The translations under genes were made by a program, and so were the position numbers. A DNA stretch of 64,000 bases, from positions 1-64,000 of the forward strand of contig NZ_FAOZ01000037.1 in the NCBI RefSeq assembly GCF_001536285.1, given 5' to 3'. The notes under the pieces were generated by a model. It was not told the origin of the DNA. It ran no database searches and was given only the letters and a program-made list of their open reading frames with translations. The DNA is from Parafrankia irregularis. Lineage in GTDB: Bacteria > Actinomycetota > Actinomycetes > Frankiales > Frankiaceae. This document shows positions 1 through 64,000 of this stretch, piece after piece. The stretch's first letter is position 1. The number at the start of each line of letters is the position of its first letter.

Positions 1-567
1 GGCGAACTGGCGGTAGTCCGCCTCGATGGCGTCGAACGTCTCCTTGGAGTATCCGACGAGATCGAGCTTGTTCACCGCCAGGACGACCTTGCGGATTCCC
101 AGCAGCGACACCAGATAGCTGTGCCGGCAGGTCTGGGTGAGCACACCCCGGCGAGCATCGACGAGAATCACGGCGAGGTCGGCGGTGGACGCGCCGGTCA
201 CCATGTTCCGGGTGTACTGCTCGTGCCCGGGGGTGTCCGCGACGATGAACTTACGCCGCTCGGTGGAGAAGAACCGGTAGGCGACGTCGATCGTGATGCC
301 CTGTTCGCGTTCCGCGGCGAGCCCGTCGACGAGCAGCGCGAAATCGAGCCCGTCGCCCTGGGTGCCGACCTTCTTCGAGTCGCTTTCCAGCGCGGCGAGA
401 TGATCGGAGAAGACCAGCTTCGAGTCGTAGAGCAGCCGGCCGATCAGCGTGCTCTTGCCGTCGTCGACGCTGCCGCAGGTGATGAAGCGCAGCATCGACT
501 TGTTCTCGTGCGCGCGCAGATAGCCCTCGATGTCGGCCGCGACGAGGTCGTTGGTCGCGTGCGCCAT
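1..567 (-). CDS. cysN: Sulfate adenylyltransferase subunit 1 (CysN), N-terminal 189 residues
   Basis: GTPase subunit of ATP sulfurylase, which with CysD makes adenosine phosphosulfate from ATP and sulfate using GTP hydrolysis. The visible part is the translation-factor-like GTPase domain: P-loop GSVDDGKST, switch region [22 protein letters not shown] (G3) and NKLDLV (G4). The gene runs off the left edge, so its C-terminal domains and any fused APS kinase cannot be judged. The start ATG shares one base with the cysD stop (TGATG), implying translational coupling and the usual 1:1 CysDN stoichiometry. Identity is secure from the motifs and the neighbour. Confidence 0.96.
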
Positions 568-1535
568 CAGAAGTACCCCTCCTGCTTCTTCTTCTCCATC
601 GACCCGGAGGAGTCGTGGTCGATAACCCGGCCCTGCCGCTCCGAGCTCGTCGTCAGCAGCATTTCCTGGATGATCTCCGGCAGGGTCGCGGCGTTGCTCT
701 CCACCGCGCCGGTGAGCGGGTAGCAGCCCAACGTGCGGAACCGGACGCTGCGCTGCTCGGGAACCTCACCCGAAGCCAGCGGCATCCGGTCGTCATCCAC
801 CATGATCAGCGCTCCGTCACGTTCCACCACCGGCCGCTGGGCGGCGAAATACAGCGGGACGATCGGGATCTGCTCACGGTAGATGTACTGCCACACATCC
901 AGCTCGGTCCAGTTCGACAGCGGGAACACCCGCACGCTCTGGCCGGGGGCCTTGCTCGCGTTGTAGAGGCGCCACAGCTCGGGGCGCTGCGCCTTCGGAT
1001 CCCACCGGTGCTGCGCCGAACGGATCGAGAAGACCCGCTCCTTCGCCCGGGACTTCTCCTCGTCCCGGCGGGCCCCGCCGAACGCCAGGTCGAAACCGTG
1101 CTTGTCGAGGGCCTGCTTGAGACCCTCCGTCTTCCACATGTCCGTGTGCGTCGCGGAGCCGTGATCGAACGGGTTGATCCCCCGCTCGACGCATTCGGGG
1201 TTCTGGTGGACCAGCAGATCGACACCGAGGTCGGCCGCGATCTTGTCGCGGAACTCGTACATCGCCCGGAACTTCCAGGTCGTGTCCACATGCAGCAGCG
1301 GGAACGGCGGCCGGGACGGATAGAAGGCCTTCATCGCCAGGTGGAGCAGCACGGAGCTGTCCTTGCCGACGGAATAGAGCATCACCGGTCGCTCACTCTC
1401 GGCGACCGCCTCCCGGAAGATCTGAATGCTCTCCGCCTCAAGGCGCTGCAGGTGTGTCAGTCGGCCCATGCCGGGGTTGCCCTTCTCCGTCCGTGCTCTC
1501 CGTGCCGGCGCGTCCACGCGGTCGGTCTGGCTCAT
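567..1535 (-). CDS. cysD: Sulfate adenylyltransferase subunit 2 (CysD)
   Basis: Catalytic subunit of ATP sulfurylase, 322 residues, the normal family length. The PP-loop motif SVGKDSS lies at about residues 55-61, and family blocks such as [21 protein letters not shown]-like sequence and [14 protein letters not shown] follow. The first ~22 residues form a basic leader; an internal ATG at residue 23 (MGRLTHLQ) is a possible alternative start. The gene overlaps the upstream nitroreductase gene by 4 bp and the downstream cysN by 1 bp, so all three are probably co-translated. It supplies the first step of assimilatory sulfate reduction in the cytoplasm. Confidence 0.96.
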
Positions 1536-2473
1536 GGCTGCGGTCCTTCGTCACGTCCGGTGACCGTTGCCGGTCGAGGCTGTCGAGGCTGTCGAGGCGG
1601 ATCGGCGTCGGCGACCGGTCCGGAATCGGCAGCCGGTCCAGGATCGGCAGCTGATCCCAGCGAACCAGCAGCCGGCCGGGGTGGGCCGGCTGTGGTGAAC
1701 CTCGTCCCAGCCGGATCCACGGCCCAGTCCGCGGGGCAGCCCCATTCCTCCTCGTACACAAGCTCGGCCAACGGCCTCCGGCGCACCGGGCCATGCCGGC
1801 CCGCCGGCCGGCCCAGCGTGATGGTGCCGGCGATGAACGTGCCGTCGGGAACCCCCAGCAGGGCCCGCAGCTCGGCATCGACAGCGAAGTTCCAACCAGT
1901 GAACGCGCCACCATATCCGAGCGCGCGGGCGGCGAGCAGAAGATTCTGACAGGCCGGATACACCGACGCGCCCTCGGACGGCGTCGGCTCACGGTAGCGC
2001 ACCAGGCACGGCAGGATCAGCACCGGAATCCGCTCGAACCCGTCGACGAACTGCTGGAGGGCACGGGCCGTCCGGGCCTTCGGCGAGTCGGCGACGCCGC
2101 CGGAGCCGCGGTCGTAGCCGTCCGCCTGGCGTTTCCCACCCCAGGCCCGCCGGGCGGCCTGCCCGATCAGCGCCTTCGCGGCCTGGGCCTTCGGGCCGTC
2201 TGTCAGCACGACGAACCGGAACGGCTGGCGGTTGGACCCGCTGGGGGCCCGGGTGGCCGCGAACAGGATGGTCCGCAGGACCTCCCGGGGCACCGGCTCG
2301 TCGGTGTAGCGACGGATGGCCCGCGTCGTCGTCAGGCCCTCCAGCAGGCCCACCGTGTCTACCGGAAGCTCGATGCCTGGCTGAAACACAGTGCCCGACC
2401 TGCCCGCCTGAAACACGGTGCCTGCCGGAAGCCCTGGGGGCGCCGTAGGCGCCGGGCTCTCCCCCGTGGTCAT
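1532..2473 (-). CDS. Nitroreductase-family FMN oxidoreductase with disordered tail
   Basis: A 313-residue protein with a nitroreductase fold. The FMN-binding core begins near residue 45 ([15 protein letters not shown]) and continues through [12 protein letters not shown] and the C-terminal family block [19 protein letters not shown]. Enzymes of this family reduce nitro groups, quinones or flavins with NAD(P)H; the substrate cannot be told from sequence. The N-terminal ~40 residues and a ~60-residue Pro/Ala/Asp tail are low complexity, the tail being coded by a short degenerate GC repeat. The stop overlaps the cysD start by 4 bp, so it is translationally coupled to sulfate activation, though that may be accidental. 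The exact start is uncertain because no strong Shine-Dalgarno site is seen. Confidence 0.85.
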
Positions 2474-2553
2474 CGGTCAGATCCACCTGTCCGCTCGCGG
2501 TGCATCCGTCCATCCTCCCGCTCGGTCGCCGCGCCCGTCCGACTGGCTCGTTG

Positions 2554-2862
2554 TTATGAAGCAACCACGGGCAGGTGCTTCCATCCCCTCGGCGTGGATG
2601 TGTGGTCCAACACCGTGGCTTCGCAGTCGATGTCCCGGTCGGTCCAACGCCGCAGCAGCTCGCCGAGCACCACCCGGCCTTCCATGCCTGCCAGCGAGGC
2701 GCCGAGGCGGAGGTTCGGGCCGCGACCGAAGGCCAGGTGACGGTCGATCCGCCGGTGGATGTCGAACGAGTTCGGGTCCACGAAGTGGCGCTCATCACGG
2801 TCCGCGGAGGAATTGGGCACCGCTGCACAGCGGCGCAGAAAGGTCGCGGTGTGGCGGCGCAC
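2554..2862 (-). pseudogene. Cytochrome P450 C-terminal remnant lacking the heme-ligand cysteine
   Basis: The last ~83 codons of this frame match the C-terminus of bacterial P450s: SADRDERHFVDPNSFDIHRR is the SANRDE...DPDRFDIHR block, and FGRGPNLRLGASLAGMEGRV is the heme loop FGxGxHxCLGAxLARMEGRV. In the heme loop the proximal cysteine is Arg and the preceding His is Asn, so it cannot bind heme in the normal way. The P450 part upstream (some 300 residues) is absent; the SDR gene stop lies only 29 bp away. The frame is otherwise open to a stop. It is best read as a relic left by deletion, with base changes after loss of selection. A short expressed protein is possible but not a functional P450. 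Confidence 0.8.
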
Positions 2863-2891
2863 AGCAGGGCGGCAGGGCTGCAGGCCGCGGG

Positions 2892-3716
2892 TCAGCAGAA
2901 GTCGGAGCCGCCGTCGACATTGACGTTCGCGCCGGTCATGTAGGTGTTGCGACGTGAGGCGACAAAAGCGATCACCGCACCTATCTCGGATGGCGCCCCA
3001 GCCCGCGGCAGGTGCGCGGGGTGACCGAAATGCTCGGCAATACCGCTCATGACGGCCCGTAGGTCCCCGGGATCGATGCCGACACCGCGCGCCCAGGTGG
3101 CCAGCCCCTCGGAGGCGAAACTTCCGGGCGACACGGTGTTGACCAGAATCTCGTCGTCAGCCAGGGTCAGCGACAGGTTCTTGCTGATACTGGTCACCAT
3201 CGACTTGGCCGCCGTGTAGGCGATCAGGGAGGCGGTCTGACGCTTGGTCGAATGCGCTGAGATGTTGACGATGCGGGCCCATTCGGCAGCGCGCAGGAGC
3301 GGGAGGGCCGCACGTACGCAGCGCACCATGCCCAGGACGCCCACATCGACGGCGGCGAGCCAGTCGTCGTCGGTGAGCTCCTCGAACGGGCCCATCCGGG
3401 CGCCCTTCGGACCGGTGGCGTTCACCAGGCTGTTCAGCACACCCCAGCGGCCCCGCACCACGTCGAAGGCGGCGGTCACCTCGTCCGCCCGGGTGATGTC
3501 GGCCTGGAGGGCGACGGCGTCGGCCGCCCCGAACTCCAGCAGCCGCGCGACGGTTCTGTCGAGGTTCGCCCGGCCGCGGGCGAGCACTCCGACCTTCGCA
3601 CCCTCGGCCGCGAAGCACTCCGCGGCGGCCAGGCCCATTCCCTGGGTACCACCCTGCACCACGACCGCGGCACCGGCTAAGCCAAGATCCACCTTGACCG
3701 CTCTCCCATCCGACAA
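2892..3716 (-). CDS. SDR-family NAD(P)-dependent oxidoreductase
   Basis: Classical short-chain dehydrogenase/reductase of 274 residues, the usual length being ~250. The cofactor loop is GGTQGMG (residues 22-28, a TGxxxGxG variant), the catalytic Ser is 153 in NISAHS, and the YxxxK pair is Tyr167/Lys171 (YTAAK). The C-terminus GANVNVDGGSDFC is typical. It probably oxidises or reduces a secondary alcohol or ketone; the substrate is unknown. The gene is divergent from a TetR regulator, which may control it through the repeat-rich spacer. It is followed by a P450 remnant, suggesting it once belonged to a P450-SDR catabolic or tailoring unit. Confidence 0.9.
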   Translation of the reverse strand: MSDGRAVKVDLGLAGAAVVVQGGTQGMGLAAAECFAAEGAKVGVLARGRANLDRTVARLLEFGAADAVALQADITRADEVTAAFDVVRGRWGVLNSLVNATGPKGARMGPFEELTDDDWLAAVDVGVLGMVRCVRAALPLLRAAEWARIVNISAHSTKRQTASLIAYTAAKSMVTSISKNLSLTLADDEILVNTVSPGSFASEGLATWARGVGIDPGDLRAVMSGIAEHFGHPAHLPRAGAPSEIGAVIAFVASRRNTYMTGANVNVDGGSDFC

Positions 3717-3862
3717 TCGAACGATTCACCGACGAACAATTCGCGTGACGAACGATCCCTCCGACAAGCGATCCGCTCGGACGACCGATGCGCCTGACGA
3801 ACGATTCGCCTGACGAACGATGCACCCGCCGACCGATATCCGAGGACCGGTTCACCCGAATG
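3711..3862. repeat. Degenerate ~15-bp direct-repeat array between SDR and TetR genes
   Basis: The divergent spacer holds about nine imperfect copies of a 14-17 bp unit with consensus TGACGAACGATNCGCC. The clearest two are adjacent near 3793-3826. The units are all in the same orientation. The array fills almost the entire space between the divergent starts and could be a multi-site operator or a decayed minisatellite. Confidence 0.7.
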
Positions 3863-3890
3863 AATTTCGCGACAGTATGATGACACCAAT

Positions 3891-4685
3891 ATGAGCGTGC
3901 CCGCAACACCCGCCGAGAACGAGGGCCAGGCGCGAGCCCGTCGGCGCTACAACAGCCCGGTCCGCCGCGAGCGAGCCGTCCAGACGCGGGAACGCATCGT
4001 CACCGCCGGCTCCGAACTGGTCCACGGGTTCCCCGTCTGGGACTGGAGCGACCTCACCTTCCGTGCGGTCGCCGAGCGGGCCGGAGTCGGCGAGCGCACC
4101 GTGTACCGCCATTTCCCCACCGAGGTCGACCTGCACGGTGCGGTCATGCGCCGGCTGCAGGAGGAGGCCGGCGTCACCTACGACAACCTCGGTCTCGATC
4201 GGCTCACCGAGATCACCGCGCGATCCTTCGCGACGCTCTCGTCCTACGCCGTGGCGCGCTGGGACCGCACCGAGCCGCACCAGCCGGCACTCGTCGCGGA
4301 GGACCGGCGGCGCCGGGACGCACTCCTCGCCGCCGTCGCCCCGCACAGCGCCGGCTGGAGTGACGACGAGCGCGCGGCGGCGGCGGGCATGCTCGACGTT
4401 CTGTGGAACGTGCCGACCTACGAACGACTGGTCCGGACGTGGAACCTCACGCCCAGCACCGCGACCGAGGCCGTCAGCTGGGTCCTTGATCTGGTTGTGG
4501 AGGCGATCCGCGCCGGCCACCGTCCCGGTGCCGGCCGGCTCGAGGCAGACCGGCACCAGCAGGCCAGCTCAGCACCGACAGACCCCACTCAGGCCGGGCC
4601 AGAGCACACCGAGCCGGGGCAGGCGGTGTCAGGGCAGGCGGGCATCAAGCTCGGTCAGGGCGGTCAGGGCGCCGAGCGGGAGTGA
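3891..4685 (+). CDS. TetR/AcrR-family transcriptional regulator
   Basis: A 264-residue one-component regulator. The N-terminal TetR DNA-binding domain covers about residues 28-88: TRERIVTAGSELV is helix 1, and LTFRAVAERAGVGERTVYRH is the helix-turn-helix. The rest is a ligand/dimerisation domain without a recognisable ligand class. The C-terminal ~50 residues (from RPGAGRLEADRHQ on) are disordered and Gln/Gly/Pro rich. It is transcribed away from the SDR gene across a direct-repeat array, the standard arrangement for a TetR repressor controlling its neighbour. Its last 57 bp overlap the sir2 gene on the other strand, which may mean the true functional end of the protein is the folded domain. 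Confidence 0.9.
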   Translation: MSVPATPAENEGQARARRRYNSPVRRERAVQTRERIVTAGSELVHGFPVWDWSDLTFRAVAERAGVGERTVYRHFPTEVDLHGAVMRRLQEEAGVTYDNLGLDRLTEITARSFATLSSYAVARWDRTEPHQPALVAEDRRRRDALLAAVAPHSAGWSDDERAAAAGMLDVLWNVPTYERLVRTWNLTPSTATEAVSWVLDLVVEAIRAGHRPGAGRLEADRHQQASSAPTDPTQAGPEHTEPGQAVSGQAGIKLGQGGQGAERE

Positions 4686-5489
4686 GACGCCGCCGCCGGC
4701 ACGGACACCGGCCTCCACCGGGTTGACCCGGATCAGCCGGCTGCCCGCGACCGACTCTGCCAGCCGCCGCACGGTCGGCACCGCGGTGCCGGCACCGAGC
4801 TCGATCACGGCCAGCCGGGCATCGCCACCCCCGGCGAAATGCCCGTCGAGCCAGGACATGCAGGCACGCGTCGCCTGCTCGGTGCGTAGCCCGACCCAGT
4901 TCCAGTCACCGAACATCAGGATGTTCGGGCGGGCGAGCGAGCCGCAACGCGGGCAGCGGGGCAGCGGTTCCCGCGCCCGCATCGACTCCTGGTCGACCGT
5001 GACATCGACTCCCTGCGCCGACCAGATGTCCGAGGTGCAGGGCCGCACGCACTGAAGGTGATGGATCGAACCGTGCACCTCTGCCACCTCGGCGATGCCG
5101 GCCCGCTGGAACTGGCCGTCGACGTTGGAGGTGAACACCCACATGCCTGCGGGCAGCCGAGCGCCCCACCGGCGCAGGATGCCGAAGCCGGCATGCGGAA
5201 CGGTCTCGCGGTAAAGGGCGAGCCTGTGACCGTAGAAGCCCCACGCCAGGGCGGGGTCGGTGCCGAAGTGGGCCGGATCGGCGAGCTCGACGAAGGACAG
5301 GCCGAGGCGGGCGTAGGGCGGGTACGCCTGCCAGAACCCGGTGTCGCCACGGAAGTCGGGCAACCCGGAATCCACCCCCATGCCCGCTCCGGCGCACACC
5401 AGCAGCGCGTCCGCTTCGCCCAGTAGCTCGGCCGCCCGGTCCAGGGCATCGCGGACCTCGGCCGACGGATGCTCCCGCGACGCCGTCAT
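4629..5489 (-). CDS. Sir2-family NAD-dependent protein deacetylase
   Basis: Sirtuin-fold protein of 286 residues. NAD-binding motifs are GAGMGVDSGLPDFRG (34-48) and TSNVDGQFQRAG (119-130). The catalytic base is likely His138 in EVHGS. Four cysteines, 146/150 and 178/181 (CVRPC and CPRC), can form the structural zinc site; the first pair has a CxxxC spacing instead of the usual CxxC. The GAG-MG and TSNVDGQ variants place it in the divergent bacterial branch rather than the CobB type, so it may deacylate proteins or act as an NAD consumer. It is transcribed convergently with, and overlaps, the TetR gene by 57 bp. The start has no strong ribosome site visible. Confidence 0.9.
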   Translation of the reverse strand: MTASREHPSAEVRDALDRAAELLGEADALLVCAGAGMGVDSGLPDFRGDTGFWQAYPPYARLGLSFVELADPAHFGTDPALAWGFYGHRLALYRETVPHAGFGILRRWGARLPAGMWVFTSNVDGQFQRAGIAEVAEVHGSIHHLQCVRPCTSDIWSAQGVDVTVDQESMRAREPLPRCPRCGSLARPNILMFGDWNWVGLRTEQATRACMSWLDGHFAGGGDARLAVIELGAGTAVPTVRRLAESVAGSRLIRVNPVEAGVRAGGGVSLPLGALTALTELDARLP

Positions 5490-5820
5490 CTTCGCCTCCA
5501 GTACCCGTCAGGTCATCGGCGTCCCCATCATCTCGGCCGGGGGCGGACCACTCACGGTCCCGCCCCCTCGATCGGGGCGTCCCCGGACCCGTTCCGACCG
5601 CCGCCACGCCGCCACGCCGCCGCGCCGTTGCGCCCACACCGGACGCCCCATCACCGCGACCGGATTCACAATTCCAGCCCGTGCCATGCCGGCTCGTCGT
5701 ACAGTCCTGGCAGAGTTTCATTCGGAGGGACACTCTCGGACGGATTCTGCGTGCCCATTTCGGGCACTGTCGGCCTTACCACCCGGCGAAGTGACCCCGT
5801 TGATCTCTTCGGGGGCGCGG
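5490..5820. other. Divergent intergenic region upstream of the EAD/VMAP cassette
   Basis: About 330 bp between the sir2 start and the first gene of the conflict cassette. No gene is evident. A short hairpin GCCCATTTCGGGC lies near 5753-5765. Promoters for both directions are expected here, but no convincing -35/-10 pair is visible. Confidence 0.4.
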
Positions 5821-6516
5821 ATGTGCACGAATCAAGATCGGGAACAGTCCGGCCCGAGTTCGCGCCGACTCATCGAACGGCGTCTGGTCGAGGTGCTCGA
5901 CGACGCCGCCGATCTGCATTCCGAACGCAGCCGCCTGCTGCTGGCCCGCCAGGTCGAGCGGGAACTGAACACCCGCGTCCGGGTGACCGACCTTCCCCTC
6001 TCGCGGCAGTGGTTCATCCGACTGCTGGAGATCTGCGCCGAGCGCCCCGGCGGAATGGCCGCACTCGCCGTGGCCGTCGCGCAGATGGAGCCCGGCGGAG
6101 TCACCGCGAAGGACGTCGCACAGCTCGCCGCACGCTGGGAGCAGCTCGGCACTCCACGCGGAAAGCGCGCCACCACAGCGGAAACCGCAGCCCCGAGCAT
6201 CAGGCCGGCATGGGAGAGCCCCACACCGGAAAGGATCACCGGCGCTCCGAACGTGCACGGACTCCACGTCACCGAGGTGCAGGCTCTGGCCGCCGCCTTT
6301 CCTGCCCGGTCCGCGTCGCAGAGCCTTCTCACCGCCGCCGGTCTCGCGCCGGAGCAGCAGCCGTCCTGGGCCGCACGCAGCGCCCTGGAGTTCTGGACCG
6401 AAGTGAATCAGCTCCTCACCGCCGGCGCGCTGGTGGACGGCCGCCGGAAAATTTTGGCCGCAGCAGCCGAGCGCCTACCCGAAAACCCGCATTTCGGGGG
6501 TTTCCAGCCACCTTAA
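5821..6516 (+). CDS. EAD2-EAD1 adaptor-like protein of a vWA-MoxR conflict system
   Basis: A 231-residue protein made of two effector-associated domains and no enzymatic domain. Residues ~16-92 are EAD2-like and align by eye with the N-terminus of the next gene product (shared pattern LHxxxSRxxLxR...DLPxxRxWFxxL). Residues ~148-225 look like EAD1: AAFPARSASQSLL, a central Trp (EFWTEVNQ) and the closing LPENPHF block. In the families described for NTP-dependent conflict systems, EADs make homotypic contacts that recruit effectors. A protein with one EAD of each kind would bridge an EAD2 system to any EAD1-carrying effector. The start was placed at ATG 5821; the open frame extends upstream only as low-complexity sequence. 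It lies 86 bp before the VMAP-like gene. Confidence 0.7.
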   Translation: MCTNQDREQSGPSSRRLIERRLVEVLDDAADLHSERSRLLLARQVERELNTRVRVTDLPLSRQWFIRLLEICAERPGGMAALAVAVAQMEPGGVTAKDVAQLAARWEQLGTPRGKRATTAETAAPSIRPAWESPTPERITGAPNVHGLHVTEVQALAAAFPARSASQSLLTAAGLAPEQQPSWAARSALEFWTEVNQLLTAGALVDGRRKILAAAAERLPENPHFGGFQPP

Positions 6517-6602
6517 TTGTGCTGATGTAGGACACTCTGAAGAAGGCTCAGCCGCGCCCGGCAGATCTACCTGCGCGGCCGGCGCGAGAGGTTCGGGGGG
6601 CC

Positions 6603-8234
6603 GTGACCGGTGCGGATGAACCTCGCAACCGTATGACTCGGGATGCTTTCCTGCACCGATACCGGTCCGCGGTCGAACGGCAGATCGTCGAAACCCTCGA
6701 CGACCACCCGGACCTGCACGGGGCCGGAAGCCGACCGGTGCTGCTGCGCAGATGCGCTGCCTGGTCGGGGACACGGCTGCCGATCAGTGACCTGCCGCAC
6801 GCCCGGCACTGGTTCGTCGACCTCGTGGGCTCCTTCAGCCGCGAAGGCCGCTTCGATTTCCTGGCCGAGGCCGTCAACGACCTGACCGGTGACGGCGAGC
6901 TGCGCGCGGCACTGCTGCGGCTGGACGACGCCTGGCAGGCAGCCGAGGTCGCCGCCGACGCTCCCGAGGGCCTGTGGGAGGAGCTCCAACGTGAGCTGAG
7001 CTCCGTGCCGGCGTCGCGGGTCGCGGACGTCCTGCACCAGGTCACCGAGGGCCGGCACAGCGGGCCGGAGTCCGACCACTGCAGGACCGCCTGGGATCTG
7101 TTCGTCTTCCTCTGCGACCGGTCGGCTCCGGGCGGCCGGCTCGGTCCCCGCATCGAGTTCCTCGAGCATCTGGTGCACGACATCGATCAACGGGTGGCAC
7201 GCCGGGTCGAGGCCTGGCACCAGTCCTGCGCCGACGACTGGAAGGCGACGGCAGCGCTGCGTGCGCTGCGGCTGGGCCGCGGCAGCCCTGGCAGCCCTGG
7301 CAGCGGTCGCAACGGTGACGACGGCCGAAGCCGACAGGCGATCCTGACACTGCAGCTGGAAAGGATCGCCACCAGCCCCGACCTCTATCTGCTGCGCACC
7401 TGGCAGCAGTGGGACGGCCAGGAGACCGTCTTCCACCCGGCGGCGCCACCGGTGCAGATCACCCGCCAGGCCCTGGAATGGCAGGTCGAGGCGGCGGTGC
7501 AGCGGTTCGAACGCTCCCTCGCGAGCGACGGTGTCGACGCGCGGATCGAGTTCATCCTGCCGCTGGACCTGCTGGGCCTGCGGGTTGAGTCCTTCCGCGT
7601 GGAGTGGGCTACCGGTGTGCCGCTCCCCCTCGCGCTGCGTTATCCGGTCGTGCTGCGCAGCCTCGACCGGATGCGCCAGCGGGAATGGCACCGGGCGTGG
7701 CGCCTGCGGTGGCGGATCCTCACCCGGGAACCGGCGCGGGCCGCCGTCGTGCGTGGTGAGCCCGCCGACGGCAGCCTGCGCCGGCTGGAGGCACGGCTGC
7801 TCTCTGACGAGGGAGTGGTCGCGGTGGTGTTCGACAGCGTGCCGGCAGGTCACGTGCCGGCGGGCCGCGTGCCCGTGGGCCATGCTCCGACGAGCCGCGT
7901 GCCCGTGGCCCGGCTGCCTGCGGCCCACCATCCCACGCCGCCGCACGAACAGCTCATCATAGCCCTACGCTGCGGAATTCCGGGAATTCTCTGGTCCTAT
8001 TCCCCGGATGCGGCGGACGCCGCCTCGGGGATCCATGAGTTCGCCGGCACCCAGAAAGTTGACACCCTTCCCGACCGGGTCACCTCCGCCCGCCGTGCGG
8101 CTTTCCTGGAAACCGCACCGGACAATAGCCTCGGAGGGTATCTTGCGCTGTTATGGGATGACCCCGACAGGCTGCCGGAACGGGGGTTGGCCGGTTCTCC
8201 CAGCCACCCCGAGGGGGGACACCACCGTGACTGA
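6603..8234 (+). CDS. VMAP-like vWA-MoxR-associated protein with N-terminal EAD2
   Basis: A 543-residue protein, likely the third partner of the vWA-MoxR-VMAP ternary system. Residues ~15-100 form an EAD2-like helical domain homologous to that of the preceding gene. A middle region follows with a Gly/Ser linker near 230-245. The C-terminal half carries the VMAP-C-like sequence: FILPLDLLGLRVESFRVEW, then ALRYPVVLRSLDRMR and LEARLLSDEGVVAVVF, ending in GYLALLWDDPDRLP. A 15-bp in-frame minisatellite near 7843-7923 inserts VPAGH/VPAGR-type repeats. The start is GTG 6603 behind a G-rich stretch; ATG 6633 is an alternative. It overlaps the MoxR gene by 8 bp. The role of VMAPs is presumed to be signal transduction or effector control and is not biochemically settled. 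Confidence 0.75.
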   Translation: MTGADEPRNRMTRDAFLHRYRSAVERQIVETLDDHPDLHGAGSRPVLLRRCAAWSGTRLPISDLPHARHWFVDLVGSFSREGRFDFLAEAVNDLTGDGELRAALLRLDDAWQAAEVAADAPEGLWEELQRELSSVPASRVADVLHQVTEGRHSGPESDHCRTAWDLFVFLCDRSAPGGRLGPRIEFLEHLVHDIDQRVARRVEAWHQSCADDWKATAALRALRLGRGSPGSPGSGRNGDDGRSRQAILTLQLERIATSPDLYLLRTWQQWDGQETVFHPAAPPVQITRQALEWQVEAAVQRFERSLASDGVDARIEFILPLDLLGLRVESFRVEWATGVPLPLALRYPVVLRSLDRMRQREWHRAWRLRWRILTREPARAAVVRGEPADGSLRRLEARLLSDEGVVAVVFDSVPAGHVPAGRVPVGHAPTSRVPVARLPAAHHPTPPHEQLIIALRCGIPGILWSYSPDAADAASGIHEFAGTQKVDTLPDRVTSARRAAFLETAPDNSLGGYLALLWDDPDRLPERGLAGSPSHPEGGHHRD

Positions 8235-9459
8235 CGATGCCCCGGGCCGCGATCGGCCGGGTTCCGCCGATGGTGGGACACGCGCCGGCGATCCTGCACC
8301 CACCAGCCTTCCCCGACCCGGTGGGCTGGCTGACACGGACGCCGCGCCGGGCACGCGACCTGCGCAGACACCGTCAGCGCCGGGCTGGTGGCTGTTCGAC
8401 GGTGGAATCCGGTCCGAGGTCCGGGAATGGCCTCCGCCACCGCCGTGGCGGATGTTCTCCGGGGGTCCCGACCAACCGGAGCCCCCGGAGGAGCAACGCG
8501 AAACCACCCGGCGACTCGGCCTGGGCGGTGTCCGCCTGCTCGACCACTCCGCGCTCGGGATGGTGAACGCCGCTCTCGTGCTGCGCCGGCCGTTGCTGGT
8601 GACAGGAAGCCCGGGCAGCGGGAAGTCGAGCCTCGCGTACCAGATCGCGGCGAGCCTGGGGCTGGGCCGGGTGCTGCGCTGGCCCATCACCAGCCGCAGC
8701 ACCCTGGCACAGGGCCTCTACGACTACGACGCGATCGGCCGCGCCCAGTACGAGGTGTTCGGCCGGGCCCAGGCGGCGCCGTCGGGCCGACCCACCGGAA
8801 CGCGGGCTCGGTCGCCGATACGCGCCAAGGATGTCGCCGACGCCGAACGTCCCGCGTTTGCCGCCATCCCGCCGGTCGGGGACTTCGTGCATCTCGGGCC
8901 TCTCGGCACAGCGCTGCTCCCGCATCGCCGGCCGCGGGTGCTCCTTGTCGACGAGTTCGACAAAAGCGACATCGATCTTCCCAACGACCTGCTGAACGTC
9001 TTCGAGGACGGGCAGTTCTCCATCCCCGAGCTGGTCCGGGCTCGAGACGCCACACCCGAGGTGCGGGTCCACACCGCGGACCCCGGTGGCACGGCGACAG
9101 TCCACGCCGGCATCGTCGAGTGCCACGAGTTCCCGGTCGTCGTCATCACGAGCAACGGGGAGCGCGAGTTCCCGCCGGCGCTGCTGCGCCGGTGCACCCG
9201 CCTGGACATCCCGCCGCCCGACACCGAACGGCTGGCGGCGCTGATCGCCGCGCACTTCCCACACGGCATCGCCGGGCGTGCCGAGCTGGTCGAACAGTTC
9301 ACCCGGCACCGGACCCTCGCCGGGCCGCTCGCCGCGGACCAGCTCCTCAACGCGGCCTACCTGCTGACGCTCGGCGCCGACACGGACGGCGCCGAGGCCT
9401 GGCCAGATCTGCGCGAACAGCTCTGGCACCGCCTCGCCGCCGACACGGACCCGGGATGA
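8227..9459 (+). CDS. MoxR-type AAA+ ATPase
   Basis: A 410-residue AAA+ ATPase. The N-terminal ~80 residues are disordered and Pro-rich. The core has Walker A GSPGSGKSS (~127-135), Walker B VLLVDEFDKS (~238-247), sensor-1 VVITSNGERE (~307-316) and an arginine finger ALLRRCTRLD just after. All catalytic residues are present, so it should be active. MoxR ATPases typically remodel a partner with a vWA domain; here that partner is the next gene. GTG 8227 is the likely start, with a GAGGGGGG ribosome site upstream and an 8-bp overlap with the VMAP-like gene. The stop overlaps the next start as ATGA. The tight overlaps point to fixed stoichiometry of a ternary complex. Confidence 0.92.
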   Translation: MTDDAPGRDRPGSADGGTRAGDPAPTSLPRPGGLADTDAAPGTRPAQTPSAPGWWLFDGGIRSEVREWPPPPPWRMFSGGPDQPEPPEEQRETTRRLGLGGVRLLDHSALGMVNAALVLRRPLLVTGSPGSGKSSLAYQIAASLGLGRVLRWPITSRSTLAQGLYDYDAIGRAQYEVFGRAQAAPSGRPTGTRARSPIRAKDVADAERPAFAAIPPVGDFVHLGPLGTALLPHRRPRVLLVDEFDKSDIDLPNDLLNVFEDGQFSIPELVRARDATPEVRVHTADPGGTATVHAGIVECHEFPVVVITSNGEREFPPALLRRCTRLDIPPPDTERLAALIAAHFPHGIAGRAELVEQFTRHRTLAGPLAADQLLNAAYLLTLGADTDGAEAWPDLREQLWHRLAADTDPG

Positions 9460-12400
9460 CCACCGAGGGATCCGACCCCGCCCCATCCGCACGGCTGCCG
9501 CCCCCGGCGGCTTCCGTGGAGGCCTGGCCGATCCCCGGCTCGTCCGCCGTCTCCGGCGCTGGAGCCTCCGCCGCTTCCGCGGTCGACCGGGCCGCGACCA
9601 CGGTGGGAATCACTGCCCGCGAGCACGCCGAGGCGCTTTGGCTCTACGGCCTCATGGCCAGCAGCGGTTCGCAGGCGCAGGCGCAGGGCTCCACCGCTGG
9701 CGATCCATCACCGGCGCCGTCACCGTCGGGCGCCGGCCCCAGGGACGGCGCCCTCGGCGAGGGGCGCCCGACCGGACCGGTTTCCCTCCCGACACCCGAC
9801 CCGGACACCCGCGGCGACAATGCCGGAAACACTGACGCTGAAGAACAATTTCCGCCATTTCCGCGGGCTGACCGAGACATTGCGCTCGCAACTCCCGTAT
9901 CGACGAACACCCGACGCCTTCAGGGTGCCCCGGAGGATGACGCGGAGTCCTTATGGACACCCCTCCCCTGGATGCGGCCCCGTAGTGGTTTCGCGTCGCT
10001 GGAGAGGCAATTATCGGGTGCCCGTCGCAGCCTGCGGCCGCTACGGCAGACTGTCCCCTCAAAGGTCCAAATGGTGCTGGACGAGGAGGCCACCGCGGAA
10101 CGTCTTCTGCGCGGGCCGGCGCCTGTTCCGGTCCGCAGACCAGCCCCGGAGCGCCGCTGGGAGCTTGTCCTGCTGGTGGACGACAGTCCGTCCATGCAGG
10201 TGGCCTGGCTCGACCTGGTGCCGCTGTTGCGCGGCTACCTCGTCCGCGAGGGCGTCTTCCGCGACATCCGTGTCTGTTTCGTCGACGGAGAGGCCGCGGA
10301 GGCGGGCCAGGTCACGCTCCGGCCCGAGTCCCGGGCCGGCGGCCTGCACCGGTCCCCACGGGAAGTCATCGATCCGAGCGGCCGGAGGATCATCTGGGTG
10401 CTGACCGACGGCGTCGGGCGAGGCTGGCGCAACGGGGCGCTGCACAGGCAGCTCTGGTGGTGGAGCCGCCGCCTTCCGGTGGCGGTGATGAACCCGCTGC
10501 CGGCCCACCTGTGGCATCTGACCGGCCTCGCCCCGCACCAGGTGAGCATCTTCGCCGCCGCCGGGCCGGGCTCGGTGGCGGTGCGCTGGCGGTTCCAGGA
10601 TGCCTGGGCCAGTCTGACCGGTGACGCGGTATCGGATCAGGCCGCCGTGGCGCCGATTCCGATGCTCGGCGTGGACGGAGGCAGCATCGCCAGCTGGGCC
10701 CGCTTCCAGTCGGCGGAGCACGAGCGCCGGTTGGACGCGCCGGCTGTGCTGGTAGGACCCGACGGCACAGGTACGGGCGCAGGGGAAGGCACGGGGCAGG
10801 ACACGGGAGAAGGCACAGCCGCCGGCCGGAACGCGGGGGCCGGAACAGGTGGGCACGGCGCCCGCGTCATGGATGGCGTCGGGGTGACGCTGACGAAACG
10901 GACGAAGCCGACACCGCTGGAGATCGTGCGCCGCGCCCGCGCGACGCTGAGCCCCGCGGCCTTCGACCTCGCGGTGCGGCTCGCGGCTGTCCCGTTGACC
11001 CGGGACGCGATCCACATGGTCTGTGACCAGGTCTCACAGGCCGGCCGGGCCGAGCTCGGCGAGATCCTCGTCCACCGCCTGCTGCGTCCCGTCACGGCTG
11101 CCCCCGCCCTGCCCACGGCCGCCGACGAGGTCGCCTTCGAGTTCGGCGAGGGGGTTCCCGCCGAGCTGCTCGCCTGCGGCAGACAGTCCCAGACGATCCG
11201 GACGTGGCGTTCCGCCGGACGTCTGCTGAGTCCGGCGGTGGCGGCGCTCCGGCACGTCGACGTCGTTCTGGACGACCCGGTGGGCGCCCCGCTGCCCGTG
11301 ATCACTCCGCACAGCGCGCCCTTCATCCGGGTCGAGGAGGTCGTCCTGAGTGCCCTGTCAGGGCCCTACCGATCCCGCGCACTGATGCTTCGCGACGCCC
11401 TTCGGACAGCGGAGCGTGAGGTCCAGACCGACGGCAGCCCGGTGCCCCTGTCGGCCGGCGCCGCGCAGGCCGGCGTGTCTGGCACGCGCAGGCCTGGCCG
11501 TCGACATGAGGTAGAGCCTGTGACCCACAGTAACGACTCGACATCACGCGCGCCGGCCGCACGGACGCCCATAGATGACCAGCCCACCGCGGCCGAGGTT
11601 GCTTCCGCTGACCCTGGAGGAGGGAATGTGGCGCAGTACGACGCGCCGACAATCGTGACCAGCCCGACCGCGGCAGGCATCGCGCCGGAAATACGTCCCC
11701 CGGCGCGGCGGCCCGGGGGGCAGCCCGTGGTCTGGGGCAACATGCCCCAGCGGAACCCGAACTTCACCGGGCGCGCGGAGCTGCTCGACGCCCTGCACGA
11801 GCGGCTGCAGACCGGGACCACGGCCGTGCTGCCCGAGGCGCTCCACGGCATGGGTGGAGTCGGCAAGTCGCAGCTCGCCATCGAGTACGTGTACCGGCAG
11901 CTGGCCGACTACGACGTCGTCTGGTGGATCCCGTCCGAGCGGACCACCCAGATCAACCAGGCGCTCGTGGAGCTGGCCCAACGTCTCGGCCTGGGCGTCG
12001 GTCAGGAGGCCAATGCCGCGGTGCCCGCCGTCATCGAGGCGCTGCGTGTCGGCAAGCCCTTCAGCAACTGGCTGTTGATCTTCGACAACGCCGACGACCC
12101 TCGGGCGGTGCGCGACTTCTTCCCGGCGAGCGGCACCGGCCGCATTCTGATCACGTCACGGAACGCGCAGTGGGCGGGGGCCGCCCGTGCGCTGGAGGTC
12201 GACGTGTTCCAGCGCGGCGAGAGCGTCGAGCTGCTCCGCCGACGAACGACGTCGATCGGCGAGGTGGACGCCGACCGGGTCGCCGCCGCGCTCGGCGACC
12301 TGCCGCTGGCCATCGAGCAGGCGGCGACCTGGCTCGCGGAGACGGGCATGCCGGCCGACGAGTACCTGCGGCTTTTCGAGGACAAACGGCAGGAGCTGCT

Positions 12401-14204
12401 GGGCACCGCGCCACCGCTGGACTACCGGATGCCCGTCCGGGCGGCCTGGAACGTCTCGCTGGACCGCCTCGCGACGTCGAACCCCGCCGCCCTGCGGCTG
12501 CTGCAGGTCTGTGCCTATTTCGCGCCCGACCCGATCTCCCGGCAGGTCTTCCGCCGCGGCCGACACATCTCGATCGTTCCCGAGCTCGACGCGGCGCTGC
12601 GCGACTCGTTCCGGCTGAACGAGGCCATCCGCGAGATCAACCAGTACGCCCTGGCCCGTATCGACCACCGCACCAACTCCCTGCAGATGCACCGCCTGGT
12701 CCAGGCCGTCCTCATCGGCCGGATGAGCCCCGACGAGCAGGAGACGATGCGCCACGGGGCGCACCGCCTGCTCGCGGCCAGCGACCCGGACGAGCCGATG
12801 AACCCCGAATGGTGGAGCGTCTACGCGGAGCTGTACCCGCATGTGATCGCGGCGGGCGCGGTGGAGGGCCACGATCCCCTCATCCGGGACCTGCTCGTCA
12901 ACGAGGTGCGCTACCTGTGGAAGTGGGGCGACCACGAGGTCGGCGTGGACCTGGCGCGCCAGGCCTACGAGAGCTGGCGGGTCACCCTCGGCGAGGAGCA
13001 CCCCCACACGCTCTCCGTCGGTGGCTGGTACGGCTGGCTGCTCCAGGTGGTCGGCAACTACTCCGAGGCCGCGCCCATCAACACCCGGATGCTGGAGCTG
13101 TGCGAACGGGTACACGGCCCGCGGCATCCCGAGACCCTGGCCGCGTTCGCGAACGTCACGATGGATCGCAAGGTCAGCGGCGACTTCGCGGGCGCGGTCG
13201 AGCTGAGCGAGACGGCACGCGAGCGCGCGGTCAACGTCTACGGTGCCGACCAGCCACAGTCCCTGAACGCCGCGCACAACCTGGCGGCCGCGCTTCGGCT
13301 GGTGGGTGACTTCCGGCGCGCGCAGGAGATCGACGACGACACCTGGCGCCGACGTTGCGCCCTGCTCGGCGAGGACAACGTCACCAGCCTGGAGTCCCAC
13401 AGCAGCCAGAACCTCAACCTCCGCGAGCTGGGTGACTACCTGGGCGCGCGGGCCCGGCAGGAGGAGCTGGTCGCGCGGCTCCGTGCGCTGTTGGGCAACG
13501 AGTACCACCCCGACCTGTTGCGGGCACTGCGCAATCTGGCCATCGACCAGCGCAAGGCCGGCGACCACGACGTGGCGCTGCAGACCTCACGCCTTGCCTG
13601 GGAGCGGCTCCTGTCCCGGTACGGGCCGGACCATCCCGACACGCTCGCCGCGATCCTCTGCTACTCGATGGACCTGCGCCACAACGGTGATCTCGACGAG
13701 GCCCGCCGCCTGTGCGAGGACGCCCACCGGCGTTACCGGAACAGCTTCGGCGACACCCACCCGCACACTCTGGGCGCCGAGACCAATCTGGCCGTCGTCT
13801 ACCGGCTGGCCGGCGACGCGGAGACCGCGTTCGAGATCGACCTCCGGTCCTGCGCCGCGCTCGTGGCGACGATCGGCCCCGACCACCCGCTGGCCCTGAT
13901 CTCGGCGACGAACCTGGCGAGCGACCACTACGCGCTCGGGCGGCCGGGTGAGGCCCGTGGGCTCGACGAGGACACGCTGGAGCGGTCACGCGTCCATCTC
14001 GGTGCCGACCACCCGTCCACCCTCGCCGTGCTGTCCAACCTGGCCATGGACCTGCGGGCGCTGGGCGAGCGGGAGCGGGCGGAGGAACTGCACGCCCAGG
14101 TCGTCTCGCAGCTGGACCACGCGCTCGGCGTCAATCATCTGGCGACCCAGTCGGCTATGAGCTGGGTGCGCTCCGACTGCGACGTCGATCCGATGCCACT
14201 GTGA
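9456..14204 (+). CDS. SAV_2336/vWA-like - NB-ARC - TPR protein (FxsT-like)
   Basis: A giant 1582-residue signalling protein. Residues ~170-690 correspond to the SAV_2336 N-terminal region: a vWA-like domain with MIDAS motif DDSPS (242-246), then a helical region. A disordered linker (~690-765) leads to an NB-ARC/STAND ATPase: P-loop GMGGVGKS (~798-805), Walker B LLIFDNADDP (~874-883), GRILITSR, and GDLPLAIEQ (~946). From ~1165 to the end come about nine 42-residue TPR-like units with DHPxTLxxxxNLA signatures (Kinesin-light-chain/TPR_12 type). This layout matches proteins annotated as the TPR component of FxSxx-COOH systems. It presumably senses a trigger through the TPRs, oligomerises via NB-ARC, and is remodelled by the MoxR ATPase through the vWA module. 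It starts within the MoxR stop (ATGA). Confidence 0.82.
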   Translation: MTTEGSDPAPSARLPPPAASVEAWPIPGSSAVSGAGASAASAVDRAATTVGITAREHAEALWLYGLMASSGSQAQAQGSTAGDPSPAPSPSGAGPRDGALGEGRPTGPVSLPTPDPDTRGDNAGNTDAEEQFPPFPRADRDIALATPVSTNTRRLQGAPEDDAESLWTPLPWMRPRSGFASLERQLSGARRSLRPLRQTVPSKVQMVLDEEATAERLLRGPAPVPVRRPAPERRWELVLLVDDSPSMQVAWLDLVPLLRGYLVREGVFRDIRVCFVDGEAAEAGQVTLRPESRAGGLHRSPREVIDPSGRRIIWVLTDGVGRGWRNGALHRQLWWWSRRLPVAVMNPLPAHLWHLTGLAPHQVSIFAAAGPGSVAVRWRFQDAWASLTGDAVSDQAAVAPIPMLGVDGGSIASWARFQSAEHERRLDAPAVLVGPDGTGTGAGEGTGQDTGEGTAAGRNAGAGTGGHGARVMDGVGVTLTKRTKPTPLEIVRRARATLSPAAFDLAVRLAAVPLTRDAIHMVCDQVSQAGRAELGEILVHRLLRPVTAAPALPTAADEVAFEFGEGVPAELLACGRQSQTIRTWRSAGRLLSPAVAALRHVDVVLDDPVGAPLPVITPHSAPFIRVEEVVLSALSGPYRSRALMLRDALRTAEREVQTDGSPVPLSAGAAQAGVSGTRRPGRRHEVEPVTHSNDSTSRAPAARTPIDDQPTAAEVASADPGGGNVAQYDAPTIVTSPTAAGIAPEIRPPARRPGGQPVVWGNMPQRNPNFTGRAELLDALHERLQTGTTAVLPEALHGMGGVGKSQLAIEYVYRQLADYDVVWWIPSERTTQINQALVELAQRLGLGVGQEANAAVPAVIEALRVGKPFSNWLLIFDNADDPRAVRDFFPASGTGRILITSRNAQWAGAARALEVDVFQRGESVELLRRRTTSIGEVDADRVAAALGDLPLAIEQAATWLAETGMPADEYLRLFEDKRQELLGTAPPLDYRMPVRAAWNVSLDRLATSNPAALRLLQVCAYFAPDPISRQVFRRGRHISIVPELDAALRDSFRLNEAIREINQYALARIDHRTNSLQMHRLVQAVLIGRMSPDEQETMRHGAHRLLAASDPDEPMNPEWWSVYAELYPHVIAAGAVEGHDPLIRDLLVNEVRYLWKWGDHEVGVDLARQAYESWRVTLGEEHPHTLSVGGWYGWLLQVVGNYSEAAPINTRMLELCERVHGPRHPETLAAFANVTMDRKVSGDFAGAVELSETARERAVNVYGADQPQSLNAAHNLAAALRLVGDFRRAQEIDDDTWRRRCALLGEDNVTSLESHSSQNLNLRELGDYLGARARQEELVARLRALLGNEYHPDLLRALRNLAIDQRKAGDHDVALQTSRLAWERLLSRYGPDHPDTLAAILCYSMDLRHNGDLDEARRLCEDAHRRYRNSFGDTHPHTLGAETNLAVVYRLAGDAETAFEIDLRSCAALVATIGPDHPLALISATNLASDHYALGRPGEARGLDEDTLERSRVHLGADHPSTLAVLSNLAMDLRALGERERAEELHAQVVSQLDHALGVNHLATQSAMSWVRSDCDVDPMPL
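11616..11630 (+). promoter_or_regulatory. Strong internal Shine-Dalgarno with in-frame GTG inside the FxsT-like gene
   Basis: The sequence GGAGGAGGGAATGTG places a near-ideal Shine-Dalgarno 4-6 nt before an in-frame GTG (11628) exactly in the disordered linker before the NB-ARC domain. It could direct separate translation of an NB-ARC-TPR product of about 858 residues, or be a scar of fusion between two once separate genes. Confidence 0.45.
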
Positions 14205-14304
14205 GACCGGCCTCCCGGCGAGCGGCGCCACGTCGTTGCCAGGAGGTCGGTGTGATCAGGAAGCTGGCGTTGTCAGGAGGCTGGCGGCCCGAGCCGCGGC
14301 GGTG

Positions 14305-16017
14305 TCAGACCGGGAGGCCGCTGAGATCGCCGACGCCGTCATCCCAGGTCGTCGGCCCGGGCCGGGCCTCCAGGATGCGGCAGGCGGCGAGACCGGCGAC
14401 GGCCCGGTCATCCGCCGGATCCGCCCGGGCCGCCCGCTCATAGCCGCCGCGGGCACCCGCGAGATCACCTGCCACCAGCAGCCAGTCGGCGGGCAGCAGT
14501 GCGTCGCCGGGGCGGGTGGCCCCGGCGATCGCCTGTGCCGCCCGGGTGCGGAACTCGCGCGGCTCGAGCAGCTGGAGCCGGCACAGGTCGGTCAGCCCCT
14601 GCAGCGGCACCGGCCGGACGACCTCCGCGGTGTGGCGCCGCAGGAGCCAGCGCGTCCGGTGCACGTGACGTGCCAGACCGGCGAACCGCTCGGCCTCCGA
14701 GGCCACCGGTTCACCCAGCCAGCTCTCCAGCCGCAGCACGAGGCCGGTGACGAAACGGTGACCGGCCTGGGTCAGATCCGGGTGCACCCGCACCTGGCGG
14801 AGCGCCTCGTCGACCTGCCCGCGCGCCAGCGCGAACTCGAAGTCGGCGTGCAGGCGCGCCGCCCCGTCCAGCGCCCTCCGCCAGGTGCGCCAGAACGCGG
14901 TGACCTCAAGAAAGGCGTATACCCCGTGCAGCATTCCCTGGAGCGGACGCGGATCGTCGCGCCAGGGTGCGTAGCCGACCGGTCCCGGCCGGCGGACCAG
15001 CAGCTCCGTCAGGTTGAACAAAGCACCGAGGCGGGCGTGCGCCAGCTCGTGCAACAACGTCTCCGCCAGCCACGGCCCGTGATTCGTCTCGGCGAGGCTG
15101 ATCGAGCCGACCGCGTCACCATCCGACGCGCTGTTGATCCGGAAGCGCTGCCTGTTCGGTATCGGGGCCAACATCAGCGGAGCCTGCGACAGCAGCACGG
15201 CCTGCCGCGGAAAACGAGTCACCAGAATCTCCCACGCGGCGGCGAGGGTTTTCTCCCAGTGCCGTACCGAAGAGGTTTCCAGCCGCAGCGGACGTGCCGG
15301 GGTGGCGATTTGGCGGAACGGGTCCGTGTCGTCAAGGGCCACGGTCAGGACACGGTCCCCGTATTCGGCGCGCAGCACCGGCAGTGGCCGCCATCCGGCG
15401 CCGGCCACCGTGACGTCCAGGCAGATCTCCCCACCGGGATCGGCGCGCAGCCGACCGGCCTCGTGGCGCAGGGCCACGACAGCCCAGATCCCGTGGCCGG
15501 GCACGTTACCCGAGCCCAATGTCGGCAGCACCAGAAGGCGATGACGCAGGGGCACCCGGAGCACGAAGTCAAGCCCGGCGCGCACGGCGGCGGACGCGGC
15601 GACGGTGTGCAGATAGCCGAGATCCACCCACAGCGGCGTGTCGGAATAGGCCACACCGCGCAGGCGACGCAGCACGTGGGCGACCCAGCGCCCGACGGTC
15701 GGGTGCTCGAGCACCGCCCGGGCCTCGGCGGGGGCCCGGGCCTCCGCGGCCTCCAGCAGCTCCCAGGCGACGTCCAGCGACGGTAACGGCCCGTAGACGC
15801 CGGCCCGGGCCCGTGTCTGGTCCAGGAGCGCCCGCAGCAGCAGCCGCCGCCGGCTCCGCTCGGCTCGCCACAGGACCCGGCTGGGCGCACCGTCATCCGT
15901 CCCCGCGGCCAGCGCGTCGAACGCCGCGGCCGACAGCTCCTGCTGTGCGTGCGCCCCACCGGCCATGGGCCCCCGCGGCCCGTCGACGCCCGTTGCTGGG
16001 CGGTAGGTCACACCCAC
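14305..16017 (-). CDS. HExxH-motif protein, probable alpha-ketoglutarate-dependent RiPP peptide beta-hydroxylase
   Basis: A 570-residue protein with the motif HELAH (323-327) inside LLHELAHARL. Its overall look, including SSVRHWEKTLAAAWEIL, the segment PLMLAPIPNRQRFRINSAS, LAETNHGPWLAETLLHELAH and a helical TPR-like C-terminal part, matches the HEXXH domain family that is found fused to, or beside, radical SAM FxsB enzymes. That family was first described as an inactivated metallohydrolase and later as Fe(II)/alpha-ketoglutarate-dependent peptide beta-hydroxylases. Here it stands alone with its precursor peptide. GTG 16017 or GTG 16011 can start it; the latter overlaps the peptide stop as GTGA, indicating translational coupling. 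It converges on the FxsT-like gene with a 100-bp gap. Activity and metal use are inferred. Confidence 0.72.
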   Translation of the reverse strand: MGVTYRPATGVDGPRGPMAGGAHAQQELSAAAFDALAAGTDDGAPSRVLWRAERSRRRLLLRALLDQTRARAGVYGPLPSLDVAWELLEAAEARAPAEARAVLEHPTVGRWVAHVLRRLRGVAYSDTPLWVDLGYLHTVAASAAVRAGLDFVLRVPLRHRLLVLPTLGSGNVPGHGIWAVVALRHEAGRLRADPGGEICLDVTVAGAGWRPLPVLRAEYGDRVLTVALDDTDPFRQIATPARPLRLETSSVRHWEKTLAAAWEILVTRFPRQAVLLSQAPLMLAPIPNRQRFRINSASDGDAVGSISLAETNHGPWLAETLLHELAHARLGALFNLTELLVRRPGPVGYAPWRDDPRPLQGMLHGVYAFLEVTAFWRTWRRALDGAARLHADFEFALARGQVDEALRQVRVHPDLTQAGHRFVTGLVLRLESWLGEPVASEAERFAGLARHVHRTRWLLRRHTAEVVRPVPLQGLTDLCRLQLLEPREFRTRAAQAIAGATRPGDALLPADWLLVAGDLAGARGGYERAARADPADDRAVAGLAACRILEARPGPTTWDDGVGDLSGLPV

Positions 16018-16184
16018 CCGGCCCGAATGCCCCCGATCAGCCGACTGTCCGGTTCGTCGATGACCGCCAGGATCCGGCGCAGTCGGTCATCCAACTCGAC
16101 GTCGTGGCGATGACGCAGGTCACGAAGGCTGAGTTCGCTCAGGTCCAGGAATGAGCTCTGGATGTTGACCGGGCCTTGGGTCAT
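16008..16184 (-). CDS. FxsA-like RiPP precursor peptide (58 aa), atypical C-terminus
   Basis: A short gene coding 58 residues. An AAGGAG ribosome site (16195-16200) precedes it, 10 nt from ATG 16184 or 7 nt from GTG 16187; the upstream in-frame ATG 16208 would place the ribosome site inside the gene and is rejected. The N-terminal half, IQSSFLDLSELSLRDLR, has the conserved leader pattern of FxsA peptides (S-L/F-LDLSxLSLxxLR), and the middle LRRILAVIDEPDS resembles their second helix. The C-terminus GGIRAGWV lacks the FxSxx tail that names the family and that radical SAM FxsB crosslinks. It overlaps the HExxH gene start, so it is the likely substrate. Modification site is unknown; the His/Asp-rich RHRHDVELDD is one candidate. 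Confidence 0.68.
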   Translation of the reverse strand: MTQGPVNIQSSFLDLSELSLRDLRHRHDVELDDRLRRILAVIDEPDSRLIGGIRAGWV

Positions 16185-16545
16185 CACCGTCGGTCTCCTT
16201 TCGGGCATGGCTGACCACCGGTGCGAGGCGACGTGCCGGTATCACGACGGCACGCCGCGGGAACGTAGATGGCTTCGCTGCCAGAAGTGTCGCACGGCGT
16301 CGCCGCACACGCGGCCGGTTCTGGCCCCGCCTGGAAAGGACGAACCATCGCCGAGGAATGGGGCCATGGATCCCGCTGGCCGTATCCAGAGGAGTCCGTT
16401 GCCCCGCACCGATCGGCCAACGATGACAATCGCCCAGGAGCCCATTACGTACGGATTTCGAATCATCCGGCGATTTTGCTCGCCCACAACCCGAGGCCGC
16501 GTTCCAGGTGCCTCCCACAGGCCGCACCACGCGGACGGGCCGCCG
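16185..16545. other. Leader/promoter region of the peptide-hydroxylase unit
   Basis: About 360 bp between the acyl-CoA synthetase stop and the precursor peptide start. Only the ribosome site of the peptide (16195-16200) is clear. A promoter for the leftward peptide operon must lie here, but no consensus was recognised. No additional gene is supported. Confidence 0.4.
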
Positions 16546-18111
16546 CTACACGCTGGACGACTCGGTAGCCCAGTAGGTGTCCCGAAGCGCCTTCTTGTAG
16601 AGCTTGCCGTTGTCGAGACGGGGCAGCTCAGGCACGAAGTCGATCGAGCGCGGCCATTTGAACGGGGCCAGCCTGTCCCGGCAGTAGTCCAGCAGGCGGG
16701 CAGCCAGCGCGTCCCCCGCGTCGGCCATGGTCGCCGGTTGGACGACGGCCTTGACCTGCTCACCGAGCTCCGGGTGCGGGACTCCGAACACGGCGACGTC
16801 CGCCACCTCGTCGTGCATGACCAGGACGTCCTCGATCTCCCGCGGGTAGATGTTGACACCGCCGGCGATGATCGTGAAGTCGCGCCGGTCGCTCAGGTAG
16901 AGATAGCCGTCCTCATCGACATGACCGACATCGCCCAGGGTGCGCCAGCCCGGATGGGCGGGATGGCTCACGGCCCTGGTCCGCCCGGGGTCCTTGTGGT
17001 AGCTGAAGCCGGCACCCGGGCTCTCGAAGTAGATCGTCCCGGTCTCGCCGACGGGCAGCTCGGTGCCGTCCTCGGCGCAGATGTGCAGCACACCGCCGCC
17101 CTGGGCGCGCCCGACCGAGCCGGGGTGGGCGAGCCATTCCTCGCTGGAGATGCCGGTGTTGCCGAAGTTCTCCGAGCCGGAGTAGTACTCGTAGACGATC
17201 GGCCCCCACCATTCGATCATCTGGCGCTTCACGTCGACCGGGCATGGCGCCGCGGCGTGCAGGGCGATGCGCATGCTCGACAGGTCGTAACGGTTCCGGA
17301 TCTCCGGGGCTAGCTTGAGCATCCGGACGAACATCGTCGGCACCCACTGCGCGGCGAGAACCCGGTACCGCTCGATCGCGCTCAGTGCCTCCTGCGCGTC
17401 GAACTTCGGGAGCACCACGACGGTTCCCCCAATGCTGTGTAACACGGCCGACACCCTCAGTGGTGCCGCGTGGTAAAGCGGCGCGGGCGACAGGTAGACG
17501 GAGTCGGCGTCGAGGCCGTACATCCGCACCGTCCCGTTCAGCAGCTGGACGTCGCCGGCGGAGGCGGGAGTGTCCGGCAGCGGGAAACGGATGCCCTTCG
17601 GGCGGCCGGTGGTTCCCGAGCTGTAGAGCATGAACGAGCCGCGGATCTCGTCCTCGCGGGGCCCGCTGTCGTAGCCGGCGGTGGCGACGTCGAGATCCTC
17701 GTGGTGCTCGGACGACCCGTCGAGCATGAGCCGGCGCAGGACCCCTGGCGTCTCCGCCACGATCCCCTCCGCGACACCGGCCAGCTTCCGCGTGGTGACC
17801 AGTGCCTTCGCACCGCTGTCGTTGACCAGGTAGGCGACTTCGGGTGCGGTGAGGTGGGAGTTGATCGGAGTGATGTAGAGGCCACAGTTGAGACCCGCCC
17901 ACACCAGCTCGAAGTAGCGCAGATGATTCTCGGCGAGAACGGCCAGGCAGTCACCCGGGCGCAGACCCGAGTGGACGAGTAAGCGGGACAACCGCGCGGA
18001 ACCCTCGACCAGCTCACGGTAGGTCTGGACGCGGTCCGTACCGTCGGGGCCACCGGTCAGGATCACCGCGGGCTTGTCGGGGGTCAGTGTCGCGAAGTCG
18101 GGCGGGTACAT
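16546..18111 (-). CDS. AMP-forming acyl-CoA synthetase (fatty-acid/aryl-CoA ligase type)
   Basis: An adenylate-forming enzyme of 521 residues. The phosphate loop MLYSSGTTGRPKG is at 161-173, the A5-like block YEYYSGSENFG near 310, LGDVGHVDEDGYLYLSDR (A7/A8) near 415, and the catalytic lysine in the A10-like end RLDNGKLYKKALR. It would activate a carboxylic acid to an acyl-adenylate and then a CoA thioester; chain type is not predictable. ATG 18111 was chosen because GGAGGATCC lies immediately upstream and it starts at the family N-terminus; the open frame extends further upstream without similarity. It stands alone on the minus strand. Confidence 0.9.
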   Translation of the reverse strand: MYPPDFATLTPDKPAVILTGGPDGTDRVQTYRELVEGSARLSRLLVHSGLRPGDCLAVLAENHLRYFELVWAGLNCGLYITPINSHLTAPEVAYLVNDSGAKALVTTRKLAGVAEGIVAETPGVLRRLMLDGSSEHHEDLDVATAGYDSGPREDEIRGSFMLYSSGTTGRPKGIRFPLPDTPASAGDVQLLNGTVRMYGLDADSVYLSPAPLYHAAPLRVSAVLHSIGGTVVVLPKFDAQEALSAIERYRVLAAQWVPTMFVRMLKLAPEIRNRYDLSSMRIALHAAAPCPVDVKRQMIEWWGPIVYEYYSGSENFGNTGISSEEWLAHPGSVGRAQGGGVLHICAEDGTELPVGETGTIYFESPGAGFSYHKDPGRTRAVSHPAHPGWRTLGDVGHVDEDGYLYLSDRRDFTIIAGGVNIYPREIEDVLVMHDEVADVAVFGVPHPELGEQVKAVVQPATMADAGDALAARLLDYCRDRLAPFKWPRSIDFVPELPRLDNGKLYKKALRDTYWATESSSV

Positions 18112-18383
18112 GGATCCTCCGGTTCCTGCGGTGCGGGTGACCGCCGCGGGCAACCGGCGGTTCCCCGCGGCGCAGGGGCACCGCCGGCAGACCGCCACCC
18201 ACCCGACCCGCGGCCACCTTCCGCTGCGGAAGCAGCATTCGTGCCGAGCGGAACGGCGCTCTTCTGGACGTAATATCAGATTCTCCGACCCGGAGATAGG
18301 TGTTGACATCGAGGTCAGGACACTCCCGGCGCCCTGTCGCCGATCCGGCGGGCAATCCTCCAGGCAGGCCCTACGCTCAACAA

Positions 18384-19097
18384 ATGACACAGCAGCGCCG
18401 ATCGACGGTGGGCCTCATCGGCGCTGCCGGGCTGCTGGCCGCCGTGGCGATCACGGTGGCCGATGCCGGGGGCAGCGACAAAGCCTCTGACGCCGGAGCG
18501 TCCAGCGACCAGCAGACCACCGCGCCGGCCACCGGCACACCGCGCGACTCGGCCGGCACCGGTTCGTCGGACCGCGAACCGACCGCCACAGCCTCGGCAA
18601 CCGGCCCGGCCTCAGCCGCCACCTCCGCGCCCGCGACCCGGCCTGACGCCGCAGGCGCGGGCGCGGCGCCCTACTGCGGCGCGAGCCGCTACGCCGAGGA
18701 GATCACCGTGCAGCGGTGGGCCGGCGGCGACTTCCGGATCTCGTTGTGGCCCACCGACGCGGCGCGGCACGCCGACGACCGTGACGGAGCAGTCTCGGAG
18801 ATGTGGGCGGCGATCAACAGGTGCGTCGGGACGCTGGACTCCGCGGTGACCGAGAGCCTGCAGGACCAGCTCCGCTGCCACGAGTTCCTCGCCCTGGTCC
18901 CCGGGTCCGGCGAGGAGCGGTACGCGACCGGCACGACGTTCGACATCGAGAGCTGGCGGCCGACTCCGGGGCGCCGGCGGTGGATCTCCACCCGCTGCGG
19001 CAACACCCTGGGAACCGACCCGACCACCACCCCGATGAAGACCTACCGCCCGGACGGCGTCCCGCCCCGTTCGCAGCCCACCGGCGAGCACGCCTAG
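18384..19097 (+). CDS. Secreted or membrane-anchored DUF2599-like protein
   Basis: A 237-residue protein beginning with MTQQRRST and a hydrophobic segment (VGLIGAAGLLAAVAITVA, residues 9-26) that acts as a signal peptide or anchor. A ~75-residue Thr/Ala/Pro/Ser linker follows. The C-terminal ~130 residues contain YCGASRYAEEI, DQLRCHEF and TFDIESWRPTPGRRRWI, resembling the DUF2599 pattern LRCH...W(N/D)LExWRP with conserved cysteines. Family function is unknown; members occur in actinobacterial exported proteins. No strong ribosome site is seen; ATG 18384 places the hydrophobic segment at the expected distance. DUF assignment is from memory of the motif and is moderate. Confidence 0.6.
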   Translation: MTQQRRSTVGLIGAAGLLAAVAITVADAGGSDKASDAGASSDQQTTAPATGTPRDSAGTGSSDREPTATASATGPASAATSAPATRPDAAGAGAAPYCGASRYAEEITVQRWAGGDFRISLWPTDAARHADDRDGAVSEMWAAINRCVGTLDSAVTESLQDQLRCHEFLALVPGSGEERYATGTTFDIESWRPTPGRRRWISTRCGNTLGTDPTTTPMKTYRPDGVPPRSQPTGEHA

Positions 19098-19166
19098 CGC
19101 TGCCCGACACAGCGCTGCCCGGCACAGCGGCGCCCGGCACAGCGCTGCCCAAACAGCGGCGCCGGG
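19096..19166. repeat. 15-bp tandem repeat (about 4.5 copies) at a 3' junction
   Basis: Units AGCGCTGCCCGGCAC repeat with a few substitutions between the stop of the DUF2599-like gene and the stop of the convergent ABC binding-protein gene. The repeat is noncoding here. Its unit contains the palindrome AGCGCT. Confidence 0.8.
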
Positions 19167-19173
19167 AACCGGA

Positions 19174-20394
19174 TCAGCTGCTCGTTCCGTCGGCGCAGAC
19201 ACGTTGCCTGACGACGTCGAAGGCATCGCCGGCGGGATTTATCTGGACGATCGCCGAACAGGGGCTCGGTTTGCCCATGTTGTCACGCAGGCTCACCGGG
19301 GAGATGAGGCCGCCCGCGTCGTAGTCGGTGACCCCTCGCAATGCGTTGATGAATCCCTGGCGGGTGGGGCAGGAGCCGGCCAGCTCCAGGCCGTGCAGGA
19401 ACATGTCGGTGTAGATGTACGCGAACATCGCCAGCTGCTGGTCGGGCCCGCCGGCCTGCGGCGCGAACGCGTTCATGGCCTGCCGATAGCGGTCGATGGC
19501 GGGGCCGCCGGACTCGAACGGCCGGAACGCGACGGGGAAGGAAACACCGGCGAGCTGCTTCCCCTTGGCCGCAAGCAATCGCTGGTCGTACCCGCTCAGC
19601 GCGACACTGGCGGCGATCTCCATTCCCGTGGTGCGAGCGGCCTGCATGATGGCGGCGAGATCGTCCAGGCTCGACAGGCCGACAAGTGCGTTCACACCCG
19701 ACGCCGCGAGGCGCCGCGCCGTCTGGGTGGCGCTGTCGACCGCCGGGTTGAAGGGGACCGACTCCGACGCAATGCCCACCGCCGCCAGCGCGGAGGTGTA
19801 CCTGGCCGCCAGTTGCAGCGTCGAGGGCGCGTCGCCGGTGATGACAATGCCCGCTCTGACCGCGCCGCTGGTATGGACATACTGCGCGACGACTTCGGGC
19901 GAGTCCGCGTAGACGAAGCTGAACATGTTCAGATAGTTCGACCAGGACGACTCGGCCGCGAGCCCAACCACGGGTACTCCGTCCGCGGAGAGAGCGGCCA
20001 TCGAGTCGCCCATCGTCACCGAAGCCGTGAGAAGGCCGAAGACGGACTCGTCGTGAACAAGGCTCGTGACGACCTGAACGTTCTGCGTCAGCGAGGTGGC
20101 GTCGTCCCGCCAGTCATAGGTGATCCGTCGGCCGTGGATTCCGCCCTGCTCGTTGGCGAGGCCGAGCCTGGCGTCGACACCGGCACGGGTCGAGGACAGT
20201 GCGTCACTACCCGGGCCGGAGTCGGGGTAGACAAAGCCCAACGTGATCTGGTCCGCCGATACCCCGGGGCCCGTGCAGATTTCGGCGGCGCCACCCTGAC
20301 TGTCGACAGTGCTGGTAGCCGAGCAGCCAGCACTCGCGGCGACAAGGACGGCGGCCGCCATACCTAACAGGCCAGCCTGACGACACAAGCGCAT
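19174..20394 (-). CDS. ABC transporter substrate-binding lipoprotein (branched-chain amino-acid type)
   Basis: A 406-residue type I periplasmic-binding-fold protein. It has a lipoprotein signal peptide ending in the lipobox ASAGC (Cys ~24), then a Ser/Thr spacer, then the ligand domain starting ITLGFVYPDSGPGS and continuing with NEQGGIHGRRITYDWRDD, the hallmark of Peripla_BP_6/LivJ proteins. It would be anchored on the outer face of the membrane and bind an amino acid, amide or aromatic ligand. No permease or ATPase genes are nearby, so it is an orphan component and may instead serve as a sensor. The first codon is ATG 20394. Confidence 0.88.
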   Translation of the reverse strand: MRLCRQAGLLGMAAAVLVAASAGCSATSTVDSQGGAAEICTGPGVSADQITLGFVYPDSGPGSDALSSTRAGVDARLGLANEQGGIHGRRITYDWRDDATSLTQNVQVVTSLVHDESVFGLLTASVTMGDSMAALSADGVPVVGLAAESSWSNYLNMFSFVYADSPEVVAQYVHTSGAVRAGIVITGDAPSTLQLAARYTSALAAVGIASESVPFNPAVDSATQTARRLAASGVNALVGLSSLDDLAAIMQAARTTGMEIAASVALSGYDQRLLAAKGKQLAGVSFPVAFRPFESGGPAIDRYRQAMNAFAPQAGGPDQQLAMFAYIYTDMFLHGLELAGSCPTRQGFINALRGVTDYDAGGLISPVSLRDNMGKPSPCSAIVQINPAGDAFDVVRQRVCADGTSS

Positions 20395-20516
20395 GATGGG
20401 CCCTCTCGCTTATTCACAGACAGCTGCACATCCCCTATATCGGCAAAATTCTAACGAAAAAGGCACCTTCGACACAGACCTGTTCTCAGCGCGTCACGTG
20501 GTCGCCACGCTGCCGC

Positions 20517-21932
20517 TCAGCGGGTGCGGGCTGGCGACTCCGGCATGTCGATACGAGATCCGCGTTCGGGCCGGCTCGCTGCGCCATCTCGACTTCGAAC
20601 GTCCGTGGCGGGCGGTCTCGGCTCCGGGAGCCAGCCGGCCGGCCGGCGGTGGGGGCGGAGACGGAGACCGGGACGAAACGTCGCGGCGCCCCGTTGCCGC
20701 GCGCGGAACTCCTTGATTCCGCGCAGGTAGGCGGCTTCCTTGCGGCGGGCGATGGCTTCGGGTTCGAGCTCGGTGACACCGTGCCGGCCGTGCTCGCCGA
20801 CCGCGGCCGCCCAGCCGGCGTCGAGCAGGAAGGGCGCGAGCGCGTCTGCCAGGGCCGCCGGATCACCGGTCGGGACCACGGTGCCCGCGTTCCAGCGCTG
20901 CACGAACGGCGCGACTCCCGTCCGGCTCGTGACGACGACGGGACGTCCAGCCGCGATCGCCTCCACGGCGACGAGGGAGAAGCTCTCGAACCGGCTGGGC
21001 ACCGCCACGACCCGGGCCCGGCCGAAGACCTCACGGATCTGCGCGGCCGTCAGGTGACCGGTGAACTCGGCGTCAACACCCAGCTCACGGGCCCGGCCCC
21101 GCAGCCAGGTGCCGGACTCCACCCCGCCGATGGCACCCGCCGACCGACCCACGACGACGAGGCGGTGCGTCACGCCGGCGGCCCGCAGCCGGGCGGCGGC
21201 GTCCAGGAGCACGTCGACACCCTTGAACGGCTCCAGCCGCCCCACGACGGCGATCGTCGGCTCGGTCGCCCGGGCGTCCGGCAGCCCACGCCACGGCGTG
21301 GCGTCGAAGAGGTTGGGGATCACCTCGACCGCACGGTCGCCCAGCCAGCCGTCCCGGCGCAGTTCGTCGACGAGCAGCTGGGACGGTGCGGTCACGACGG
21401 CGGCCCGCCGCGCCGAGACCTGGTCGAGCCGGTCCGCGACCAGGCCGCGGGTGCCGATCGGCTGCCCGGCGAGGCGGACCGCGAGCATCGTCGGGCAGTG
21501 CAGGTGGATGGCCAGCGGCCGGGTGTGGCAGACCGCCTCGATGAGGGCGCGGGTCTCGCCGTCCTGTGTTTCGATCACATCCGGCCGAAGCTGGAGCTGG
21601 CGCATCCAGAAGCTGTAGGAGACCGCGAGGCTGGTCCGCAGCGCGAGCGAGTCACGCGGGTGGAGTGGGCCGCGCAGCCGGGAACCGAGGCCGCCCAGCG
21701 CACGGGTCGCCGGGGCCTGCAGCAACGGCCGCCGGTGCACGTGCACTCCGTTTTCCACGGTGTCGGAGATCCGCCGCCCCTGAGCACATAGAACGTGCAC
21801 GTTGTGCCCGAGCCCGACAAGGGCCGCGGCAAGAGCCGCCGTGTACGTTCCGGCGCCATCCCAGACAATGGGCGGATACTGCTCGCAGAAGAAGAGAACC
21901 GTCAGGTTCCTGAATGTTCCGAGTAGCCCCAT
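20517..21932 (-). CDS. Glycosyltransferase family 4 (GT-B)
   Basis: A 471-residue GT-B glycosyltransferase. The N-terminal acceptor domain begins VLFFCEQYPPIVWDGAGTYTAALAAAL. The nucleotide-sugar domain has IAVVGRLEPFKGVDVLLDA, then LVVVGRSAGA, and the C-terminal E-x7-E block RFESFSLVAVEAIAAGRPVV. Such enzymes retain anomeric configuration and use UDP- or GDP-sugars at the cytoplasmic face for polysaccharide or glycolipid synthesis. The last ~65 residues are an Arg/Pro-rich tail of doubtful function. It lies downstream of, and on the same strand as, a polytopic membrane glycosyltransferase 207 bp away; the pair may act in cell-envelope glycan assembly. Confidence 0.9.
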   Translation of the reverse strand: MGLLGTFRNLTVLFFCEQYPPIVWDGAGTYTAALAAALVGLGHNVHVLCAQGRRISDTVENGVHVHRRPLLQAPATRALGGLGSRLRGPLHPRDSLALRTSLAVSYSFWMRQLQLRPDVIETQDGETRALIEAVCHTRPLAIHLHCPTMLAVRLAGQPIGTRGLVADRLDQVSARRAAVVTAPSQLLVDELRRDGWLGDRAVEVIPNLFDATPWRGLPDARATEPTIAVVGRLEPFKGVDVLLDAAARLRAAGVTHRLVVVGRSAGAIGGVESGTWLRGRARELGVDAEFTGHLTAAQIREVFGRARVVAVPSRFESFSLVAVEAIAAGRPVVVTSRTGVAPFVQRWNAGTVVPTGDPAALADALAPFLLDAGWAAAVGEHGRHGVTELEPEAIARRKEAAYLRGIKEFRARQRGAATFRPGLRLRPHRRPAGWLPEPRPPATDVRSRDGAASRPERGSRIDMPESPARTR

Positions 21933-22138
21933 CGCATCCCCAGACCCGGACCTGGGAGCGGATCAGGTACCGGAAGAAGTCAAGTACCGGAAAGAGCATG
22001 CAAAGGTTACTTGGGTCGGCCGGCCCGACCGGTCGCACGACAACCGTCCTTGCCACCTGCGTGAGCGCCCGGCCGAATTCGACGTGAGCTGTCGCCAAGC
22101 TCTCGCTGTGTACCTGATACGACCTGGATGTCGGACGT

Positions 22139-24568
22139 CTACCGGCCGCCACCGGTGGCGGTCCGGCCCGAAAGGCCCGGATCGAGCCGGGTCAGCGAGA
22201 CCTGCAGCACCGGCCGGGTCGCCGCCGCTATCCACTCGGTACCGGAGGCCGTGGGTAGCCGCCGCCAGCCGAGCCCGGGGGCGAGCAGCGCGAGCTCGCC
22301 GTCCGAGCGCTGGACCAACGGGATCCGTTCCTCCCAGACGGCGGCTCCGGCGCCGGAGCCGTCCGCGTAACCCACGACGAGTTCCTCGGGCAGCGACGCC
22401 GGCGAGGTTCCGATCTCGTCCGGACCGGTCGCCAGATCGCTCGTGGTGAGAACAAAGGTGTGGCTGGTGGCGCCATCGAGTTCCCGCAGCACACCACCGA
22501 GCCGAACGTACAGTCGCGACCCCAGCCCCAGCCCCTGGCCCTGACCCAGCCCCTGCCCCTGCCCCTGCCCCGCGCCAACGGGTGCCCGCACGTTCACCTG
22601 GATCTCGATGCGAGTGCCGGTGACCTGCCGCAACGCTTCGAAGGAGCCACGGAAGCTGCCGGGAACGGTCGGGTCGACAATCTCCTCCGGCCGCAGCCGG
22701 TAGATCGTCCGGCCGGGCATCCGGTCGGGCAGCGCGGCCGAGCCGGGACCGATGTCCGCCGCGTAGACGACCGGACCATCAAGATCCGGGGAGTTCCGCA
22801 GCGTGTGGTACGGGATCTGGGTGTACCGACTCGGGGTCTGCGGCGTCACCAGGATCACTGCGGGTGTGTCGAGCTCGTCGGGGATCAACTCGTCCACAAA
22901 ATGATTGCTCTCGTTGACACCACGCTGGACGTCGATGCGCCCCGGCAGACTCGACCAGGTGATCGCGAGGAGTCCCACCCCGGCGACCACGGCCACCCCC
23001 GGCCGGGCCAGGCGCAGCCCCGCCGCCCACCAGTCCCCCGCCCGCCCGGCCATCACATGCCCGGCCATCGCGCGCCGGCCCACCGCGCGCCCGGCCACCG
23101 CACGCTCGCCCACCGCACGCCCGGCCAGACCCAGCCACTCGGTGAGGCGCCGCGACAGGCCCCCGAGCCACCGCGCGCCCTCGGCCGCGAGGATGACGAC
23201 CGGGGTGAACGCGGCGAGGTGGTAATGCGGCCCTAGCCCGTTACGCAGACCCGGCATCGCGAACGCGGAGCCCCACCAGAAGGAATAGCCACCGAGCACC
23301 ATGCCGGCCGTGACCACAAGCATGATCCGTTCGGGCCTGCGCCGTGGCGCGAACAGGCCAGCGGCCGCCAACCCGACCAGGACGGTGCCACCGAACAACC
23401 AGCTGGGGGCGGCAGCGAGGGTCTCGCGTAGCGCATCCAGCGCCAGCCGGCGGGTGAACAGGAAACTCGACTCGGACGGCAGGATCCGCCGCGGCCCGAA
23501 GCCGAAGCGGTCCAGCGGATCAGAGGCCGACAGGGGCATGCGCAGCGGTGACCCCGTGACGTACCAGCAGTAGGCCGCCGCCACCAGCACGAACGGCAGC
23601 GCACCGATCCCGGCCCAGCCCGCACGATGCGTCATGGTCCGCGCCCGGACCCGCACCCACGCCCGGGCCCCCGACAGCGCCCCCCGCCGTACCACCGGCT
23701 TTGACCATTCCGGGCCGGGCAGCTGCCGTACCCGCAGCAGCGCCAGCCCGAACACCGGGAGAAGCACCAGGACCGCATCGAACGGCCGGATGAGCAGCGC
23801 GAAGCCCGCGCTGGCACCGCCCAGGAACAGTGCTGGCCGCGAGCCGGTCCGGGCCCCGCGCAGAAGCTCGGCAGCCGCGAGCACGAGCGTCGCCGCACCC
23901 GCGGCATACGCAAGCGGAAGTGCGGTGTGCAGCAGCACAATCGGCGACAGGGCCACGCCCGCCGCCGCCATGAGCGCCGTGCGCACATCGGCGAACAGCT
24001 CTCTGGCCAGCCGGAACGTCCCGACGACCCAACCGGCCGCCACCGCCGCGGGCGCGACCACCATCGTCCCGAACAGCGCCTGCGACGCGGCGAGCATCGC
24101 CGGCCAGCCAGGCAGATACTTCGTGAACACCCTGCCGTCGTGCTCACCGGTGAGCCACGGCCGGAAGAACGGCTCGACCACGGTGGCGTCCAGGGTCAGC
24201 CGCCCCTGGAGCAACATCCGGGCCTGCAGGACGTAGGCGGCTTCGTCCGCGTCACCGGAACCGTCCGGGAAGAGGATCTTCTGCAGGAGCACGCTGCCGA
24301 CGAACGACAGCAGTGCGAGCACGGTGACGGCGATCGCTGGACGCGAGAGCCGCAGGCGGATCCGCCTCGTGCGTGCGGGTCGCGACACCACCCGCCCACG
24401 TACGCCGAGGCTGCGGGACGCCCCCACCACGGCAGCCTTGTCGAGTGCCGCCTCGTCGAGGGGCGCCTCGTCGAGGGGCGCCTCGACGAGGGGCGCCTCG
24501 TGCACCGTCGACTCGTGCACGGTCGACTCGTCGACCGTGGTGTCGACGGTCATCGGCTCGATGGTCAT
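22139..24568 (-). CDS. Polytopic membrane glycosyltransferase-like protein (GT39/ArnT-type fold)
   Basis: An 809-residue membrane protein. After a repetitive hydrophilic N-terminus, a first membrane helix (LSRPAIAVTVLALLSFVGSV) leads to a loop with DGSGDADEAAYVLQARMLLQG; the acidic DADEAAY after TM1 resembles the catalytic DE of GT-C enzymes such as PMT/ArnT. At least nine further hydrophobic segments follow up to ~540, then a large extracytoplasmic C-terminal domain. GT-C enzymes use lipid-phosphate sugars outside the membrane; that activity is inferred. Low-complexity repeats occur at the N-terminus (VHESTVHEAPLVEAPLDEAP), near 470-500 (AVGERAVAGRAVGRRAMAG) and near 690 (GQGQGQGLGQGQGLGLG). 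The start may be downstream of the N-terminal repeat. Confidence 0.72.
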   Translation of the reverse strand: MTIEPMTVDTTVDESTVHESTVHEAPLVEAPLDEAPLDEAALDKAAVVGASRSLGVRGRVVSRPARTRRIRLRLSRPAIAVTVLALLSFVGSVLLQKILFPDGSGDADEAAYVLQARMLLQGRLTLDATVVEPFFRPWLTGEHDGRVFTKYLPGWPAMLAASQALFGTMVVAPAAVAAGWVVGTFRLARELFADVRTALMAAAGVALSPIVLLHTALPLAYAAGAATLVLAAAELLRGARTGSRPALFLGGASAGFALLIRPFDAVLVLLPVFGLALLRVRQLPGPEWSKPVVRRGALSGARAWVRVRARTMTHRAGWAGIGALPFVLVAAAYCWYVTGSPLRMPLSASDPLDRFGFGPRRILPSESSFLFTRRLALDALRETLAAAPSWLFGGTVLVGLAAAGLFAPRRRPERIMLVVTAGMVLGGYSFWWGSAFAMPGLRNGLGPHYHLAAFTPVVILAAEGARWLGGLSRRLTEWLGLAGRAVGERAVAGRAVGRRAMAGHVMAGRAGDWWAAGLRLARPGVAVVAGVGLLAITWSSLPGRIDVQRGVNESNHFVDELIPDELDTPAVILVTPQTPSRYTQIPYHTLRNSPDLDGPVVYAADIGPGSAALPDRMPGRTIYRLRPEEIVDPTVPGSFRGSFEALRQVTGTRIEIQVNVRAPVGAGQGQGQGLGQGQGLGLGSRLYVRLGGVLRELDGATSHTFVLTTSDLATGPDEIGTSPASLPEELVVGYADGSGAGAAVWEERIPLVQRSDGELALLAPGLGWRRLPTASGTEWIAAATRPVLQVSLTRLDPGLSGRTATGGGR
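24451..24545. repeat. 15-bp in-frame minisatellites at the 5' end of the membrane glycosyltransferase gene
   Basis: About three copies of CCTCGTCGAGGGGCG followed by two copies of a related 15-bp unit TCGTGCACCGTCGAC. Read on the coding strand they give the pentad repeats of the N-terminus (VHEST, VEAPL, DEAPL). Copy differences suggest slippage. Confidence 0.75.
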
Positions 24569-25448
24569 CGACCGCGGTGGGAGTTGGCGGCGTTTGTCAC
24601 GCGCAGGCCACGGTGCGGCGCGAACCTTTTCCGATCATGTACCTGCCCGACCCCATCCAAGGTCGCTGGGCGGATTGCTCGCACCCAGCCGATTGCAACA
24701 AATGATCCGTATGCAGTACCTGGAATGATAGAAAACCATTGACGGGTTCCTGCAGCGGGGTCGGAAAAGTGTCACTTCAGTGCCCTGAGCTGGCCACATA
24801 GGCCAATGCGGATCGGCCGGCCGCGTCGCCGCGTCGCCACGCCACGCCGCCATGTCGCGACGCCACGCCACTGGCCGATCTCGCTGGTGGCCCGCGGCGC
24901 CCACAGGCAAGCCGCGCCGACCGGGACACCACCGCCAAACCAGGTGTTCACGGCTTCCCGTGACACCCGGGTGGCAGGACATGAGGATCCCGGTCGTTGG
25001 AACGACGAAAATCCCCGGATCTTCGAGCCGCGACTTCAAGCTGCTGCTGCCGCCGCCAAGCAGGACCTGAGGATTTCGACTGTTGGGCACCCGTCGCGAA
25101 ATCACGTCGACCAAGATCAAGAATTGGAGGATGCGGCCGAGATCGCCTCCACTCGAAGATCATGCGATCTTTGCCGTCCTGACGACCAAAATCCTCAACT
25201 CTTGCCAGGTCGCAACAGCTGCCCGAGATCGCCATTTCGAAGATCATGGAATTCGCGTCGTCCTGACGACCACGATCGTCGGCTCTTGCCCGGCAGCAAG
25301 GGCTTCCGAGGTTCGGGATCCTGCTCCGGGCTCCAGAACAAGCAAATCCTCAACTCTTCGAGCCGCAGCTTCAGGCCGCCGCCGCCGAGTGCCGAGTGCC
25401 GAGGCTCATTGTTGAATACGGGCCGGCGAGGGGTCCGGCTCTCCTAGG
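24569..25448. other. 880-bp noncoding spacer with dispersed-repeat cluster
   Basis: The first ~200 bp is relatively AT-rich (24690-24750) and likely holds the promoter of the leftward glycosyltransferase. From ~24990 on it contains several degraded ~83-bp repeat units described separately. No credible gene is found on either strand. Confidence 0.6.
24998..25362. repeat. Dispersed repeat family 1: four degenerate copies, ~83-bp units
   Basis: Core motif GACGACCAAAATCCTCAACT followed by CTTGCCAGGTCGCAACAG. Copies are at 24998-25027 (degenerate), 25175-25219 (best), 25256-25300 and 25337-25362. Two consecutive units, each with TCGAAGATCATG about 20 bp before the core, are spaced by 82-84 bp. 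A strong inverted-orientation match lies 28 kb away at 53534-53575, and a weaker one at 53852-53880. Confidence 0.75.
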
Positions 25449-25934
25449 ATGACCATCGTGCTCGACGACCAAGCAACTGGTTCGGACAGCTGCTATTCAT
25501 GCAGGCAGGAGGCTTCGCTGGCCACCTTGCCGATCCGCGAGCGAATCCTGGTCGGTGCGGGATGGCGCGCGGCGCACGCCATCCGCTGCGCGCTTCCGGG
25601 CTGGCTGGTGCTCGTCGCCCGTCGACACATCACCACGATCGCCGGCCTGGACGCGGCCGCAGCCGCCGAACTCGGCGTTCTGTGCCGCACGCTGAGCCTG
25701 GCGCTGACCGACGTGACAGGGTGCGCGAAAACCTACGTCGCGGCGTTTTCCGAGGCCCCGGGATTCGACCACCTGCACGTGCATGTCATTCCCCGGGCGC
25801 ACGAAGTTCCCGTCGAGGAGCGCGGCCCGTCGATCTTCCGATACCTGCGCGAGCCTTCGGCGGCCTGGGTGCCCGAGGCGGCGATGAACGACCTCGCCCG
25901 AGCGCTCGCCGCACGGATCACGACCACCACGTAG
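25449..25934 (+). CDS. HIT-family nucleotide hydrolase/transferase
   Basis: A 161-residue histidine-triad protein. The catalytic motif HLHVHVIPR (about 111-119, HxHxHxx form) and the preceding ETYVAAFSEAPGFDHLH-like context are typical, and the N-terminal CYSC pair (Cys15/Cys18) may bind zinc as in several bacterial HIT proteins. They hydrolyse AMP or other adenylates from nucleotide conjugates in the cytoplasm. It follows a repeat-rich spacer and stands alone. The ATG 25449 start is consistent with family length. Confidence 0.9.
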   Translation: MTIVLDDQATGSDSCYSCRQEASLATLPIRERILVGAGWRAAHAIRCALPGWLVLVARRHITTIAGLDAAAAAELGVLCRTLSLALTDVTGCAKTYVAAFSEAPGFDHLHVHVIPRAHEVPVEERGPSIFRYLREPSAAWVPEAAMNDLARALAARITTTT

Positions 25935-25958
25935 GTCGAGTGATCCTTTCCGTGACCT

Positions 25959-26327
25959 TCAGCGGTTGCGGAGCCGTTCCACCGCTCGGCGGTCCCGCTT
26001 GGTCGGGCGCCCCGTTCCCCGATCACGCACCGCCATCAGCGGCTGGCGCTCCGGCGGTGGCGGGCTGTTGTCGAGGTAGCACTCCGCCGCGACAGCGGCG
26101 CCGACCCGCTTCGTGAGCACCTTGGTCACCACCACGACACGTTCGTGGCCGTCCTGCCGGAGCCGGACCTCGTCCCCGACACGCACGGGCCGGGCCGGTT
26201 TCACCCGCTCACCGTTGAGCCGGACGTGACCACCCCGGCAGGCGTCCCCCGCCATCGTGCGGGTCTTGACGAGCCGGACCGACCAGATCCAGATGTCAAC
26301 CCGTGTGGTCCCTTCCTCCGACGTCAT
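25959..26327 (-). CDS. S4-domain RNA-binding protein (Hsp15/HslR-like)
   Basis: A 122-residue protein with an S4 fold at residues ~8-70: TRVDIWIWSVRLVKTRTMAGDACRGG (in parts), HVRLNGERVKPARPVRVGDEV. It is followed by a basic tail (GRPTKRDRRAVERLRNR). HslR-like proteins bind free 50S subunits carrying stalled nascent chains or otherwise bind structured RNA. ATG 26327 is preferred: it starts right before the S4 domain, whereas the open frame upstream is unrelated. It is convergent with the HIT gene, whose stop is 25 bp away. Confidence 0.88.
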   Translation of the reverse strand: MTSEEGTTRVDIWIWSVRLVKTRTMAGDACRGGHVRLNGERVKPARPVRVGDEVRLRQDGHERVVVVTKVLTKRVGAAVAAECYLDNSPPPPERQPLMAVRDRGTGRPTKRDRRAVERLRNR

Positions 26328-26564
26328 GGAGAGGATGCTACGAACCGACAGCGCTGGTGGCGAGCCTGATCGTGAAACCGCCAGCCGAGCCGCCAACGCG
26401 ACCGAAGACAATCACTTTCGCCACGGACAAGTCCACCACCTGCGAAAACACATTGGTCAACACGGCCGGGGCGGGCAGCGGCCAGGAATCCCGGTCGCCG
26501 ACGGCCACCAGAAGCCCCGGTTGACGGCCTTTACGCCCACCTGGGTCGGATACCCTCGACAACC

Positions 26565-27158
26565 GTGGCGGGGGAGCAGCTGCACCAGCGTGGAGCGGAT
26601 GGAGCCCGCCGGGCAAAGCTCTGGCTCGAGGCCACGACCCGTGCGAACGTCTACTATGTGACTCCCGAGCCAGTGGCAGTGGCGAAGCTGAGCTACCGGT
26701 GGGCTGATGGTGGAAGCTTCTCCTACGACCTCGGCGGAGTTCTGCTGGGCGGCGAGTTCCAGGGCCACGAGTTCGTGGCCGAGTCCAAGTTCTACGACGG
26801 CCATCATGACCAGGGAACTCTCTATGTGGAGTTCCTCGCGAAATGCTACCGCGCGCTGACGCTGCAGCCCACGCGAATAGACCACTTCATGTGGATCACC
26901 TGGGCCCCCTTCCTGGTGACCCGATGGTCAGACCTCCGCTCACCCGGAGAGATCCGATCCGCGGTGAAGCTGCACCGCGGACGGGTCTTCGGAAGCCCGT
27001 CGAACCACCCGGTGGACCAGATCTCGGACGAGACCTGCGAGCTCCTGGCGGAACGCCTGTGGATCATCGTGCTCTCCGAAAGACAGGAGAAGCTGGTGAT
27101 CTCCACCGAGAACCTAAGTATACTTCGGGCTGTAGGCATCGAGAGGGGAGCCGGATGA
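26565..27158 (+). CDS. Uncharacterised protein, possible PD-(D/E)xK nuclease-like fold
   Basis: A 197-residue protein that I do not recognise as a named family. Residues ~50-95 contain SYDLGGVLLGG, then FVAESKFYD, then HDQGTLYVEFLAKCYRAL. An Asp in a short strand, an ExK triad about 20 residues on, and a following Gln-containing helix is the layout of PD-(D/E)xK nucleases such as Mrr-like restriction enzymes. GTG 26565 is the assumed start. The stop overlaps the start of the next gene as ATGA, so the two products very probably work together. A role in restriction or phage defence is inference only. Confidence 0.6.
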   Translation: MAGEQLHQRGADGARRAKLWLEATTRANVYYVTPEPVAVAKLSYRWADGGSFSYDLGGVLLGGEFQGHEFVAESKFYDGHHDQGTLYVEFLAKCYRALTLQPTRIDHFMWITWAPFLVTRWSDLRSPGEIRSAVKLHRGRVFGSPSNHPVDQISDETCELLAERLWIIVLSERQEKLVISTENLSILRAVGIERGAG

Positions 27159-28693
27159 CCACCCCGACCTACGCCGCCGCACTGGAAGCAGCACTCGGCA
27201 TATCAAGTACCCGGGAAAGCGTCCAGGGCATAAAATCCGTCGTCGCGCGGGAGATCGAGGCGACCGACACGTCGGCGCGAATCCGCGACACAGGATATTT
27301 CAATCACTCGTACATGCCCGACTTCGTACTGGAATGGCCGGACGACGAGGCCGCCGGCCAGCGATTCATGTACCTGAAGTTCAGCGGCGATGCCGACTAC
27401 TTCGCCCGCGATGTCGCCCTTGTCGAGGACCGTGAGCCGATCGTCTTCAGCATCGGGCATCACCGCAACGCCCGCGCGGCCCAGGCCCGCCTCGCGGCGG
27501 AGACCGGCGCCGTCAACACGCTTCTCACCGACGCCGACGGCCTCGCCACGATGATCGAGCGGCGGGACCGCACGCCCGACGTCCGGATCATCTCCACGGC
27601 TCTCACCCAGGACGGGCGCGGATTCCTCGACGCCGAGAACGCATCCCTCATCGCCGACGGGTTCAGTCAGGGTATCGACGCGGCACGCTCATTGGCGGTC
27701 GAGGGCACCAGGCACGCGACGGACATCGTCACCGCCAGGCTTCGTCGGCGGCAGTCCCGCCTGCTGAACCAGTTCCTCCAGGCGGTGTGGGTCGGGTCCG
27801 GCGGAAGTATCGAACGGTTTCCGGGTGTCCGCGACCTGTCCGGCGAGATCGCGGACAGCGCACTGGAGTTCCTTCTCACCGGCGACGAGATCGTCGACCC
27901 GGAGTTCTGGCGGCGGCTGGGCCGGCACGCGACACTGGAGCAGCTCACCCGGCTGAAGATCGGCCGCTCGACCCGAAATCTTCAGCATTTCATCACGCAC
28001 AACATCGACGTCCTCTGGGCCCGCGCGTTCCGTCTCCAGCAAACAACGGACAGCCCGACCGAGGAGCCGGCCGCCCTGGAATGGGCGATCGAGAGAAAAC
28101 TCCTCTCACTGCGTTCCGCGGGTTTCTCCGCATATTTCGACACCTCCGTCGAGGAGCTGCGCCGGAAAACATCCGGGGCGCGCACCCGCGGAATCAGTCT
28201 GGCGGTCCTGCTCGAGCGGGCCGCCGGTACCGTGGTGGCCGAGCTGGAGATCACTGCCGACCGTCGAAGCATCGTCTACCGGTCGGACGAGAGCATCGAC
28301 ATCACCCGTGACGAGCGCCTCGCCGCGCTCGCCGCGTCGCTCGGCCCGGACGCACGTGTCACCAGAGCGCGGATTCCGGTCACACGGGACAGAAATCTCG
28401 TATGTGACTTCACCTCGCGGATCGTCGCGCCCCGAGGCCCGAGCAAGGTGCCGATGTCGGAGCTGCTGGTCTGCCTTCCCCTACTGCACGAGCTCACCAG
28501 CGCCGAAACGACCGAGCTCTCCGTGATCCTCGAATCGGCCACCGGGAAGGAGGTCATGACCGACCACTCGACCGTGCGGCTGCCGCCGCCGGCAACCGGC
28601 GAGCTCGCGGGCGGCGGCCAGGCCGCGGTGGGCGCCGCCCGGGAGGACACCGGTTGGGAGCTGGGCCGGCTACCCTTCGACGACGGCTGTTGA
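27155..28693 (+). CDS. Uncharacterised 512-residue protein coupled to the nuclease-like gene
   Basis: Function unknown. Near residues 48-75 is HSYMPDFVLEWPDDEAAGQR followed by FMYLKFSG, which resembles a PD...(D/E)xK strand pattern with a degenerate second half, so it may hold an inactive nuclease-like domain. The rest is mostly alpha-helical (FLDAENASLIADGF; LRRRQSRLLNQFLQAVWVG), ending in a Gly/Ala-rich tail. No membrane segment or NTPase motif is seen. It overlaps the preceding gene by 4 bp, with GAGAGGGGAG as a ribosome site. Its 3' end overlaps the convergent MFS gene by 24 bp. GC content at wobble positions is slightly lower than in the neighbours in places, which would fit acquired defence genes, but this was not measured. 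Confidence 0.6.
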   Translation: MTTPTYAAALEAALGISSTRESVQGIKSVVAREIEATDTSARIRDTGYFNHSYMPDFVLEWPDDEAAGQRFMYLKFSGDADYFARDVALVEDREPIVFSIGHHRNARAAQARLAAETGAVNTLLTDADGLATMIERRDRTPDVRIISTALTQDGRGFLDAENASLIADGFSQGIDAARSLAVEGTRHATDIVTARLRRRQSRLLNQFLQAVWVGSGGSIERFPGVRDLSGEIADSALEFLLTGDEIVDPEFWRRLGRHATLEQLTRLKIGRSTRNLQHFITHNIDVLWARAFRLQQTTDSPTEEPAALEWAIERKLLSLRSAGFSAYFDTSVEELRRKTSGARTRGISLAVLLERAAGTVVAELEITADRRSIVYRSDESIDITRDERLAALAASLGPDARVTRARIPVTRDRNLVCDFTSRIVAPRGPSKVPMSELLVCLPLLHELTSAETTELSVILESATGKEVMTDHSTVRLPPPATGELAGGGQAAVGAAREDTGWELGRLPFDDGC

Positions 28694-30376
28694 GGTCTGG
28701 CTGGCGCGGCGAGGGAGCACCGTCAGAGCCGCGACCAGTGCGCCTGCCATGAGAACCAACGGCACGCCGAGGGTGGTGCGGCAGGCGGCCGCGAAGCCCG
28801 CGGCGACGTCGACGGCCACCTGCGCCGGGCCTGCGCCTGGTACAGCGGTGTCAGATCCACCGCCGGCGTCTCCTCCGGCGAGCACCGCGGCGAGCCCTCG
28901 CGAGGCGAGGCCAGAAGCCAGCACGACCGAGGTCGCGGCGGTGCCGATCGACACGCCGACCTGGCTGGTGATGTTCAACAGCGTGCTCCCAGACGGGGAG
29001 TCCCGATCATCGAGGTTACGCAGCGCGGTGGTGATGGTCGGCATGATCGTCGAACCGGCCCCGACACCCGTGACCGACATCGCGAGCATGAGCTGCCAGT
29101 ACGGAGTGTTGGCGTCGAGCAGAAGCACCGCGGCGAGCAGCCCGGACGCCGCCAGGGTGATACCGAATCCGACGACCCGCGCCGGTTGCAGCCGATCGAC
29201 CAGCCGGCTTGCCACCTGCAGCGAAAGGCCGGTGGCCAGAGCCTGCGGTATCCCGAGCATGCCCGTCTCCGCCGGGCTGAGCCCCCGTGCGACCTGCCAG
29301 TACAACGGCAGGACAAGCATCGATCCGAAGTAGGCCGACGAGAACAGCACCAGTGTGACCGCGCCGGAGGCGACCGCCCGCCTCCCCAGCAACGTGATCC
29401 GGACCAGCGGAGCCGGTGTCTTCAGGGCACGGACCACAAATCCGGCCACCATTGCGATGCCGACCAGGGCAGGCACGACCACAGAGCTGGACGCGACCGT
29501 TCCCAGACGACCACTTTCGGCCAGCCCGAAGACGAACAGGGCCAGGCCGGGCGCGACCAGGGCGAGACCGGCGACATCAAGTCGTGGGCCGGTCGCACGA
29601 TCACCGACAGCACCACCGGCTGCCGCGGCGGCACCACTCGCCGAGCCGTTGAAGGGGCGCAGCGCCCGCGCGGCAAGCAGCAGCGCGGCCAGGCCCACGG
29701 GCAGGTTCACCAGGAAGATCCATCGCCAGGAGATTTCGACCAGCCAACCGCCGAGGGTCGGCCCCAGCACCGGCCCGACGAGAACCGGGAGCCCCAGCAG
29801 GCCCATCGCACGCCCCCGCCGCTCGGGGGGCGTCGCCCGCAAAACAATCATCATCCCGACCGGTTGCACCAGGCCGCCGCCGACGCCCTGAAGTACCCGG
29901 AAGGCGATGAGCGATCCGATGTCCCACGCCAGCCCGCACAGCACCGATCCCAGCACGAAGCCGCCGAGCGCGCCGACGTACACGCGACGGACCCCGAACC
30001 GGCCCACCAGCCAGGCGCTTGTCGGCACTGTCATCGCGAGAGCCAGCGTGTAGCCGGTCGAGACCCACTGGATCACCGGCAGCGAGACCGCCAGGTCCCG
30101 AGCCAGCGTCCGAATGGCCACGTTGATGATCGTGATGTCCAGGACGACGAGCAGACCGCCGAGGATCAGCGCGGCGAAGACCATCCGGGGCCGGATCCCG
30201 GGCGTTCCCGCCGACGAGGCACCGCCCGCTCCGCCTCCCGATGTGTCCGCAGATGGAGCGGACCCGTCGTCCGCGCTCGGCGGCCTGGCTGGCAGCACGG
30301 CCACTGCTGTCTCCTCCCGCGAGGCCAGCGGGGAGGACCCGGCCGGCACGTCAGTCGGGCCAGCCTCCTTCCTCAA
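28670..30376 (-). CDS. MFS drug exporter, DHA2 (14-TM EmrB/QacA) family
   Basis: A 568-residue major facilitator. A ~60-residue disordered leader precedes TM1 (FAALILGGLLVVLDITIINVA, the DHA2 start block in part). Motif A is GRFGVRRVY and motif C is GLPVLVGPVLGPTLGG; fourteen hydrophobic segments can be counted. DHA2 pumps exchange protons for drugs, dyes or antibiotics. It is downstream of, and on the same strand as, an SDR gene 75 bp away. No dedicated regulator lies beside it. Confidence 0.92.
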   Translation of the reverse strand: MRKEAGPTDVPAGSSPLASREETAVAVLPARPPSADDGSAPSADTSGGGAGGASSAGTPGIRPRMVFAALILGGLLVVLDITIINVAIRTLARDLAVSLPVIQWVSTGYTLALAMTVPTSAWLVGRFGVRRVYVGALGGFVLGSVLCGLAWDIGSLIAFRVLQGVGGGLVQPVGMMIVLRATPPERRGRAMGLLGLPVLVGPVLGPTLGGWLVEISWRWIFLVNLPVGLAALLLAARALRPFNGSASGAAAAAGGAVGDRATGPRLDVAGLALVAPGLALFVFGLAESGRLGTVASSSVVVPALVGIAMVAGFVVRALKTPAPLVRITLLGRRAVASGAVTLVLFSSAYFGSMLVLPLYWQVARGLSPAETGMLGIPQALATGLSLQVASRLVDRLQPARVVGFGITLAASGLLAAVLLLDANTPYWQLMLAMSVTGVGAGSTIMPTITTALRNLDDRDSPSGSTLLNITSQVGVSIGTAATSVVLASGLASRGLAAVLAGGDAGGGSDTAVPGAGPAQVAVDVAAGFAAACRTTLGVPLVLMAGALVAALTVLPRRASQTSTAVVEG

Positions 30377-30410
30377 CCGAGGTTCAGGTCAAGCCGTCCT
30401 GATCAGCCCG

Positions 30411-30465
30411 CCGGCAGCTCAGCCCATCGGCAGCTCAGCTCACCGGCAGCTCAGCTCACCGGCAG
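30411..30465. repeat. 16-bp tandem repeat between the SDR and MFS genes
   Basis: Three near-identical copies of CAGCTCAGCTCACCGG, extending from the spacer into the last codons of the SDR gene. Confidence 0.7.
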
Positions 30466-31272
30466 CAGCGGCCGGATGGCGGCGACGGTGCCGCCGTCGA
30501 CCAGCAGGTCGGTGCCGCTGACGAAACTGGCGTCCCGGCCGAGCAGGAAGGCCGCGGCGGCGGCGATGTCGTCCGGGGTGCCGAGACGCTTCGCCGCGGA
30601 CATCGACACCATCATCCGCATCTGCTCCCCCGACTCCCCGGCCAGCTCCTCCTGGCCCATGGGGGTTGAGATGACCCCCGGGCTGATGGAGTTGACCCGT
30701 GCGCCGCGGTCCCCCCAGGGCCCGGCAGCCGCCTGCACCCGCACGATGTTGGCCCGCTTCGACTTGGAGTAGGCGGCACCCGGCGAGCCGAGGACGTCGG
30801 GTTCGAAGAACGGCAGGGCGAGCAGCTCGTCCGTGGGTGTCACGGCGACGATCCGCTCCTCCTCCGGTGTGAGACCGCCCATGTGGCCGGCCATGCTCGC
30901 GATGACGACTCCGGCACCACCGGGGGCGACGACCCGGGCGAACTCGTCGAGCACCAGCGCGACGCCGAGCAGGTCGACCCGCAGGATCGCCTCGGTCGAC
31001 GCCTGCGTCGGGGAGAGTCCGGCGGTGTGCGCGATCTGGGTCACCCGCCCGAGCCCGGCGGCGGTGTCGGCGAGCGCGGCCACCGAGTCACGGCTGGAGA
31101 CGTCGACGACCTGGGTGACGACGTCCTGCCCCTCGCCCAGCAGCACGTCGGCCACGCTGAGCGCGCCCTCGCTGACATCGGCCAGCAGGATCTTGCGACC
31201 GTTGCCGATCCGGCGAGCGATCGCCCGCCCCATTCCGCCGACGCCGATGACGACGACGATGTCCTTGTCCAC
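30451..31272 (-). CDS. SDR-family oxidoreductase
   Basis: A 273-residue short-chain dehydrogenase. The Rossmann loop is GVGGMGRAIA (11-20, an atypical GxGGxG instead of TGxxxGxG). The active site has VVIASMAG (Ser) and AAYSKSK (YxxxK). Between them an insertion of ~25 residues (LTPEEERIVAVTPTDELLAL) is larger than in most members, similar to hydroxysteroid-dehydrogenase-like SDRs. The C-terminus SFVSGTDLLVDGGTVAA is standard. Substrate unknown. A GGAGGTCG ribosome site precedes ATG 31272. It is likely co-transcribed with the MFS exporter. Confidence 0.88.
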   Translation of the reverse strand: MDKDIVVVIGVGGMGRAIARRIGNGRKILLADVSEGALSVADVLLGEGQDVVTQVVDVSSRDSVAALADTAAGLGRVTQIAHTAGLSPTQASTEAILRVDLLGVALVLDEFARVVAPGGAGVVIASMAGHMGGLTPEEERIVAVTPTDELLALPFFEPDVLGSPGAAYSKSKRANIVRVQAAAGPWGDRGARVNSISPGVISTPMGQEELAGESGEQMRMMVSMSAAKRLGTPDDIAAAAAFLLGRDASFVSGTDLLVDGGTVAAIRPLLPVS

Positions 31273-31393
31273 CTGACGACCTCCGTCTTGCCGCTCCCAG
31301 AACGGTGGGGACTATACGGCTGCGCCACGTACGGTGCCGGGCCGAACGCCGGGCGCCGAACGACGACCAGTCCGCGCGCGAAAGCCGCGCAGG

Positions 31394-33136
31394 TCAGGGG
31401 CCCGCCACCGGCAGCGGGCGGGCGGGCGAAGCAGCGCGGCGGGCCCGCAGGACGACGTCGTGGGCATCGATCTCCCGCCCGTCCGGGGCGGTGAGGCGCC
31501 GTGGCCGGCGCTCCGCGACCTCGACGGCCCAGCCCGCGCCCAGCGAGGCGGCGACATCGGCGGCGGTCCAGCCCGTGTCCGCCACCCCGGGGCGAGGTGT
31601 CGGGATACCGAGGTCGTTCAGGTCGTGGCCGACGACCAGCAGCGTTCCACCGGGCGCGACGGCCGCCGCGAGGTGGGCGAACAGCGCCGGGCGACGGGCC
31701 GGTGGCAGATGCAGGTAGTGCGCGGTGACCAGGTCGAACGTCCCCGGCGCTTCGTGCTCCGACAGGTCGATGTGCAGCCAGGTGATGTCATGCCCGAGCT
31801 CCTCGGCCGTCGCGGCCGCGCGGCTCAGCGCCAGGGTCGACAGGTCGGCGCCGGTCACCTTCCAGCCACGGGCGGCCAGCCAGAACACGTCCCCGCCCTC
31901 CCCGGACCCGGCATCGAGCGCGGTGCCCGCGGGCAGCTCGGCGACCTCGGTGACCAGCACCGGATTCGGCCGGCCGCTCCAGATCTTCGGCCGGGCCCGG
32001 TACCGCTCATCCCAGGCCTCCTCGCTGAACTCGCTCTCCCAGTCGTGATCGCTGTGCCCGTGCCCGTGGCCGTGGCCATGGCCATGGCCATGGTCGTGGT
32101 CGTGGTCGTGGTCGCCATGATCATGGCGGTGCTCGTGGCCGGAACCGTTCGCCTGGCTGCCGCCGTGGCGGAGCCCCTGTCGGCGGGCGACCACCGCGCT
32201 GGCCGTGTCCTGCTCGATCAGATCGGCGTTCACGGCGGCCGCGGTGTTGAGGCCCGCCGCCGCGGCCACCAGAACTGGCGCCCGCAGGTCCGTGACGTTG
32301 CCCGCCACCCACACACCGGGCACCGCTGTCCTGCCGGTCGGGTCGGCCTCGATGTGGCTGCCCACCACATGATCACCCATTCGCAGGTCGACGGTCCCCA
32401 GCCCCAGACCAGCAGCCAGGTCCGCCCGCGCGTTCATCCGCGCCTGCACGGCTACCGCCTGGCACTGCACGAGACGTCCGGACAGCAGCCGGGCACCCGC
32501 CAGCCGGTCGTCGACCACCTCCAGCGCCCCGACCTCGCCGTCCACGACGGTCACGCCTCTGGCCGACAGCCGTTCGGCGTCCTCGGCGCCGAGAGCGGGT
32601 GCGGTGTGGGTGAACAGCAGGATGTCCCGGCTCCACTGGCGCCACAGCAGGGCCTGGTGCACGGCCAGCGGACCGGTCGCCAGGATCCCGATCGTCTGGT
32701 CGCGGATCTCCCAGCCATGGCAGTACGGGCAGTGCACGACGTCGCGCCCCCACCGCTGCGCCACCCCGGGCACCGGCGGCAGCTCATCGACCAGGCCGGT
32801 GGCCAGGATCAGGCGCCGGGCCCGAACGGCCCGCCGGTCGGACAGCACCACCCGGAAGCCGGGCTCGCCGCCCTCGTCCACCCGTTCAGCGGAGACCACA
32901 GGCGAGGTCACGACCTCGCCGCCGTAGCTGATGACCTCCCCGCGGCCGATGGCCAGCAGCTCCCCCGGTGGCGTGCCTTCCCGGCCCAGGTAGGTGTGGA
33001 CCTGTGTCGCGGGGGCGTTTCGCGGATCACCCGCGTCGACCACGAGCACCGCCCGGCGCGCCCGCGCGAGGGTGAGCCCCGCGCTCAGACCAGCCGGGCC
33101 CCCGCCCACGATCACCACGTCGTACGTCGCGTCCAT
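31394..33136 (-). CDS. Fusion of thioredoxin-reductase-like FAD oxidoreductase and class I methyltransferase
   Basis: A 580-residue bifunctional protein. Residues 1-~305 are an NAD(P)/FAD oxidoreductase: GGGPAGLSAGLTLARA at the N-terminus, the redox-like CPYCHGWE (~123-130) and a C-terminal GVWVAGNVTD block. A His/Asp/Gly-rich linker (~325-360) with long HG repeats follows. Residues ~370-570 are a TehB-like SAM methyltransferase with ALDAGSGEGGDVFWLAARGW. Such fusions occur in actinobacteria and may detoxify oxyanions or xenobiotics by reduction and methylation; the substrate is not known. The His linker can bind Ni, Zn or Co. The coding region for the linker is a GTGGCCATG-rich repeat at about 32057-32123. 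Confidence 0.88.
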   Translation of the reverse strand: MDATYDVVIVGGGPAGLSAGLTLARARRAVLVVDAGDPRNAPATQVHTYLGREGTPPGELLAIGRGEVISYGGEVVTSPVVSAERVDEGGEPGFRVVLSDRRAVRARRLILATGLVDELPPVPGVAQRWGRDVVHCPYCHGWEIRDQTIGILATGPLAVHQALLWRQWSRDILLFTHTAPALGAEDAERLSARGVTVVDGEVGALEVVDDRLAGARLLSGRLVQCQAVAVQARMNARADLAAGLGLGTVDLRMGDHVVGSHIEADPTGRTAVPGVWVAGNVTDLRAPVLVAAAAGLNTAAAVNADLIEQDTASAVVARRQGLRHGGSQANGSGHEHRHDHGDHDHDHDHGHGHGHGHGHGHSDHDWESEFSEEAWDERYRARPKIWSGRPNPVLVTEVAELPAGTALDAGSGEGGDVFWLAARGWKVTGADLSTLALSRAAATAEELGHDITWLHIDLSEHEAPGTFDLVTAHYLHLPPARRPALFAHLAAAVAPGGTLLVVGHDLNDLGIPTPRPGVADTGWTAADVAASLGAGWAVEVAERRPRRLTAPDGREIDAHDVVLRARRAASPARPLPVAGP

Positions 33137-33226
33137 CCGCCTGCTCCTCGGATCCCTCGATGAGGGCGGTGCCGGTCAGGTACGACAACCGCCTGCTGGC
33201 GACCCTGCGCGAACGTCCACGGAGCT

Positions 33227-33253
33227 GACAAAAATCTTTGCCAAATCGGCAAA
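33227..33253 (-). terminator. Probable intrinsic terminator of lysS
   Basis: Read on the minus strand, TTTGCCGATTTGGCAAA forms a 6-bp stem with a 5-nt loop and is followed at once by GATTTTTG. It lies about 65 bp past the lysS stop and before the next minus-strand gene. The stem is weak for a GC-rich genome, so confidence is moderate. Confidence 0.45.
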
Positions 33254-33316
33254 CGAACGCGGTGGTGAGATCCTTTTGAGGACCGCGGGGGCCGGGACCC
33301 ACCGGCGAGGCTGCGC

Positions 33317-34870
33317 CTAGACCGGATCCGCCGCCTCGACGGACGCACCCGCGATGTCAGCCGAGCCAACGGTTTCAGCCGAGGCGGCGGAGTCCTTCCC
33401 GTCAGCGGAGTCATCCCCGTCGGCGGAGTCGTCCGCGCCGGTCGCGGTCGGATCGGTCCGGCCTCGGCGCGAGTCGCGCATCAGTGGGAAGAGGACCACC
33501 TCTCGCAGCGTCGGGGCGTCGGTGAGAAGGGCGATGAGCCGGTCGATGCCGATGCCGAGCCCCGACATCGGCGGCATGCCGTACTCCATCGCCTCGATGA
33601 AGTCCTCTTCGAGCATCATCGTCTCGTCGTCGCCGGCCGCGCGCAGCTCGGCCTGTTCCTCCAGCCTGCGGCGCTGCTCGACCGGGTCAACCAGCTCCGA
33701 GTAGGCCTTCACCAGCTCCCAGCCGTTGACCACCACCTGGAACATGTCCAGCTGGGACGGATCGGAGTCGCTCCGCCTGGCCAGCGGGACCAGCTCCGCC
33801 GGGTGGTGCAGCAGGAAACACGGCTGGATCAGATGTGGGCGGACGGTCTTCTTGTAGAGCAGGTCGACGAGCCCCGCGTAGGAGGCCGCGTCGTCGACCT
33901 CGAGGCCGAGCTCGGCGATCCGCGCGCGCAGCGTCGGCAGATCACGAACGACCGTAAGGTCGATGCCGCTGTGCCGGGCGACCTCGGCGCGGTAGTCCAG
34001 CTCCGGCCATTCGGCGCCGAAGTCGAGCTTCACCCCGCCGTAGGTGACCGTCCGGGACCCGAAGACGTCGTCGAGAACAGCGAGGATCATCTCCCGGACG
34101 AACCGCATGTTGTCGCGGTAGTCCCAGTAGGCCGCGTACCACTCGAGCATCGTGAACTCCTGCAGGTGCGAGGGGTCCATGCCCTCGTTGCGGAAGTTCC
34201 GGCCGAGCTCGTACACGCGGTCCAGCGAACCGACGACGACCCGCTTGAGGAACGTCTCCGGTGAGATACGCAGGTAGAAGTCCTCGCCCAGGGCGTTGTG
34301 ATGTGTGATGAACGGCCGGGCGGCGGCTCCGGAGGCGGCCTCCTGCAGCATCGGCGTCTCGACCTCGAGAAAATCGTTGTCGTCGAGGAAACGACGGATG
34401 CGGGAGATGGTCCGGGCCCGGATGCGGAACCGTTCCCGGGAGTCGTTGTTCACCAGCAGGTCGAGGTAGCGACGCCGTAGCCGGGCTTCGACGTTCGACA
34501 GGCCCAGCCACTTGTCCGGCAGAGCGCGCACCGTCCGGTTCAGCACGACGAGTTCGGACGCGCCGACCGTCCGCTCGCCGCGGCGGGTGGTGTAAAGCTT
34601 CCCGGTGACGCCGACGAAATCGCCGATCTTGACGGCACGGGCCCATTCCTGGAAGGTGTCGACGCCCAGTTCGTCACGCGAGAGCGAGACCTGGACACGC
34701 CCGGCACGGTCCTGAATGTGCCCGAAGATCAGGCCGCCCATCCGCCGCCACAGCACGACACGGCCGGCGAGGCGAACGACCTCGCCGTCCTCGGCGGCGC
34801 CGGCGGCGGCGGTCACCGAGTCGGTGCGATACCCGGAACGGGGACCGGCTGTGAACTCGTCCGTCGCCAT
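33317..34870 (-). CDS. lysS: Lysyl-tRNA synthetase (class II)
   Basis: A 517-residue class II synthetase that charges tRNA-Lys. The OB-fold anticodon domain (VVRLAGRVVLWRRMGGLIFG) is followed by class II motif 1 (IRRFLDDNDFLEVETPML), motif 2 (GRNFRNEGMDPSHLQEFTMLE, shown in part) and motif 3 (GIGIDRLIALLTDAPTLREV). ATG 34870 was chosen because it starts just before the OB fold and has AAAGGG about 10 nt upstream. The C-terminal ~40 residues are an acidic Ser/Asp/Ala extension (repeated DDSADG), which is not part of the catalytic core. It may be the housekeeping enzyme or a second copy; that cannot be judged from one window. Confidence 0.93.
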   Translation of the reverse strand: MATDEFTAGPRSGYRTDSVTAAAGAAEDGEVVRLAGRVVLWRRMGGLIFGHIQDRAGRVQVSLSRDELGVDTFQEWARAVKIGDFVGVTGKLYTTRRGERTVGASELVVLNRTVRALPDKWLGLSNVEARLRRRYLDLLVNNDSRERFRIRARTISRIRRFLDDNDFLEVETPMLQEAASGAAARPFITHHNALGEDFYLRISPETFLKRVVVGSLDRVYELGRNFRNEGMDPSHLQEFTMLEWYAAYWDYRDNMRFVREMILAVLDDVFGSRTVTYGGVKLDFGAEWPELDYRAEVARHSGIDLTVVRDLPTLRARIAELGLEVDDAASYAGLVDLLYKKTVRPHLIQPCFLLHHPAELVPLARRSDSDPSQLDMFQVVVNGWELVKAYSELVDPVEQRRRLEEQAELRAAGDDETMMLEEDFIEAMEYGMPPMSGLGIGIDRLIALLTDAPTLREVVLFPLMRDSRRGRTDPTATGADDSADGDDSADGKDSAASAETVGSADIAGASVEAADPV

Positions 34871-35029
34871 GCACAACACCCTTTTGCGAGAGGTTCCGAG
34901 AGGTTCGCTGCCCGGGGGAACCCGGACGTCGTCACGGCCCGACGCCTCCGCGGGAGCGCCGACGGCCCGCATCACAAGCCTACTGGCCGCCTCCACCCTG
35001 CCCGTGTTCCGTGCCCGCGGCGGCTGGTC

Positions 35030-36979
35030 TCACCCGGCCTCCGCGACGGCCTGCGCGAACTGGGCCTGGTAGAGCCGGGCGTACGCCCCGTCCGCCGCCA
35101 GCAGGCTGGCGTGGTCGCCCTGTTCGACGATCGCGCCGTTCTCCATGACGAGGATTGTGTCGGCGTCACGAATGGTGGACAGCCGGTGGGCGATGACGAA
35201 GGCGGTGCGCCCGTGGCGCAGCCGGGACATGGCCCGCTGGATGAGGACCTCCGTCCGGGTGTCGACGGAGCTGGTCGCCTCGTCGAGAACGAGGATCAGC
35301 GGCTCGGCGAGGAAGGCGCGGGCGATCGTGATGAGCTGCTTCTCGCCGCCGCTGACGCCGACGCCCTCGTCGTCGAGCACGGTGTCGTAGCCGTCGGGCA
35401 GCGTGCGCACGAACCGGTCGACGTGCGCGGCGCGCGCCGCCTCGACGACCTGCTCGTGGGTGGCGCCCTCGGCGCCGTAGGCGATGTTCTCCGCGATCGT
35501 CCCGCCGAACAGCCAGGTGTCCTGCAGGACCATGCCGATGGAGGAGCGCAGGTCAGCCCGGGACATCCCCGCGATGTCCGCGCCGTCCAGCGTGATCCGC
35601 CCGCCGGTGACCTCGTAGAACCGCATCAGCAGGTTGATGAGGGTGGTCTTGCCGGCGCCGGTCGGGCCGACGATGGCGACGGTGTGGCCCGGTTCGGCGA
35701 CGAGCGACAGGTCGTCGATCAGCGGCTTGTCCGGCTCGTAGCGGAAGGAGACGTGCTCGAACGCGACCCGGCCGCGGGCCTGCTCCGGTATGGCGGGCAC
35801 CAGCGGGTCGGGCTCCTGCTCGGCGGCGTCGAGCAGGTCGAAGACGCGCTCCGCCGAGGCGACCCCGGACTGCGCCATGTTCGCCATGCTGGCCAGCTGC
35901 GTCAGCGGCTGGCTGAACTGCCGCGAGTACTGGATGAACGCCTGGACGTCACCGATGGACAGTGACCCGGAGGCCACCCGAAGGCCACCTACGACCGCCA
36001 CCAGCACGTAGTTCAGGTTGCCGATGAACATCATCGCCGGCTGCATGAGGCCGGAGATGGACTGGGCCCGCCAGCTCGCCTCGTAAAGCCGCTCGTTGTG
36101 CTCGCGGAAGATCTCGGCGGCCTCGTCCTGCCGGCCGAACGCCCGCACCAGCATGTGGCCGGTGTACATCTCCTCGATGTGACCGTTGAGCTGCCCGGTC
36201 GTCTTCCACTGCTGCACGAACTGCGGTTGGGCGAGCTTGCCGACCCGAGCGGTAACGAAGATCGACACCGGGACGGTGACGACCGCGATCAGCGCGAGCA
36301 GCGGGGAGATCCAGATCATCATCGCCAGCACGCCGATGATGGTCAGCACCGAGGCGAGGATCTGGGAGAAGCTCTGCTGCAGGGTCTGGCCCAGGTTGTC
36401 GATGTCGTTGGTGACCCGGCTGAGCACCTCGCCGCGCTGGCTGCGGTCGAAGTACCGCAGCGGCAGCCGAGTGATCTTCGCCTGCACCTCGGCCCGCAGG
36501 TCGCTCAGCATGCGTTGCAGGGCCTTGTTCACCAGGCGGGCCTGCGCGACGGCGCAGGCCGTGGCGACCAGGTAGACGATCAGCACGGCCAGCAGCACCA
36601 TCCCGATCGCCGTGAAGTCCATTCCCTTCCCGGGGGTCACGTCGACGGACGCGAGCAGGTCGGCCTGGGTACCGTGCCCCTCGGCCCGCAGCCGCGCGAT
36701 CGCCTCGGCCTTCGTCGTGCCCGCGGGCAGCCGCGAGCTGAGCAGGCCGGCGAACACCAGGTCGGTGGCGTGCCCAAGCAGCCGTGGCCCGGTGACGGTG
36801 AGGCCGACGCTGATCACGGCAAGGATGACCGCGGGCACCAGCAGGCCCCGCTGGCGGCTCAGCAGCCCGAACAGCCGCCTGGTCGAGGCGGCGAAGTCGC
36901 CGGCCTTCTCTCCGCCGCCGCCCATGAAACGGGCGGGGCCGGCCATCGGGCGGGGTCCACCCGCCGGTGGGCGCGTCAT
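35030..36979 (-). CDS. ABC exporter half-transporter, subunit with canonical nucleotide site
   Basis: A 649-residue fused membrane/ATPase half-transporter. After a Pro/Gly-rich leader, six membrane helices precede the ATPase domain: Walker A GPTGAGKTT, Q-loop MVLQDTW, signature VSGGEKQLITIARA, Walker B LILVLDEATSSVD with the catalytic Glu, and H-loop VIAHRLSTIR. It overlaps the upstream ABC gene by 4 bp (ATGA), so the two assemble as a heterodimer of the EfrCD/TM287-288/BmrCD kind. These export drugs, lipids or peptides. No substrate-specific neighbour is present. Confidence 0.93.
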   Translation of the reverse strand: MTRPPAGGPRPMAGPARFMGGGGEKAGDFAASTRRLFGLLSRQRGLLVPAVILAVISVGLTVTGPRLLGHATDLVFAGLLSSRLPAGTTKAEAIARLRAEGHGTQADLLASVDVTPGKGMDFTAIGMVLLAVLIVYLVATACAVAQARLVNKALQRMLSDLRAEVQAKITRLPLRYFDRSQRGEVLSRVTNDIDNLGQTLQQSFSQILASVLTIIGVLAMMIWISPLLALIAVVTVPVSIFVTARVGKLAQPQFVQQWKTTGQLNGHIEEMYTGHMLVRAFGRQDEAAEIFREHNERLYEASWRAQSISGLMQPAMMFIGNLNYVLVAVVGGLRVASGSLSIGDVQAFIQYSRQFSQPLTQLASMANMAQSGVASAERVFDLLDAAEQEPDPLVPAIPEQARGRVAFEHVSFRYEPDKPLIDDLSLVAEPGHTVAIVGPTGAGKTTLINLLMRFYEVTGGRITLDGADIAGMSRADLRSSIGMVLQDTWLFGGTIAENIAYGAEGATHEQVVEAARAAHVDRFVRTLPDGYDTVLDDEGVGVSGGEKQLITIARAFLAEPLILVLDEATSSVDTRTEVLIQRAMSRLRHGRTAFVIAHRLSTIRDADTILVMENGAIVEQGDHASLLAADGAYARLYQAQFAQAVAEAG

Positions 36980-38712
36980 GCCGCCGCTTCCTCCTCGGTC
37001 AGCTGCGAGAAGACGATCTCCTGGTAGGTCGGGTTCTCGGCCAGGAGCTCATGATGGGTCCCGGTACCGACAATCTCGCCGTCCTCCAGGACGATGATCT
37101 GGTCGGCGTCCCGGATGGTCGCCACCCGCTGGGCGACGATCAGTTTCGTGGCGTCGGCGGTCTCCCGGGCCAGCGCGGCCCGCAGCCGGGCGTCGGTGGC
37201 ATAGTCCAGCGCCGAGAACGAGTCGTCGAACAGGTAGATCTCCGGGCGCCGGACCAGCGCCCGGGCGATCGCGAGGCGCTGGCGCTGACCGCCGGAGACA
37301 TTGGTGCCGCCCTGGGCGACCCGGGTCGCCAGGCCGTCCGGCATCGCGGTGACGAACTCCCGGGCCTGCGCGATGTCGAGCGCCCACCACAGGTCGTCGT
37401 CGGTGGCCTCCGGGTTGCCGTAGCGCAGGTTCGACGCGATCGTGCCGGTGAACAGATAGGGCTTCTGCGGGACGAGCCCGACCACCCGGGCCAGCAGCGC
37501 CGGGTCGAGCTCGCGGACGTCCACCCCGTCGATCAGGACGGCGCCCTCGGAGACGTCCGACAGCCTGGGGACGAGGCCGAGCAGGGTGGACTTACCGCTG
37601 CCGGTGCTGCCGATGATCGCCACGGTCTGCCCCTGGCGGGCCGTGATGTCGACTCCGCGCAGCACCGGCTCCTCGGCGCCCGGGTAGCGGAAGCCGACGT
37701 CACGCAGTTCCAGCTCGCCGCGCCCGGCCAGCTCCCGCACGGGCTGCACGGGCGGGACGAGCGTGGACTGTGTGTCCAGGACCTCCTGGATGCGCTCCGC
37801 GCACACCTCGGCCCGCGGGAGCATCGCGAACATGAAGGTCGCCATCATCACCGCCATCAGGATCTGCATCAGATAGCTGAGGAACGCGGTCAGTGCGCCG
37901 ACCTCCATGCCGCCGCTGGCGATGCGGTGCGCGCCGAACCAGATGACCGCGATGCTGGAGACGTTCACCACCGCCATGACCAGCGGGAACATCAGCGCCA
38001 TGAGGCGCCCGATGCGCAGCGAGACGTCGGTGAGCTCGGTGTTGGCGGTGGCGAAACGCCGCTTCTCGTGCCCGTCCCGCACGAAGGCGCGGATCACCCG
38101 CAGGCCGGTGATCTGCTCGCGCAGGATCCGGTTCACCTCGTCGAGGCGGTCCTGCATGCGGCGGCCGAGCGGCGCCATCCGCCGGACGATCAGGACGACC
38201 GTCGTCGTCAGCACCGGCACGATCACGACGAGGAGCAGCGAGAGCTTGGCGTCCTGGTGCACGGCCAGCGCGATCCCGCCCAGGCACATGATCGGGGCCG
38301 AGATCATCATGGTGAACGCCATCAGCACGACCATCTGGACCTGCTGGACGTCGTTCGTCGCCCGGGTGATGAGCGACGGTGCCCCGAACCGCCCGACCTC
38401 GCGGGCCGAGAAGGACTGGACCCGGGCGAACACGGAGGCGCGGAGGTCTCGGCCGATGCCCATGGAGGTGCGAGCGCCGAACAGGACCGCGGCGGCCGAG
38501 CAGGCGGCCTGCACCAGCGTCACCCCGAGCATCAGCCCACCGAGGCGGAAGATGTAGCCGGTATCGCCCGGGACGACCCCGTTGTCGATGATGTCCGCGT
38601 TCAGCGTCGGCAGGTAGAGCATGGCCAGCGTGGCCGTGAACTGCAGCGCCACCAGCAGGGACACCGGCCGCCGGTAGGGGGCGAGGTGACTCCGCAGAAG
38701 TCTGACAAGCAT
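36976..38712 (-). CDS. ABC exporter half-transporter, subunit with degenerate nucleotide site
   Basis: A 578-residue partner half-transporter. Six membrane segments begin MLVRLLRSHLAPYRRPVS. The ATPase domain has Walker A GSTGSGKST, signature VSGGQRQRLAIA and Walker B IYLFDDSFSALD, where Asp replaces the catalytic Glu; this is the known asymmetry of heterodimeric type IV exporters. The H-loop is VAQRVATIRD, with Gln in place of the usual His, reinforcing the degenerate site. ATG 38712 has GGAG 6 nt upstream, and the upstream open frame is Arg-rich noise. It forms a two-gene operon with the following half-transporter. Confidence 0.93.
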   Translation of the reverse strand: MLVRLLRSHLAPYRRPVSLLVALQFTATLAMLYLPTLNADIIDNGVVPGDTGYIFRLGGLMLGVTLVQAACSAAAVLFGARTSMGIGRDLRASVFARVQSFSAREVGRFGAPSLITRATNDVQQVQMVVLMAFTMMISAPIMCLGGIALAVHQDAKLSLLLVVIVPVLTTTVVLIVRRMAPLGRRMQDRLDEVNRILREQITGLRVIRAFVRDGHEKRRFATANTELTDVSLRIGRLMALMFPLVMAVVNVSSIAVIWFGAHRIASGGMEVGALTAFLSYLMQILMAVMMATFMFAMLPRAEVCAERIQEVLDTQSTLVPPVQPVRELAGRGELELRDVGFRYPGAEEPVLRGVDITARQGQTVAIIGSTGSGKSTLLGLVPRLSDVSEGAVLIDGVDVRELDPALLARVVGLVPQKPYLFTGTIASNLRYGNPEATDDDLWWALDIAQAREFVTAMPDGLATRVAQGGTNVSGGQRQRLAIARALVRRPEIYLFDDSFSALDYATDARLRAALARETADATKLIVAQRVATIRDADQIIVLEDGEIVGTGTHHELLAENPTYQEIVFSQLTEEEAAA

Positions 38713-39019
38713 GTGATCTCCGTCGGCGAATGGTCCCGGTCGGCCGCCGCCGCAGCCAACTGGAACGGTACGACCGGTACGCGCAGGTCGATCGGATCCG
38801 CGAGTGCGACCGATACGGAGAGTACGACCGTTTTCGCGGCCACGGGACGTACCCGACCTCAACCGGCCGGAGTCGACCCGCTCGACCGACCCTGCCGACG
38901 GCTGGCGAGCAGCAGGTTCCGGACGGATCAGGAAATGAGTCGGCCCCGGCCCGAACAGCCCCGCCTCCAGCGACAGGAGGCGTCGGCTGCCCGGGACCGG
39001 GGCCGATCAGATCGCGACG
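38713..39019. other. Upstream region of the ABC exporter operon
   Basis: A 307-bp spacer that should contain the operon promoter. Short direct repeats (GTACGACCG, CGACCGATACGG) occur at about 38765-38832. No gene or clear promoter elements are recognised. Confidence 0.35.
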
Positions 39020-39487
39020 TCAGCGACGCTCGAGGAACCAGGAGACTCCAAGAGCCACCGCCAGGACCACACCGACGATCAGCAGACCGCCGAACGTGTA
39101 GAAGCCCACCGTCTTCACCAACGCGACGAGGATCGGTAGCGCGGCCGCGAGCAGGAAGATCCCGCGGCTGCGTACCGGAGTGTTGAGAAGGGTGGTGATC
39201 TTGCGCGGCCAGCTCTCCCGCGCCACGTTGAGATCATCGATCATGATCGGAATCGCCCTGATGGTGGACCAGGTCAGCGCGACGAACGCGATCGCCAGAC
39301 CCCACCCGTAGAGGAAGCCGAGACCCCGCCCGAACGCGTCGAACGAGGAACCTGCTCCGACCACCGTGATCGCCAGCGGGATGTACCAACCGGTCGTGCG
39401 GTCCTGCCGGGCCTGCCCGGCGAACCGGCGGGCCTGCGCGAAGCGCTCTCCCTGCCAAGCGCCGTCACCTGGGTTCATGTTGACCAT
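39020..39487 (-). CDS. Small polytopic membrane protein of unknown function
   Basis: A 155-residue protein with about four hydrophobic segments: WYIPLAITVVGAGSSF, LYGWGLAIAFVALTW, IFLLAAALPILVALV and GGLLIVGVVLAVALGVSWF. The N-terminal 35 residues are hydrophilic (Gln/Arg rich). ATG 39487 follows a GGAGGAAAGG ribosome site. I do not recognise the family. It is upstream of the ABC exporter operon on the same strand, separated by 307 bp. Confidence 0.7.
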   Translation of the reverse strand: MVNMNPGDGAWQGERFAQARRFAGQARQDRTTGWYIPLAITVVGAGSSFDAFGRGLGFLYGWGLAIAFVALTWSTIRAIPIMIDDLNVARESWPRKITTLLNTPVRSRGIFLLAAALPILVALVKTVGFYTFGGLLIVGVVLAVALGVSWFLERR

Positions 39488-39950
39488 CGACCTTTCCTCC
39501 TTCGACGGCCCCCAGTCCGTCCTGACCCGCTGAACTCCCCACGGCCCGCGACGCCCGGACCTCGCGGACCGTGCACCCCCGGTTGCAGGTGCGCACCTTC
39601 GCATCGTCCTTCAGAAACGACCGCCATCGCGGCCGGATCCGCCACCTTGGGAGGAACCCGCAAGCACCTGACCTGATTGCCCGACTTCCACCAACCTGGA
39701 CACACCCAGTATCACGGATACCCACCCGCAGCCGACCTACATCCGCCGATCGTCACAATCCAGGACGGGCGGGCGGCCGCCCGGGTGACATCCACTTCCA
39801 GCGACATCCCCCCAGGGAACATCCACACGAAGTGCCCGAAACGGCACCCTCCGTGGCTGCCGCGGAACATCGTGGCGTGGCACGCCACCCTCACGCGGCG
39901 CAGCCGGTAGGAAAAACCGGATCGGGGCTGGCTTGAGAGAGGCATCACCC
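39488..39950. other. 463-bp divergent spacer
   Basis: Lies between a leftward membrane-protein gene and a rightward small lipoprotein gene, so it should hold two promoters. A GC-only palindrome GGGCGGCCGCCC is present near 39770-39781. No gene is recognised. Confidence 0.4.
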
Positions 39951-40094
39951 ATGAAGCGCTCCGTCCGCAACCTACGCAGAACCGTTCTGGCGATCCTCGC
40001 CGCCGGATCACTCGCGCTGCTCACCACCGCGGCCGGCTGCCAGCCCGGAGAGCCCTGCCCGTATCCGCCCGGCAAGCACCGGAGCCACTGCTGA
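39951..40094 (+). CDS. Small secreted lipoprotein (47 aa)
   Basis: A 47-codon gene with a textbook lipoprotein signal: basic start MKRSVRNLRR, hydrophobic core TVLAILAAGSLALL, and lipobox TAAGC (Cys ~30). The mature part is only ~18 residues, QPGEPCPYPPGKHRSHC, with two more cysteines and Pro/His. ATG 39951 is preceded by GAGAGGC. Its function is unknown; entericidin-like or pheromone-like small lipoproteins are possible analogues. Coding status rests on the signal peptide alone. Confidence 0.55.
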   Translation: MKRSVRNLRRTVLAILAAGSLALLTTAAGCQPGEPCPYPPGKHRSHC

Positions 40095-40123
40095 TCCGAT
40101 GATCCGACGCGACGCCGTTCGAT

Positions 40124-40175
40124 CGCGTCCGTCGCGTCCGTCGCGTCCGTCGCGTCCGTCGCGTCCGTCGCGCCG
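40124..40175. repeat. 9-bp tandem repeat, about 5.5 copies
   Basis: Perfect repeats of CGCGTCCGT in the spacer between the small lipoprotein and the serine hydrolase gene, ending in a variant CGCGCCGGT. Confidence 0.9.
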
Positions 40176-40334
40176 GTCGGCGGCGTCCGCCTGACGCCTT
40201 CGACCGCGCGACGAACCCATCACGTCAGCCGGAATCCGGACCCGCGATCCGGATTCCGGGTTTTCACTCCGCATCGGGACGTATACGGTCGCACCCCCGC
40301 GATCCGCAGCTTTCGGCCCGAGCGAGGTTCAGCG

Positions 40335-41525
40335 ATGCGACGCCCTTTCCGCCCCGCCATCGGTATTGCGACGGCCGCGTGCGTCGCGGTCCTGGCCGTG
40401 AGCTGTACCAGTGACGGGTCACCCGACGGTCGCACAGCCACCGCCCCGGGTACGCCGACGGCGGCCGCGACCGCGCCGACGAAGCCGGTCGCCGTTCCCG
40501 GCGATACCTGGGAGACGGTGGAACCGGCCGAGGTCGGTCTCGACCCGGCAAAGCTCGACGAGATCGCCGACACCGCGGAGCAGGGCAAGTCAACCTGTTT
40601 ACTGGTATCCCGAAACGGGAAAATCGCTGGCGAATGGTACTTTCGGGGCAGCGCGCCGAGCACTCCCAGCGCGGTGTATTCCGTGACCAAATCGCTCACC
40701 TCCACGCTGGTCGGCATCGCCCAGGACGACGGTGACCTGCGGCTGGACGACTCCGCCGCCACCTGGATCCCCCAGTGGAAGGGCACGGAGTCCGAAGCCG
40801 TGACCATCCGTGACCTGGTCAGCAACGACTCGGGCCGGCAGTGGAGCCTGAAGATCGACTATGAGGACCTGATCCGGGCCCCGGACAAGACCGCGTACGC
40901 CGTGGCGCTGCCGCAGGAGAAGGAGCCCGGGCAGGTCTGGGCCTACAACAACTCGGCCGTCCAGACGCTCGAGGAGGTGCTGCGCACGGCCACCGGCGAG
41001 GAGGTGACCGACTTCGCCCGTGAGCGGCTCTTCGAGCCGCTCGGCATGGACGACAGCCGGATGACGACCGACGCGGCCGGCAACACCCTGACCTTCATGG
41101 GGCTGCAGTCGACCTGCCGTGACATCGCCAGGCTTGGGTATCTTATGTTGGCGCATGGAAACTGGAACGGCGAGCAGATTGTCTCCGGCGACTGGGTCGA
41201 TGCGGCCACCGGCACCTCGTCGACGGAGATGAACGCAGCCTACGGATATCTTTGGTGGCTCAATCGCGAAGGTGTTCTCGCCCAGCCGCTCGCGGCTTCC
41301 GACATTTCCGCCGCAGCCGATACGACAAAGAAGAACGGTAGTCTCGTGCCGGGCGCCCCTGCGGACATGTTCTGGGCAATCGGGCTCGGGAACCAGATCC
41401 TGCAGATCGATCCGGGGTCGGGAACAGTCGTGGTGCGGCTGGGTACGCCCGGGGCCCGACCAGTACCGCCGACATTCGGCACCGCGGAAGCGGCCCGGGT
41501 CGTGACCGAAGCACTTGTCGGCTGA
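40335..41525 (+). CDS. Serine hydrolase, beta-lactamase/penicillin-binding-like lipoprotein
   Basis: A 396-residue class C beta-lactamase-fold protein. The signal peptide ends in the lipobox AVSC (~Cys22), followed by a Thr/Pro linker. The catalytic SxxK motif is SVTKS (~117-121), and the second motif is AYNNSA (YxN-type, ~200). Members are esterases, D-amino-acid peptidases or peptidoglycan hydrolases; the exact activity is not predictable. It acts outside the membrane. No adjacent regulator of the BlaI type is present. A 57-bp copy of an inverted-repeat element starts just after its stop. Confidence 0.9.
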   Translation: MRRPFRPAIGIATAACVAVLAVSCTSDGSPDGRTATAPGTPTAAATAPTKPVAVPGDTWETVEPAEVGLDPAKLDEIADTAEQGKSTCLLVSRNGKIAGEWYFRGSAPSTPSAVYSVTKSLTSTLVGIAQDDGDLRLDDSAATWIPQWKGTESEAVTIRDLVSNDSGRQWSLKIDYEDLIRAPDKTAYAVALPQEKEPGQVWAYNNSAVQTLEEVLRTATGEEVTDFARERLFEPLGMDDSRMTTDAAGNTLTFMGLQSTCRDIARLGYLMLAHGNWNGEQIVSGDWVDAATGTSSTEMNAAYGYLWWLNREGVLAQPLAASDISAAADTTKKNGSLVPGAPADMFWAIGLGNQILQIDPGSGTVVVRLGTPGARPVPPTFGTAEAARVVTEALVG

Positions 41526-41526
41526 C

Positions 41527-41583
41527 CCTTCTCCATCGCCGACTCACCGGCGGCATCCTCGGTCGTACCGTGAGATGAAAAAG
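41527..41583 (-). repeat. Dispersed inverted-repeat element (family 2), copy A
   Basis: On the minus strand it reads CTTTTTCA, then TCTCACGGTACGACCGAGG and ATGCCGCCGGT, ending GGAGAAGG. The internal part CTCACGGT...GGATGCCGC.GGT matches copy B at 55376-55437. The terminal repeats are less perfect and the interior shorter (41 nt against 46), so it is the most decayed copy. Confidence 0.7.
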
Positions 41584-41587
41584 ATCA

Positions 41588-42079
41588 CCCATTCGATCCG
41601 CGTGGAGCAGCCGCGCCAAGGAACGCCGCTCCCCGAGCAGGGAGCGGAGTTCCAGGGCCGACACAATCACGATGCGGAACACGAGAACGTTCTTCGGCCG
41701 TGGTTCGGCGGCGCCCACGGCACGACGAACCGACGAACCGACGGCAAGCCCACGGGGACTGCGACACTGCCGACGCGGCCTGGGCGCTCGCCCTGGACCG
41801 GCCAGCACCAGCCGGTCCAGCACCGGCACCGCCGCCACCACGACGCCCGTCGTCAACACGACACCGCCTCGATCCGACCAGCTGCGACAGTTGCGCCGAC
41901 GCCGATGAGCGGGCACTCCGGTTGCGCCGGCCTTCCGCGACACAGACACCCGCCGAGACCGACCCGAAGTTTTCTCGGTCAGCTGGTTGTGCGAACTTGC
42001 CGCGCATCTCGCCACCCAGTTTCCTCGTCCCCCAGAGCCCACCGGCAACAGGCCGCCGCTCGGAAAAGGGGTAAAGGAG
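41588..42079. other. ~490-bp spacer before the HTH-like gene
   Basis: GC-rich sequence with short repeats such as CGACGAACC near 41724-41745. No gene on either strand has a believable product or ribosome site; the open frames are compositional. Confidence 0.4.
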
Positions 42080-43384
42080 ATGCGGGAGCGCTTACACGGC
42101 GACGCGACCAGGAGTCGCACTTCACGCCGCGCGAACGAGGCCGACCCGGCACCAGCTAACCGGCCCCGCGGACCGCACAAGGGCCCACGCTTCACCAGAC
42201 ATGATCGTTCGCTGTACAACGAAACCGCGCAGATTCAGCGCGCGTCCGCATCAGGCGCACCCGAGCCGTATCATGCGCAACAATCAGAGTGGATCGCCGG
42301 GGAACGTGCCCGTCCCACCGCCCCACCGCCCGATGCGCCGAGAGCACGCGGGCGAACGAAGCAGAGAGAGGATCCACGCAGTGCCGCGAACTCGCCCGCC
42401 GGCCGACATGCCGCCCCTCGCCCGGACGGGGTGTGGGTGACTCTCGCGGGGGCCCGCCCCAAAGGCCCGCGCGCAGACCTCAAGGACGGGCCGCAGAAAG
42501 TACTTCTGACGCGCTTAAATGAGCTGAACAACCCCTATCGCGTCAGTTACGAAATGGTTGCGCGCGAGCTCTGGGCCGACACGGATCCCTCGAAGATCCA
42601 GAGGTCGCGGACCAGGGACCTGAGCCGCCAGTTCCGCGGCGAGAAGGCGATCGAGTGGCAGGTCGTCGAGATCTACGTCCACCTGCTGTTCCCCGACCCC
42701 GGCCCCGGCACGGAGCGTTCCGAGCTTCTGGAGCACCTGCGCCTGCTCCATGTCGAGGCGTTCGGCCAGACCGTCGCGCCCGACGGGCAACCCGCGCCGG
42801 AGGCCGAGGAGCCCGTGATCGACGCAGCGTACGTCGCGGAGCTCTCACGGCAGCTCGACGAGGCCCGCACCCGAGCGGCCTTCGCGACCGCGCTGCTGGT
42901 CATCGTCCAGGCGGAGAACACCGCGCTGAGGGGCCGCGGTCGGTCCTTCGACTGGTTCGGCACCACGGCGCGGGCCGATCAGCCCACGCCGCCCAACCGC
43001 ACACGACGGCGAGCGACGACTTCGGGCTCGGCCTCGGGCGGCAGAGTCCAGACCGATCCGATCCCAGCCGCCGGCTCCGACACCAGTTCGATCGACCCGG
43101 TCACCGCGCCCATCGCCCGCAGGCAGGCCTACCGGGCCGCGCAACGCCGCCGCTCCGGCTCACCCGCGGGGTCCGGCGAGGCACTGCCGCCCGGGCACCG
43201 AGCGGCCTCGGTGAACCCGGTGGTACCGACGCCGTCCACGAGCTACTCCCTCGCGGCGCTGACCCGCTACCGGCCGGCACCCGCGTCACCTCGGCGCCTG
43301 CCCGGAACCGAGGTCCCGCCCGACGATCTGGGGCCTGACATCCTGGTCGGGCGGGAGAAGCGACGCCGCGGTCGGCCACGATGA
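42080..43384 (+). CDS. HTH-like actinobacterial regulator-type protein, family not recognised
   Basis: A 434-residue protein. The first ~120 residues are disordered and basic. A folded helical region at ~125-225 (VLLTRLNELNNPYRVSYEMVA, then SRTRDLSRQFRGEKAIEWQV and VEIYVHLLFPD) looks like the Xre-type HTH plus following helix that begins many actinobacterial regulators. A predicted coiled segment (YVAELSRQLDEARTRAAFAT) follows, and the C-terminus is again disordered and ends KRRRGRPR. It may bind DNA. GTAAAGGAG directly precedes ATG 42080, with GGGG at better spacing. Both tails could be wrongly included. Confidence 0.6.
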   Translation: MRERLHGDATRSRTSRRANEADPAPANRPRGPHKGPRFTRHDRSLYNETAQIQRASASGAPEPYHAQQSEWIAGERARPTAPPPDAPRARGRTKQREDPRSAANSPAGRHAAPRPDGVWVTLAGARPKGPRADLKDGPQKVLLTRLNELNNPYRVSYEMVARELWADTDPSKIQRSRTRDLSRQFRGEKAIEWQVVEIYVHLLFPDPGPGTERSELLEHLRLLHVEAFGQTVAPDGQPAPEAEEPVIDAAYVAELSRQLDEARTRAAFATALLVIVQAENTALRGRGRSFDWFGTTARADQPTPPNRTRRRATTSGSASGGRVQTDPIPAAGSDTSSIDPVTAPIARRQAYRAAQRRRSGSPAGSGEALPPGHRAASVNPVVPTPSTSYSLAALTRYRPAPASPRRLPGTEVPPDDLGPDILVGREKRRRGRPR

Positions 43385-43596
43385 GGCGCTGACACCGCCT
43401 GGTCGGCCGGAGGGGTGGGGGTGCGGGTCGACGCCGGCCGGCCCGCGGAACCGCCGATCCGGCGGCCGTCCCGGGGCCATCCGGCACAGCCTCGGGCCGC
43501 CCGGTGGGCTGCCAGGCAGCCCAGGGCCGCCGGCGGCGGCTGGGCTCGCCGGGCTGACGGCTGGGCTCGCTGGGCTGGGCTACTCGCTGGGCTGGG

Positions 43597-44166
43597 CTAA
43601 AGGAGCGAGATGCCTGCGGACCGCTGTTCCAGGGCCAGCAGATGGCGCTTGCGTTCCAGGCCACCGCCGTACCCGGTCAGGCTGCCGTTCGCGCCGATCA
43701 CTCGATGGCAGGGCACGATGATGCTGATCGGATTCCTGCCGTTGGCGAGCCCGACAGCGCGGGACGCCCGCGGCTGGCCGATCCTGCGGGCGAGCTCCCC
43801 GTAGGAGATGGTCTGGGCGTACGGGATGTCGCGCAGTGCCGACCACACCTCCCGTTGGAACTCCGTACCGGCTGGCCGCAGCGGCAGGTCGAAGGTCGTC
43901 CGCCGGCCGGCGAAGTACTCGGCGAGCTGATCGGCCGCCGCTGCGAACGCGGAGTCGTCCCGGTCGCCGAACCAGGCCGGGTCGGGCACGTGACGCCCGC
44001 CGTCCATGAAGAGGCCGACGATCGCGCCGTCCCGGCCCACCAGGGTGATCGGACCGATCGGGCTGTCCACGACGGTATGGATGCGCCCGGAGACGTTCGG
44101 CCGCGAAGCCCTGGCCGGAGACATCACCTGAAGTGAATGCTCTGGTACTTGCGTGTCACCGATCAC
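43597..44166 (-). CDS. ogt: Methylated-DNA-[protein]-cysteine S-methyltransferase
   Basis: Suicide repair protein of 189 residues that removes methyl groups from O6-methylguanine. The active site PCHRVIG (Cys ~146) is intact, preceded by the DNA-binding wing-helix sequence [25 protein letters not shown] (in part). The N-terminal ~25 residues are extra; MSPARAS at residue 15 is an alternative start. The GTG start overlaps the stop of the Ada-AlkA gene (GTGA), so both are co-translated as an adaptive-response unit. Confidence 0.93.
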
Positions 44167-45983
44167 GAATGGTCCCCTTCCCTCGGCGGCATCAGGTTGA
44201 TCGGATGGTCCAGCGCCGCCCAGAGGTACTGGACGGCGTACGCCCGCCAGGGGCGCCAGGCCGCGGCTCGCCGCAGCAGCGCGGCCGGGGTGGCCGGCAG
44301 GCCGATCCGTTCCGCCCCGCGCCGTACACCCAGGTCTTCGAGCACGAATGCGTCCGGGTCACCGAGCGCGCGCATGGCGATGGTCTCAATCGTCCAGGGG
44401 CCGATGCCAGGCAGGCCCGCCAGGGCCGATCGGGTCCGTGACCAGTCACCGCCCTCGTCGAGCTCGGCCTCCCCGGAAAGCAGCGCCGTGACCAGAGCCG
44501 TGAAGGCCCGCCGGCGCCCGGCCGGCACCGCCGGAGCCGGCCCGTCCGCCAGTTCGGCGACCGTCGGCCACAGGTGGGTGAGGCCGCCATCCGGATCATG
44601 GATCGGCTGCCCGGCTGCCCGGACGAGGCGGCCCGCGTGGGTGCGCGCCGCGGCGACCGTCACCTGCTGCCCGAGGACCGCGCGCAGCGCGAGTTCGGCC
44701 GGATCGACGGTCCGGGGAATCCGCCGTCCCGGGGCCCGCGCGACGAGCGGGGCGAGGTGCGGGTCGGTGCGCAGGTGCGCGTCGACCGCCGTCGGATCGG
44801 CGTCCAGGTCGAGCAGGCGGCGGCAGCGCGCGATGACGAAACCGAGATCCCGCATGTCGCTGAGCGCGAGCCGGCAGGCGATGTGGTCGGGCAGCGGGCG
44901 CAACGCGACGATGGCGTGCCCGTGCGGGGTCCGCAGAGTCCGCCGGTAGGCCCCGTCCCGCCATTCCTCGACGCCGGGTACCGCGGTTGCGACAAGATGC
45001 CCGAACAGGCTGTCCGGGTGCAGTGGGGCTCGGAACGGCAGCCTGACCGTGATCGTCGCAATGAGGTCCGAACCATCAGCCGAGCCACCGGCCGGCGCCG
45101 CGGGCACAGCCCGAGCAGGCACAGCCGGGCCTGACAGCGCCCGCCGCCGCAGATCGCCCGGGGCGAGGGCGAAGATCTCGCGCACCGTGCCGTTGAAGGC
45201 GCGGATGCTGCGGAACCCGGCGGCCGTCGCGACGTCCCCCATGCTCATGGTCGTGGTCTCCAGCAGCAGCCGGGCGGTCTGCGCACGCTGGGCGCGGGCG
45301 AGGGCGAGCGGGCCGGCACCGAGCTCGGCCAGCAGCTGCCGCTCGAGCTGGCGGGGGCTGTACCCGAGCCGGGCGGCGAGCCCCGGCACACCGGCCCGGT
45401 CGACGACGCCGTCGGCGATCAGCCGCATGGCCCGGGCGACCACGTCGGCGCGGTGGTTCCAGGCGGGCGAGCCGGGGCTCGCGTCGGGCCGGCATCGCTT
45501 GCAGGCGCGGAAGCCGGCACGCTGGGCTGAGGCCGCCGTCGGGTGGAAACGCATGTTCTCGACCCGCGGCGCTCTCGCCGGGCAGCTGGGGCGGCAGTAG
45601 ATGCCGGTGGAGGTGACCGCGACGAAGAACCACCCGTCGAAGCGGGCGTCGCGGGACCGCACGGCACGCGCGCAGAGCTCGGGATCACGATGCGGCGCGG
45701 CCGAGTCGGGACCGTCCAGGCTCCGCATCATGGCCGCGGCGGCGTCCGGCAGCTCGCCGGCGCCAGCCGGGTCGCCGCGCTTTCCGGCGCGAGGCAGCTT
45801 TCCGGCGCGAGCCAGTTCTCCAGCGTGGGCCAGTTCTCCGGTGTGGGCCAGTTCTCCGGTGTGGGCCAGTTCTCCGGCGTGGGCCACGCCGGGTTCTCCG
45901 GTGTCAGGCAGCTCGTCGGTGGCGGGCACCTGTCCAGGATTGGCGTGCGGGACCGGCCAGGTCCAGCGAGAATCCGACATCAC
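44163..45983 (-). CDS. Ada-AlkA fusion: methylphosphotriester sensor/AraC regulator with 3-methyladenine glycosylase
   Basis: A 606-residue adaptive-response protein. The Ada zinc domain has [20 protein letters not shown] and CKRC (four Cys) at ~115-170. An AraC HTH pair follows ([31 protein letters not shown]). The C-terminal half is AlkA: an N-terminal domain and HhH-GPD with [20 protein letters not shown] and the catalytic Asp in [10 protein letters not shown]. It would sense alkylation, activate its own transcription and excise 3-methyladenine. The first ~80 residues contain five copies of a hexad (AHTGEL) coded by an 18-bp minisatellite, and MMRSLDG at ~84 is a plausible true start. Confidence 0.92.
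45775..45895. repeat. 18-bp in-frame minisatellite in the Ada-AlkA leader
   Basis: About six copies of CCAGTTCTCCGGTGTGGG. They are identical in the middle and diverge at the ends. On the coding strand they give AHTGEL repeats. Confidence 0.85.
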
Positions 45984-46007
45984 GCCGGATCGGTGACGCC
46001 CCCGCTG

Positions 46008-48119
46008 TCAGCTCGCGGCGCAGGCGCGCGGCAGCGTCGTCGCGGCGAACTTGCCCGCCGACACCGGCTCGCCGAACAGGTGGCCCTGGCCGAGATCCGC
46101 GCCGAACGCGCGCAGCGCGGCCGCCTGTTCGGAGGTCTCGATGCCTTCGGCGGTCACCGAAAGCCGGAGCTTGCGCGCGAACTCCACGATCGCCTCGACG
46201 AGATGGTCGTCCCGGCTGGGTTCGGTGCCCTTGCCCAGCTTCGCGACGAACAGGCCGGCGAGCTTCAGGCCACGCACCGGCATCGTCGAAAGGTAGGCGA
46301 AGTTCGACCAGCCGGTGCCGAAGTCGTCGATGACTATGCGGACACCGAGCGCGTTCAGCTCATGCAGTGCGCCGACCTGCCTGCCCCCGGAATCCATCAG
46401 GACGCTCTCCGTCAGCTCCAGCTGGAGGCGCTGCGCGGGGAGCCCGGTCCGGGCCAGGATGCGCTCGACCACCTTGACCAGGCCCGGCTCCCGCAGCTGG
46501 CGGCCGGAGAGGTTCACGCTGACGAACATGTGCGCGGGCCAGTCCCGCGCGACCTCACAGGCGCGTTCGAGCACCCACTGCCCGAGCTCGACGATGAAGC
46601 CGGAGTCCTCCGCCAGGTCGATGAACTCCCCCGGGCGGGTGGGTCCCAGGTGCGGATGGTCCCATCGCAGCAGTGCCTCGGCGCCAGCCATCGTGGCATC
46701 GCGAAGGTCGACGATCGGCTGGTAGGCCAGGGAGAACTCGCCCCTGGCCAGGCCCGGGCTCATCGAGCGGGACAGCAGCCCCCGGGTGGCCTCCCGGGTT
46801 CCCCGGTCCGGGTCGAAGGCCGTCCACTGGTTCTTGCCACCGCGCTTCGCCCAGGTCAGAGAGGCGTCGGCCGCGGCGACCAGGTCGCCGGGACGGGTGT
46901 CGGCGACGGCCATCTCGACGACGCCGATGCTGCAGGTGATCGGAAGATCACGTTCGTCCACGCGGATGGGGTCGCGCAGCGCGGCCAGGCACCGGCGGGC
47001 TATACCGGTGATCTCGTCGAGCCCGGCGCTGTCGGGCACGAGAATGACGAACTCGTCCCCGCCCATCCGCGCCACGGTGGGCACCGGCCCGGGCGCGGCG
47101 ACGACCCGGTCCAGGCGGCGGGCGACCTCGACCAGGAGCTGGTCACCCGCCTCGTACCCGAAACCCTCGTTGATCATTTTGAATCGGTCGATGTCGAGGA
47201 AGCAGAGGCCGATCCGCGCCGAGGGCCCGGCCTCCCGGAACGCGGCCTCCAGCCGGTCGAGGAACGCCGCCCGGTTCGCCAGCCCCGTCAGCGGGTCGTG
47301 CCGGGCATGAAAACGAACCTCTTCCTGCAGGCGGTGGCGCTCGGTGATGTCCTCGATCGTCGCGACGCCGAACCACCCACCCACGCCGGCTCCGGCCTGC
47401 GTGGTCGACAGGGTCATCACAACCCACATCGGCGTCCCGTCCGGCCGGAGAATGCGGCATTCCCCCCGGGAACGGCCGTGCCGAGCCTCCTGCCACAGCC
47501 TGGAGACCATTTCCCGATCCGCCGGATGGACGATCTCGTCCAGCGGCCATGACACCGGCGGGCGATGCGCCGACAGGCCGAGAATGTCCAGGGCGACGTC
47601 ACTCGCCTCGAGTATCCGGCCGGCGCGGTCGACCACGAGCACACCCAGCGCGGCGCCGTTCACGATGGCGTTGAGCCTGCTCTGGGAGATGCGGCGTTCC
47701 CGCTCGGCACGCACCAGGGCCCCACGGTCGGCGCGGCGCAGCGCGGCCTGACCGTCTCGGGCACGCTCACGCAGCGACTCCGTGTGGCCCCGGACGAGCT
47801 CACCGAGCAGGTCCATGATCCGCTCGTTCGGCAGGCTCCGCGCCGGTGACCCGTACGGTTGGGCCAGGTGGCGCCCCAGCAGGGCCACCGTGCGCCCCAG
47901 GGCCTCGCCGGACGCCACCTGGCCGTACGCAAGCCTGGTGCCGACGTCATAGCCGACCTCGGGCTGGCAGGACTCGCCGCGCACCGCCCGAAGCAGCTCG
48001 GCAGCGAGGCCCGCGAGCCAGGCGCGGGCGTCCGCGGCGGCGAGCGGCAGGAGATCGACCGCGGTGATCTCGGCGAACCATCGGTCCGCCAGGTCCGCCG
48101 TCTCGGTCTCGATCGTCAC
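46008..48119 (-). CDS. PAS-GGDEF-EAL cyclic-di-GMP signalling protein
   Basis: A 703-residue bifunctional-type protein. An N-terminal helical sensor domain (~1-135, RsbRD-N-like in look) is followed by a PAS domain with PAC (~160-290: LGVLVVDRAGRILEASDVAL to VATIEDITERHRL). The GGDEF domain keeps GGDEF (ARMGGDEFVILVPD) and the EAL domain keeps EALLRWDHP, DDFGTG and QGHLFG. Both c-di-GMP synthesis and hydrolysis are therefore possible. The start is GTG 48119, with GAGG 7 nt upstream and directly before the conserved sensor domain; the frame open further upstream has no family character. It would act in the cytoplasm. Confidence 0.92.
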   Translation of the reverse strand: MTIETETADLADRWFAEITAVDLLPLAAADARAWLAGLAAELLRAVRGESCQPEVGYDVGTRLAYGQVASGEALGRTVALLGRHLAQPYGSPARSLPNERIMDLLGELVRGHTESLRERARDGQAALRRADRGALVRAERERRISQSRLNAIVNGAALGVLVVDRAGRILEASDVALDILGLSAHRPPVSWPLDEIVHPADREMVSRLWQEARHGRSRGECRILRPDGTPMWVVMTLSTTQAGAGVGGWFGVATIEDITERHRLQEEVRFHARHDPLTGLANRAAFLDRLEAAFREAGPSARIGLCFLDIDRFKMINEGFGYEAGDQLLVEVARRLDRVVAAPGPVPTVARMGGDEFVILVPDSAGLDEITGIARRCLAALRDPIRVDERDLPITCSIGVVEMAVADTRPGDLVAAADASLTWAKRGGKNQWTAFDPDRGTREATRGLLSRSMSPGLARGEFSLAYQPIVDLRDATMAGAEALLRWDHPHLGPTRPGEFIDLAEDSGFIVELGQWVLERACEVARDWPAHMFVSVNLSGRQLREPGLVKVVERILARTGLPAQRLQLELTESVLMDSGGRQVGALHELNALGVRIVIDDFGTGWSNFAYLSTMPVRGLKLAGLFVAKLGKGTEPSRDDHLVEAIVEFARKLRLSVTAEGIETSEQAAALRAFGADLGQGHLFGEPVSAGKFAATTLPRACAAS

Positions 48120-48762
48120 CGGATACCTCAGTCCCGCCCGTGGAGTACCGCTTCCGCGTCGCCACTCATTCACTGAAACCGTGCACTCACATCGCGTTAT
48201 CATTTGGGCAAAACAGTCCATTTCGCCAACGCCGCAAACCGTACTCCAGTCTGCGCGGCCCGGGCGGGCGGCAGCCCATACGCGCCAGCGCCACGATTGC
48301 CAGGCCGCCATCGTTTGACGGCCCAGGAACGGGGCATCCAGCCACCGCGACCACGCCCGAAAGCACCATGAGGCCGGCACCACCACGCTTTGCCTGTGAG
48401 GAGTGCCACCCCACCCGACACCTGAGACGCCGGACGGCCCACCGGAAAGGCATGAAGGAGACGGAAAGAGCGGCCCCGTGGCTACTGCCGGGCGGTCGCC
48501 GCGGCCAATCATAGCGGCACCCAACCCTGGCGACCGTGGTAATGCGTAACTGGTGACCGAGGACCCATCCGGGCAGGTCCATCCGGGGAAGGATGTCCGG
48601 GCAGGTCGGAGCCACCGAAACTGGTTCACCATCAACACCGGACTTCCCGGCGGCCCCGCCGCAAATCCAGCGACAGCGCCGACATCCGGACACTGACGCC
48701 CGCGGCGCCGGTCAACTCCCACAGGTTCCCGCGGCGGGCGGAGCAGAGAGGCGGCGGTAGGG
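48120..48762. other. 643-bp divergent spacer between GGDEF-EAL and YccF genes
   Basis: Contains both promoters by position. A direct repeat of TCCGGGCAGGTC is at about 48568-48609. No convincing gene is present; a 168-codon open frame on the minus strand has an unnatural Cys/Arg/Gly composition. Confidence 0.45.
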
Positions 48763-49176
48763 GTGCGAATCATACTCAACGTGATCTGGCTGGTGCTGTG
48801 CGGAGTCTGGCTGGCGATCGGCTACACGCTCGCAGCCCTGATCTGCTTCATCCTCATCATCACGATTCCGTTCGGCATCGCTTCACTGCGTATGGCCAAC
48901 TACGCACTGTGGCCGTTCGGGCGTCGAGTTGTCGACAAGCCGACAGCTGGAAACGCCTCACTGATCGGCAACATCCTTTGGATCCTCTTTGCCGGCTGGT
49001 GGCTGGCGCTCGGCCATCTGACAACCGGGGTCGCACTCTGCCTGACGATCATTGGCATCCCGTTGGGTTTGGCCAACTTCAAGCTCATCCCGATATCGCT
49101 GCTTCCCCTCGGAAAGGACATCGTCCGCATCGAGGACGGCGACCAGGACCATTACGGCGCGTCCTTCGGCCGGTAA
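48763..49176 (+). CDS. YccF-domain inner membrane protein
   Basis: A 137-residue membrane protein with two copies of the YccF motif. Each copy has a pair of hydrophobic helices: VIWLVLCGVWLAIGYTLAAL with ITIPFGIASLRMANYALWPFG, then ILWILFAGWWLALGHLTTGV with TIIGIPLGLANFKLIPISL. The repeated L-G-IP(F/L)G and LxPLG/WPFG signatures are clear. Function is unknown; members occur widely in bacteria. GTG 48763 or an ATG-less start is used; the frame fits family length. It precedes the Hsp70-PstS fusion on the same strand. Confidence 0.93.
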   Translation: MRIILNVIWLVLCGVWLAIGYTLAALICFILIITIPFGIASLRMANYALWPFGRRVVDKPTAGNASLIGNILWILFAGWWLALGHLTTGVALCLTIIGIPLGLANFKLIPISLLPLGKDIVRIEDGDQDHYGASFGR

Positions 49177-49323
49177 CAGCGCGCTACCAGCCGCGGAGGC
49201 TCCGACCGACCCGGTTCCCCTGCGCCATAGATTTGCCCAAATCCCGCGAGGCTCCACTTCCTACGCACAATCCCCCTTGGGTACCATCTTCGCGCTGCGC
49301 CATGTAACACCAGGGGGGAAATC

Positions 49324-51858
49324 GTGGGGTACCAGCTGGGCATCCATCTGGGGGCATCTGAAACAACTGTCGCGGTCGCCGACGCGGGCTGGCCCAGCCT
49401 CGTTCCGATCGGGGCCTCGGTAACCGTGCCGACAGTTCTCCATCTCGGCCCGGGAGGCTCGGTCGGCGGCGGTGGCCTGGCAGCGGCCAGACTTGCCCGA
49501 TCTGATCCGGCCCAGTTCGCGCAACGTTTCGTCGAGCGCCTCGGGGACCCCACCCCGATTCTGGTGGGTGGCGTCGGCTACAGCGCATCCGCGCTCGTGG
49601 CGCGATACCTGTCCTGGCTGGTGGAGCAGGTCACCGCAGTGCGCGGCGGGCCGCCCGAGCTTGCCGTCGTGATCGCCCCGGGGAGCTGGCCGGGGCGTCG
49701 CCGGGAGGCCCTCGCCGACGCACTGGCCCGGGTCGAGGCCGACATCCCCATCCTCGCCCGTTCGACGACCGACGCGTTCGCCGCGCTGCTCGACCGGTCG
49801 GGCCGGGCGATGCCCGGCCACTACGCCGGAAGCTTCGATCTCGGCACGAACTGGTTCGAGGCCGCCGTGTACGCGGCGATGCCCGCCGGTGTCCTGGTCA
49901 CGGGTGGGCCGGTCGGGCTCGCCGACACCACCACGACCATGCTCGACGAGCTGCTGCGCACCCACGTCCTGGCGCAGGCGGCGGCCGCGTCGCAGGCGGC
50001 CGCCACGCCGACGACGGCCACGTCCACACCGCCGGCCGCTACGCCATCGCCGCTGGGCACCATGCCATCGGCGCCGGCTGACGGGCTGCTCGCCGCGTGC
50101 GCGGCGGCCCGTGAGGAACTGATCGCCGAGGAAAGCACCAGCATCGAGGTCAGCGCCGCGGAATCCGGTACCGGCACCACGATCAGCGTGCCGGTCACCC
50201 GGGCGGAGTACGAGAACCTCGTCCGCCCGATGATCGAGGACTCCGTGCGTGCCCTCGCCCGGGCGCTGCGCTCGGTCCCGGCCGCGCCCGAAGACCTTTC
50301 GCTGGTGATCCTGCGTGGCCCCGGCGCACGCATCCCGCTGGTCGGGCGGCTGCTGTCCGAGTCGGTGGGCGCGACGACACGGTGCGAGATCCAGGCCGAA
50401 TCCGACCTCGCGCTGGGTGCCGCGCTGTTGGCGGCGGCCGAGAACCCGACGGAGCCGGCAAGCTCCCAGACCGTCGTGCTCGGCCCGGCGGCCTACGTCA
50501 CGACGCCGCCACCCAGCATCCCGCCGATCAGCCGGCCGCCCACCGTCAGCTCACCGGTGGACACCCCGCCCGGCGCCGTCGCGGCCGGCGGTGACGCCGG
50601 GACAGGTACAGCGATCGGGGCCGGGATCGGGGCGTCCACACCGGCACCGGTCACCGCGCTCACGGCACTCGCCGACGGCGGCGCTACGGCCAGCCCGCTC
50701 GTCGCGCGGGCCGGCACCAGGGACGGGTCGCGAACGGTACGGCCCGCGGGCTCCGCCGGCCCGTTCGGATCGACGCGCAAGCTGGTCGCCGCCGCCGCGG
50801 CCCTCATCGTCTTCGTCGCCGGCAGCGTGACCCTCGGCCTGGTCCTGGCCGACGGCGACGAGGAGCCCGCGGCCATCACCGCCGCCGACACCGGCTCGCT
50901 GCCGAAGTCGACGATCGACCAGCACCCGCAGCTCCCGGCGGACCAGATGCGCAACGCCGAGGAAGCCGCCGACCTCAGCGCCGAATACGCCACCGCGCCG
51001 GCAACCACCGCCGAACCCGGGGCGAACACCGTGATCTCGACCGGTTCGGCCGAGGTCGCGCCGATCACCGGAACGGCCTATGCGATGTTCCGCGAGGTCC
51101 AGAAGGGGGTCACGGTCCAGGTCAGCGCCACCGACACCGACGACGGTCTCGCGAAGCTCTGCTCCGGCCAGGCCGACATCGCCGGGGCGTCGTTCGCGCT
51201 GTCCGATCCGGCCTGCAAGGACAAGGTGGTCGGCTTCGAGATCGCGCACCATCTGCTGCCGATCGTGGTGCCCAAGGCGAACACCTGGGTCAAATGCCTC
51301 ACCGTCGCGCAGGTCGGCGAGATCTGGAAGCGGGACTCCACCGTGACCAGCTGGAACCAGGTCGACCCCGCGTTCCCGAACGTGCCCGTGCGGCTGGTCG
51401 GCCCCGGCCCGCAGACCGTGCACGCCAAGGTGTTCCTCGCCAGCATGACCGGATCGTCCGACAACACCCGTCAGTACCAGGAGGTCGAGCTGGAGGAGGT
51501 CGCCGAGGACGTCGAGTACGTCCAGGGCGCGCTCGGCTTCATGGACTACGCGAACTTCCTGTCGGCCGCCGACGAGGTGCGCGCGATCCAGATCGACAGC
51601 GGCTTCGGCTGTGTGGAGCCGAACGCGCTCACCGCCGGCACGGGAATGTACATGCCGCTGTGCAAGCCGCTCTACATCTATGCGTCCAAGGAGTCGCTGC
51701 GCAAGCCCGGTGTGGCCGCGTTCATGCGGTACTACATGGAGAACCAGCGAGAGGTGACCGACCGGGCGCACTTCGTCGCCCGGGACGACGCGACGATCCG
51801 GGACAACGTGGCGATCGTCAACGGTATGACGGCCGGCGTGGAAGCCGTACGCACCTAA
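49324..51858 (+). CDS. Hsp70-like ATPase - transmembrane - PstS-like solute-binding fusion
   Basis: An 844-residue protein joining three parts. Residues 1-~385 form an actin/Hsp70-like ATPase: phosphate-1 LGASETTVAVAD, phosphate-2 SFDLGTNWFEAAVY (~177-190) and adenosine motif VILRGPGARIPLVGRLL (~325-341), closing with SDLALGAALLA. A Pro/Gly/Thr linker leads to one membrane helix (LVAAAAALIVFVAGSVTLGLVLA, in part, ~485-508). The outer part (~560-844) is a PstS-type binding domain: VISTGSAEVAPITG, LAKLCSGQADIAGASFALSD and FMDYANFL. It probably senses an extracellular anion or related ligand and signals to, or is driven by, the inner ATPase domain. GTG 49324 has AGGGGGG 6 nt upstream. Enzymatic activity is inferred. 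Confidence 0.82.
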   Translation: MGYQLGIHLGASETTVAVADAGWPSLVPIGASVTVPTVLHLGPGGSVGGGGLAAARLARSDPAQFAQRFVERLGDPTPILVGGVGYSASALVARYLSWLVEQVTAVRGGPPELAVVIAPGSWPGRRREALADALARVEADIPILARSTTDAFAALLDRSGRAMPGHYAGSFDLGTNWFEAAVYAAMPAGVLVTGGPVGLADTTTTMLDELLRTHVLAQAAAASQAAATPTTATSTPPAATPSPLGTMPSAPADGLLAACAAAREELIAEESTSIEVSAAESGTGTTISVPVTRAEYENLVRPMIEDSVRALARALRSVPAAPEDLSLVILRGPGARIPLVGRLLSESVGATTRCEIQAESDLALGAALLAAAENPTEPASSQTVVLGPAAYVTTPPPSIPPISRPPTVSSPVDTPPGAVAAGGDAGTGTAIGAGIGASTPAPVTALTALADGGATASPLVARAGTRDGSRTVRPAGSAGPFGSTRKLVAAAAALIVFVAGSVTLGLVLADGDEEPAAITAADTGSLPKSTIDQHPQLPADQMRNAEEAADLSAEYATAPATTAEPGANTVISTGSAEVAPITGTAYAMFREVQKGVTVQVSATDTDDGLAKLCSGQADIAGASFALSDPACKDKVVGFEIAHHLLPIVVPKANTWVKCLTVAQVGEIWKRDSTVTSWNQVDPAFPNVPVRLVGPGPQTVHAKVFLASMTGSSDNTRQYQEVELEEVAEDVEYVQGALGFMDYANFLSAADEVRAIQIDSGFGCVEPNALTAGTGMYMPLCKPLYIYASKESLRKPGVAAFMRYYMENQREVTDRAHFVARDDATIRDNVAIVNGMTAGVEAVRT

Positions 51859-52046
51859 GCCGTACGCACCCGGCCATGCCCGGCACCGGCCTACCGGTGT
51901 CTGCGGCGAGTTCCCGTGTCGGACGGCGTCCGGACGGCGCATCGGGGCGGCCACCGGTAGCGTCGTCCGTGTCACCTTCAGTGACGATCGGTCATCCGAA
52001 CGATCGCCCGAACGGTCGGCGCGGATCCTCGGTGAGGGGGCTGGCC

Positions 52047-53438
52047 ATGGACGTGTACGACGACATCACCGATCTGGTCGGTGGCACGCCGCTGGTGCGG
52101 CTGACCCCGACGATCGCCGAGACCACGACCCCCGTGCTCGGCAAGCTGGAGTACCTCAACCCGGGCGGCTCCGTGAAGGACCGCATCGCCCTGTCCATGG
52201 TCGCCGCCGCCGAGCGGGAGGGCCGGCTCGGCCCCGGCGGGACGATCGTCGAGCCGACCAGCGGCAACACCGGCGTCGGCCTCGCGATGCTCGCGGCGCG
52301 GCGCGGCTACCGGTGCGTCTTCACGATGCCCGACAAGATCAGCGAGGAGAAGCGGGCCGTCCTGCGGGCCTATGGCGCCGAGGTGATCGTCTGCCCGACG
52401 GCCGTCGCGCCCGAGGATCCCCGGTCCTACTACTCCGTCGCGCGCCGGCTCGAGCGGGAGACACCCGGGGCCTGGAGCCCCGACCAGTACTCCAACCCGC
52501 AGAACCCGGCGGCGCATGAGGCCACCACCGGTCCGGAGATCTGGCGTGCCACCGACGGCCGGGTCACCCATTTCGTGGCCGGCATCGGCACCGGTGGCAC
52601 GATCAGCGGAATCGGCCGCTACCTCAAGCGGGTCAGCGGCGGCACCGTCCAGGTGATCGGCGCTGATCCGGAGGGCTCGGTCTACTCCGGCGGCAGCGGC
52701 CGGCCGTACCTCGTCGAAGGGGTCGGTGAGGACATCTGGCCCACGACGTACGACAAGTCCGTGGTCGACCGGGTGGAGGCGGTGAGCGACCGCGACTCCT
52801 TCCTGATGACCAGGGAGCTCGCCCGCCGGGCTGGAATCCTCGTCGGTGGTTCCTGCGGGCTGGCGGTCGTCGCGGCGATCCGGGTCGCCCGCGAGCTCGA
52901 CGCCGCCGCGACCGCGGACGGCTGTGTGGTGGTGCTGCTGCCCGACTCCGGCCGCGGGTATCTCTCCAAGATCTTCAACGACGAGTGGATGTACGACAAC
53001 GGCTTCCTCGACCCGCCTTCGAACGAGCCGACCGTCGCTGCTGTGCTCGCGCACAAGAACGCCCAGACCTCCGCCCCGCCCAACCTCGTCCATGTTCATC
53101 CCGGCGAGACGGTCGGCGCCGCCATCTCCTACCTGCGCGAGTTCGGGGTCTCGCAGATGCCGGTGGTGCGCCACGAGCCCCCGGTCCGGGCCGCGGAGGT
53201 GGCCGGGGCCGTGGTTGAGCGCGACCTGCTTGAGGCCGTCTTCGCCGACCGCGCGGCCGTCGACGCCCTCGTCGTCGACCACATGTCCGCACCACTGCCG
53301 ACCGTCGGCGCCGGCGAGCCGCTCTCGGTGCTCGTGTCGGCCCTCGGCGAGGACCCGGCGGCGCTCGTCCTCGACGAGGGCAACCCCAGCGGGATCCTCA
53401 CCCGGGCCGACCTGCTGGGCTTTCTCGCCGTCCGGTAG
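52047..53438 (+). CDS. cbs: Cystathionine beta-synthase
   Basis: A 463-residue PLP enzyme that condenses homocysteine with serine to cystathionine. The PLP domain has NPGGSVKDRIA (Lys ~42), the substrate loop EPTSGNTGVGLAM and the phosphate loop GIGTGGTISGIGR; DSGRGYLSKIFNDEWM is typical of CBS rather than CysK. Two CBS domains follow at ~340-460 (VGAAISYLREFGVSQMPVV; VDHMSAPLPTVGAG), usually binding adenosyl ligands. ATG 52047 has GAGGGGG upstream. With the PLP gene 535 bp downstream it forms the reverse transsulfuration pathway, linked metabolically to the CysDN genes in the window. Confidence 0.94.
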   Translation: MDVYDDITDLVGGTPLVRLTPTIAETTTPVLGKLEYLNPGGSVKDRIALSMVAAAEREGRLGPGGTIVEPTSGNTGVGLAMLAARRGYRCVFTMPDKISEEKRAVLRAYGAEVIVCPTAVAPEDPRSYYSVARRLERETPGAWSPDQYSNPQNPAAHEATTGPEIWRATDGRVTHFVAGIGTGGTISGIGRYLKRVSGGTVQVIGADPEGSVYSGGSGRPYLVEGVGEDIWPTTYDKSVVDRVEAVSDRDSFLMTRELARRAGILVGGSCGLAVVAAIRVARELDAAATADGCVVVLLPDSGRGYLSKIFNDEWMYDNGFLDPPSNEPTVAAVLAHKNAQTSAPPNLVHVHPGETVGAAISYLREFGVSQMPVVRHEPPVRAAEVAGAVVERDLLEAVFADRAAVDALVVDHMSAPLPTVGAGEPLSVLVSALGEDPAALVLDEGNPSGILTRADLLGFLAVR

Positions 53439-53973
53439 TGGTGCACGTCAGTAGCCCCCTTTTCAGCAGCCCCTTTTCACCCACCCGGGTCGCTCCGGGT
53501 CCGCCGCCGCGTCGGTGGATTCCCACCGGGCCGTGGTTGCGACCCGACAAGAGTTGAGAATTGTGGTCGTTCCAGACCCCCGTCGCGGAATCGGAGCTTC
53601 GGACCTCCGCTGTCGCCGTCGCTTCGGAGCAAGAAGTGAGAGTTTTGGCTGCTGCAGCAACCGATATCCTCGCTTCTTGCGGATTACCAATCAACTCCGC
53701 GCTCCATTTGTCGCTATCGGGGTGAATTGCGCTGCGCTGTGCGGCGGCGCAAGGATCCCCGCGGTGGCCCGCCGTGCGGCGGGTGGGCACTGACCGCCCG
53801 GTCGATATCGGGGACCGGATCCGCCGCTTCCCGGGATCTTGCCACCCGCTCCAGCACGACCAGGATCCTCAACCCTTCGAATGGCCGGCCCCCCGGCTCT
53901 CGATCACGGACTCCGCGCGACGCGAACCGGTGATGTCCCCGGGCCCGCAACCGCCGCGTGCGAGTGTGGCGCC
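53439..53973. other. 535-bp spacer between transsulfuration genes, with repeat family 1 copies
   Basis: Noncoding. Contains an inverted-orientation copy of the dispersed repeat (53534-53575), a related segment at 53627-53690 and a weak forward copy at 53852-53880. A promoter for the downstream PLP gene should lie at its right end. No riboswitch fold was recognised. Confidence 0.55.
53534..53575 (-). repeat. Dispersed repeat family 1, inverted copy
   Basis: On the minus strand it reads ACGACCACAATTCTCAACTC then TTGTCGGGTCGCAAC. About 32 of 36 aligned positions appear to match the best copy at 25182-25215 by eye. Confidence 0.8.
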
Positions 53974-55161
53974 ATGGCTGATCGGAACGCGGGATCGAAC
54001 GGATCGAACGGATTGAACGCGGAGTTCGAGACCCTGGCGGTGCACGCCGGCCAGGAGCCGGACCCCGCGACCGGAGCGGTGGTGGTTCCCATCCACACCG
54101 CCTCGACCTTCGCCCAGGACGGTGTCGGCGGGCTTCGCGCCGGCTTCGAGTACGCCCGCTCAGGCAACCCGACCCGCGCGGCGCTGGAGACCAGCCTCGC
54201 CGCGCTCGAACGGGGCGCCGAGGCCCTTGCCTTCGCCTCCGGGCTGGCCGCCTCGGACGCCCTGCTGCGCGCGGTCTGCCGGCCGGGCAGCCACGTCGTC
54301 ATTCCGGCCGACGCCTACGGCGGCACCTATCGCCTGTTCGCCCGGGTGCTGGCCGAGTGGGGCGTGGAGCACACCGCCGCCGATCTCAGTGATCCGGCCG
54401 CCGCGAGCGCCGCGATCCGACCGGGCTCCACGGCACTGGTGTGGTGTGAGACGCCGACGAACCCGCTGCTGGCCATCGCGGACATCGCGGCGCTCGCCAG
54501 CATCGCCCACGGGGCGGATGCGCTGCTTGTCGTCGACAACACCTTCGCCTCGCCGTACCTGTGCCAGCCGCTGACGCTGGGAGCGGACGTGGTCGTCCAC
54601 TCGACGACCAAGTACCTGGGCGGGCACAGCGATGTCGTGGGTGGCGCGGTGGTGACCGCCTCGGCCGAGCTCGCGCAGCGGGTGCGTTTCATCCAGAACG
54701 CGGCCGGCGCGGTGCCCGGCCCGTTCGACGCCTGGCTCGTGTTGCGTGGCGTCAAGACCCTGCCGGTACGGATGGACCGGCACTGCGCGAACGCCCGCGA
54801 GGTCGCCGCGCTGCTGTCCGCCCATCCAGCGGTACACGCGGTCCACTACCCGGGCCTGCCCGGGCATCCCGGCCACGACGTCGCCGCGAAGCAGATGCGT
54901 GATTTCGGCGGCATGGTCTCCTTCCAACTCGCGGCGGGTGCGGAGGGAGCGTTGGCGGTGTGCGCGGCGACCCGGCTGTTCACCCTCGCCGAGTCGCTGG
55001 GCGGAGTCGAGTCGCTCATCGAGCATCCGGCGAGCATGACCCACGCCTCCGTCGCCGGATCACCGCTGGCAGTGCCCGACGATCTCGTCCGGCTCTCGGT
55101 GGGCATCGAGGCGGTCGACGACCTGTTGACCGATCTGGAGCAGGCGCTCCACGCGGGGTGA
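53974..55161 (+). CDS. Cystathionine gamma-synthase/gamma-lyase
   Basis: A 395-residue Cys/Met-metabolism PLP enzyme (fold type I). The N-terminal block FETLAVHAGQEPDPATGAVV, YARSGNPTR, the PLP-binding Lys in HSTTKYLGGHSDVVGG (~215) and SLGGVESLIEHPASMTH are all present. It either makes cystathionine from an activated homoserine ester or cleaves it to cysteine; the neighbouring CBS favours the gamma-lyase direction, which sequence alone cannot prove. ATG 53974 precedes a Ser/Asn/Gly leader coded by a short repeat (GGATCGAACG). Confidence 0.93.
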   Translation: MADRNAGSNGSNGLNAEFETLAVHAGQEPDPATGAVVVPIHTASTFAQDGVGGLRAGFEYARSGNPTRAALETSLAALERGAEALAFASGLAASDALLRAVCRPGSHVVIPADAYGGTYRLFARVLAEWGVEHTAADLSDPAAASAAIRPGSTALVWCETPTNPLLAIADIAALASIAHGADALLVVDNTFASPYLCQPLTLGADVVVHSTTKYLGGHSDVVGGAVVTASAELAQRVRFIQNAAGAVPGPFDAWLVLRGVKTLPVRMDRHCANAREVAALLSAHPAVHAVHYPGLPGHPGHDVAAKQMRDFGGMVSFQLAAGAEGALAVCAATRLFTLAESLGGVESLIEHPASMTHASVAGSPLAVPDDLVRLSVGIEAVDDLLTDLEQALHAG

Positions 55162-55512
55162 CCGGCAAGTCAGGCGAAACCGGCGCATCCGCCGACCACA
55201 CCCGACACAACCACGAGAAAACGCATCCACACTCGCATGTCAAGATGGCAAGGTTTCGACAAGACAGACGCCATATGACGAAAGTCCCGAGATCCGACCA
55301 GGACGACGACAGAGCGGCGCGAAATCGCTACCGTCAGAGCAGCGTCGCGATCATCTCTTTCCGGAGACTGATGAACCTTTTCCACCTCACGGTGCACGGT
55401 CAGGGATGCCGCAGGTCCGCGTCGACGACGGAAAAGGTCCAATCATGAGATTACGTCCGGATCATCCGGGCTTCTGCCGCCGTGACCGGACAACGACGCC
55501 CAGGAGTTGGGG
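55162..55512. other. 351-bp spacer upstream of the TPR-like gene
   Basis: Less GC-rich than the genes around it. It contains inverted-repeat element copy B (55376-55437) and a ribosome site just before 55513. No gene is recognised. Confidence 0.5.
55376..55437 (+). repeat. Dispersed inverted-repeat element (family 2), copy B
   Basis: CCTTTTCC and GGAAAAGG bracket a 46-nt interior that begins ACCTCACGGTGCACGGTC and ends GTCGACGAC. It is the same length as copy C. The interior could fold but is not obviously palindromic. Confidence 0.8.
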
Positions 55513-56508
55513 ATGGACGAAGCGGCAGACAGACGGCTGGTCGTTGCCACTTGCGCGGCCACAGCCGCGCTCGCGCTGGGCGGATCACGTCTCATGATCG
55601 CCCCGGACGACCGAAGCCAGGACACTCTCGGCCGGATAGAGACCGGGCTCGCCACCATGGCCCGCCGCTGGGAGACGATGGCGCCCGCGGACCTGGTCGA
55701 CCGGCTCGATGTGATCTCCCGGCACACCGAAGCGATGTCGGGACGGCGCCAGCCCGCGGCGATCCGCAGGGACTGGCGCCGTACTCACAGCAGGGTTCTC
55801 GTCATGTCGGCAGTCGCGCAGGGAGACAACGGGCTCTCCGGGCGCGCGGTGGTGTCGGCGCGCACGGCGCTCGTGCTGGCCCGCCACGTGGGTGACGCGC
55901 CGACCGCGGCCCACGCCGGAGTCGTCCTGGCCGAACTGGCCGCCTACACCTTCGACAGTGCCGACGACGGGCTGTCGCTCGCGATGGCCGCGCGGGCCAC
56001 CGCTCCCCACTCCCACACCGCGATCCTGGCCATGACGACCGAGGCCAACATCCGCGCCGGTCGCGGCGAGCCCGCGGACCGGGTGATGGAAGTGATACGA
56101 GAAGCCGAGAGCCTCGCTCGCGGAGCGACGCCCGCGGCCCAGGGCTACGCACTCGACGGCCTGCATCCGGGGTATCTGCCGACCTTCGGTGGCGCGGCGC
56201 TCGTGGGGGCGGGAGCGCTGTCGGAAGGGCGCCGCCGCCTTTCCAACGCCGCCGCCCTGTTCGACCGCTCACGCGCACCCGGAGCACTGGCCGCGGTGCG
56301 CCTCTACCAGGCCTCCGCCGCCATGCACGCCGATGCGCTGGACGAGGCTCAGACGCTGGCTACCCGAGCACTGGCCACCTCGGCCGTGCGGCCCACCGCC
56401 TGGCTGACCAACGGGATCATGTCGCTGGCGACTCGGGCCCGGCGTCGCGGAGCCGACTGGGCCGGCCTCGTGGCCCAGGCCCGGGAATGGGCGCCGGTCG
56501 CCGTGTAG
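55513..56508 (+). CDS. TPR-like helical protein, resembles C-terminal half of actinobacterial XRE/TPR regulators
   Basis: A 331-residue helical protein. Residues ~90-320 contain repeated two-helix units (VVSARTALVLARHVGDAPTA; LAELAAYTFDSADDGLSLAM; VRLYQASAAMHADALDEAQT) like the TPR region found after an N-terminal HTH in many Streptomyces/Frankia regulators. Here the HTH is absent: the first 30 residues are a short hydrophobic stretch (VVATCAATAALALGG). It may be a stand-alone scaffold or a truncated regulator. AGGAG sits 7 nt before ATG 55513. Two copies of the same inverted-repeat element flank the gene. Confidence 0.7.
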   Translation: MDEAADRRLVVATCAATAALALGGSRLMIAPDDRSQDTLGRIETGLATMARRWETMAPADLVDRLDVISRHTEAMSGRRQPAAIRRDWRRTHSRVLVMSAVAQGDNGLSGRAVVSARTALVLARHVGDAPTAAHAGVVLAELAAYTFDSADDGLSLAMAARATAPHSHTAILAMTTEANIRAGRGEPADRVMEVIREAESLARGATPAAQGYALDGLHPGYLPTFGGAALVGAGALSEGRRRLSNAAALFDRSRAPGALAAVRLYQASAAMHADALDEAQTLATRALATSAVRPTAWLTNGIMSLATRARRRGADWAGLVAQAREWAPVAV

Positions 56509-56858
56509 TTCCGCCATGGGTTGGCGTTGCGGTCGGCATTGAGGCCGGTGTCGCGGTCGACGTCACGGTCCATGGCTGCGTCGCGGTCCATGCCGGCGGC
56601 GCGGGCCTGCCGCCAGGGCCTCGTCTCAGCTACCCGGGCGCACCAGGTGACAGTCAGCGCGATCACCGCGAGAACGAGCAGCAGGACGAACAGGGCCAGC
56701 ACCGGTGAGCCGGTCAGGGCGTCAACCAACCAGCCCCTCGGGGCGGCGGCCCCGTCGAGCAGCGAGTGCGTGTCCGCGCGAATGGGCGGAGGTGTCGGCA
56801 GTGCGGCCGGAACGGACGGTGGGCCTACGGAATGCTGAGATAGCGAACTCAAAGACAC
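56349..56858 (-). CDS. Possible single-pass membrane protein, overlapping the TPR-like gene
   Basis: A 169-codon frame with one membrane helix, SPVLALFVLLLVLAVIALTV (~51-70), a Pro-rich outer part and a repetitive cytoplasmic part (DRDAAMDRDVDRD). The hydrophobic segment and a following basic residue cluster look real. However, its last 160 bp overlap the end of the TPR-like gene on the other strand, and that part (SHRAWATRPAQSAPRRRAR-like) is compositional. No ribosome site is obvious. It may be a real gene with an extended frame, or chance. Confidence 0.35.
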   Translation of the reverse strand: MSLSSLSQHSVGPPSVPAALPTPPPIRADTHSLLDGAAAPRGWLVDALTGSPVLALFVLLLVLAVIALTVTWCARVAETRPWRQARAAGMDRDAAMDRDVDRDTGLNADRNANPWRNYTATGAHSRAWATRPAQSAPRRRARVASDMIPLVSQAVGRTAEVASARVASV

Positions 56859-57406
56859 GGCGGCACGGTAGCGGATGGCCGATCAACCTAACCAATTGAC
56901 CTGATCATTCGCAGGCAACTGCAGCCCGGACCACTCAGCTTGTTTTACGGCAGGCCTTCCCCAACACCTCTCTTATTGAGCCTTTTCCATCTCACGTTTG
57001 CCGGGCGGTGTTGTTGCGGCTCGGATCCGACGACGGAAAAGGCTCATTGACACACCTTCCCTGGCGGCGACCTCCGCAAGGCCGCTCCATCGGGGCTTGT
57101 CCGTGGGCTGACGAATGCGCGCGGGAGGCTCACCGTACAACCGCGAATGCACACCATACGCTCAGGTGGTCATCTTTTGCACGCCACCCACACCAGAACC
57201 CTCCGGACTGGACAGTCAATATCCTGCATCACGACTGGAGCGATCCGGGCACACCTCGGACACAAATCCGGTAGAACCTTCGGGATGCGGCCGGAGAAAC
57301 GCCGGAATCTACGCTGGCGACCGAGTGCCGCCTCCGTTCCCGGCGCCGGCGCCGGGAACAGGCCGGAGCCGGCCTGCGGATCACACCGGGATCCGCCGTG
57401 GGGCGG
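56859..57406. other. ~550-bp spacer holding element copy C
   Basis: Noncoding, AT-richer than the surroundings at 56890-57000. It holds inverted-repeat element copy C (56977-57046). The remaining sequence shows no gene or named RNA. Confidence 0.5.
56977..57046 (+). repeat. Dispersed inverted-repeat element (family 2), copy C
   Basis: A perfect 12-bp inverted repeat, TGAGCCTTTTCC and GGAAAAGGCTCA, brackets a 46-nt interior (ATCTCACG at its left end, GATCCGACGAC at its right). It is the best-preserved terminal repeat of the three copies. Confidence 0.85.
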
Positions 57407-57449
57407 GCCGGATCATCCGGGCCGGGTGATCCGGCCCGGATGATCCGGC
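57407..57449 (-). terminator. 19-bp perfect palindrome at the end of the fkbH-ACP-acyltransferase operon
   Basis: GCCGGATCATCCGGGCCGG, loop GTGAT, then the exact complement CCGGCCCGGATGATCCGGC. It begins 6 bp beyond the stop of the acyltransferase gene. Each arm is itself a near-palindrome (CCGGATCATCCGG). There is no T-tract on the minus strand, so it is either a factor-assisted terminator/RNA stabiliser or a protein-binding site. Confidence 0.6.
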
Positions 57450-57454
57450 ATTTG

Positions 57455-58138
57455 TCACCGGCCCGGGACGGGCGGGGCGGGCGGGGCGGGCGGGGCGGGC
57501 GGGGCGGGCGGGCGCATGATCCTGGCGGGTGCGGCGAAGACGGTGGAGCCGGCGGGGACATCCATCGTCACGATGGAGCCGGGCCCGATCCGGGTGTCGT
57601 CACCGATCGCGATCGGGCCGATCAGGTGCACGCCCGGAGCGATGTCCACCCGGGCACCGATCCTCGGAACATCCGCGGGCGGGGCATTCGTCCGCGCATA
57701 CCCGATGGTCACGCCGTGACGAATGATGGTGTCATCGCCGACAACGCAGTACCGCGGGATCATCACGGCCTGGTGGTGCCCGATCAACACACGACGCCCG
57801 ATGCGGGCGTCGACGGAGATCTCGGTGCCGTACACGTTGCGGATGACGATGTTGTTCACCGCCTTGAAGGCGATCAGGCCAACCCGGCCGACCAATCCCC
57901 CCCGTTCCAGGCTCCATCGCCCGAACCGGTGCACCGCGAGCACCTGAAAGCCCGGATGCAGCCACGAGCCATAGTGGACAGCCCTGTCCTCGCGGAGCTG
58001 TTCGCGGAGCGAGATGGCGGGCCGGGAGTCATTGGACGTCCCGGTGGCCACGGTGCCGGCCGACTCCGTACCGACCGACTCCGTACCGACCGACTCCGTG
58101 CCGACCGACTCCGTGCCGACCGACTCACCGAGCACCAC
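57455..58138 (-). CDS. Hexapeptide-repeat acyltransferase (serine O-acetyltransferase-like)
   Basis: A 227-residue left-handed beta-helix acyltransferase. The core at ~50-205 has HRFGRWSLERGG, ISVDARIGRRVLIGHHQAVM, then VVGDDTIIRHGVTIG and IAIGDDTRIGPGSIVTMDVP hexads, resembling CysE-type proteins but without the CysE N-terminal helical domain. It transfers an acyl group from CoA or, given its neighbours, possibly from ACP. The N-terminus carries four to five ESVGT pentads from a 15-bp minisatellite and the C-terminus ends in PPAPPAP repeats from a 9-bp repeat. It overlaps the ACP gene by 14 bp. Confidence 0.85.
   Translation of the reverse strand: MVLGESVGTESVGTESVGTESVGTESAGTVATGTSNDSRPAISLREQLREDRAVHYGSWLHPGFQVLAVHRFGRWSLERGGLVGRVGLIAFKAVNNIVIRNVYGTEISVDARIGRRVLIGHHQAVMIPRYCVVGDDTIIRHGVTIGYARTNAPPADVPRIGARVDIAPGVHLIGPIAIGDDTRIGPGSIVTMDVPAGSTVFAAPARIMRPPAPPAPPAPPAPPVPGR
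57469..57512. repeat. 9-bp tandem repeat with G-quadruplex potential
   Basis: About five units of GGCGGGGCG at the 3' end of the acyltransferase gene. On the plus strand it gives more than four runs of three or four G separated by single C. Confidence 0.8.
58061..58129. repeat. 15-bp in-frame minisatellite at the 5' end of the acyltransferase gene
   Basis: Four to five copies of CGACTCCGTACCGAC with a G/A polymorphism (CCGTG or CCGTA), coding ESVGT pentads on the minus strand. The last copy extends to the ACP gene end. Confidence 0.85.
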
Positions 58139-58361
58139 TGAGCTCCTCGATACACGCGCGCAGCTCGCCGACGTTCGCGAAGGACGAAAGCCGCTCGTCG
58201 GGAATCCGCACGTCGAACTCGGTCTCCAGCGCGTAGATCAGGTTTATGTGCGCCAGCGAGTCCCAGCCGGGTACGTCATCCGCCGTCGTGGTGTCGGAGA
58301 CGACCAGGGCATGGTCGCTGAAGATCTCCTGGAAGACCCGCTCGAGGCGCTCCTGCACCAT
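58125..58361 (-). CDS. Acyl carrier protein
   Basis: A 78-residue ACP. The phosphopantetheine site is Ser in GWDSLAHINLIYALE (DSL motif, ~Ser36). The acidic helix and overall length are typical. It is clamped between the FkbH-like gene (1-bp overlap) and the acyltransferase gene (14-bp overlap). It most likely carries the glyceryl unit loaded by the FkbH-like protein, and is not the housekeeping fatty-acid ACP. Confidence 0.93.
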   Translation of the reverse strand: MVQERLERVFQEIFSDHALVVSDTTTADDVPGWDSLAHINLIYALETEFDVRIPDERLSSFANVGELRACIEELSGAR

Positions 58362-60550
58362 CAGCCGGCCACCTCCTGCATCGTCCGTGCGGATGTCCCC
58401 GCGTCTGGATGGCCGACCTCCCCCGAACGGGGCTCGGGCGGCCTGGATTCACTCGGGGCCGGCTGGTGCCGGCGGGTGTCGACGACCCGGATGAGGCCCG
58501 GCCGTTCAGGGGCGAGTGCCACCGGCAGCAGCCAGCGAGTGGAACCGTCGGCGCCGCCGTGGGCGGCCCCCACGCGCTGGAAGCCCAACCGGGCGTACAG
58601 ATCCGCCACCAGCGAGTTCTTGGCGGTCGGAAGGTAGTGACCGCGCACAGCCGTGCAGCCGAGGCGCCGAGCCTCCGCGACGATCAGCTCAGCGAGCTCG
58701 CACTCCAGCGTGCGGCCGATCACCCGGCAGCTCATCAGCCAGGTGTCGACATCCAGCACCGCGGTACCGGCGACGAGGCCCGCAGCTGCCTCGGCCACGA
58801 CCGCGGCCGCCTCGGCGTCGGCGTCGGCCACGACGGCGGCCACCCGACGGGCGATCACCACCGCGACCAGACCGTGATCAGCGAAACGGTCGGCCAGCCG
58901 CACACAGATGATCACGGTCGCCGGATCGGCCGCGAGCTCGGCGACCTCGGCCGCCCCGCGCCGCCGGGTCGTCAGGTTGAACTGGTTGGTCTTCCCGATG
59001 AGCTGGACGACCCGGGGCAGGGTCAGCTCGTCGAGCGGAACGACGGTCGCGACCATCTCGAGCCCGCGGTGGAACTCCTCCAACGACGACGCGGAGGCTT
59101 CGAGCTCGACGGCGCGGGCCCTGGCCCGGTACTGCTCGGTACGGGCTGCGTCCTCCGCGGTCAGCGCACCCGGCTCGAAGAACGGGTAGTCGGCGAGTGC
59201 CCGCACATACTCGTGCGGATCCTTCGGCAGTGCGATCACGTCAACCTCGGGAACGAGCTGGCGCACCACCTCACGTTCGGCCGGGTTGTCGTCGACGAAA
59301 ACCAGGGAGTCCAGCCCGATGCCCAGTGTCTGGGCGATACGCCGGATCTGCGTCGGCTTGTCATCCCAGGACGCGCTGAACATCGCGATGTCGTCGAGGC
59401 GCAGCCGCATGGCGGGATGTCGCTCGAAAGCCGCCCGGGCATCCGCGTCATTGTTCTTCGAGCACACGGCAAGCACCACGCCGCGTTCACGCAGCAGGGC
59501 GATGTATTCCTGAAACTCGCTGAAGGCCTCGCCGGCCGGGCCGTCGCCCAACGCGATGCCCGCGAGACCGTCCTCGCCGAGCACTCCGCCCCACAGGGTG
59601 TTGTCCAGGTCGAGCACGAGGCATTTGCGGCTGGTGCCGAGCTGGGCACCCAGCACCGCGGCGGTGTGCCGGGCCAGCGCTGGTACGTGCGCGAGGGAGA
59701 CCGCCTGCTTGGAGCGGTGCCAGTACCGCGGGTCGAACCAGCTGCGCTTGCCCACCGTCGCCGCCAGGCGCTCGCAGTCCACGAAGGAGACCTGGCCCGA
59801 GCCGACCCCACTGCCCCCGATGCCCCCGGCGTCCTCCCTGCTTCCACGGCTCCCGCTGCTCGCGCCTCCGACGCCCACGGCGGCCTGGCCGAGCGCCACG
59901 TTGACGGCCGCGAGCAACGACGATCGGGCGCCCGATGCCTGCCTGGCAAGGTGGCCGAACGGTTCGGTCTCGGGCACCACGAAGGTGTGCTGGATGACCG
60001 CTGCCCCGAGGCGGCCGGTGATGATCTGCCACAACGACGTCCACCGCGCCGCCTCGACGGCGACGGCCTGCTCGGGGTCGCGCGCGAACGACGGCAGGGC
60101 CGTGTCGCCCGCGTGCACCGCGAGGATCACGACATCCGGCCCGAAACGGTGCAGGCCGCTGGCGGGATCCAGAACCTCCTGCCGGTACTGGCCGTAGCCA
60201 CACTCGTACACCTCGACCGCGACCCCCGCGCGCGCCGCGGCCAGGGGCAGCAACGCCGCGAACTGTGCCGTGGTGTAGCTGCCGAGCACCGCGACTCTGG
60301 CCGGCCGCAACGCGAGACCCGCTGCGGGAAGGGCCCGGCGCAGCACACCGGCGGCCGCCGACCAGCAGGTGAGATCGCCCCCGGCATCGGTCATCGCGAG
60401 CGCCCAGCGCACCGCGGCGGCGGCGTCGCCCGCCCGCTCATGGGCAAGGGCGAGATCTCGGCACAGGCCGGCCGCCGGCACCTCGGTCATCGCCGCGGCA
60501 CCGGCCAGCTCCTCGAGGCTCCGCGGACCTGTCCGCCGGGGATCAACCAT
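58361..60550 (-). CDS. FkbH-like HAD-IIIC protein with N-terminal SGNH-like and C-terminal GNAT-like domains
   Basis: A 729-residue protein. The N-terminal part (~60-310) has the FkbH-associated fold beginning VAVLGSYTTAQF and FGPDVVILAVHAGD. The HAD domain (~320-500) has the nucleophile motif LDLDNTLWGGVLGEDG, CSKNNDADAR and FVDDNPAEREVV. The C-terminal part (~520-660) is GNAT-like (GKTNQFNLTTRR, MSCRVIGRTLECEL). FkbH proteins take 1,3-bisphosphoglycerate, remove phosphate and load glycerate onto an ACP, in methoxymalonyl or tetronate pathways. No polyketide synthase is present here. GGAGGAATTC lies before ATG 60550. An Ser/Gly linker near 250-275 is low complexity. Confidence 0.9.
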   Translation of the reverse strand: MVDPRRTGPRSLEELAGAAAMTEVPAAGLCRDLALAHERAGDAAAAVRWALAMTDAGGDLTCWSAAAGVLRRALPAAGLALRPARVAVLGSYTTAQFAALLPLAAARAGVAVEVYECGYGQYRQEVLDPASGLHRFGPDVVILAVHAGDTALPSFARDPEQAVAVEAARWTSLWQIITGRLGAAVIQHTFVVPETEPFGHLARQASGARSSLLAAVNVALGQAAVGVGGASSGSRGSREDAGGIGGSGVGSGQVSFVDCERLAATVGKRSWFDPRYWHRSKQAVSLAHVPALARHTAAVLGAQLGTSRKCLVLDLDNTLWGGVLGEDGLAGIALGDGPAGEAFSEFQEYIALLRERGVVLAVCSKNNDADARAAFERHPAMRLRLDDIAMFSASWDDKPTQIRRIAQTLGIGLDSLVFVDDNPAEREVVRQLVPEVDVIALPKDPHEYVRALADYPFFEPGALTAEDAARTEQYRARARAVELEASASSLEEFHRGLEMVATVVPLDELTLPRVVQLIGKTNQFNLTTRRRGAAEVAELAADPATVIICVRLADRFADHGLVAVVIARRVAAVVADADAEAAAVVAEAAAGLVAGTAVLDVDTWLMSCRVIGRTLECELAELIVAEARRLGCTAVRGHYLPTAKNSLVADLYARLGFQRVGAAHGGADGSTRWLLPVALAPERPGLIRVVDTRRHQPAPSESRPPEPRSGEVGHPDAGTSARTMQEVAG

Positions 60551-61015
60551 CGATCGAATTCCTCCCTGGGCGCCACTCGCGGGCCGCCTCCGCCGGGGAG
60601 ATACAGGACTAACTCTACCCTTACGTAAGAGTAGCCTGCCGAGTGCGGACGATCTCCGGGCTGTTGCCCGAGAAGCCACTCGACGACCACGCCGCCACGC
60701 CCGATCAGGTGACAGCGCACCTGGCGTCGTTCCACGCCCCGCGGTGACAGCCCCACCCCGCCAGCGGAATGCACCGGATTTCACCGAGTCCCACTGCCCG
60801 GCCAGCAGACACTCACGCTGCCAGCCAGCGCAACGGGCCCACCACGACGACGTAACAACCAGGACACTTCCGCGCGTGAGCGTACGAACATCGCGCGACG
60901 AACGACCCGTCCGATCTCCCGCGGCGGCGCTCGGGCGCGGTGCGGCACCATTCGCCGGTTCGCCTCCGGTCTCATCTGATCGGCGTCCGGCCGGCCCGAC
61001 CCCGCGGAGGCACCG
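60551..61015. other. 465-bp divergent spacer between fkbH-like and flavin reductase genes
   Basis: Should hold both promoters. A relatively AT-rich patch CTAACTCTACCCTTACGTAA is at about 60608-60628, about 60 bp upstream of the fkbH-like start; it includes TTACGTAA, an 8-bp palindrome that could be an operator. No gene is recognised. Confidence 0.45.
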
Positions 61016-61579
61016 ATGACCCAGGCAACGTGTGACGTGATCGCGCAACGCCAGCCCTCGGAGGAGGGCGCGGCGGCCACCCCGCGGAGCGTTTTCACCG
61101 CGACCGAGAGCGCGGACTTCCGTGCTGTTCTCGGGCATTTCTGCTCCGGAATCGTGATTGTCACGGCGATGGACGGCTCCGAACCCGTCGGCATGACCTG
61201 TCAGTCGTTCAGCAGCGCATCGCTCACTCCCCCACTGGTCATGTTCCTGCCCGCGCGGACGTCCACCAGCTACCCGAGAATCCGGGCCGCCGGGCACTTC
61301 TGCGTGAACGTTCTCGACAACAGCCAGGAGGCGGTGTCCGCACAGTTCTCCAGGAGTGGCACCGACAAGTGGAACGGAATCAGCTGGACGCCGGCTGAGA
61401 ACGGGGCCCCCGTGCTCGACGGCGCACTTGCCTGGATGGAGTGCACGTTGCACCGCGAATACGACGCCGGCGACCACGTGATCACTCTCGGTCTGGTCGA
61501 ACGGCTCGGCGCCGCCGCAACTGGCGAGCCATTGCTCTACTTCCGCGGCGCCTACGGCCAGTTCCTGGCACGCTCCTGA
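61016..61579 (+). CDS. Flavin reductase-like FMN-binding protein (HpaC/RutF type)
   Basis: A 187-residue split-barrel flavoprotein. Family blocks are FRAVLGHFCSGIVIVTAMDG, GMTCQSFSSASLTPPLVMF and the C-terminal GDHVITLGLVERLG with LLYFRGAYGQF. Such enzymes reduce FMN or FAD with NAD(P)H and supply it to a two-component monooxygenase, none of which is visible here. GGAGGCACCG precedes ATG 61016. It is 36 bp upstream of an FMN reductase gene on the same strand, so the two form a small flavin-supply operon. Confidence 0.92.
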   Translation: MTQATCDVIAQRQPSEEGAAATPRSVFTATESADFRAVLGHFCSGIVIVTAMDGSEPVGMTCQSFSSASLTPPLVMFLPARTSTSYPRIRAAGHFCVNVLDNSQEAVSAQFSRSGTDKWNGISWTPAENGAPVLDGALAWMECTLHREYDAGDHVITLGLVERLGAAATGEPLLYFRGAYGQFLARS

Positions 61580-61615
61580 AGCGACAGTCACGAAAACTCA
61601 CAGGAGGGCCCTGTC

Positions 61616-62164
61616 ATGCCGCAGCGTCGAGTTCTCAGTGTCGTCGGCAACCCCAAGCCGAACTCGCGCACCCGCACGGTGGCCGAGGCCGTCGCCGCCC
61701 GGGTGGCCGCCGCGATCCCGGCCGAGGGCGACGTCGTGACCGAGGTGATCGAGGTCAGCGCACTGGGTCCGGGGCTGCTGGGCTGGGGTGACCCGGCGGT
61801 GAAGGAAGCCGTCGCCTCGATGCGGACGGCGGACGCCCTGATCGTGGCGACCCCGACCTTCAAGGCCACCTACACGGGGCTCCTCAAGCTGCTGCTCGAC
61901 CAGATCGGGCAGGGCGAGCTCGGCGGGGTACCAACCGTGCCCGTGCTGGTCGCCGGGGCTCCCGAGCACGCGCTGGCGGTGGAGGTGCACCTGCGCCCGC
62001 TGCTGGTGGAGATCGGCGCGTCGTGCCCGACCCGTGGCGTCTTCGTGCTCGATTCCACGCTTCCCGAGCTGCCCGCCCAGCTGGACACGTGGGCGACGGC
62101 CAACCTGGCCGCCATCACCGCTCTCGTCGAGTCCCGAGCCACGGTGTCGCAGGACCTCGGCTGA
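61616..62164 (+). CDS. NAD(P)H-dependent FMN reductase (SsuE/MsuE-like)
   Basis: A 182-residue flavodoxin-fold reductase. The phosphate loop is VVGNPKPNSRTRTVAEAV near the N-terminus, and the central block ADALIVATPTFKATYTGLLK binds FMN. This family provides reduced FMN to sulfonate monooxygenases such as SsuD or related enzymes, which would suit the sulfur-handling genes of the window, but no monooxygenase is present. AGGAGGG precedes ATG 61616. Confidence 0.92.
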   Translation: MPQRRVLSVVGNPKPNSRTRTVAEAVAARVAAAIPAEGDVVTEVIEVSALGPGLLGWGDPAVKEAVASMRTADALIVATPTFKATYTGLLKLLLDQIGQGELGGVPTVPVLVAGAPEHALAVEVHLRPLLVEIGASCPTRGVFVLDSTLPELPAQLDTWATANLAAITALVESRATVSQDLG

Positions 62165-62171
62165 GACCCCA

Positions 62172-62215
62172 CGTCCTGTGCCCGTCACCTACCCGTCGCT
62201 GCCGGGTACAGGACG
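62172..62215. terminator. Hairpin between convergent genes
   Basis: CGTCCTGT and ACAGGACG pair around an inner stem ACCCG/CGGGT. It lies in the 116-bp gap between the convergent FMN reductase and membrane-protein genes, a position for a bidirectional terminator. There is an asymmetric 11-nt bulge and no T-run, so support is limited. Confidence 0.35.
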
Positions 62216-62280
62216 CCGGCGTCGCCACCGGCGCCCTCAGGGGACGTCCCGGGCCACCACCGGACGTCTCAGGTCACCGT

Positions 62281-63270
62281 TCACGGGCAGGCCTCGGCGA
62301 GGCCGGCGAGGATGTCCCAGACCGACACGTCCGGCAGTCCAACGCCCAGGCCACCGTCGTCCGTGCTGTAGCAACCATCGTTCCGGCCCTCCGCCGGTGG
62401 CACCCGTGGGTTGCCGCGTGGCGAGCCACCCGTTTCGCGAGCCTGGCCGCCCTGAGCCGCTTCGCCTCGGTCCGGGCTCAGGTCCGCACCGCCGGTGGAC
62501 GATCCCGTCGTGCCAGCCGTGTCACCGGTCGACAGAGATCCCGATCCCGCGGCGTCCGTGACGTCCGGTGCCTCGGGCGACGACGACGGCCACGGCCACG
62601 GCGTGATCCCGCGAAGGCCAGGGGCCGCTCCACCCGGGACAAGGCCCGGCGGCACCAGAGCACCCGGACCCGCCAGGTCCTGGCCGGGTCGGACGCCGGC
62701 CGGGAGCCCATCCCCTGGAAACGCCGGCCCTGGGGACGTCTGGCCTGGCAGGACCTGGCCTGGCAGGACCTGGCCAGGCAGGACCTGCCCCTGCGCTGTC
62801 GACCCTGGCATCGTCGGCCACGGCGGGACGACCGGCTGTGCGTAGGAGCCCGGGCCGCCGGAGCCGAAGGGCGCGGGGAACTGCCGGACCGCTGCGCGCG
62901 GCAGTCCGCTCCCCAGGTCGCCGGCGCGCCCGTCCGTCGGATATCCGTCGGAGAGGCTGGGGTCCGTTCCGAGCGGCCGGGCGGTCACCGTCGCGTCCGG
63001 CCGGTCTCCGCCCGTGGCGAGCACGCCGAAGGTCGCCACGGCGACGGTGAAGCTGGCCGCCGTCAGCAGGCCCGCCATCGGGCGATCATCGATGCCCAGG
63101 AAGCCGATCCGGCCGCGGAGCATGCCGACGATCCCGACCACCAGCGCGATCATGGCAAGGGCCGCGAGCACGCCACTGATCAGGGCGATCACAGCTTGCC
63201 CTGCGACGTCACGCTTTCCCGCATGCGTCCCCCCAGCCACCGATCCGATGTCCGCGGGAACGTACCTCAC
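62281..63270 (-). CDS. Membrane protein with long Pro/Gly-rich extracytoplasmic region
   Basis: A 329-residue protein of unknown function. Two hydrophobic helices near the N-terminus (VIALISGVLAALAMIALVVGIV, in part, ~27-50, and GLLTAASFTVAVATFGVLA ~68-86) are followed by ~240 residues of Pro/Gly/Ser low complexity. This part includes QVLPG pentads from a 15-bp minisatellite near 62740-62788, ending with a short ordered segment DVSVWDILAGLAEACP. The N-terminus resembles DUF4190-type two-helix proteins, which often carry disordered extensions. GTG 63270 is the assumed start. Confidence in coding is good because of the two helices. Confidence 0.6.
   Translation of the reverse strand: MRYVPADIGSVAGGTHAGKRDVAGQAVIALISGVLAALAMIALVVGIVGMLRGRIGFLGIDDRPMAGLLTAASFTVAVATFGVLATGGDRPDATVTARPLGTDPSLSDGYPTDGRAGDLGSGLPRAAVRQFPAPFGSGGPGSYAQPVVPPWPTMPGSTAQGQVLPGQVLPGQVLPGQTSPGPAFPGDGLPAGVRPGQDLAGPGALVPPGLVPGGAAPGLRGITPWPWPSSSPEAPDVTDAAGSGSLSTGDTAGTTGSSTGGADLSPDRGEAAQGGQARETGGSPRGNPRVPPAEGRNDGCYSTDDGGLGVGLPDVSVWDILAGLAEACP
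62740..62788. repeat. 15-bp in-frame minisatellite (QVLPG)
   Basis: Three to four copies of CTGGCCTGGCAGGAC inside the membrane-protein gene, coding VLPGQ pentads on the minus strand. Confidence 0.85.
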
Positions 63271-63358
63271 TCAGGGTAGCCGGATGGTCTCAATTTCAGG
63301 TGTGTCGGCGACTCGAGGGCTGCCCGACGATGGCTCGACACCGACCTCACTCACCGCT

Positions 63359-64000
63359 TCACTTCCGAGCCGCGGGCTTCGACGCGGCAGGCTTCTGAGC
63401 GGGTTTCGACCCAGCCGGCTTCGACCCAGTTGGCTTCGACCCAGCCGGCTTCTGACCAGCCGACCTCGACGCGGCGGGTTTCTGAGCCGATGGCTTCGAT
63501 GTCCCAGGCTTGGACGCCGTCGGCTTCGAGACAACAGGCTTCTGAGTCACGGGCTTTGCCCCCGCAGGCTTCGACGGCTTCTGAGTCACCGGCTTCGACG
63601 CGGCGGACCTGGACACCACAGGCTTCTGAGCCACCGGCTTGGCCGCCGCGGGCTTCGATGCCGCCGGCTTCGAAGCCCCAGGCTTGGCCGCCACCGGCTT
63701 CGACGCCTCGGACTCGGACGCGGCAGGCCTGGACACCACAGGGCGCTGAGCCGCCCTCTCGGTGCCGCTCTCGTGTGCCGGAGCCGAGGTACGTGCGGCG
63801 AGTGGCGAGCGCGCCGCAGGTGACGGGGGCTTCCCGGTGATCGACCGGGCACGGGCGAGCCTGTCGACCGACCGCCGGACCTGGGCGGAAAGGGCACCGA
63901 TCCGATCGCCTCCGGCCGGCACCGCGGAACCGATCGTGCCTGCCGCAACCGCCGCGGTGCTGCTCGTGGGCCACCAGGGGAACGACGGCATCCGCGCCGG
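63359..64000 (-). CDS. Lys/Ala/Pro-rich repetitive protein (histone H1-like composition), partial
   Basis: An at least 210-residue frame open to the right edge, so it may be longer. After an N-terminal segment with RIGALSAQVRRSVDRLARAR, residues ~75-205 are almost all degenerate repeats of the form (A/T)(S/Q)KP(A/V) such as AASKPAAAKP and VTQKPVVSKP. The composition resembles the C-terminal tails of histone H1-like or HupB-like nucleoid proteins and could bind DNA. A secreted or wall-spanning linker is the alternative. One ATG at 63991 could be the start. Of the overlapping frames in this repeat, this one has the most protein-like N-terminus. Confidence 0.5.
   Translation of the reverse strand, partial: PARMPSFPWWPTSSTAAVAAGTIGSAVPAGGDRIGALSAQVRRSVDRLARARSITGKPPSPAARSPLAARTSAPAHESGTERAAQRPVVSRPAASESEASKPVAAKPGASKPAASKPAAAKPVAQKPVVSRSAASKPVTQKPSKPAGAKPVTQKPVVSKPTASKPGTSKPSAQKPAASRSAGQKPAGSKPTGSKPAGSKPAQKPAASKPAARK

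What the first reader, a model, noticed from the sequence alone, without database searches (positions are those of the whole stretch)
16008..16184. FxsA-like precursor peptide lacking the FxSxx C-terminus
The leader-like IQSSFLDLSELSLRDLR matches the FxsA pattern, but the C-terminus is GGIRAGWV. The crosslinked FxSxx residues are missing, consistent with loss of the radical SAM step. The conserved His/Asp cluster RHRHDVELDD is a new candidate modification site. The gene is too short for many annotation pipelines.
Basis: partly seen in the sequence, partly recalled or inferred. Interest (0 to 1): 0.82.

Follow-up and report, generated by a model that had tools for sequence, protein, structure and literature searches.

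The report
FxsA-related peptide with hydroxylase partner
A real 58-amino-acid gene encodes the likely substrate of the iron enzyme made from the next gene; it belongs to a large, already noted but biochemically uncharacterised branch of the FxSxx peptide family that works without the radical-SAM enzyme, and this member has an unusual tail even for that branch.

Summary
The 58-codon frame at 16184..16008 (-) has a strong Shine-Dalgarno sequence, ends in a 4-nt GTGA overlap with a stand-alone alphaKG-HExxH peptide beta-hydroxylase gene, and lacks FxSxx. It is conserved and under protein-level selection (pooled dN/dS about 0.35 over 33 homologue pairs). Its leader is detectably related to FxsA. 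Of 106 homologues directly upstream of HExxH genes in loci without a radical-SAM gene, none ends in FxSxx.

The interpretation needs correcting. (1) The class is not new: Kaur et al. 2020 described non-FxSxx 'RxD' and 'acidic' peptides coupled to VMAP/MoxR/vWA-AP-ATPase-TPR systems, the layout found here. (2) The stand-alone enzymes form one old clade, so this is no local loss of the radical-SAM step. (3) RHRHDVELDD is not a conserved site (His in 6/106 at each position); it lies in a predicted leader helix. The better candidate core is the tail, where R54 aligns with the R of RxD but the Asp is gone (GGIRAGWV).

Most likely mechanism (inferred): the helical leader binds the HExxH enzyme, which hydroxylates the tail; the peptide serves the conflict system as signal or effector. 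By analogy with PosC/PflC (ARMD), RxD-type members may be oxidatively cleaved and amidated.

The parts
16008..16184 (-). Precursor peptide gene, 58 aa, ATG start: leader I8-R24, predicted helix 8-42, variable tail 45-58 (PDSRLIGGIRAGWV)
16194..16200 (-). Shine-Dalgarno sequence AAAGGAG about 10 nt before the ATG
   Evidence: sequence
14305..16011 (-). Stand-alone aKG-HExxH-type peptide beta-hydroxylase; probable GTG start at 16011 overlapping the precursor stop by 4 nt (GTGA); HELAH and PWRDDPRP kept
   Evidence: TIGR04267 151 bits; invariant residues; PDB 22nu_A E 2.9e-34 and ChlH 8s5f_A E 1.3e-7
9456..14204 (+). vWA (SAV_2336-type N-terminus) - NB-ARC AP-ATPase - TPR fusion, the 'FxSxx-COOH system TPR protein' (FxsT)
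   Evidence: NF041121 264 bits, NF040586 879 bits, PF00931, TPRs
8227..9459 (+). MoxR-type AAA+ ATPase of the ternary system
   Evidence: PF07728/PF00004; overlapping starts
6603..8234 (+). VMAP (EAD2 - VMAP-M0 - VMAP-C) protein of the ternary system
   Evidence: PF19956, PF19916, PF20028

Best explanation
The frame is the precursor peptide of a minimal RiPP cassette: precursor plus one alphaKG/Fe(II)-dependent HExxH hydroxylase, coupled to a VMAP / MoxR / vWA-AP-ATPase-TPR conflict system. SHOWN by sequence: a conserved coding frame, an FxsA-related leader, a coupled HExxH gene with intact family-invariant residues, the ternary-system neighbours, no radical-SAM gene and no FxSxx. [quoted passage not shown] the flexible tail (residues 45-58) reaches the iron site and gains one or more hydroxyls, most likely on the Asp/Arg/Gly-rich stretch DEPDSRLIGGIRAG rather than on RHRHD. 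The modified peptide, possibly after leader removal, then acts with the ternary system as a ligand, signal or effector when the STAND ATPase fires.
For: Coding and conserved. Leader related to FxsA: motif-only FxsA profile finds it at E 5e-4; TIGR04268 scores an RxD-type homologue at 25.5 bits, just under its cut-off of 28; independent sub-profiles recognise each other (partly circular). Partner enzyme. Association: 106 stand-alone loci, 0 FxSxx ends; of 16 peptides directly before a radical-SAM frame 8 end in FxSxx exactly and several more carry it internally (Fisher p 1e-8, not corrected for relatedness). FxsT homologue in 99 of 101 stand-alone loci, VMAP in 70, vWA and FxsT in one frame in 79. 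Leader is the most constrained part (dN/dS 0.20, tail 0.39). Known HExxH enzymes hydroxylate Asp, His, Gln, Phe and Pro (PMC12636437, PMC13060819).
Against: No substrate, product or activity has been tested for any stand-alone member of this clade. [quoted passage not shown] The tail of the window member is conserved only among three Parafrankia-type genomes, so the modified residue cannot be read from conservation. The structure prediction of the enzyme failed (mean pLDDT 39, single sequence).
Confidence: 0.72

Rival explanations
1. The HExxH protein is a zincin-like peptidase that cuts the precursor to release a C-terminal peptide, as Kaur et al. 2020 proposed before the hydroxylase activity was found.
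For: Zincin-like fold and HExxH; PflC can hydrolyse truncated peptides when the leader is absent, and PosC/PflC remove a C-terminal tetrapeptide oxidatively.
Against: The family (TIGR04267) is now characterised as alphaKG-dependent hydroxylases, with a solved relative ChlH, and the curated name is beta-hydroxylase.
Confidence: 0.12
2. Oxidative C-terminal trimming: like PosC/PflC on ARMD, stand-alone enzymes oxidise the residue before R-x-D, giving alpha-hydroxylation, cleavage and a C-terminal amide where it is Gly or Ala, and beta-hydroxylation without cleavage where it is bulky. In the window the residue before R54 is Ile (Val in EUN1f), so it would be hydroxylated but not cut.
For: 58 of 113 stand-alone peptides end in exactly R-x-D/E against 0.7% of background frames; Gly is the residue before R in 26 of 58. 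PosA A91G and A91V behave in these two ways.
Against: PflA/PosA leaders are of a different type and their enzymes lie in another cluster of the family; in PosA the R, M and D are individually dispensable; the window has no D.
Confidence: 0.2
3. The peptide is modified in trans by the radical-SAM FxsB encoded elsewhere in the same genome.
For: The genome holds a canonical FxsA/FxsB locus (L095).
Against: No FxSxx acceptor; F12 lies in the leader and W57 is the second last residue; 106 of 106 homologues lack the motif.
Confidence: 0.02
4. Spurious ORF or a regulatory leader peptide for the HExxH gene.
For: Short, overlaps the enzyme gene.
Against: Conserved leader over Frankiaceae, Streptomyces-like and other actinobacterial groups, dN/dS 0.35, also present where it does not overlap the enzyme start.
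Confidence: 0.03

Closest known systems
RxD-type (and acidic-type) peptide-processing systems of VMAP-ternary systems, Kaur et al. 2020 eLife (PMC7159879)
   Same: Small fast-evolving peptide plus zincin-like HExxH protein, no radical SAM, AP-ATPase-TPR fused directly to the vWA protein, with VMAP and MoxR genes
   Different: The window peptide and its two nearest relatives lack the terminal RxD (RAGWV, RNPLL) and are not acidic; the paper read the enzyme as a peptidase
FxsA / FxSxx-COOH (TIGR04268) with FxsB radical SAM
   Same: Related N-terminal leader and helix; FxsT and an HExxH domain in the cluster
   Different: No FxSxx, no radical-SAM gene, below the model's detection, enzyme in a separate clade
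ChlH / ChlBH (8s5f; Morishita et al. 2024, as cited in PMC12636437)
   Same: HExxH hydroxylase family, PWRxDxRP motif
   Different: ChlH acts on a cyclophane-bearing substrate made by its radical-SAM domain
PflA/PflC and PosA/PosC of Pseudomonas (PMC12636437)
   Same: Stand-alone alphaKG-HExxH enzyme with a substrate ending in R-x-D (ARMD)
   Different: Unrelated leader, extra MNIO-nitroreductase, another cluster of the enzyme family

Membership tests
FxSxx-COOH peptide (TIGR04268) | C-terminal FxSxx | tested here: not met
   Ends GGIRAGWV
FxSxx-COOH peptide (TIGR04268) | Score above the curated cut-off of 28 bits | tested here: not met
   No match at E<=10
FxSxx-COOH peptide (TIGR04268) | FxsA-type leader | tested here: met
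   Motif-only FxsA profile E 5e-4; weaker (E 0.09) when the C-terminal columns are left out
FxSxx-COOH peptide (TIGR04268) | Radical-SAM/SPASM FxsB in the cluster | tested here: not met
   No motif or homology match in the window
RxD-type VMAP-ternary peptide system (Kaur 2020) | VMAP, MoxR and vWA genes beside it | tested here: met
RxD-type VMAP-ternary peptide system (Kaur 2020) | AP-ATPase-TPR fused to the vWA protein | tested here: met
   One 1582-aa frame, NF041121 + NF040586
RxD-type VMAP-ternary peptide system (Kaur 2020) | Small peptide gene beside a zincin-like HExxH gene, without radical SAM | tested here: met
RxD-type VMAP-ternary peptide system (Kaur 2020) | C-terminal RxD | tested here: not met
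   R54 aligns with the R (75/106) but the D position is G
[quoted passage not shown]
aKG-HExxH peptide beta-hydroxylase (TIGR04267), partner gene | Score above cut-off, HExxH and invariant residues | tested here: met
   151 bits against 40; H323 E324 H327, W352 R353 D355 R357
aKG-HExxH peptide beta-hydroxylase (TIGR04267), partner gene | alphaKG-dependent peptide hydroxylation | not testable with these tools
   Needs biochemistry

The most novel reading that the evidence does not exclude
The stand-alone clade is a family of peptide-trimming and amidating oxygenases: R-x-D-COOH is the recognition tail, the residue before it decides the outcome (Gly/Ala: alpha-hydroxylation, cleavage and a C-terminal amide; Ile/Val/Gln/Ser: beta-hydroxylation without cleavage), and the Parafrankia lineage of the window has drifted to a non-cleavable I/V-R-A-G tail. 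That would make an amidated or hydroxylated peptide the signal of a bacterial STAND-ATPase conflict system.
Probability: 0.17. Interest if true: 0.7.

Novelty: new variant of a known kind. Interest (0 to 1): 0.42.

Why it matters
No curated model in NCBIfam or Pfam covers these peptides, although at least 113 were found here in about 950 genomes, so annotation of this branch is largely missing. The set links a bioinformatic prediction of 2020 (RxD peptides in conflict systems) with enzymology of 2024-2025 (HExxH enzymes are hydroxylases and can cut before ARMD), which makes the product of these cassettes directly testable. The window itself is a useful outlier because it keeps the leader and the Arg but not the terminal Asp.

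Tried and rejected
RHRHDVELDD as a conserved hydroxylation site: rejected. Terminal RxD as a by-product of the overlap with the enzyme start codon or its ribosome-binding site: not supported, since it is also present where the enzyme starts 20-35 nt downstream. Frameshift hiding a normal FxSxx end: rejected. Recent loss of the radical-SAM gene: not supported. dN/dS of the window against EUN1f alone is uninformative (7 differences), so pooled pairs were used; the enzyme dN/dS printed is out of frame and is not used. AlphaFold model of the enzyme unusable, so no fold search was made. The genome-contig scan found only Parafrankia sp. EUN1f. PADLOC gave only weak AAA matches. The paper of Morishita et al. 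2024 is not held in the library.

Full report
CHECK. The frame at 16184..16008 (-) translates to MTQGPVNIQSSFLDLSELSLRDLRHRHDVELDDRLRRILAVIDEPDSRLIGGIRAGWV. The ATG is preceded by AAAGGAG and the stop codon shares GTGA with a start codon of the next gene. That gene encodes a stand-alone aKG-HExxH-type peptide beta-hydroxylase (TIGR04267, 151 bits, cut-off 40); HELAH and PWRDDPRP, both invariant or nearly so in 147 relatives, are intact. Its best PDB sequence matches are 22nu_A (E 2.9e-34) and ChlH 8s5f_A (E 1.3e-7). Convergent to this pair lie VMAP, MoxR-AAA and a vWA-NB-ARC-TPR protein that is the FxSxx-system TPR protein NF040586. No radical-SAM gene was found by motif or homology. The nearest named relative is Parafrankia sp. 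EUN1f.

RELATIVES. HExxH homologues were collected from 985 whole-genome searches counted by the tool and 141 flanking regions were read. Iterative profile searches found related short frames directly upstream. In loci without a radical-SAM motif 106 such peptides precede an HExxH frame and none ends in FxSxx; of 16 directly before a radical-SAM frame 8 end exactly in FxSxx and most others carry GFxS internally. One 'stand-alone' locus (L153) has a radical-SAM homologue elsewhere in the fetched region. One FxSxx peptide (L082) has no radical-SAM gene in the fetched stretch, but its HExxH frame is interrupted and its sister L088 has one; it is not directly upstream of the HExxH frame and so is outside the 106. 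The counts are not corrected for relatedness.

HOMOLOGY TO FxsA. The groups were found with profiles seeded by the window peptide, so their mutual recognition is partly circular. Two less circular tests: a profile made from 17 peptides chosen only by a terminal [AG]FxSxx in radical-SAM loci finds the window peptide at E 5e-4 among 33,721 frames, by far the best in the window; with the C-terminal columns removed the match weakens to E 0.09. NCBI's own FxSxx model gives 25.5 bits (cut-off 28) to an RxD-type homologue and nothing to the window. I conclude that the family as a whole is related to FxsA and that the window member is a divergent member.

SELECTION AND ANATOMY. Over 33 disjoint pairs pooled dN/dS is 0.35: leader (8-24) 0.20, following helix 0.38, tail 0.39. 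Conserved positions are I8, E9 (Q here), S10, L12 (F here), D14 (99/106), L15, L20, L23, R24, R37 and R54 (75/106). H25 and H27 occur in 6 of 106 each; D28 is common in the Frankiaceae clade (16/18) but in 32 of 106 overall. A single-sequence model of the peptide gives one helix over 8-42 (mean pLDDT 75). In the 18-member Frankiaceae clade most tails show [D/N]-x-R-[F/L] followed by Gly; in the window this is DSRLIGG. This is a better candidate region for modification than RHRHDVELDD, but conservation does not single out a residue.

TAIL TYPES. Of 113 peptides without radical SAM 58 end exactly in R-x-D/E, against 176 of 24,625 background short frames; the motif is present also where the enzyme start does not overlap. 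This matches the 'RxD type' that Kaur et al. 2020 described, together with the rule that the AP-ATPase-TPR is then fused to the vWA protein (PMC7159879), which is the architecture here. The window and its two closest relatives lack the D (RAGWV, RAGWV, RNPLL).

TREE. In a FastTree of 147 enzymes 110 stand-alone enzymes lie on one side of a branch (support 99) and the radical-SAM-linked ones on the other, with four radical-SAM-free exceptions among the latter. The stand-alone state is therefore old in this lineage. The tree is unrooted, so 'loss' of the radical-SAM step is neither shown nor excluded at the deeper branch; it is not a peculiarity of this gene.

MECHANISM. Shown: genes, conservation, association. 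From published work: HExxH enzymes beta-hydroxylate Asp, His, Gln, Phe and Pro, and PosC/PflC also cut oxidatively before a C-terminal ARMD, with Gly or Ala favouring cleavage and Val, Gln or Ser giving other oxidations without cleavage (PMC12636437, PMC13060819). Inferred: the leader docks the peptide and the tail is hydroxylated; in RxD members, where Gly precedes R in 26 of 58, alpha-hydroxylation and amidation are possible; in the window, where Ile (Val in EUN1f) precedes R54, hydroxylation without cleavage would be expected. The role as signal or effector of the conflict system is Kaur et al.'s proposal and is untested.

VERDICT. Observation confirmed; interpretation partly supported; the class is known from bioinformatics, uncharacterised in the literature I could search, and the window is a tail variant of it.

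Noticed in passing
L095 (G000:C17:30000-47000), about 179-436 and 6315-9612: The same genome has a canonical FxSxx locus with radical SAM and two FxsA-like peptides (ends AGFASSA and AGFTSSA).
   Followed up: partly
L103 (G000:C6:316000-332000), 5703-6122 and 6347-8434: A third HExxH locus of this genome: peptide ends AGYSQYPGKSEGDW, no radical SAM seen, yet the enzyme groups with the radical-SAM-linked clade; with L087 and L096 a candidate for genuine secondary loss.
   Followed up: partly
L163, L164, L166-L170, L174, L175, L179: A sub-group of mostly Streptomyces-type peptides carries a Cys near the C-terminus (for example NSSASQETCVS, KPLVASKDSGGC) instead of RxD.
   Followed up: no
L126, L152, L156, L157: Loci with two separate precursor/HExxH cassettes, some divergent, with different tails (GGYNPQRDE against DFNPSAERYD).
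   Followed up: no
L159, 6880-7059 and 7088-7309 (-): Two tandem precursor copies ending in GGGAERID before one HExxH gene.
   Followed up: no
L082 (G289:C24:71000-88000): FxSxx peptide whose locus shows an interrupted HExxH frame and no radical-SAM gene in the fetched stretch; possible decay.
   Followed up: partly
window 8227-8234 and 9456-9459: VMAP, MoxR and vWA genes have overlapping stop/start codons, suggesting a translationally coupled operon.
   Followed up: partly
window 16546-18111 (-): FadD4-like acyl-CoA ligase upstream of the cassette, probably unrelated.
   Followed up: no

Follow-up and report, generated by a model that had tools for sequence, protein, structure and literature searches.

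A candidate two-gene defence module of a nuclease-like protein and its coupled partner on actinobacterial mobile elements

Two overlapping genes of Parafrankia irregularis appear to constitute an anti-phage or anti-mobile-DNA module that is carried on actinobacterial mobile elements and consists of a nuclease (A) and an obligate partner (B); we put the probability of this reading at roughly 0.6. The genes lie in the window, i.e. the whole stretch of 64,000 nucleotides that was analysed (contig NZ_FAOZ01000037.1, positions 1 to 64,000). Both the nuclease fold and the principle of a nuclease working with a partner have precedents; the partner family B and the combination of A with B appear to be new. 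The suggestion in the initial annotation that a nuclease plus a large partner might be a defence module is supported by the predicted fold of A, the patchy distribution of the pair and the presence of defence genes nearby, and it is from these that we infer the defence role itself. It counts against this reading that the accessory genes of a mobile element may act for the benefit of that element, and that within the genus the pair has been inherited at one site.

Gene A (26565-27158, + strand) encodes a protein of 197 aa, assigned as PD-(D/E)xK-type nuclease-like from its ORF, its homologues and its predicted fold. It starts with GTG, at a position that corresponds to the conserved N-terminus of the homologues. 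Gene B (27155-28693, + strand) is an ORF for a partner protein of 512 aa, which matches no Pfam family. The stop codon of A (TGA) overlaps the start codon of B (ATG) in an ATGA at 27155-27158 (+ strand), an arrangement that would be expected to couple their translation, and the spacing is kept in homologous pairs. The genome contains one copy of the pair. To the left are a HIT-like gene (weak Pfam match) and a short gene that by eye encodes an S4-domain protein, to the right is an EmrB-like MFS gene. The G+C content of the pair is 66.2%, against 70.3% for the window, and falls in the lowest 2.4% of sliding windows. Both genes are under purifying selection, with dN/dS values (window versus two congeners) of 0.12 for A and 0.23-0.26 for B. 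A promoter scan returned no sigma-70-type sites, using a sigma-70 model that is uninformative for actinobacteria. B and the convergent MFS gene overlap at their 3' ends by 24 nt (28670-28693), and this stretch is retained in a sister genome that has no pair. Elsewhere in the window, positions 24973-25380 have dozens of matches in the same genome and in the sister genome G331, at ~70-90% identity and on both strands; this is apparently a dispersed repeat family of the lineage.

A and B form one unit. The two-gene arrangement noted in the initial annotation is kept in all 23 loci in which both genes are full-length: A precedes B on the same strand, at a distance of -10 to +7 nt (measured from the stop of A to the start of the B match). 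The pairwise identity matrices of the two proteins agree closely (Spearman 0.91), and none of 2000 permutations gave a value as high. Amongst Streptomyces, B follows immediately in each of the 12 genomes with a full-length A, in truncated form in G456; a thirteenth genome combines B with a remnant of A, and in two more a remnant of A is all that is left.

Two overlapping genes that are mobile and patchily distributed are also what would be seen if A were a nuclease toxin and B its antitoxin, and toxin-like genes were noticed by eye near one copy of the pair (L072). We consider a toxin-antitoxin system quite unlikely. In L022 B is split into two ORFs, in L081 it is reduced to an ORF of 326 aa, and in both loci A persists with its catalytic triad intact, so that A is not obviously toxic alone; these are only two loci, and A may go unexpressed in them. 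B is, moreover, far larger than most antitoxins.

The residues D...ExK...Q, on which the nuclease assignment of A was initially based, are present as D55, E73-x-K75 and Q83. The putative active site lies at 26727-26789 on the + strand, with D55 encoded at 26727-26729, E73 at 26781-26783 and K75 at 26787-26789. By itself such a motif is weak evidence, D-x(10-25)-ExK occurring in 1012 of 5000 shuffles of A and the same motif plus a following Q in 308 of 5000. What raises it above chance is its conservation, since D55, E73 and K75 are invariant in all 25 distinct full-length homologues. Of the same homologues, 21 retain Q83 and all 25 have a Y or F four residues further on, which we take to recall the QxxxY motif of RecB-like nucleases. 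Q174 and E175 are likewise invariant (25/25). A 26th homologue, more distant and from outside the class (L125), retains D55, E73, K75 and Q174 and differs at E175.

An AlphaFold2 model of A (pLDDT 59, pTM 0.66) was built on 4 sequences and was the only one of five models above pLDDT 38. Its elements follow the order H2-24, E42-45, E51-61, E68-74, H83-100, E107-112, which corresponds, with modest confidence, to the alpha-beta-beta-beta-alpha-beta order of PD-(D/E)xK nucleases; E73 is situated inside the predicted strand 68-74 and K75 just past it. A therefore combines the catalytic D...(D/E)xK residues of this superfamily with its core topology, the latter as seen in a model of modest confidence. 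When the model was aligned to known structures with VIA-align, the matches included PaqCI (Z 8.6), AF1548 (8.1), LmuA of Lamassu (8.0), XisH (7.9), Can2/Card1 (7.0/6.9), HamA of Hachiman (5.7), Cap4 (5.6) and R.BspD6I2 (2p14; 5.3), as well as NucS, EndoMS, BamHI and MspJI. Almost all of the matches are, as we read them, PD-(D/E)xK enzymes, several of them from defence systems, and a few are unrelated (e.g. acetyl-CoA carboxylase). Z values near 8 are common for models without a clear match, and we therefore base the fold assignment on the agreement among the listed matches combined with the invariant residues. Neither Foldseek with the A model nor a BFVD fold search gave a match at E <= 0.001. 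The outcome named as refuting in the initial annotation, a predicted fold that is not nuclease-like, was thus not seen for A in this model of modest confidence.

For B, a degenerate PD-like strand and a long helical region had been proposed. The former is well borne out. A degenerate PD-(D/E)xK-like motif, N50-H51 ... P55-D56 ... Y73-L74-K75 (27302-27379, + strand), was delimited by conservation and weak structural likeness; N50, H51, P55, D56, W61 and R70 are invariant in 24 of 24 sequences. The position of the Glu (73) is occupied by Y in 16 and by F in 8, and the position of the Lys (75) by K in 5 and by R in 19. B thus has the skeleton of the motif and is devoid of its acid: the acidic residue of (D/E)xK, which marks active members of the superfamily, is missing from all 24. 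The N-terminus of B is probably a dead nuclease-like domain. In the structural model, which is poor (mean pLDDT 46.7, pTM 0.34), residues 3-94 show a weak likeness to EcoRV, FokI, Hjc and the N-terminus of LlaBIII (Z 2.4-4.6). The long helical region does appear in the model, at about 160-290, and has the same low reliability as the model itself. The C-terminal end is the least conserved part of the protein, and this variability might fit a sensing or target-facing region.

Neither product had been recognised in the initial annotation, and profile searches give the same picture. Pfam returned no family for A or for B, NCBIfam no meaningful match for either, and PADLOC no match for A and one weak match for B (PDC-M70B, E 0.0017, residues 231-280). 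PDC-M70 requires both an A and a B component, and we rejected it as a chance match: amongst 11 scanned members of the B family only the B of the window matches, and A has no match. The name PDC-M70 is absent from the part of the open-licence literature that was covered by our searches. Matches of B to NCBIfam models of aminodeoxychorismate lyase and TEL beta-lactamase were far under the cut-off and were rejected, and weak Pfam matches in single family members (DpnII, Sm_like and others) were not accepted. A sequence-profile search against the PDB linked neither A nor B to any solved nuclease, and its matches to CPXV018, titin and transhydrogenase (E 0.28 to 1.2) were taken as chance. The possibility that the N-termini of A and B are mutual duplicates was rejected, as was a relationship of the B family to the SduA protein found in L082 (no match with hhalign in either case); A showed no match to the Mrr-like enzyme of L079. 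Literature searches with accessions and topics found no description of the pair in the open-licence papers within their reach.

In its general layout the pair resembles several known defence systems in which an effector nuclease is paired with a larger partner or sensor. A aligns structurally with the nucleases of all of these, i.e. LmuA (Lamassu), Cap4 (CBASS), HamA (Hachiman) and Can2/Card1 (type III CRISPR), at Z 5.6-8.0. The partners or sensor domains in these systems are SMC-like, helicase, SAVED or CARF. By contrast, B has no Pfam domain and, by inspection, no P-loop of the form GK[ST], and A has no sequence match to nucleases in the PDB. No Pfam family of helicases, ATPases or SMC proteins was detected in the B of the window or in 11 members of the B family; B thus differs from the partners by which Hachiman, Gabija and Lamassu are defined, which carry a helicase, ATPase or SMC domain. 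SduA of Shedu (DUF4263) is also a PD-(D/E)xK defence nuclease. In L027 and L082 an SduA gene adjoins the pair or lies close to it, and no SduA model (Pfam SduA_C / DUF4263, PADLOC) matches A or B. A further parallel is the restriction heterodimer R.BspD6I, which like the pair has two subunits and the PD-(D/E)xK fold, and with whose small subunit, R.BspD6I2, A can be aligned. In heterodimers of the R.BspD6I type both subunits are active nucleases, whereas B is devoid of the acidic ExK residue in 24 of 24 sequences; in addition, no methylase constantly accompanies the pair.

The distribution of the pair is patchy. In a sample of 295 Streptomyces species A was found in 15 and B in 13 (~5%), in the class of the window A was found in 7 and B in 9 of 393 genomes, and in the phylum B was found in 2 of 396 genomes, that of the window and one outside the class. 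Within the genus, 3 of 6 species have the pair, always at the same site, with the S4-type and HIT-like genes to the left and the MFS region to the right. In Parafrankia soli NRRL B-16219 (L018), a relative, the pair stands alone between chromosomal genes, as it does in the window and in L026. In the sister genome G331, the flanks are 91% and 97% identical to those of the window and are joined directly where the pair would sit; the missing segment (26363-28659) comprises nearly the whole pair and stops 34 nt short of the end of B, a remainder that in part overlaps the 3' end of the MFS gene. G276 is without the pair and has the flanking genes adjacent; G347 is without the pair and also without the MFS gene. 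This pattern fits the loss of a module that was resident at the site, a recent gain in the lineage of the window being a less likely alternative. The pair is therefore accessory, syntenic where it is present and not core, and the prospect raised at the outset that the genes might prove core and syntenic across the genus did not materialise. A host nuclease complex for DNA repair or other housekeeping would account for the shared chromosomal site in three congeners and for the purifying selection, but the pair is missing from half of the genus and most of the class and has left decayed remnants. This distribution disfavours a housekeeping role, which we regard as highly improbable.

Between actinobacteria, the pair moves on mobile DNA. 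With the window sequences as queries, five plasmid records in PLSDB were found to carry B and seven to carry A (Arthrobacter and Streptomyces). In L021 the pair adjoins genes annotated as a TnsA-like subunit and a Mu-type transposase, i.e. a Tn7-like element. In L078 it is accompanied by FtsK, GntR/UTRA and NUDIX genes, presumably the gene set of an actinomycete integrative and conjugative element (AICE), and the surroundings of L028 and L073 resemble those of L078 by eye. Within a set of 150 neighbour proteins there are five GntR/UTRA, four NUDIX and three FtsK proteins, and two proteins with a TniB domain. Phages are represented as well: a terminase large subunit adjoins the pair in L074, and on the viral contig L034 a DnaB gene (E 1e-55) precedes the pair and a gene for a portal protein (E 1e-95) follows it. 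The surroundings of L033 are similar to those of L034 by eye only, and the genes taken by eye for terminases (L033, 11053-12531; L034, 9409-11175) gave no PDB match. In G493 and G456 (L080 and L081) the pair is found near both ends of a long contig, in mirror-image copies beside TniQ- or transposase-like genes identified by eye, an arrangement that would fit terminal inverted repeats. The TniQ assignment beside L080 and L081 was also made by eye, and Pfam recognised no family in the L080 gene.

Such carriage would also be expected if the pair processed DNA on behalf of the elements themselves, in recombination, transfer, packaging or attack on competitors. The occurrence on plasmids, AICE-like elements, a Tn7-like element and phages, and in particular the positions between DnaB and portal genes (L034) and beside a terminase large subunit (L074), are in favour of such a function. 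However, these are very different types of element, the pair also stands alone between chromosomal genes (window, L026, L018), 50,697 phage records contained no match to three queries (B of the window, B of L034 and A of L033), and only 2 contigs carrying the pair were found in a collection of viral contigs. A function for the element is thus an unlikely explanation.

A defence function is suggested by the company that the pair keeps. Defence genes (R-M, Shedu, AbiE, OLD/Gabija-like) are near the pair in 9 of 23 loci for which flanks were available (window, L026, L027, L028, L029, L071-L082, L019-L022, L024 and L125). The most striking arrangement is that of L125, in the order HsdM, HsdS, HsdR, A, B, AbiEi, AbiEii, with a full type I R-M operon on one side and AbiE on the other. 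An SduA-like gene directly follows B in L027, and SduA is near the pair in L082 (E 2.5e-144). Other neighbours are a methyl-directed type II restriction endonuclease (L079, E 7.5e-198), a type II methyltransferase (L077), HsdM-like and HsdS-like genes (L076), an OLD/Gabija-like ATPase (L080), a type ISP R-M enzyme (L019) and HsdS with a fragment of HsdM (L024). No defence neighbour was identified in the remaining 14 of 23, including the window and L026, from neighbours that were partly scanned one by one. The proposed co-occurrence in defence islands was thus seen in 9 of 23 loci and did not extend to the window copy, which sits among ordinary genes outside any defence island.

PADLOC families at E <= 1e-8 numbered 139 among 150 neighbour proteins and 26 among 144 control proteins; these are heavily overlapping models (a single HsdM matches 31) and not counts of systems. 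Generic matches are included on both sides, for instance to models named SspA/DndA and GlgB, which we take to be an ordinary cysteine desulfurase and a glycogen enzyme. Because of this overlap and the generic matches, more weight is placed on the named loci. The neighbour batch comprised 15 loci, selected from 22 listed loci with 213 proteins, and was made up without the window, L026, five plasmid loci and one gene of L072. The control batch (144 of 170 proteins, 16 regions) came from the same genomes, unmatched for mobile elements, and kept L122, the control region of L026. Neither batch includes L125, which was identified later.

The R-M genes that adjoin several copies of the pair raise the possibility of a two-subunit restriction enzyme, either modification-dependent (type IV-like) or of an unusual type II, with B picking out the DNA site, modified or specific, at which A then cleaves. 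Such an enzyme would be a special case of the defence module proposed here. The PD-(D/E)xK effector is in keeping with it, as are the fold neighbours of A (PaqCI, BamHI, MspJI and R.BspD6I2). A modification-dependent enzyme would need no constant methylase, and none was found constantly beside the pair across loci or among the Pfam-scanned neighbours in the window; the linked cognate DNA methyltransferase of a classical type II R-M system is thus missing. Against this, B contains no Pfam domain at all and hence no known base-reading or target-recognition domain, and we consider such an enzyme possible but somewhat unlikely.

If the pair is a defence module, A would be the effector, a metal-dependent PD-(D/E)xK DNA nuclease that is predicted to cut via D55, E73 and K75. 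B would be its obligate partner, with the nuclease-like domain devoid of the acidic ExK residue, the helical region and the variable C-terminal part. B probably detects foreign DNA, by binding or sensing it, or some other indication of infection, and might recruit or license A to cut, the targets presumably being phages or plasmids. Since the pair has no methylase or ATPase as a constant companion, self-protection would have to come from what B reads, which may be DNA modification, DNA structure or an infection signal. More specifically, and tentatively, the pair may represent an undescribed restriction complex in which B, a dead nuclease-fold subunit, recognises foreign DNA and thereby allows the active subunit A to cut, the complex possessing neither a methylase nor a helicase or ATPase. 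It would be carried on plasmids, integrative elements, a Tn7-like element and phages, and would sometimes be used by phages to exclude rivals. Were the defence reading correct, actinobacteria would have an unlisted defence module whose active site can be tested and whose partner belongs to an unannotated family. The question of how a nuclease spares its host in the absence of a methylase or ATPase is made directly testable by the pair, and the fact that phages and integrative elements carry it points to mobile elements competing with one another.

Several other genes were observed close to the pair. In L082 (11764-18051), four genes lie near Shedu and B on the opposite strand, by eye including an SMC-like ATPase (1030 aa) and a protein kinase; the 1030-aa gene matched no Pfam or PADLOC family, and the four genes are possibly another undescribed defence operon. 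A DUF4062 protein is encoded just past the pair in two Streptomyces whose surroundings are otherwise different (L075, 11876-12997; L076, 11967-13091; Pfam E 5.5e-20 for the L076 copy). In L077 (12015-13889), a gene that by eye encodes a trypsin-like protease fused to a DNA/RNA non-specific endonuclease adjoins the pair and the type II methyltransferase.
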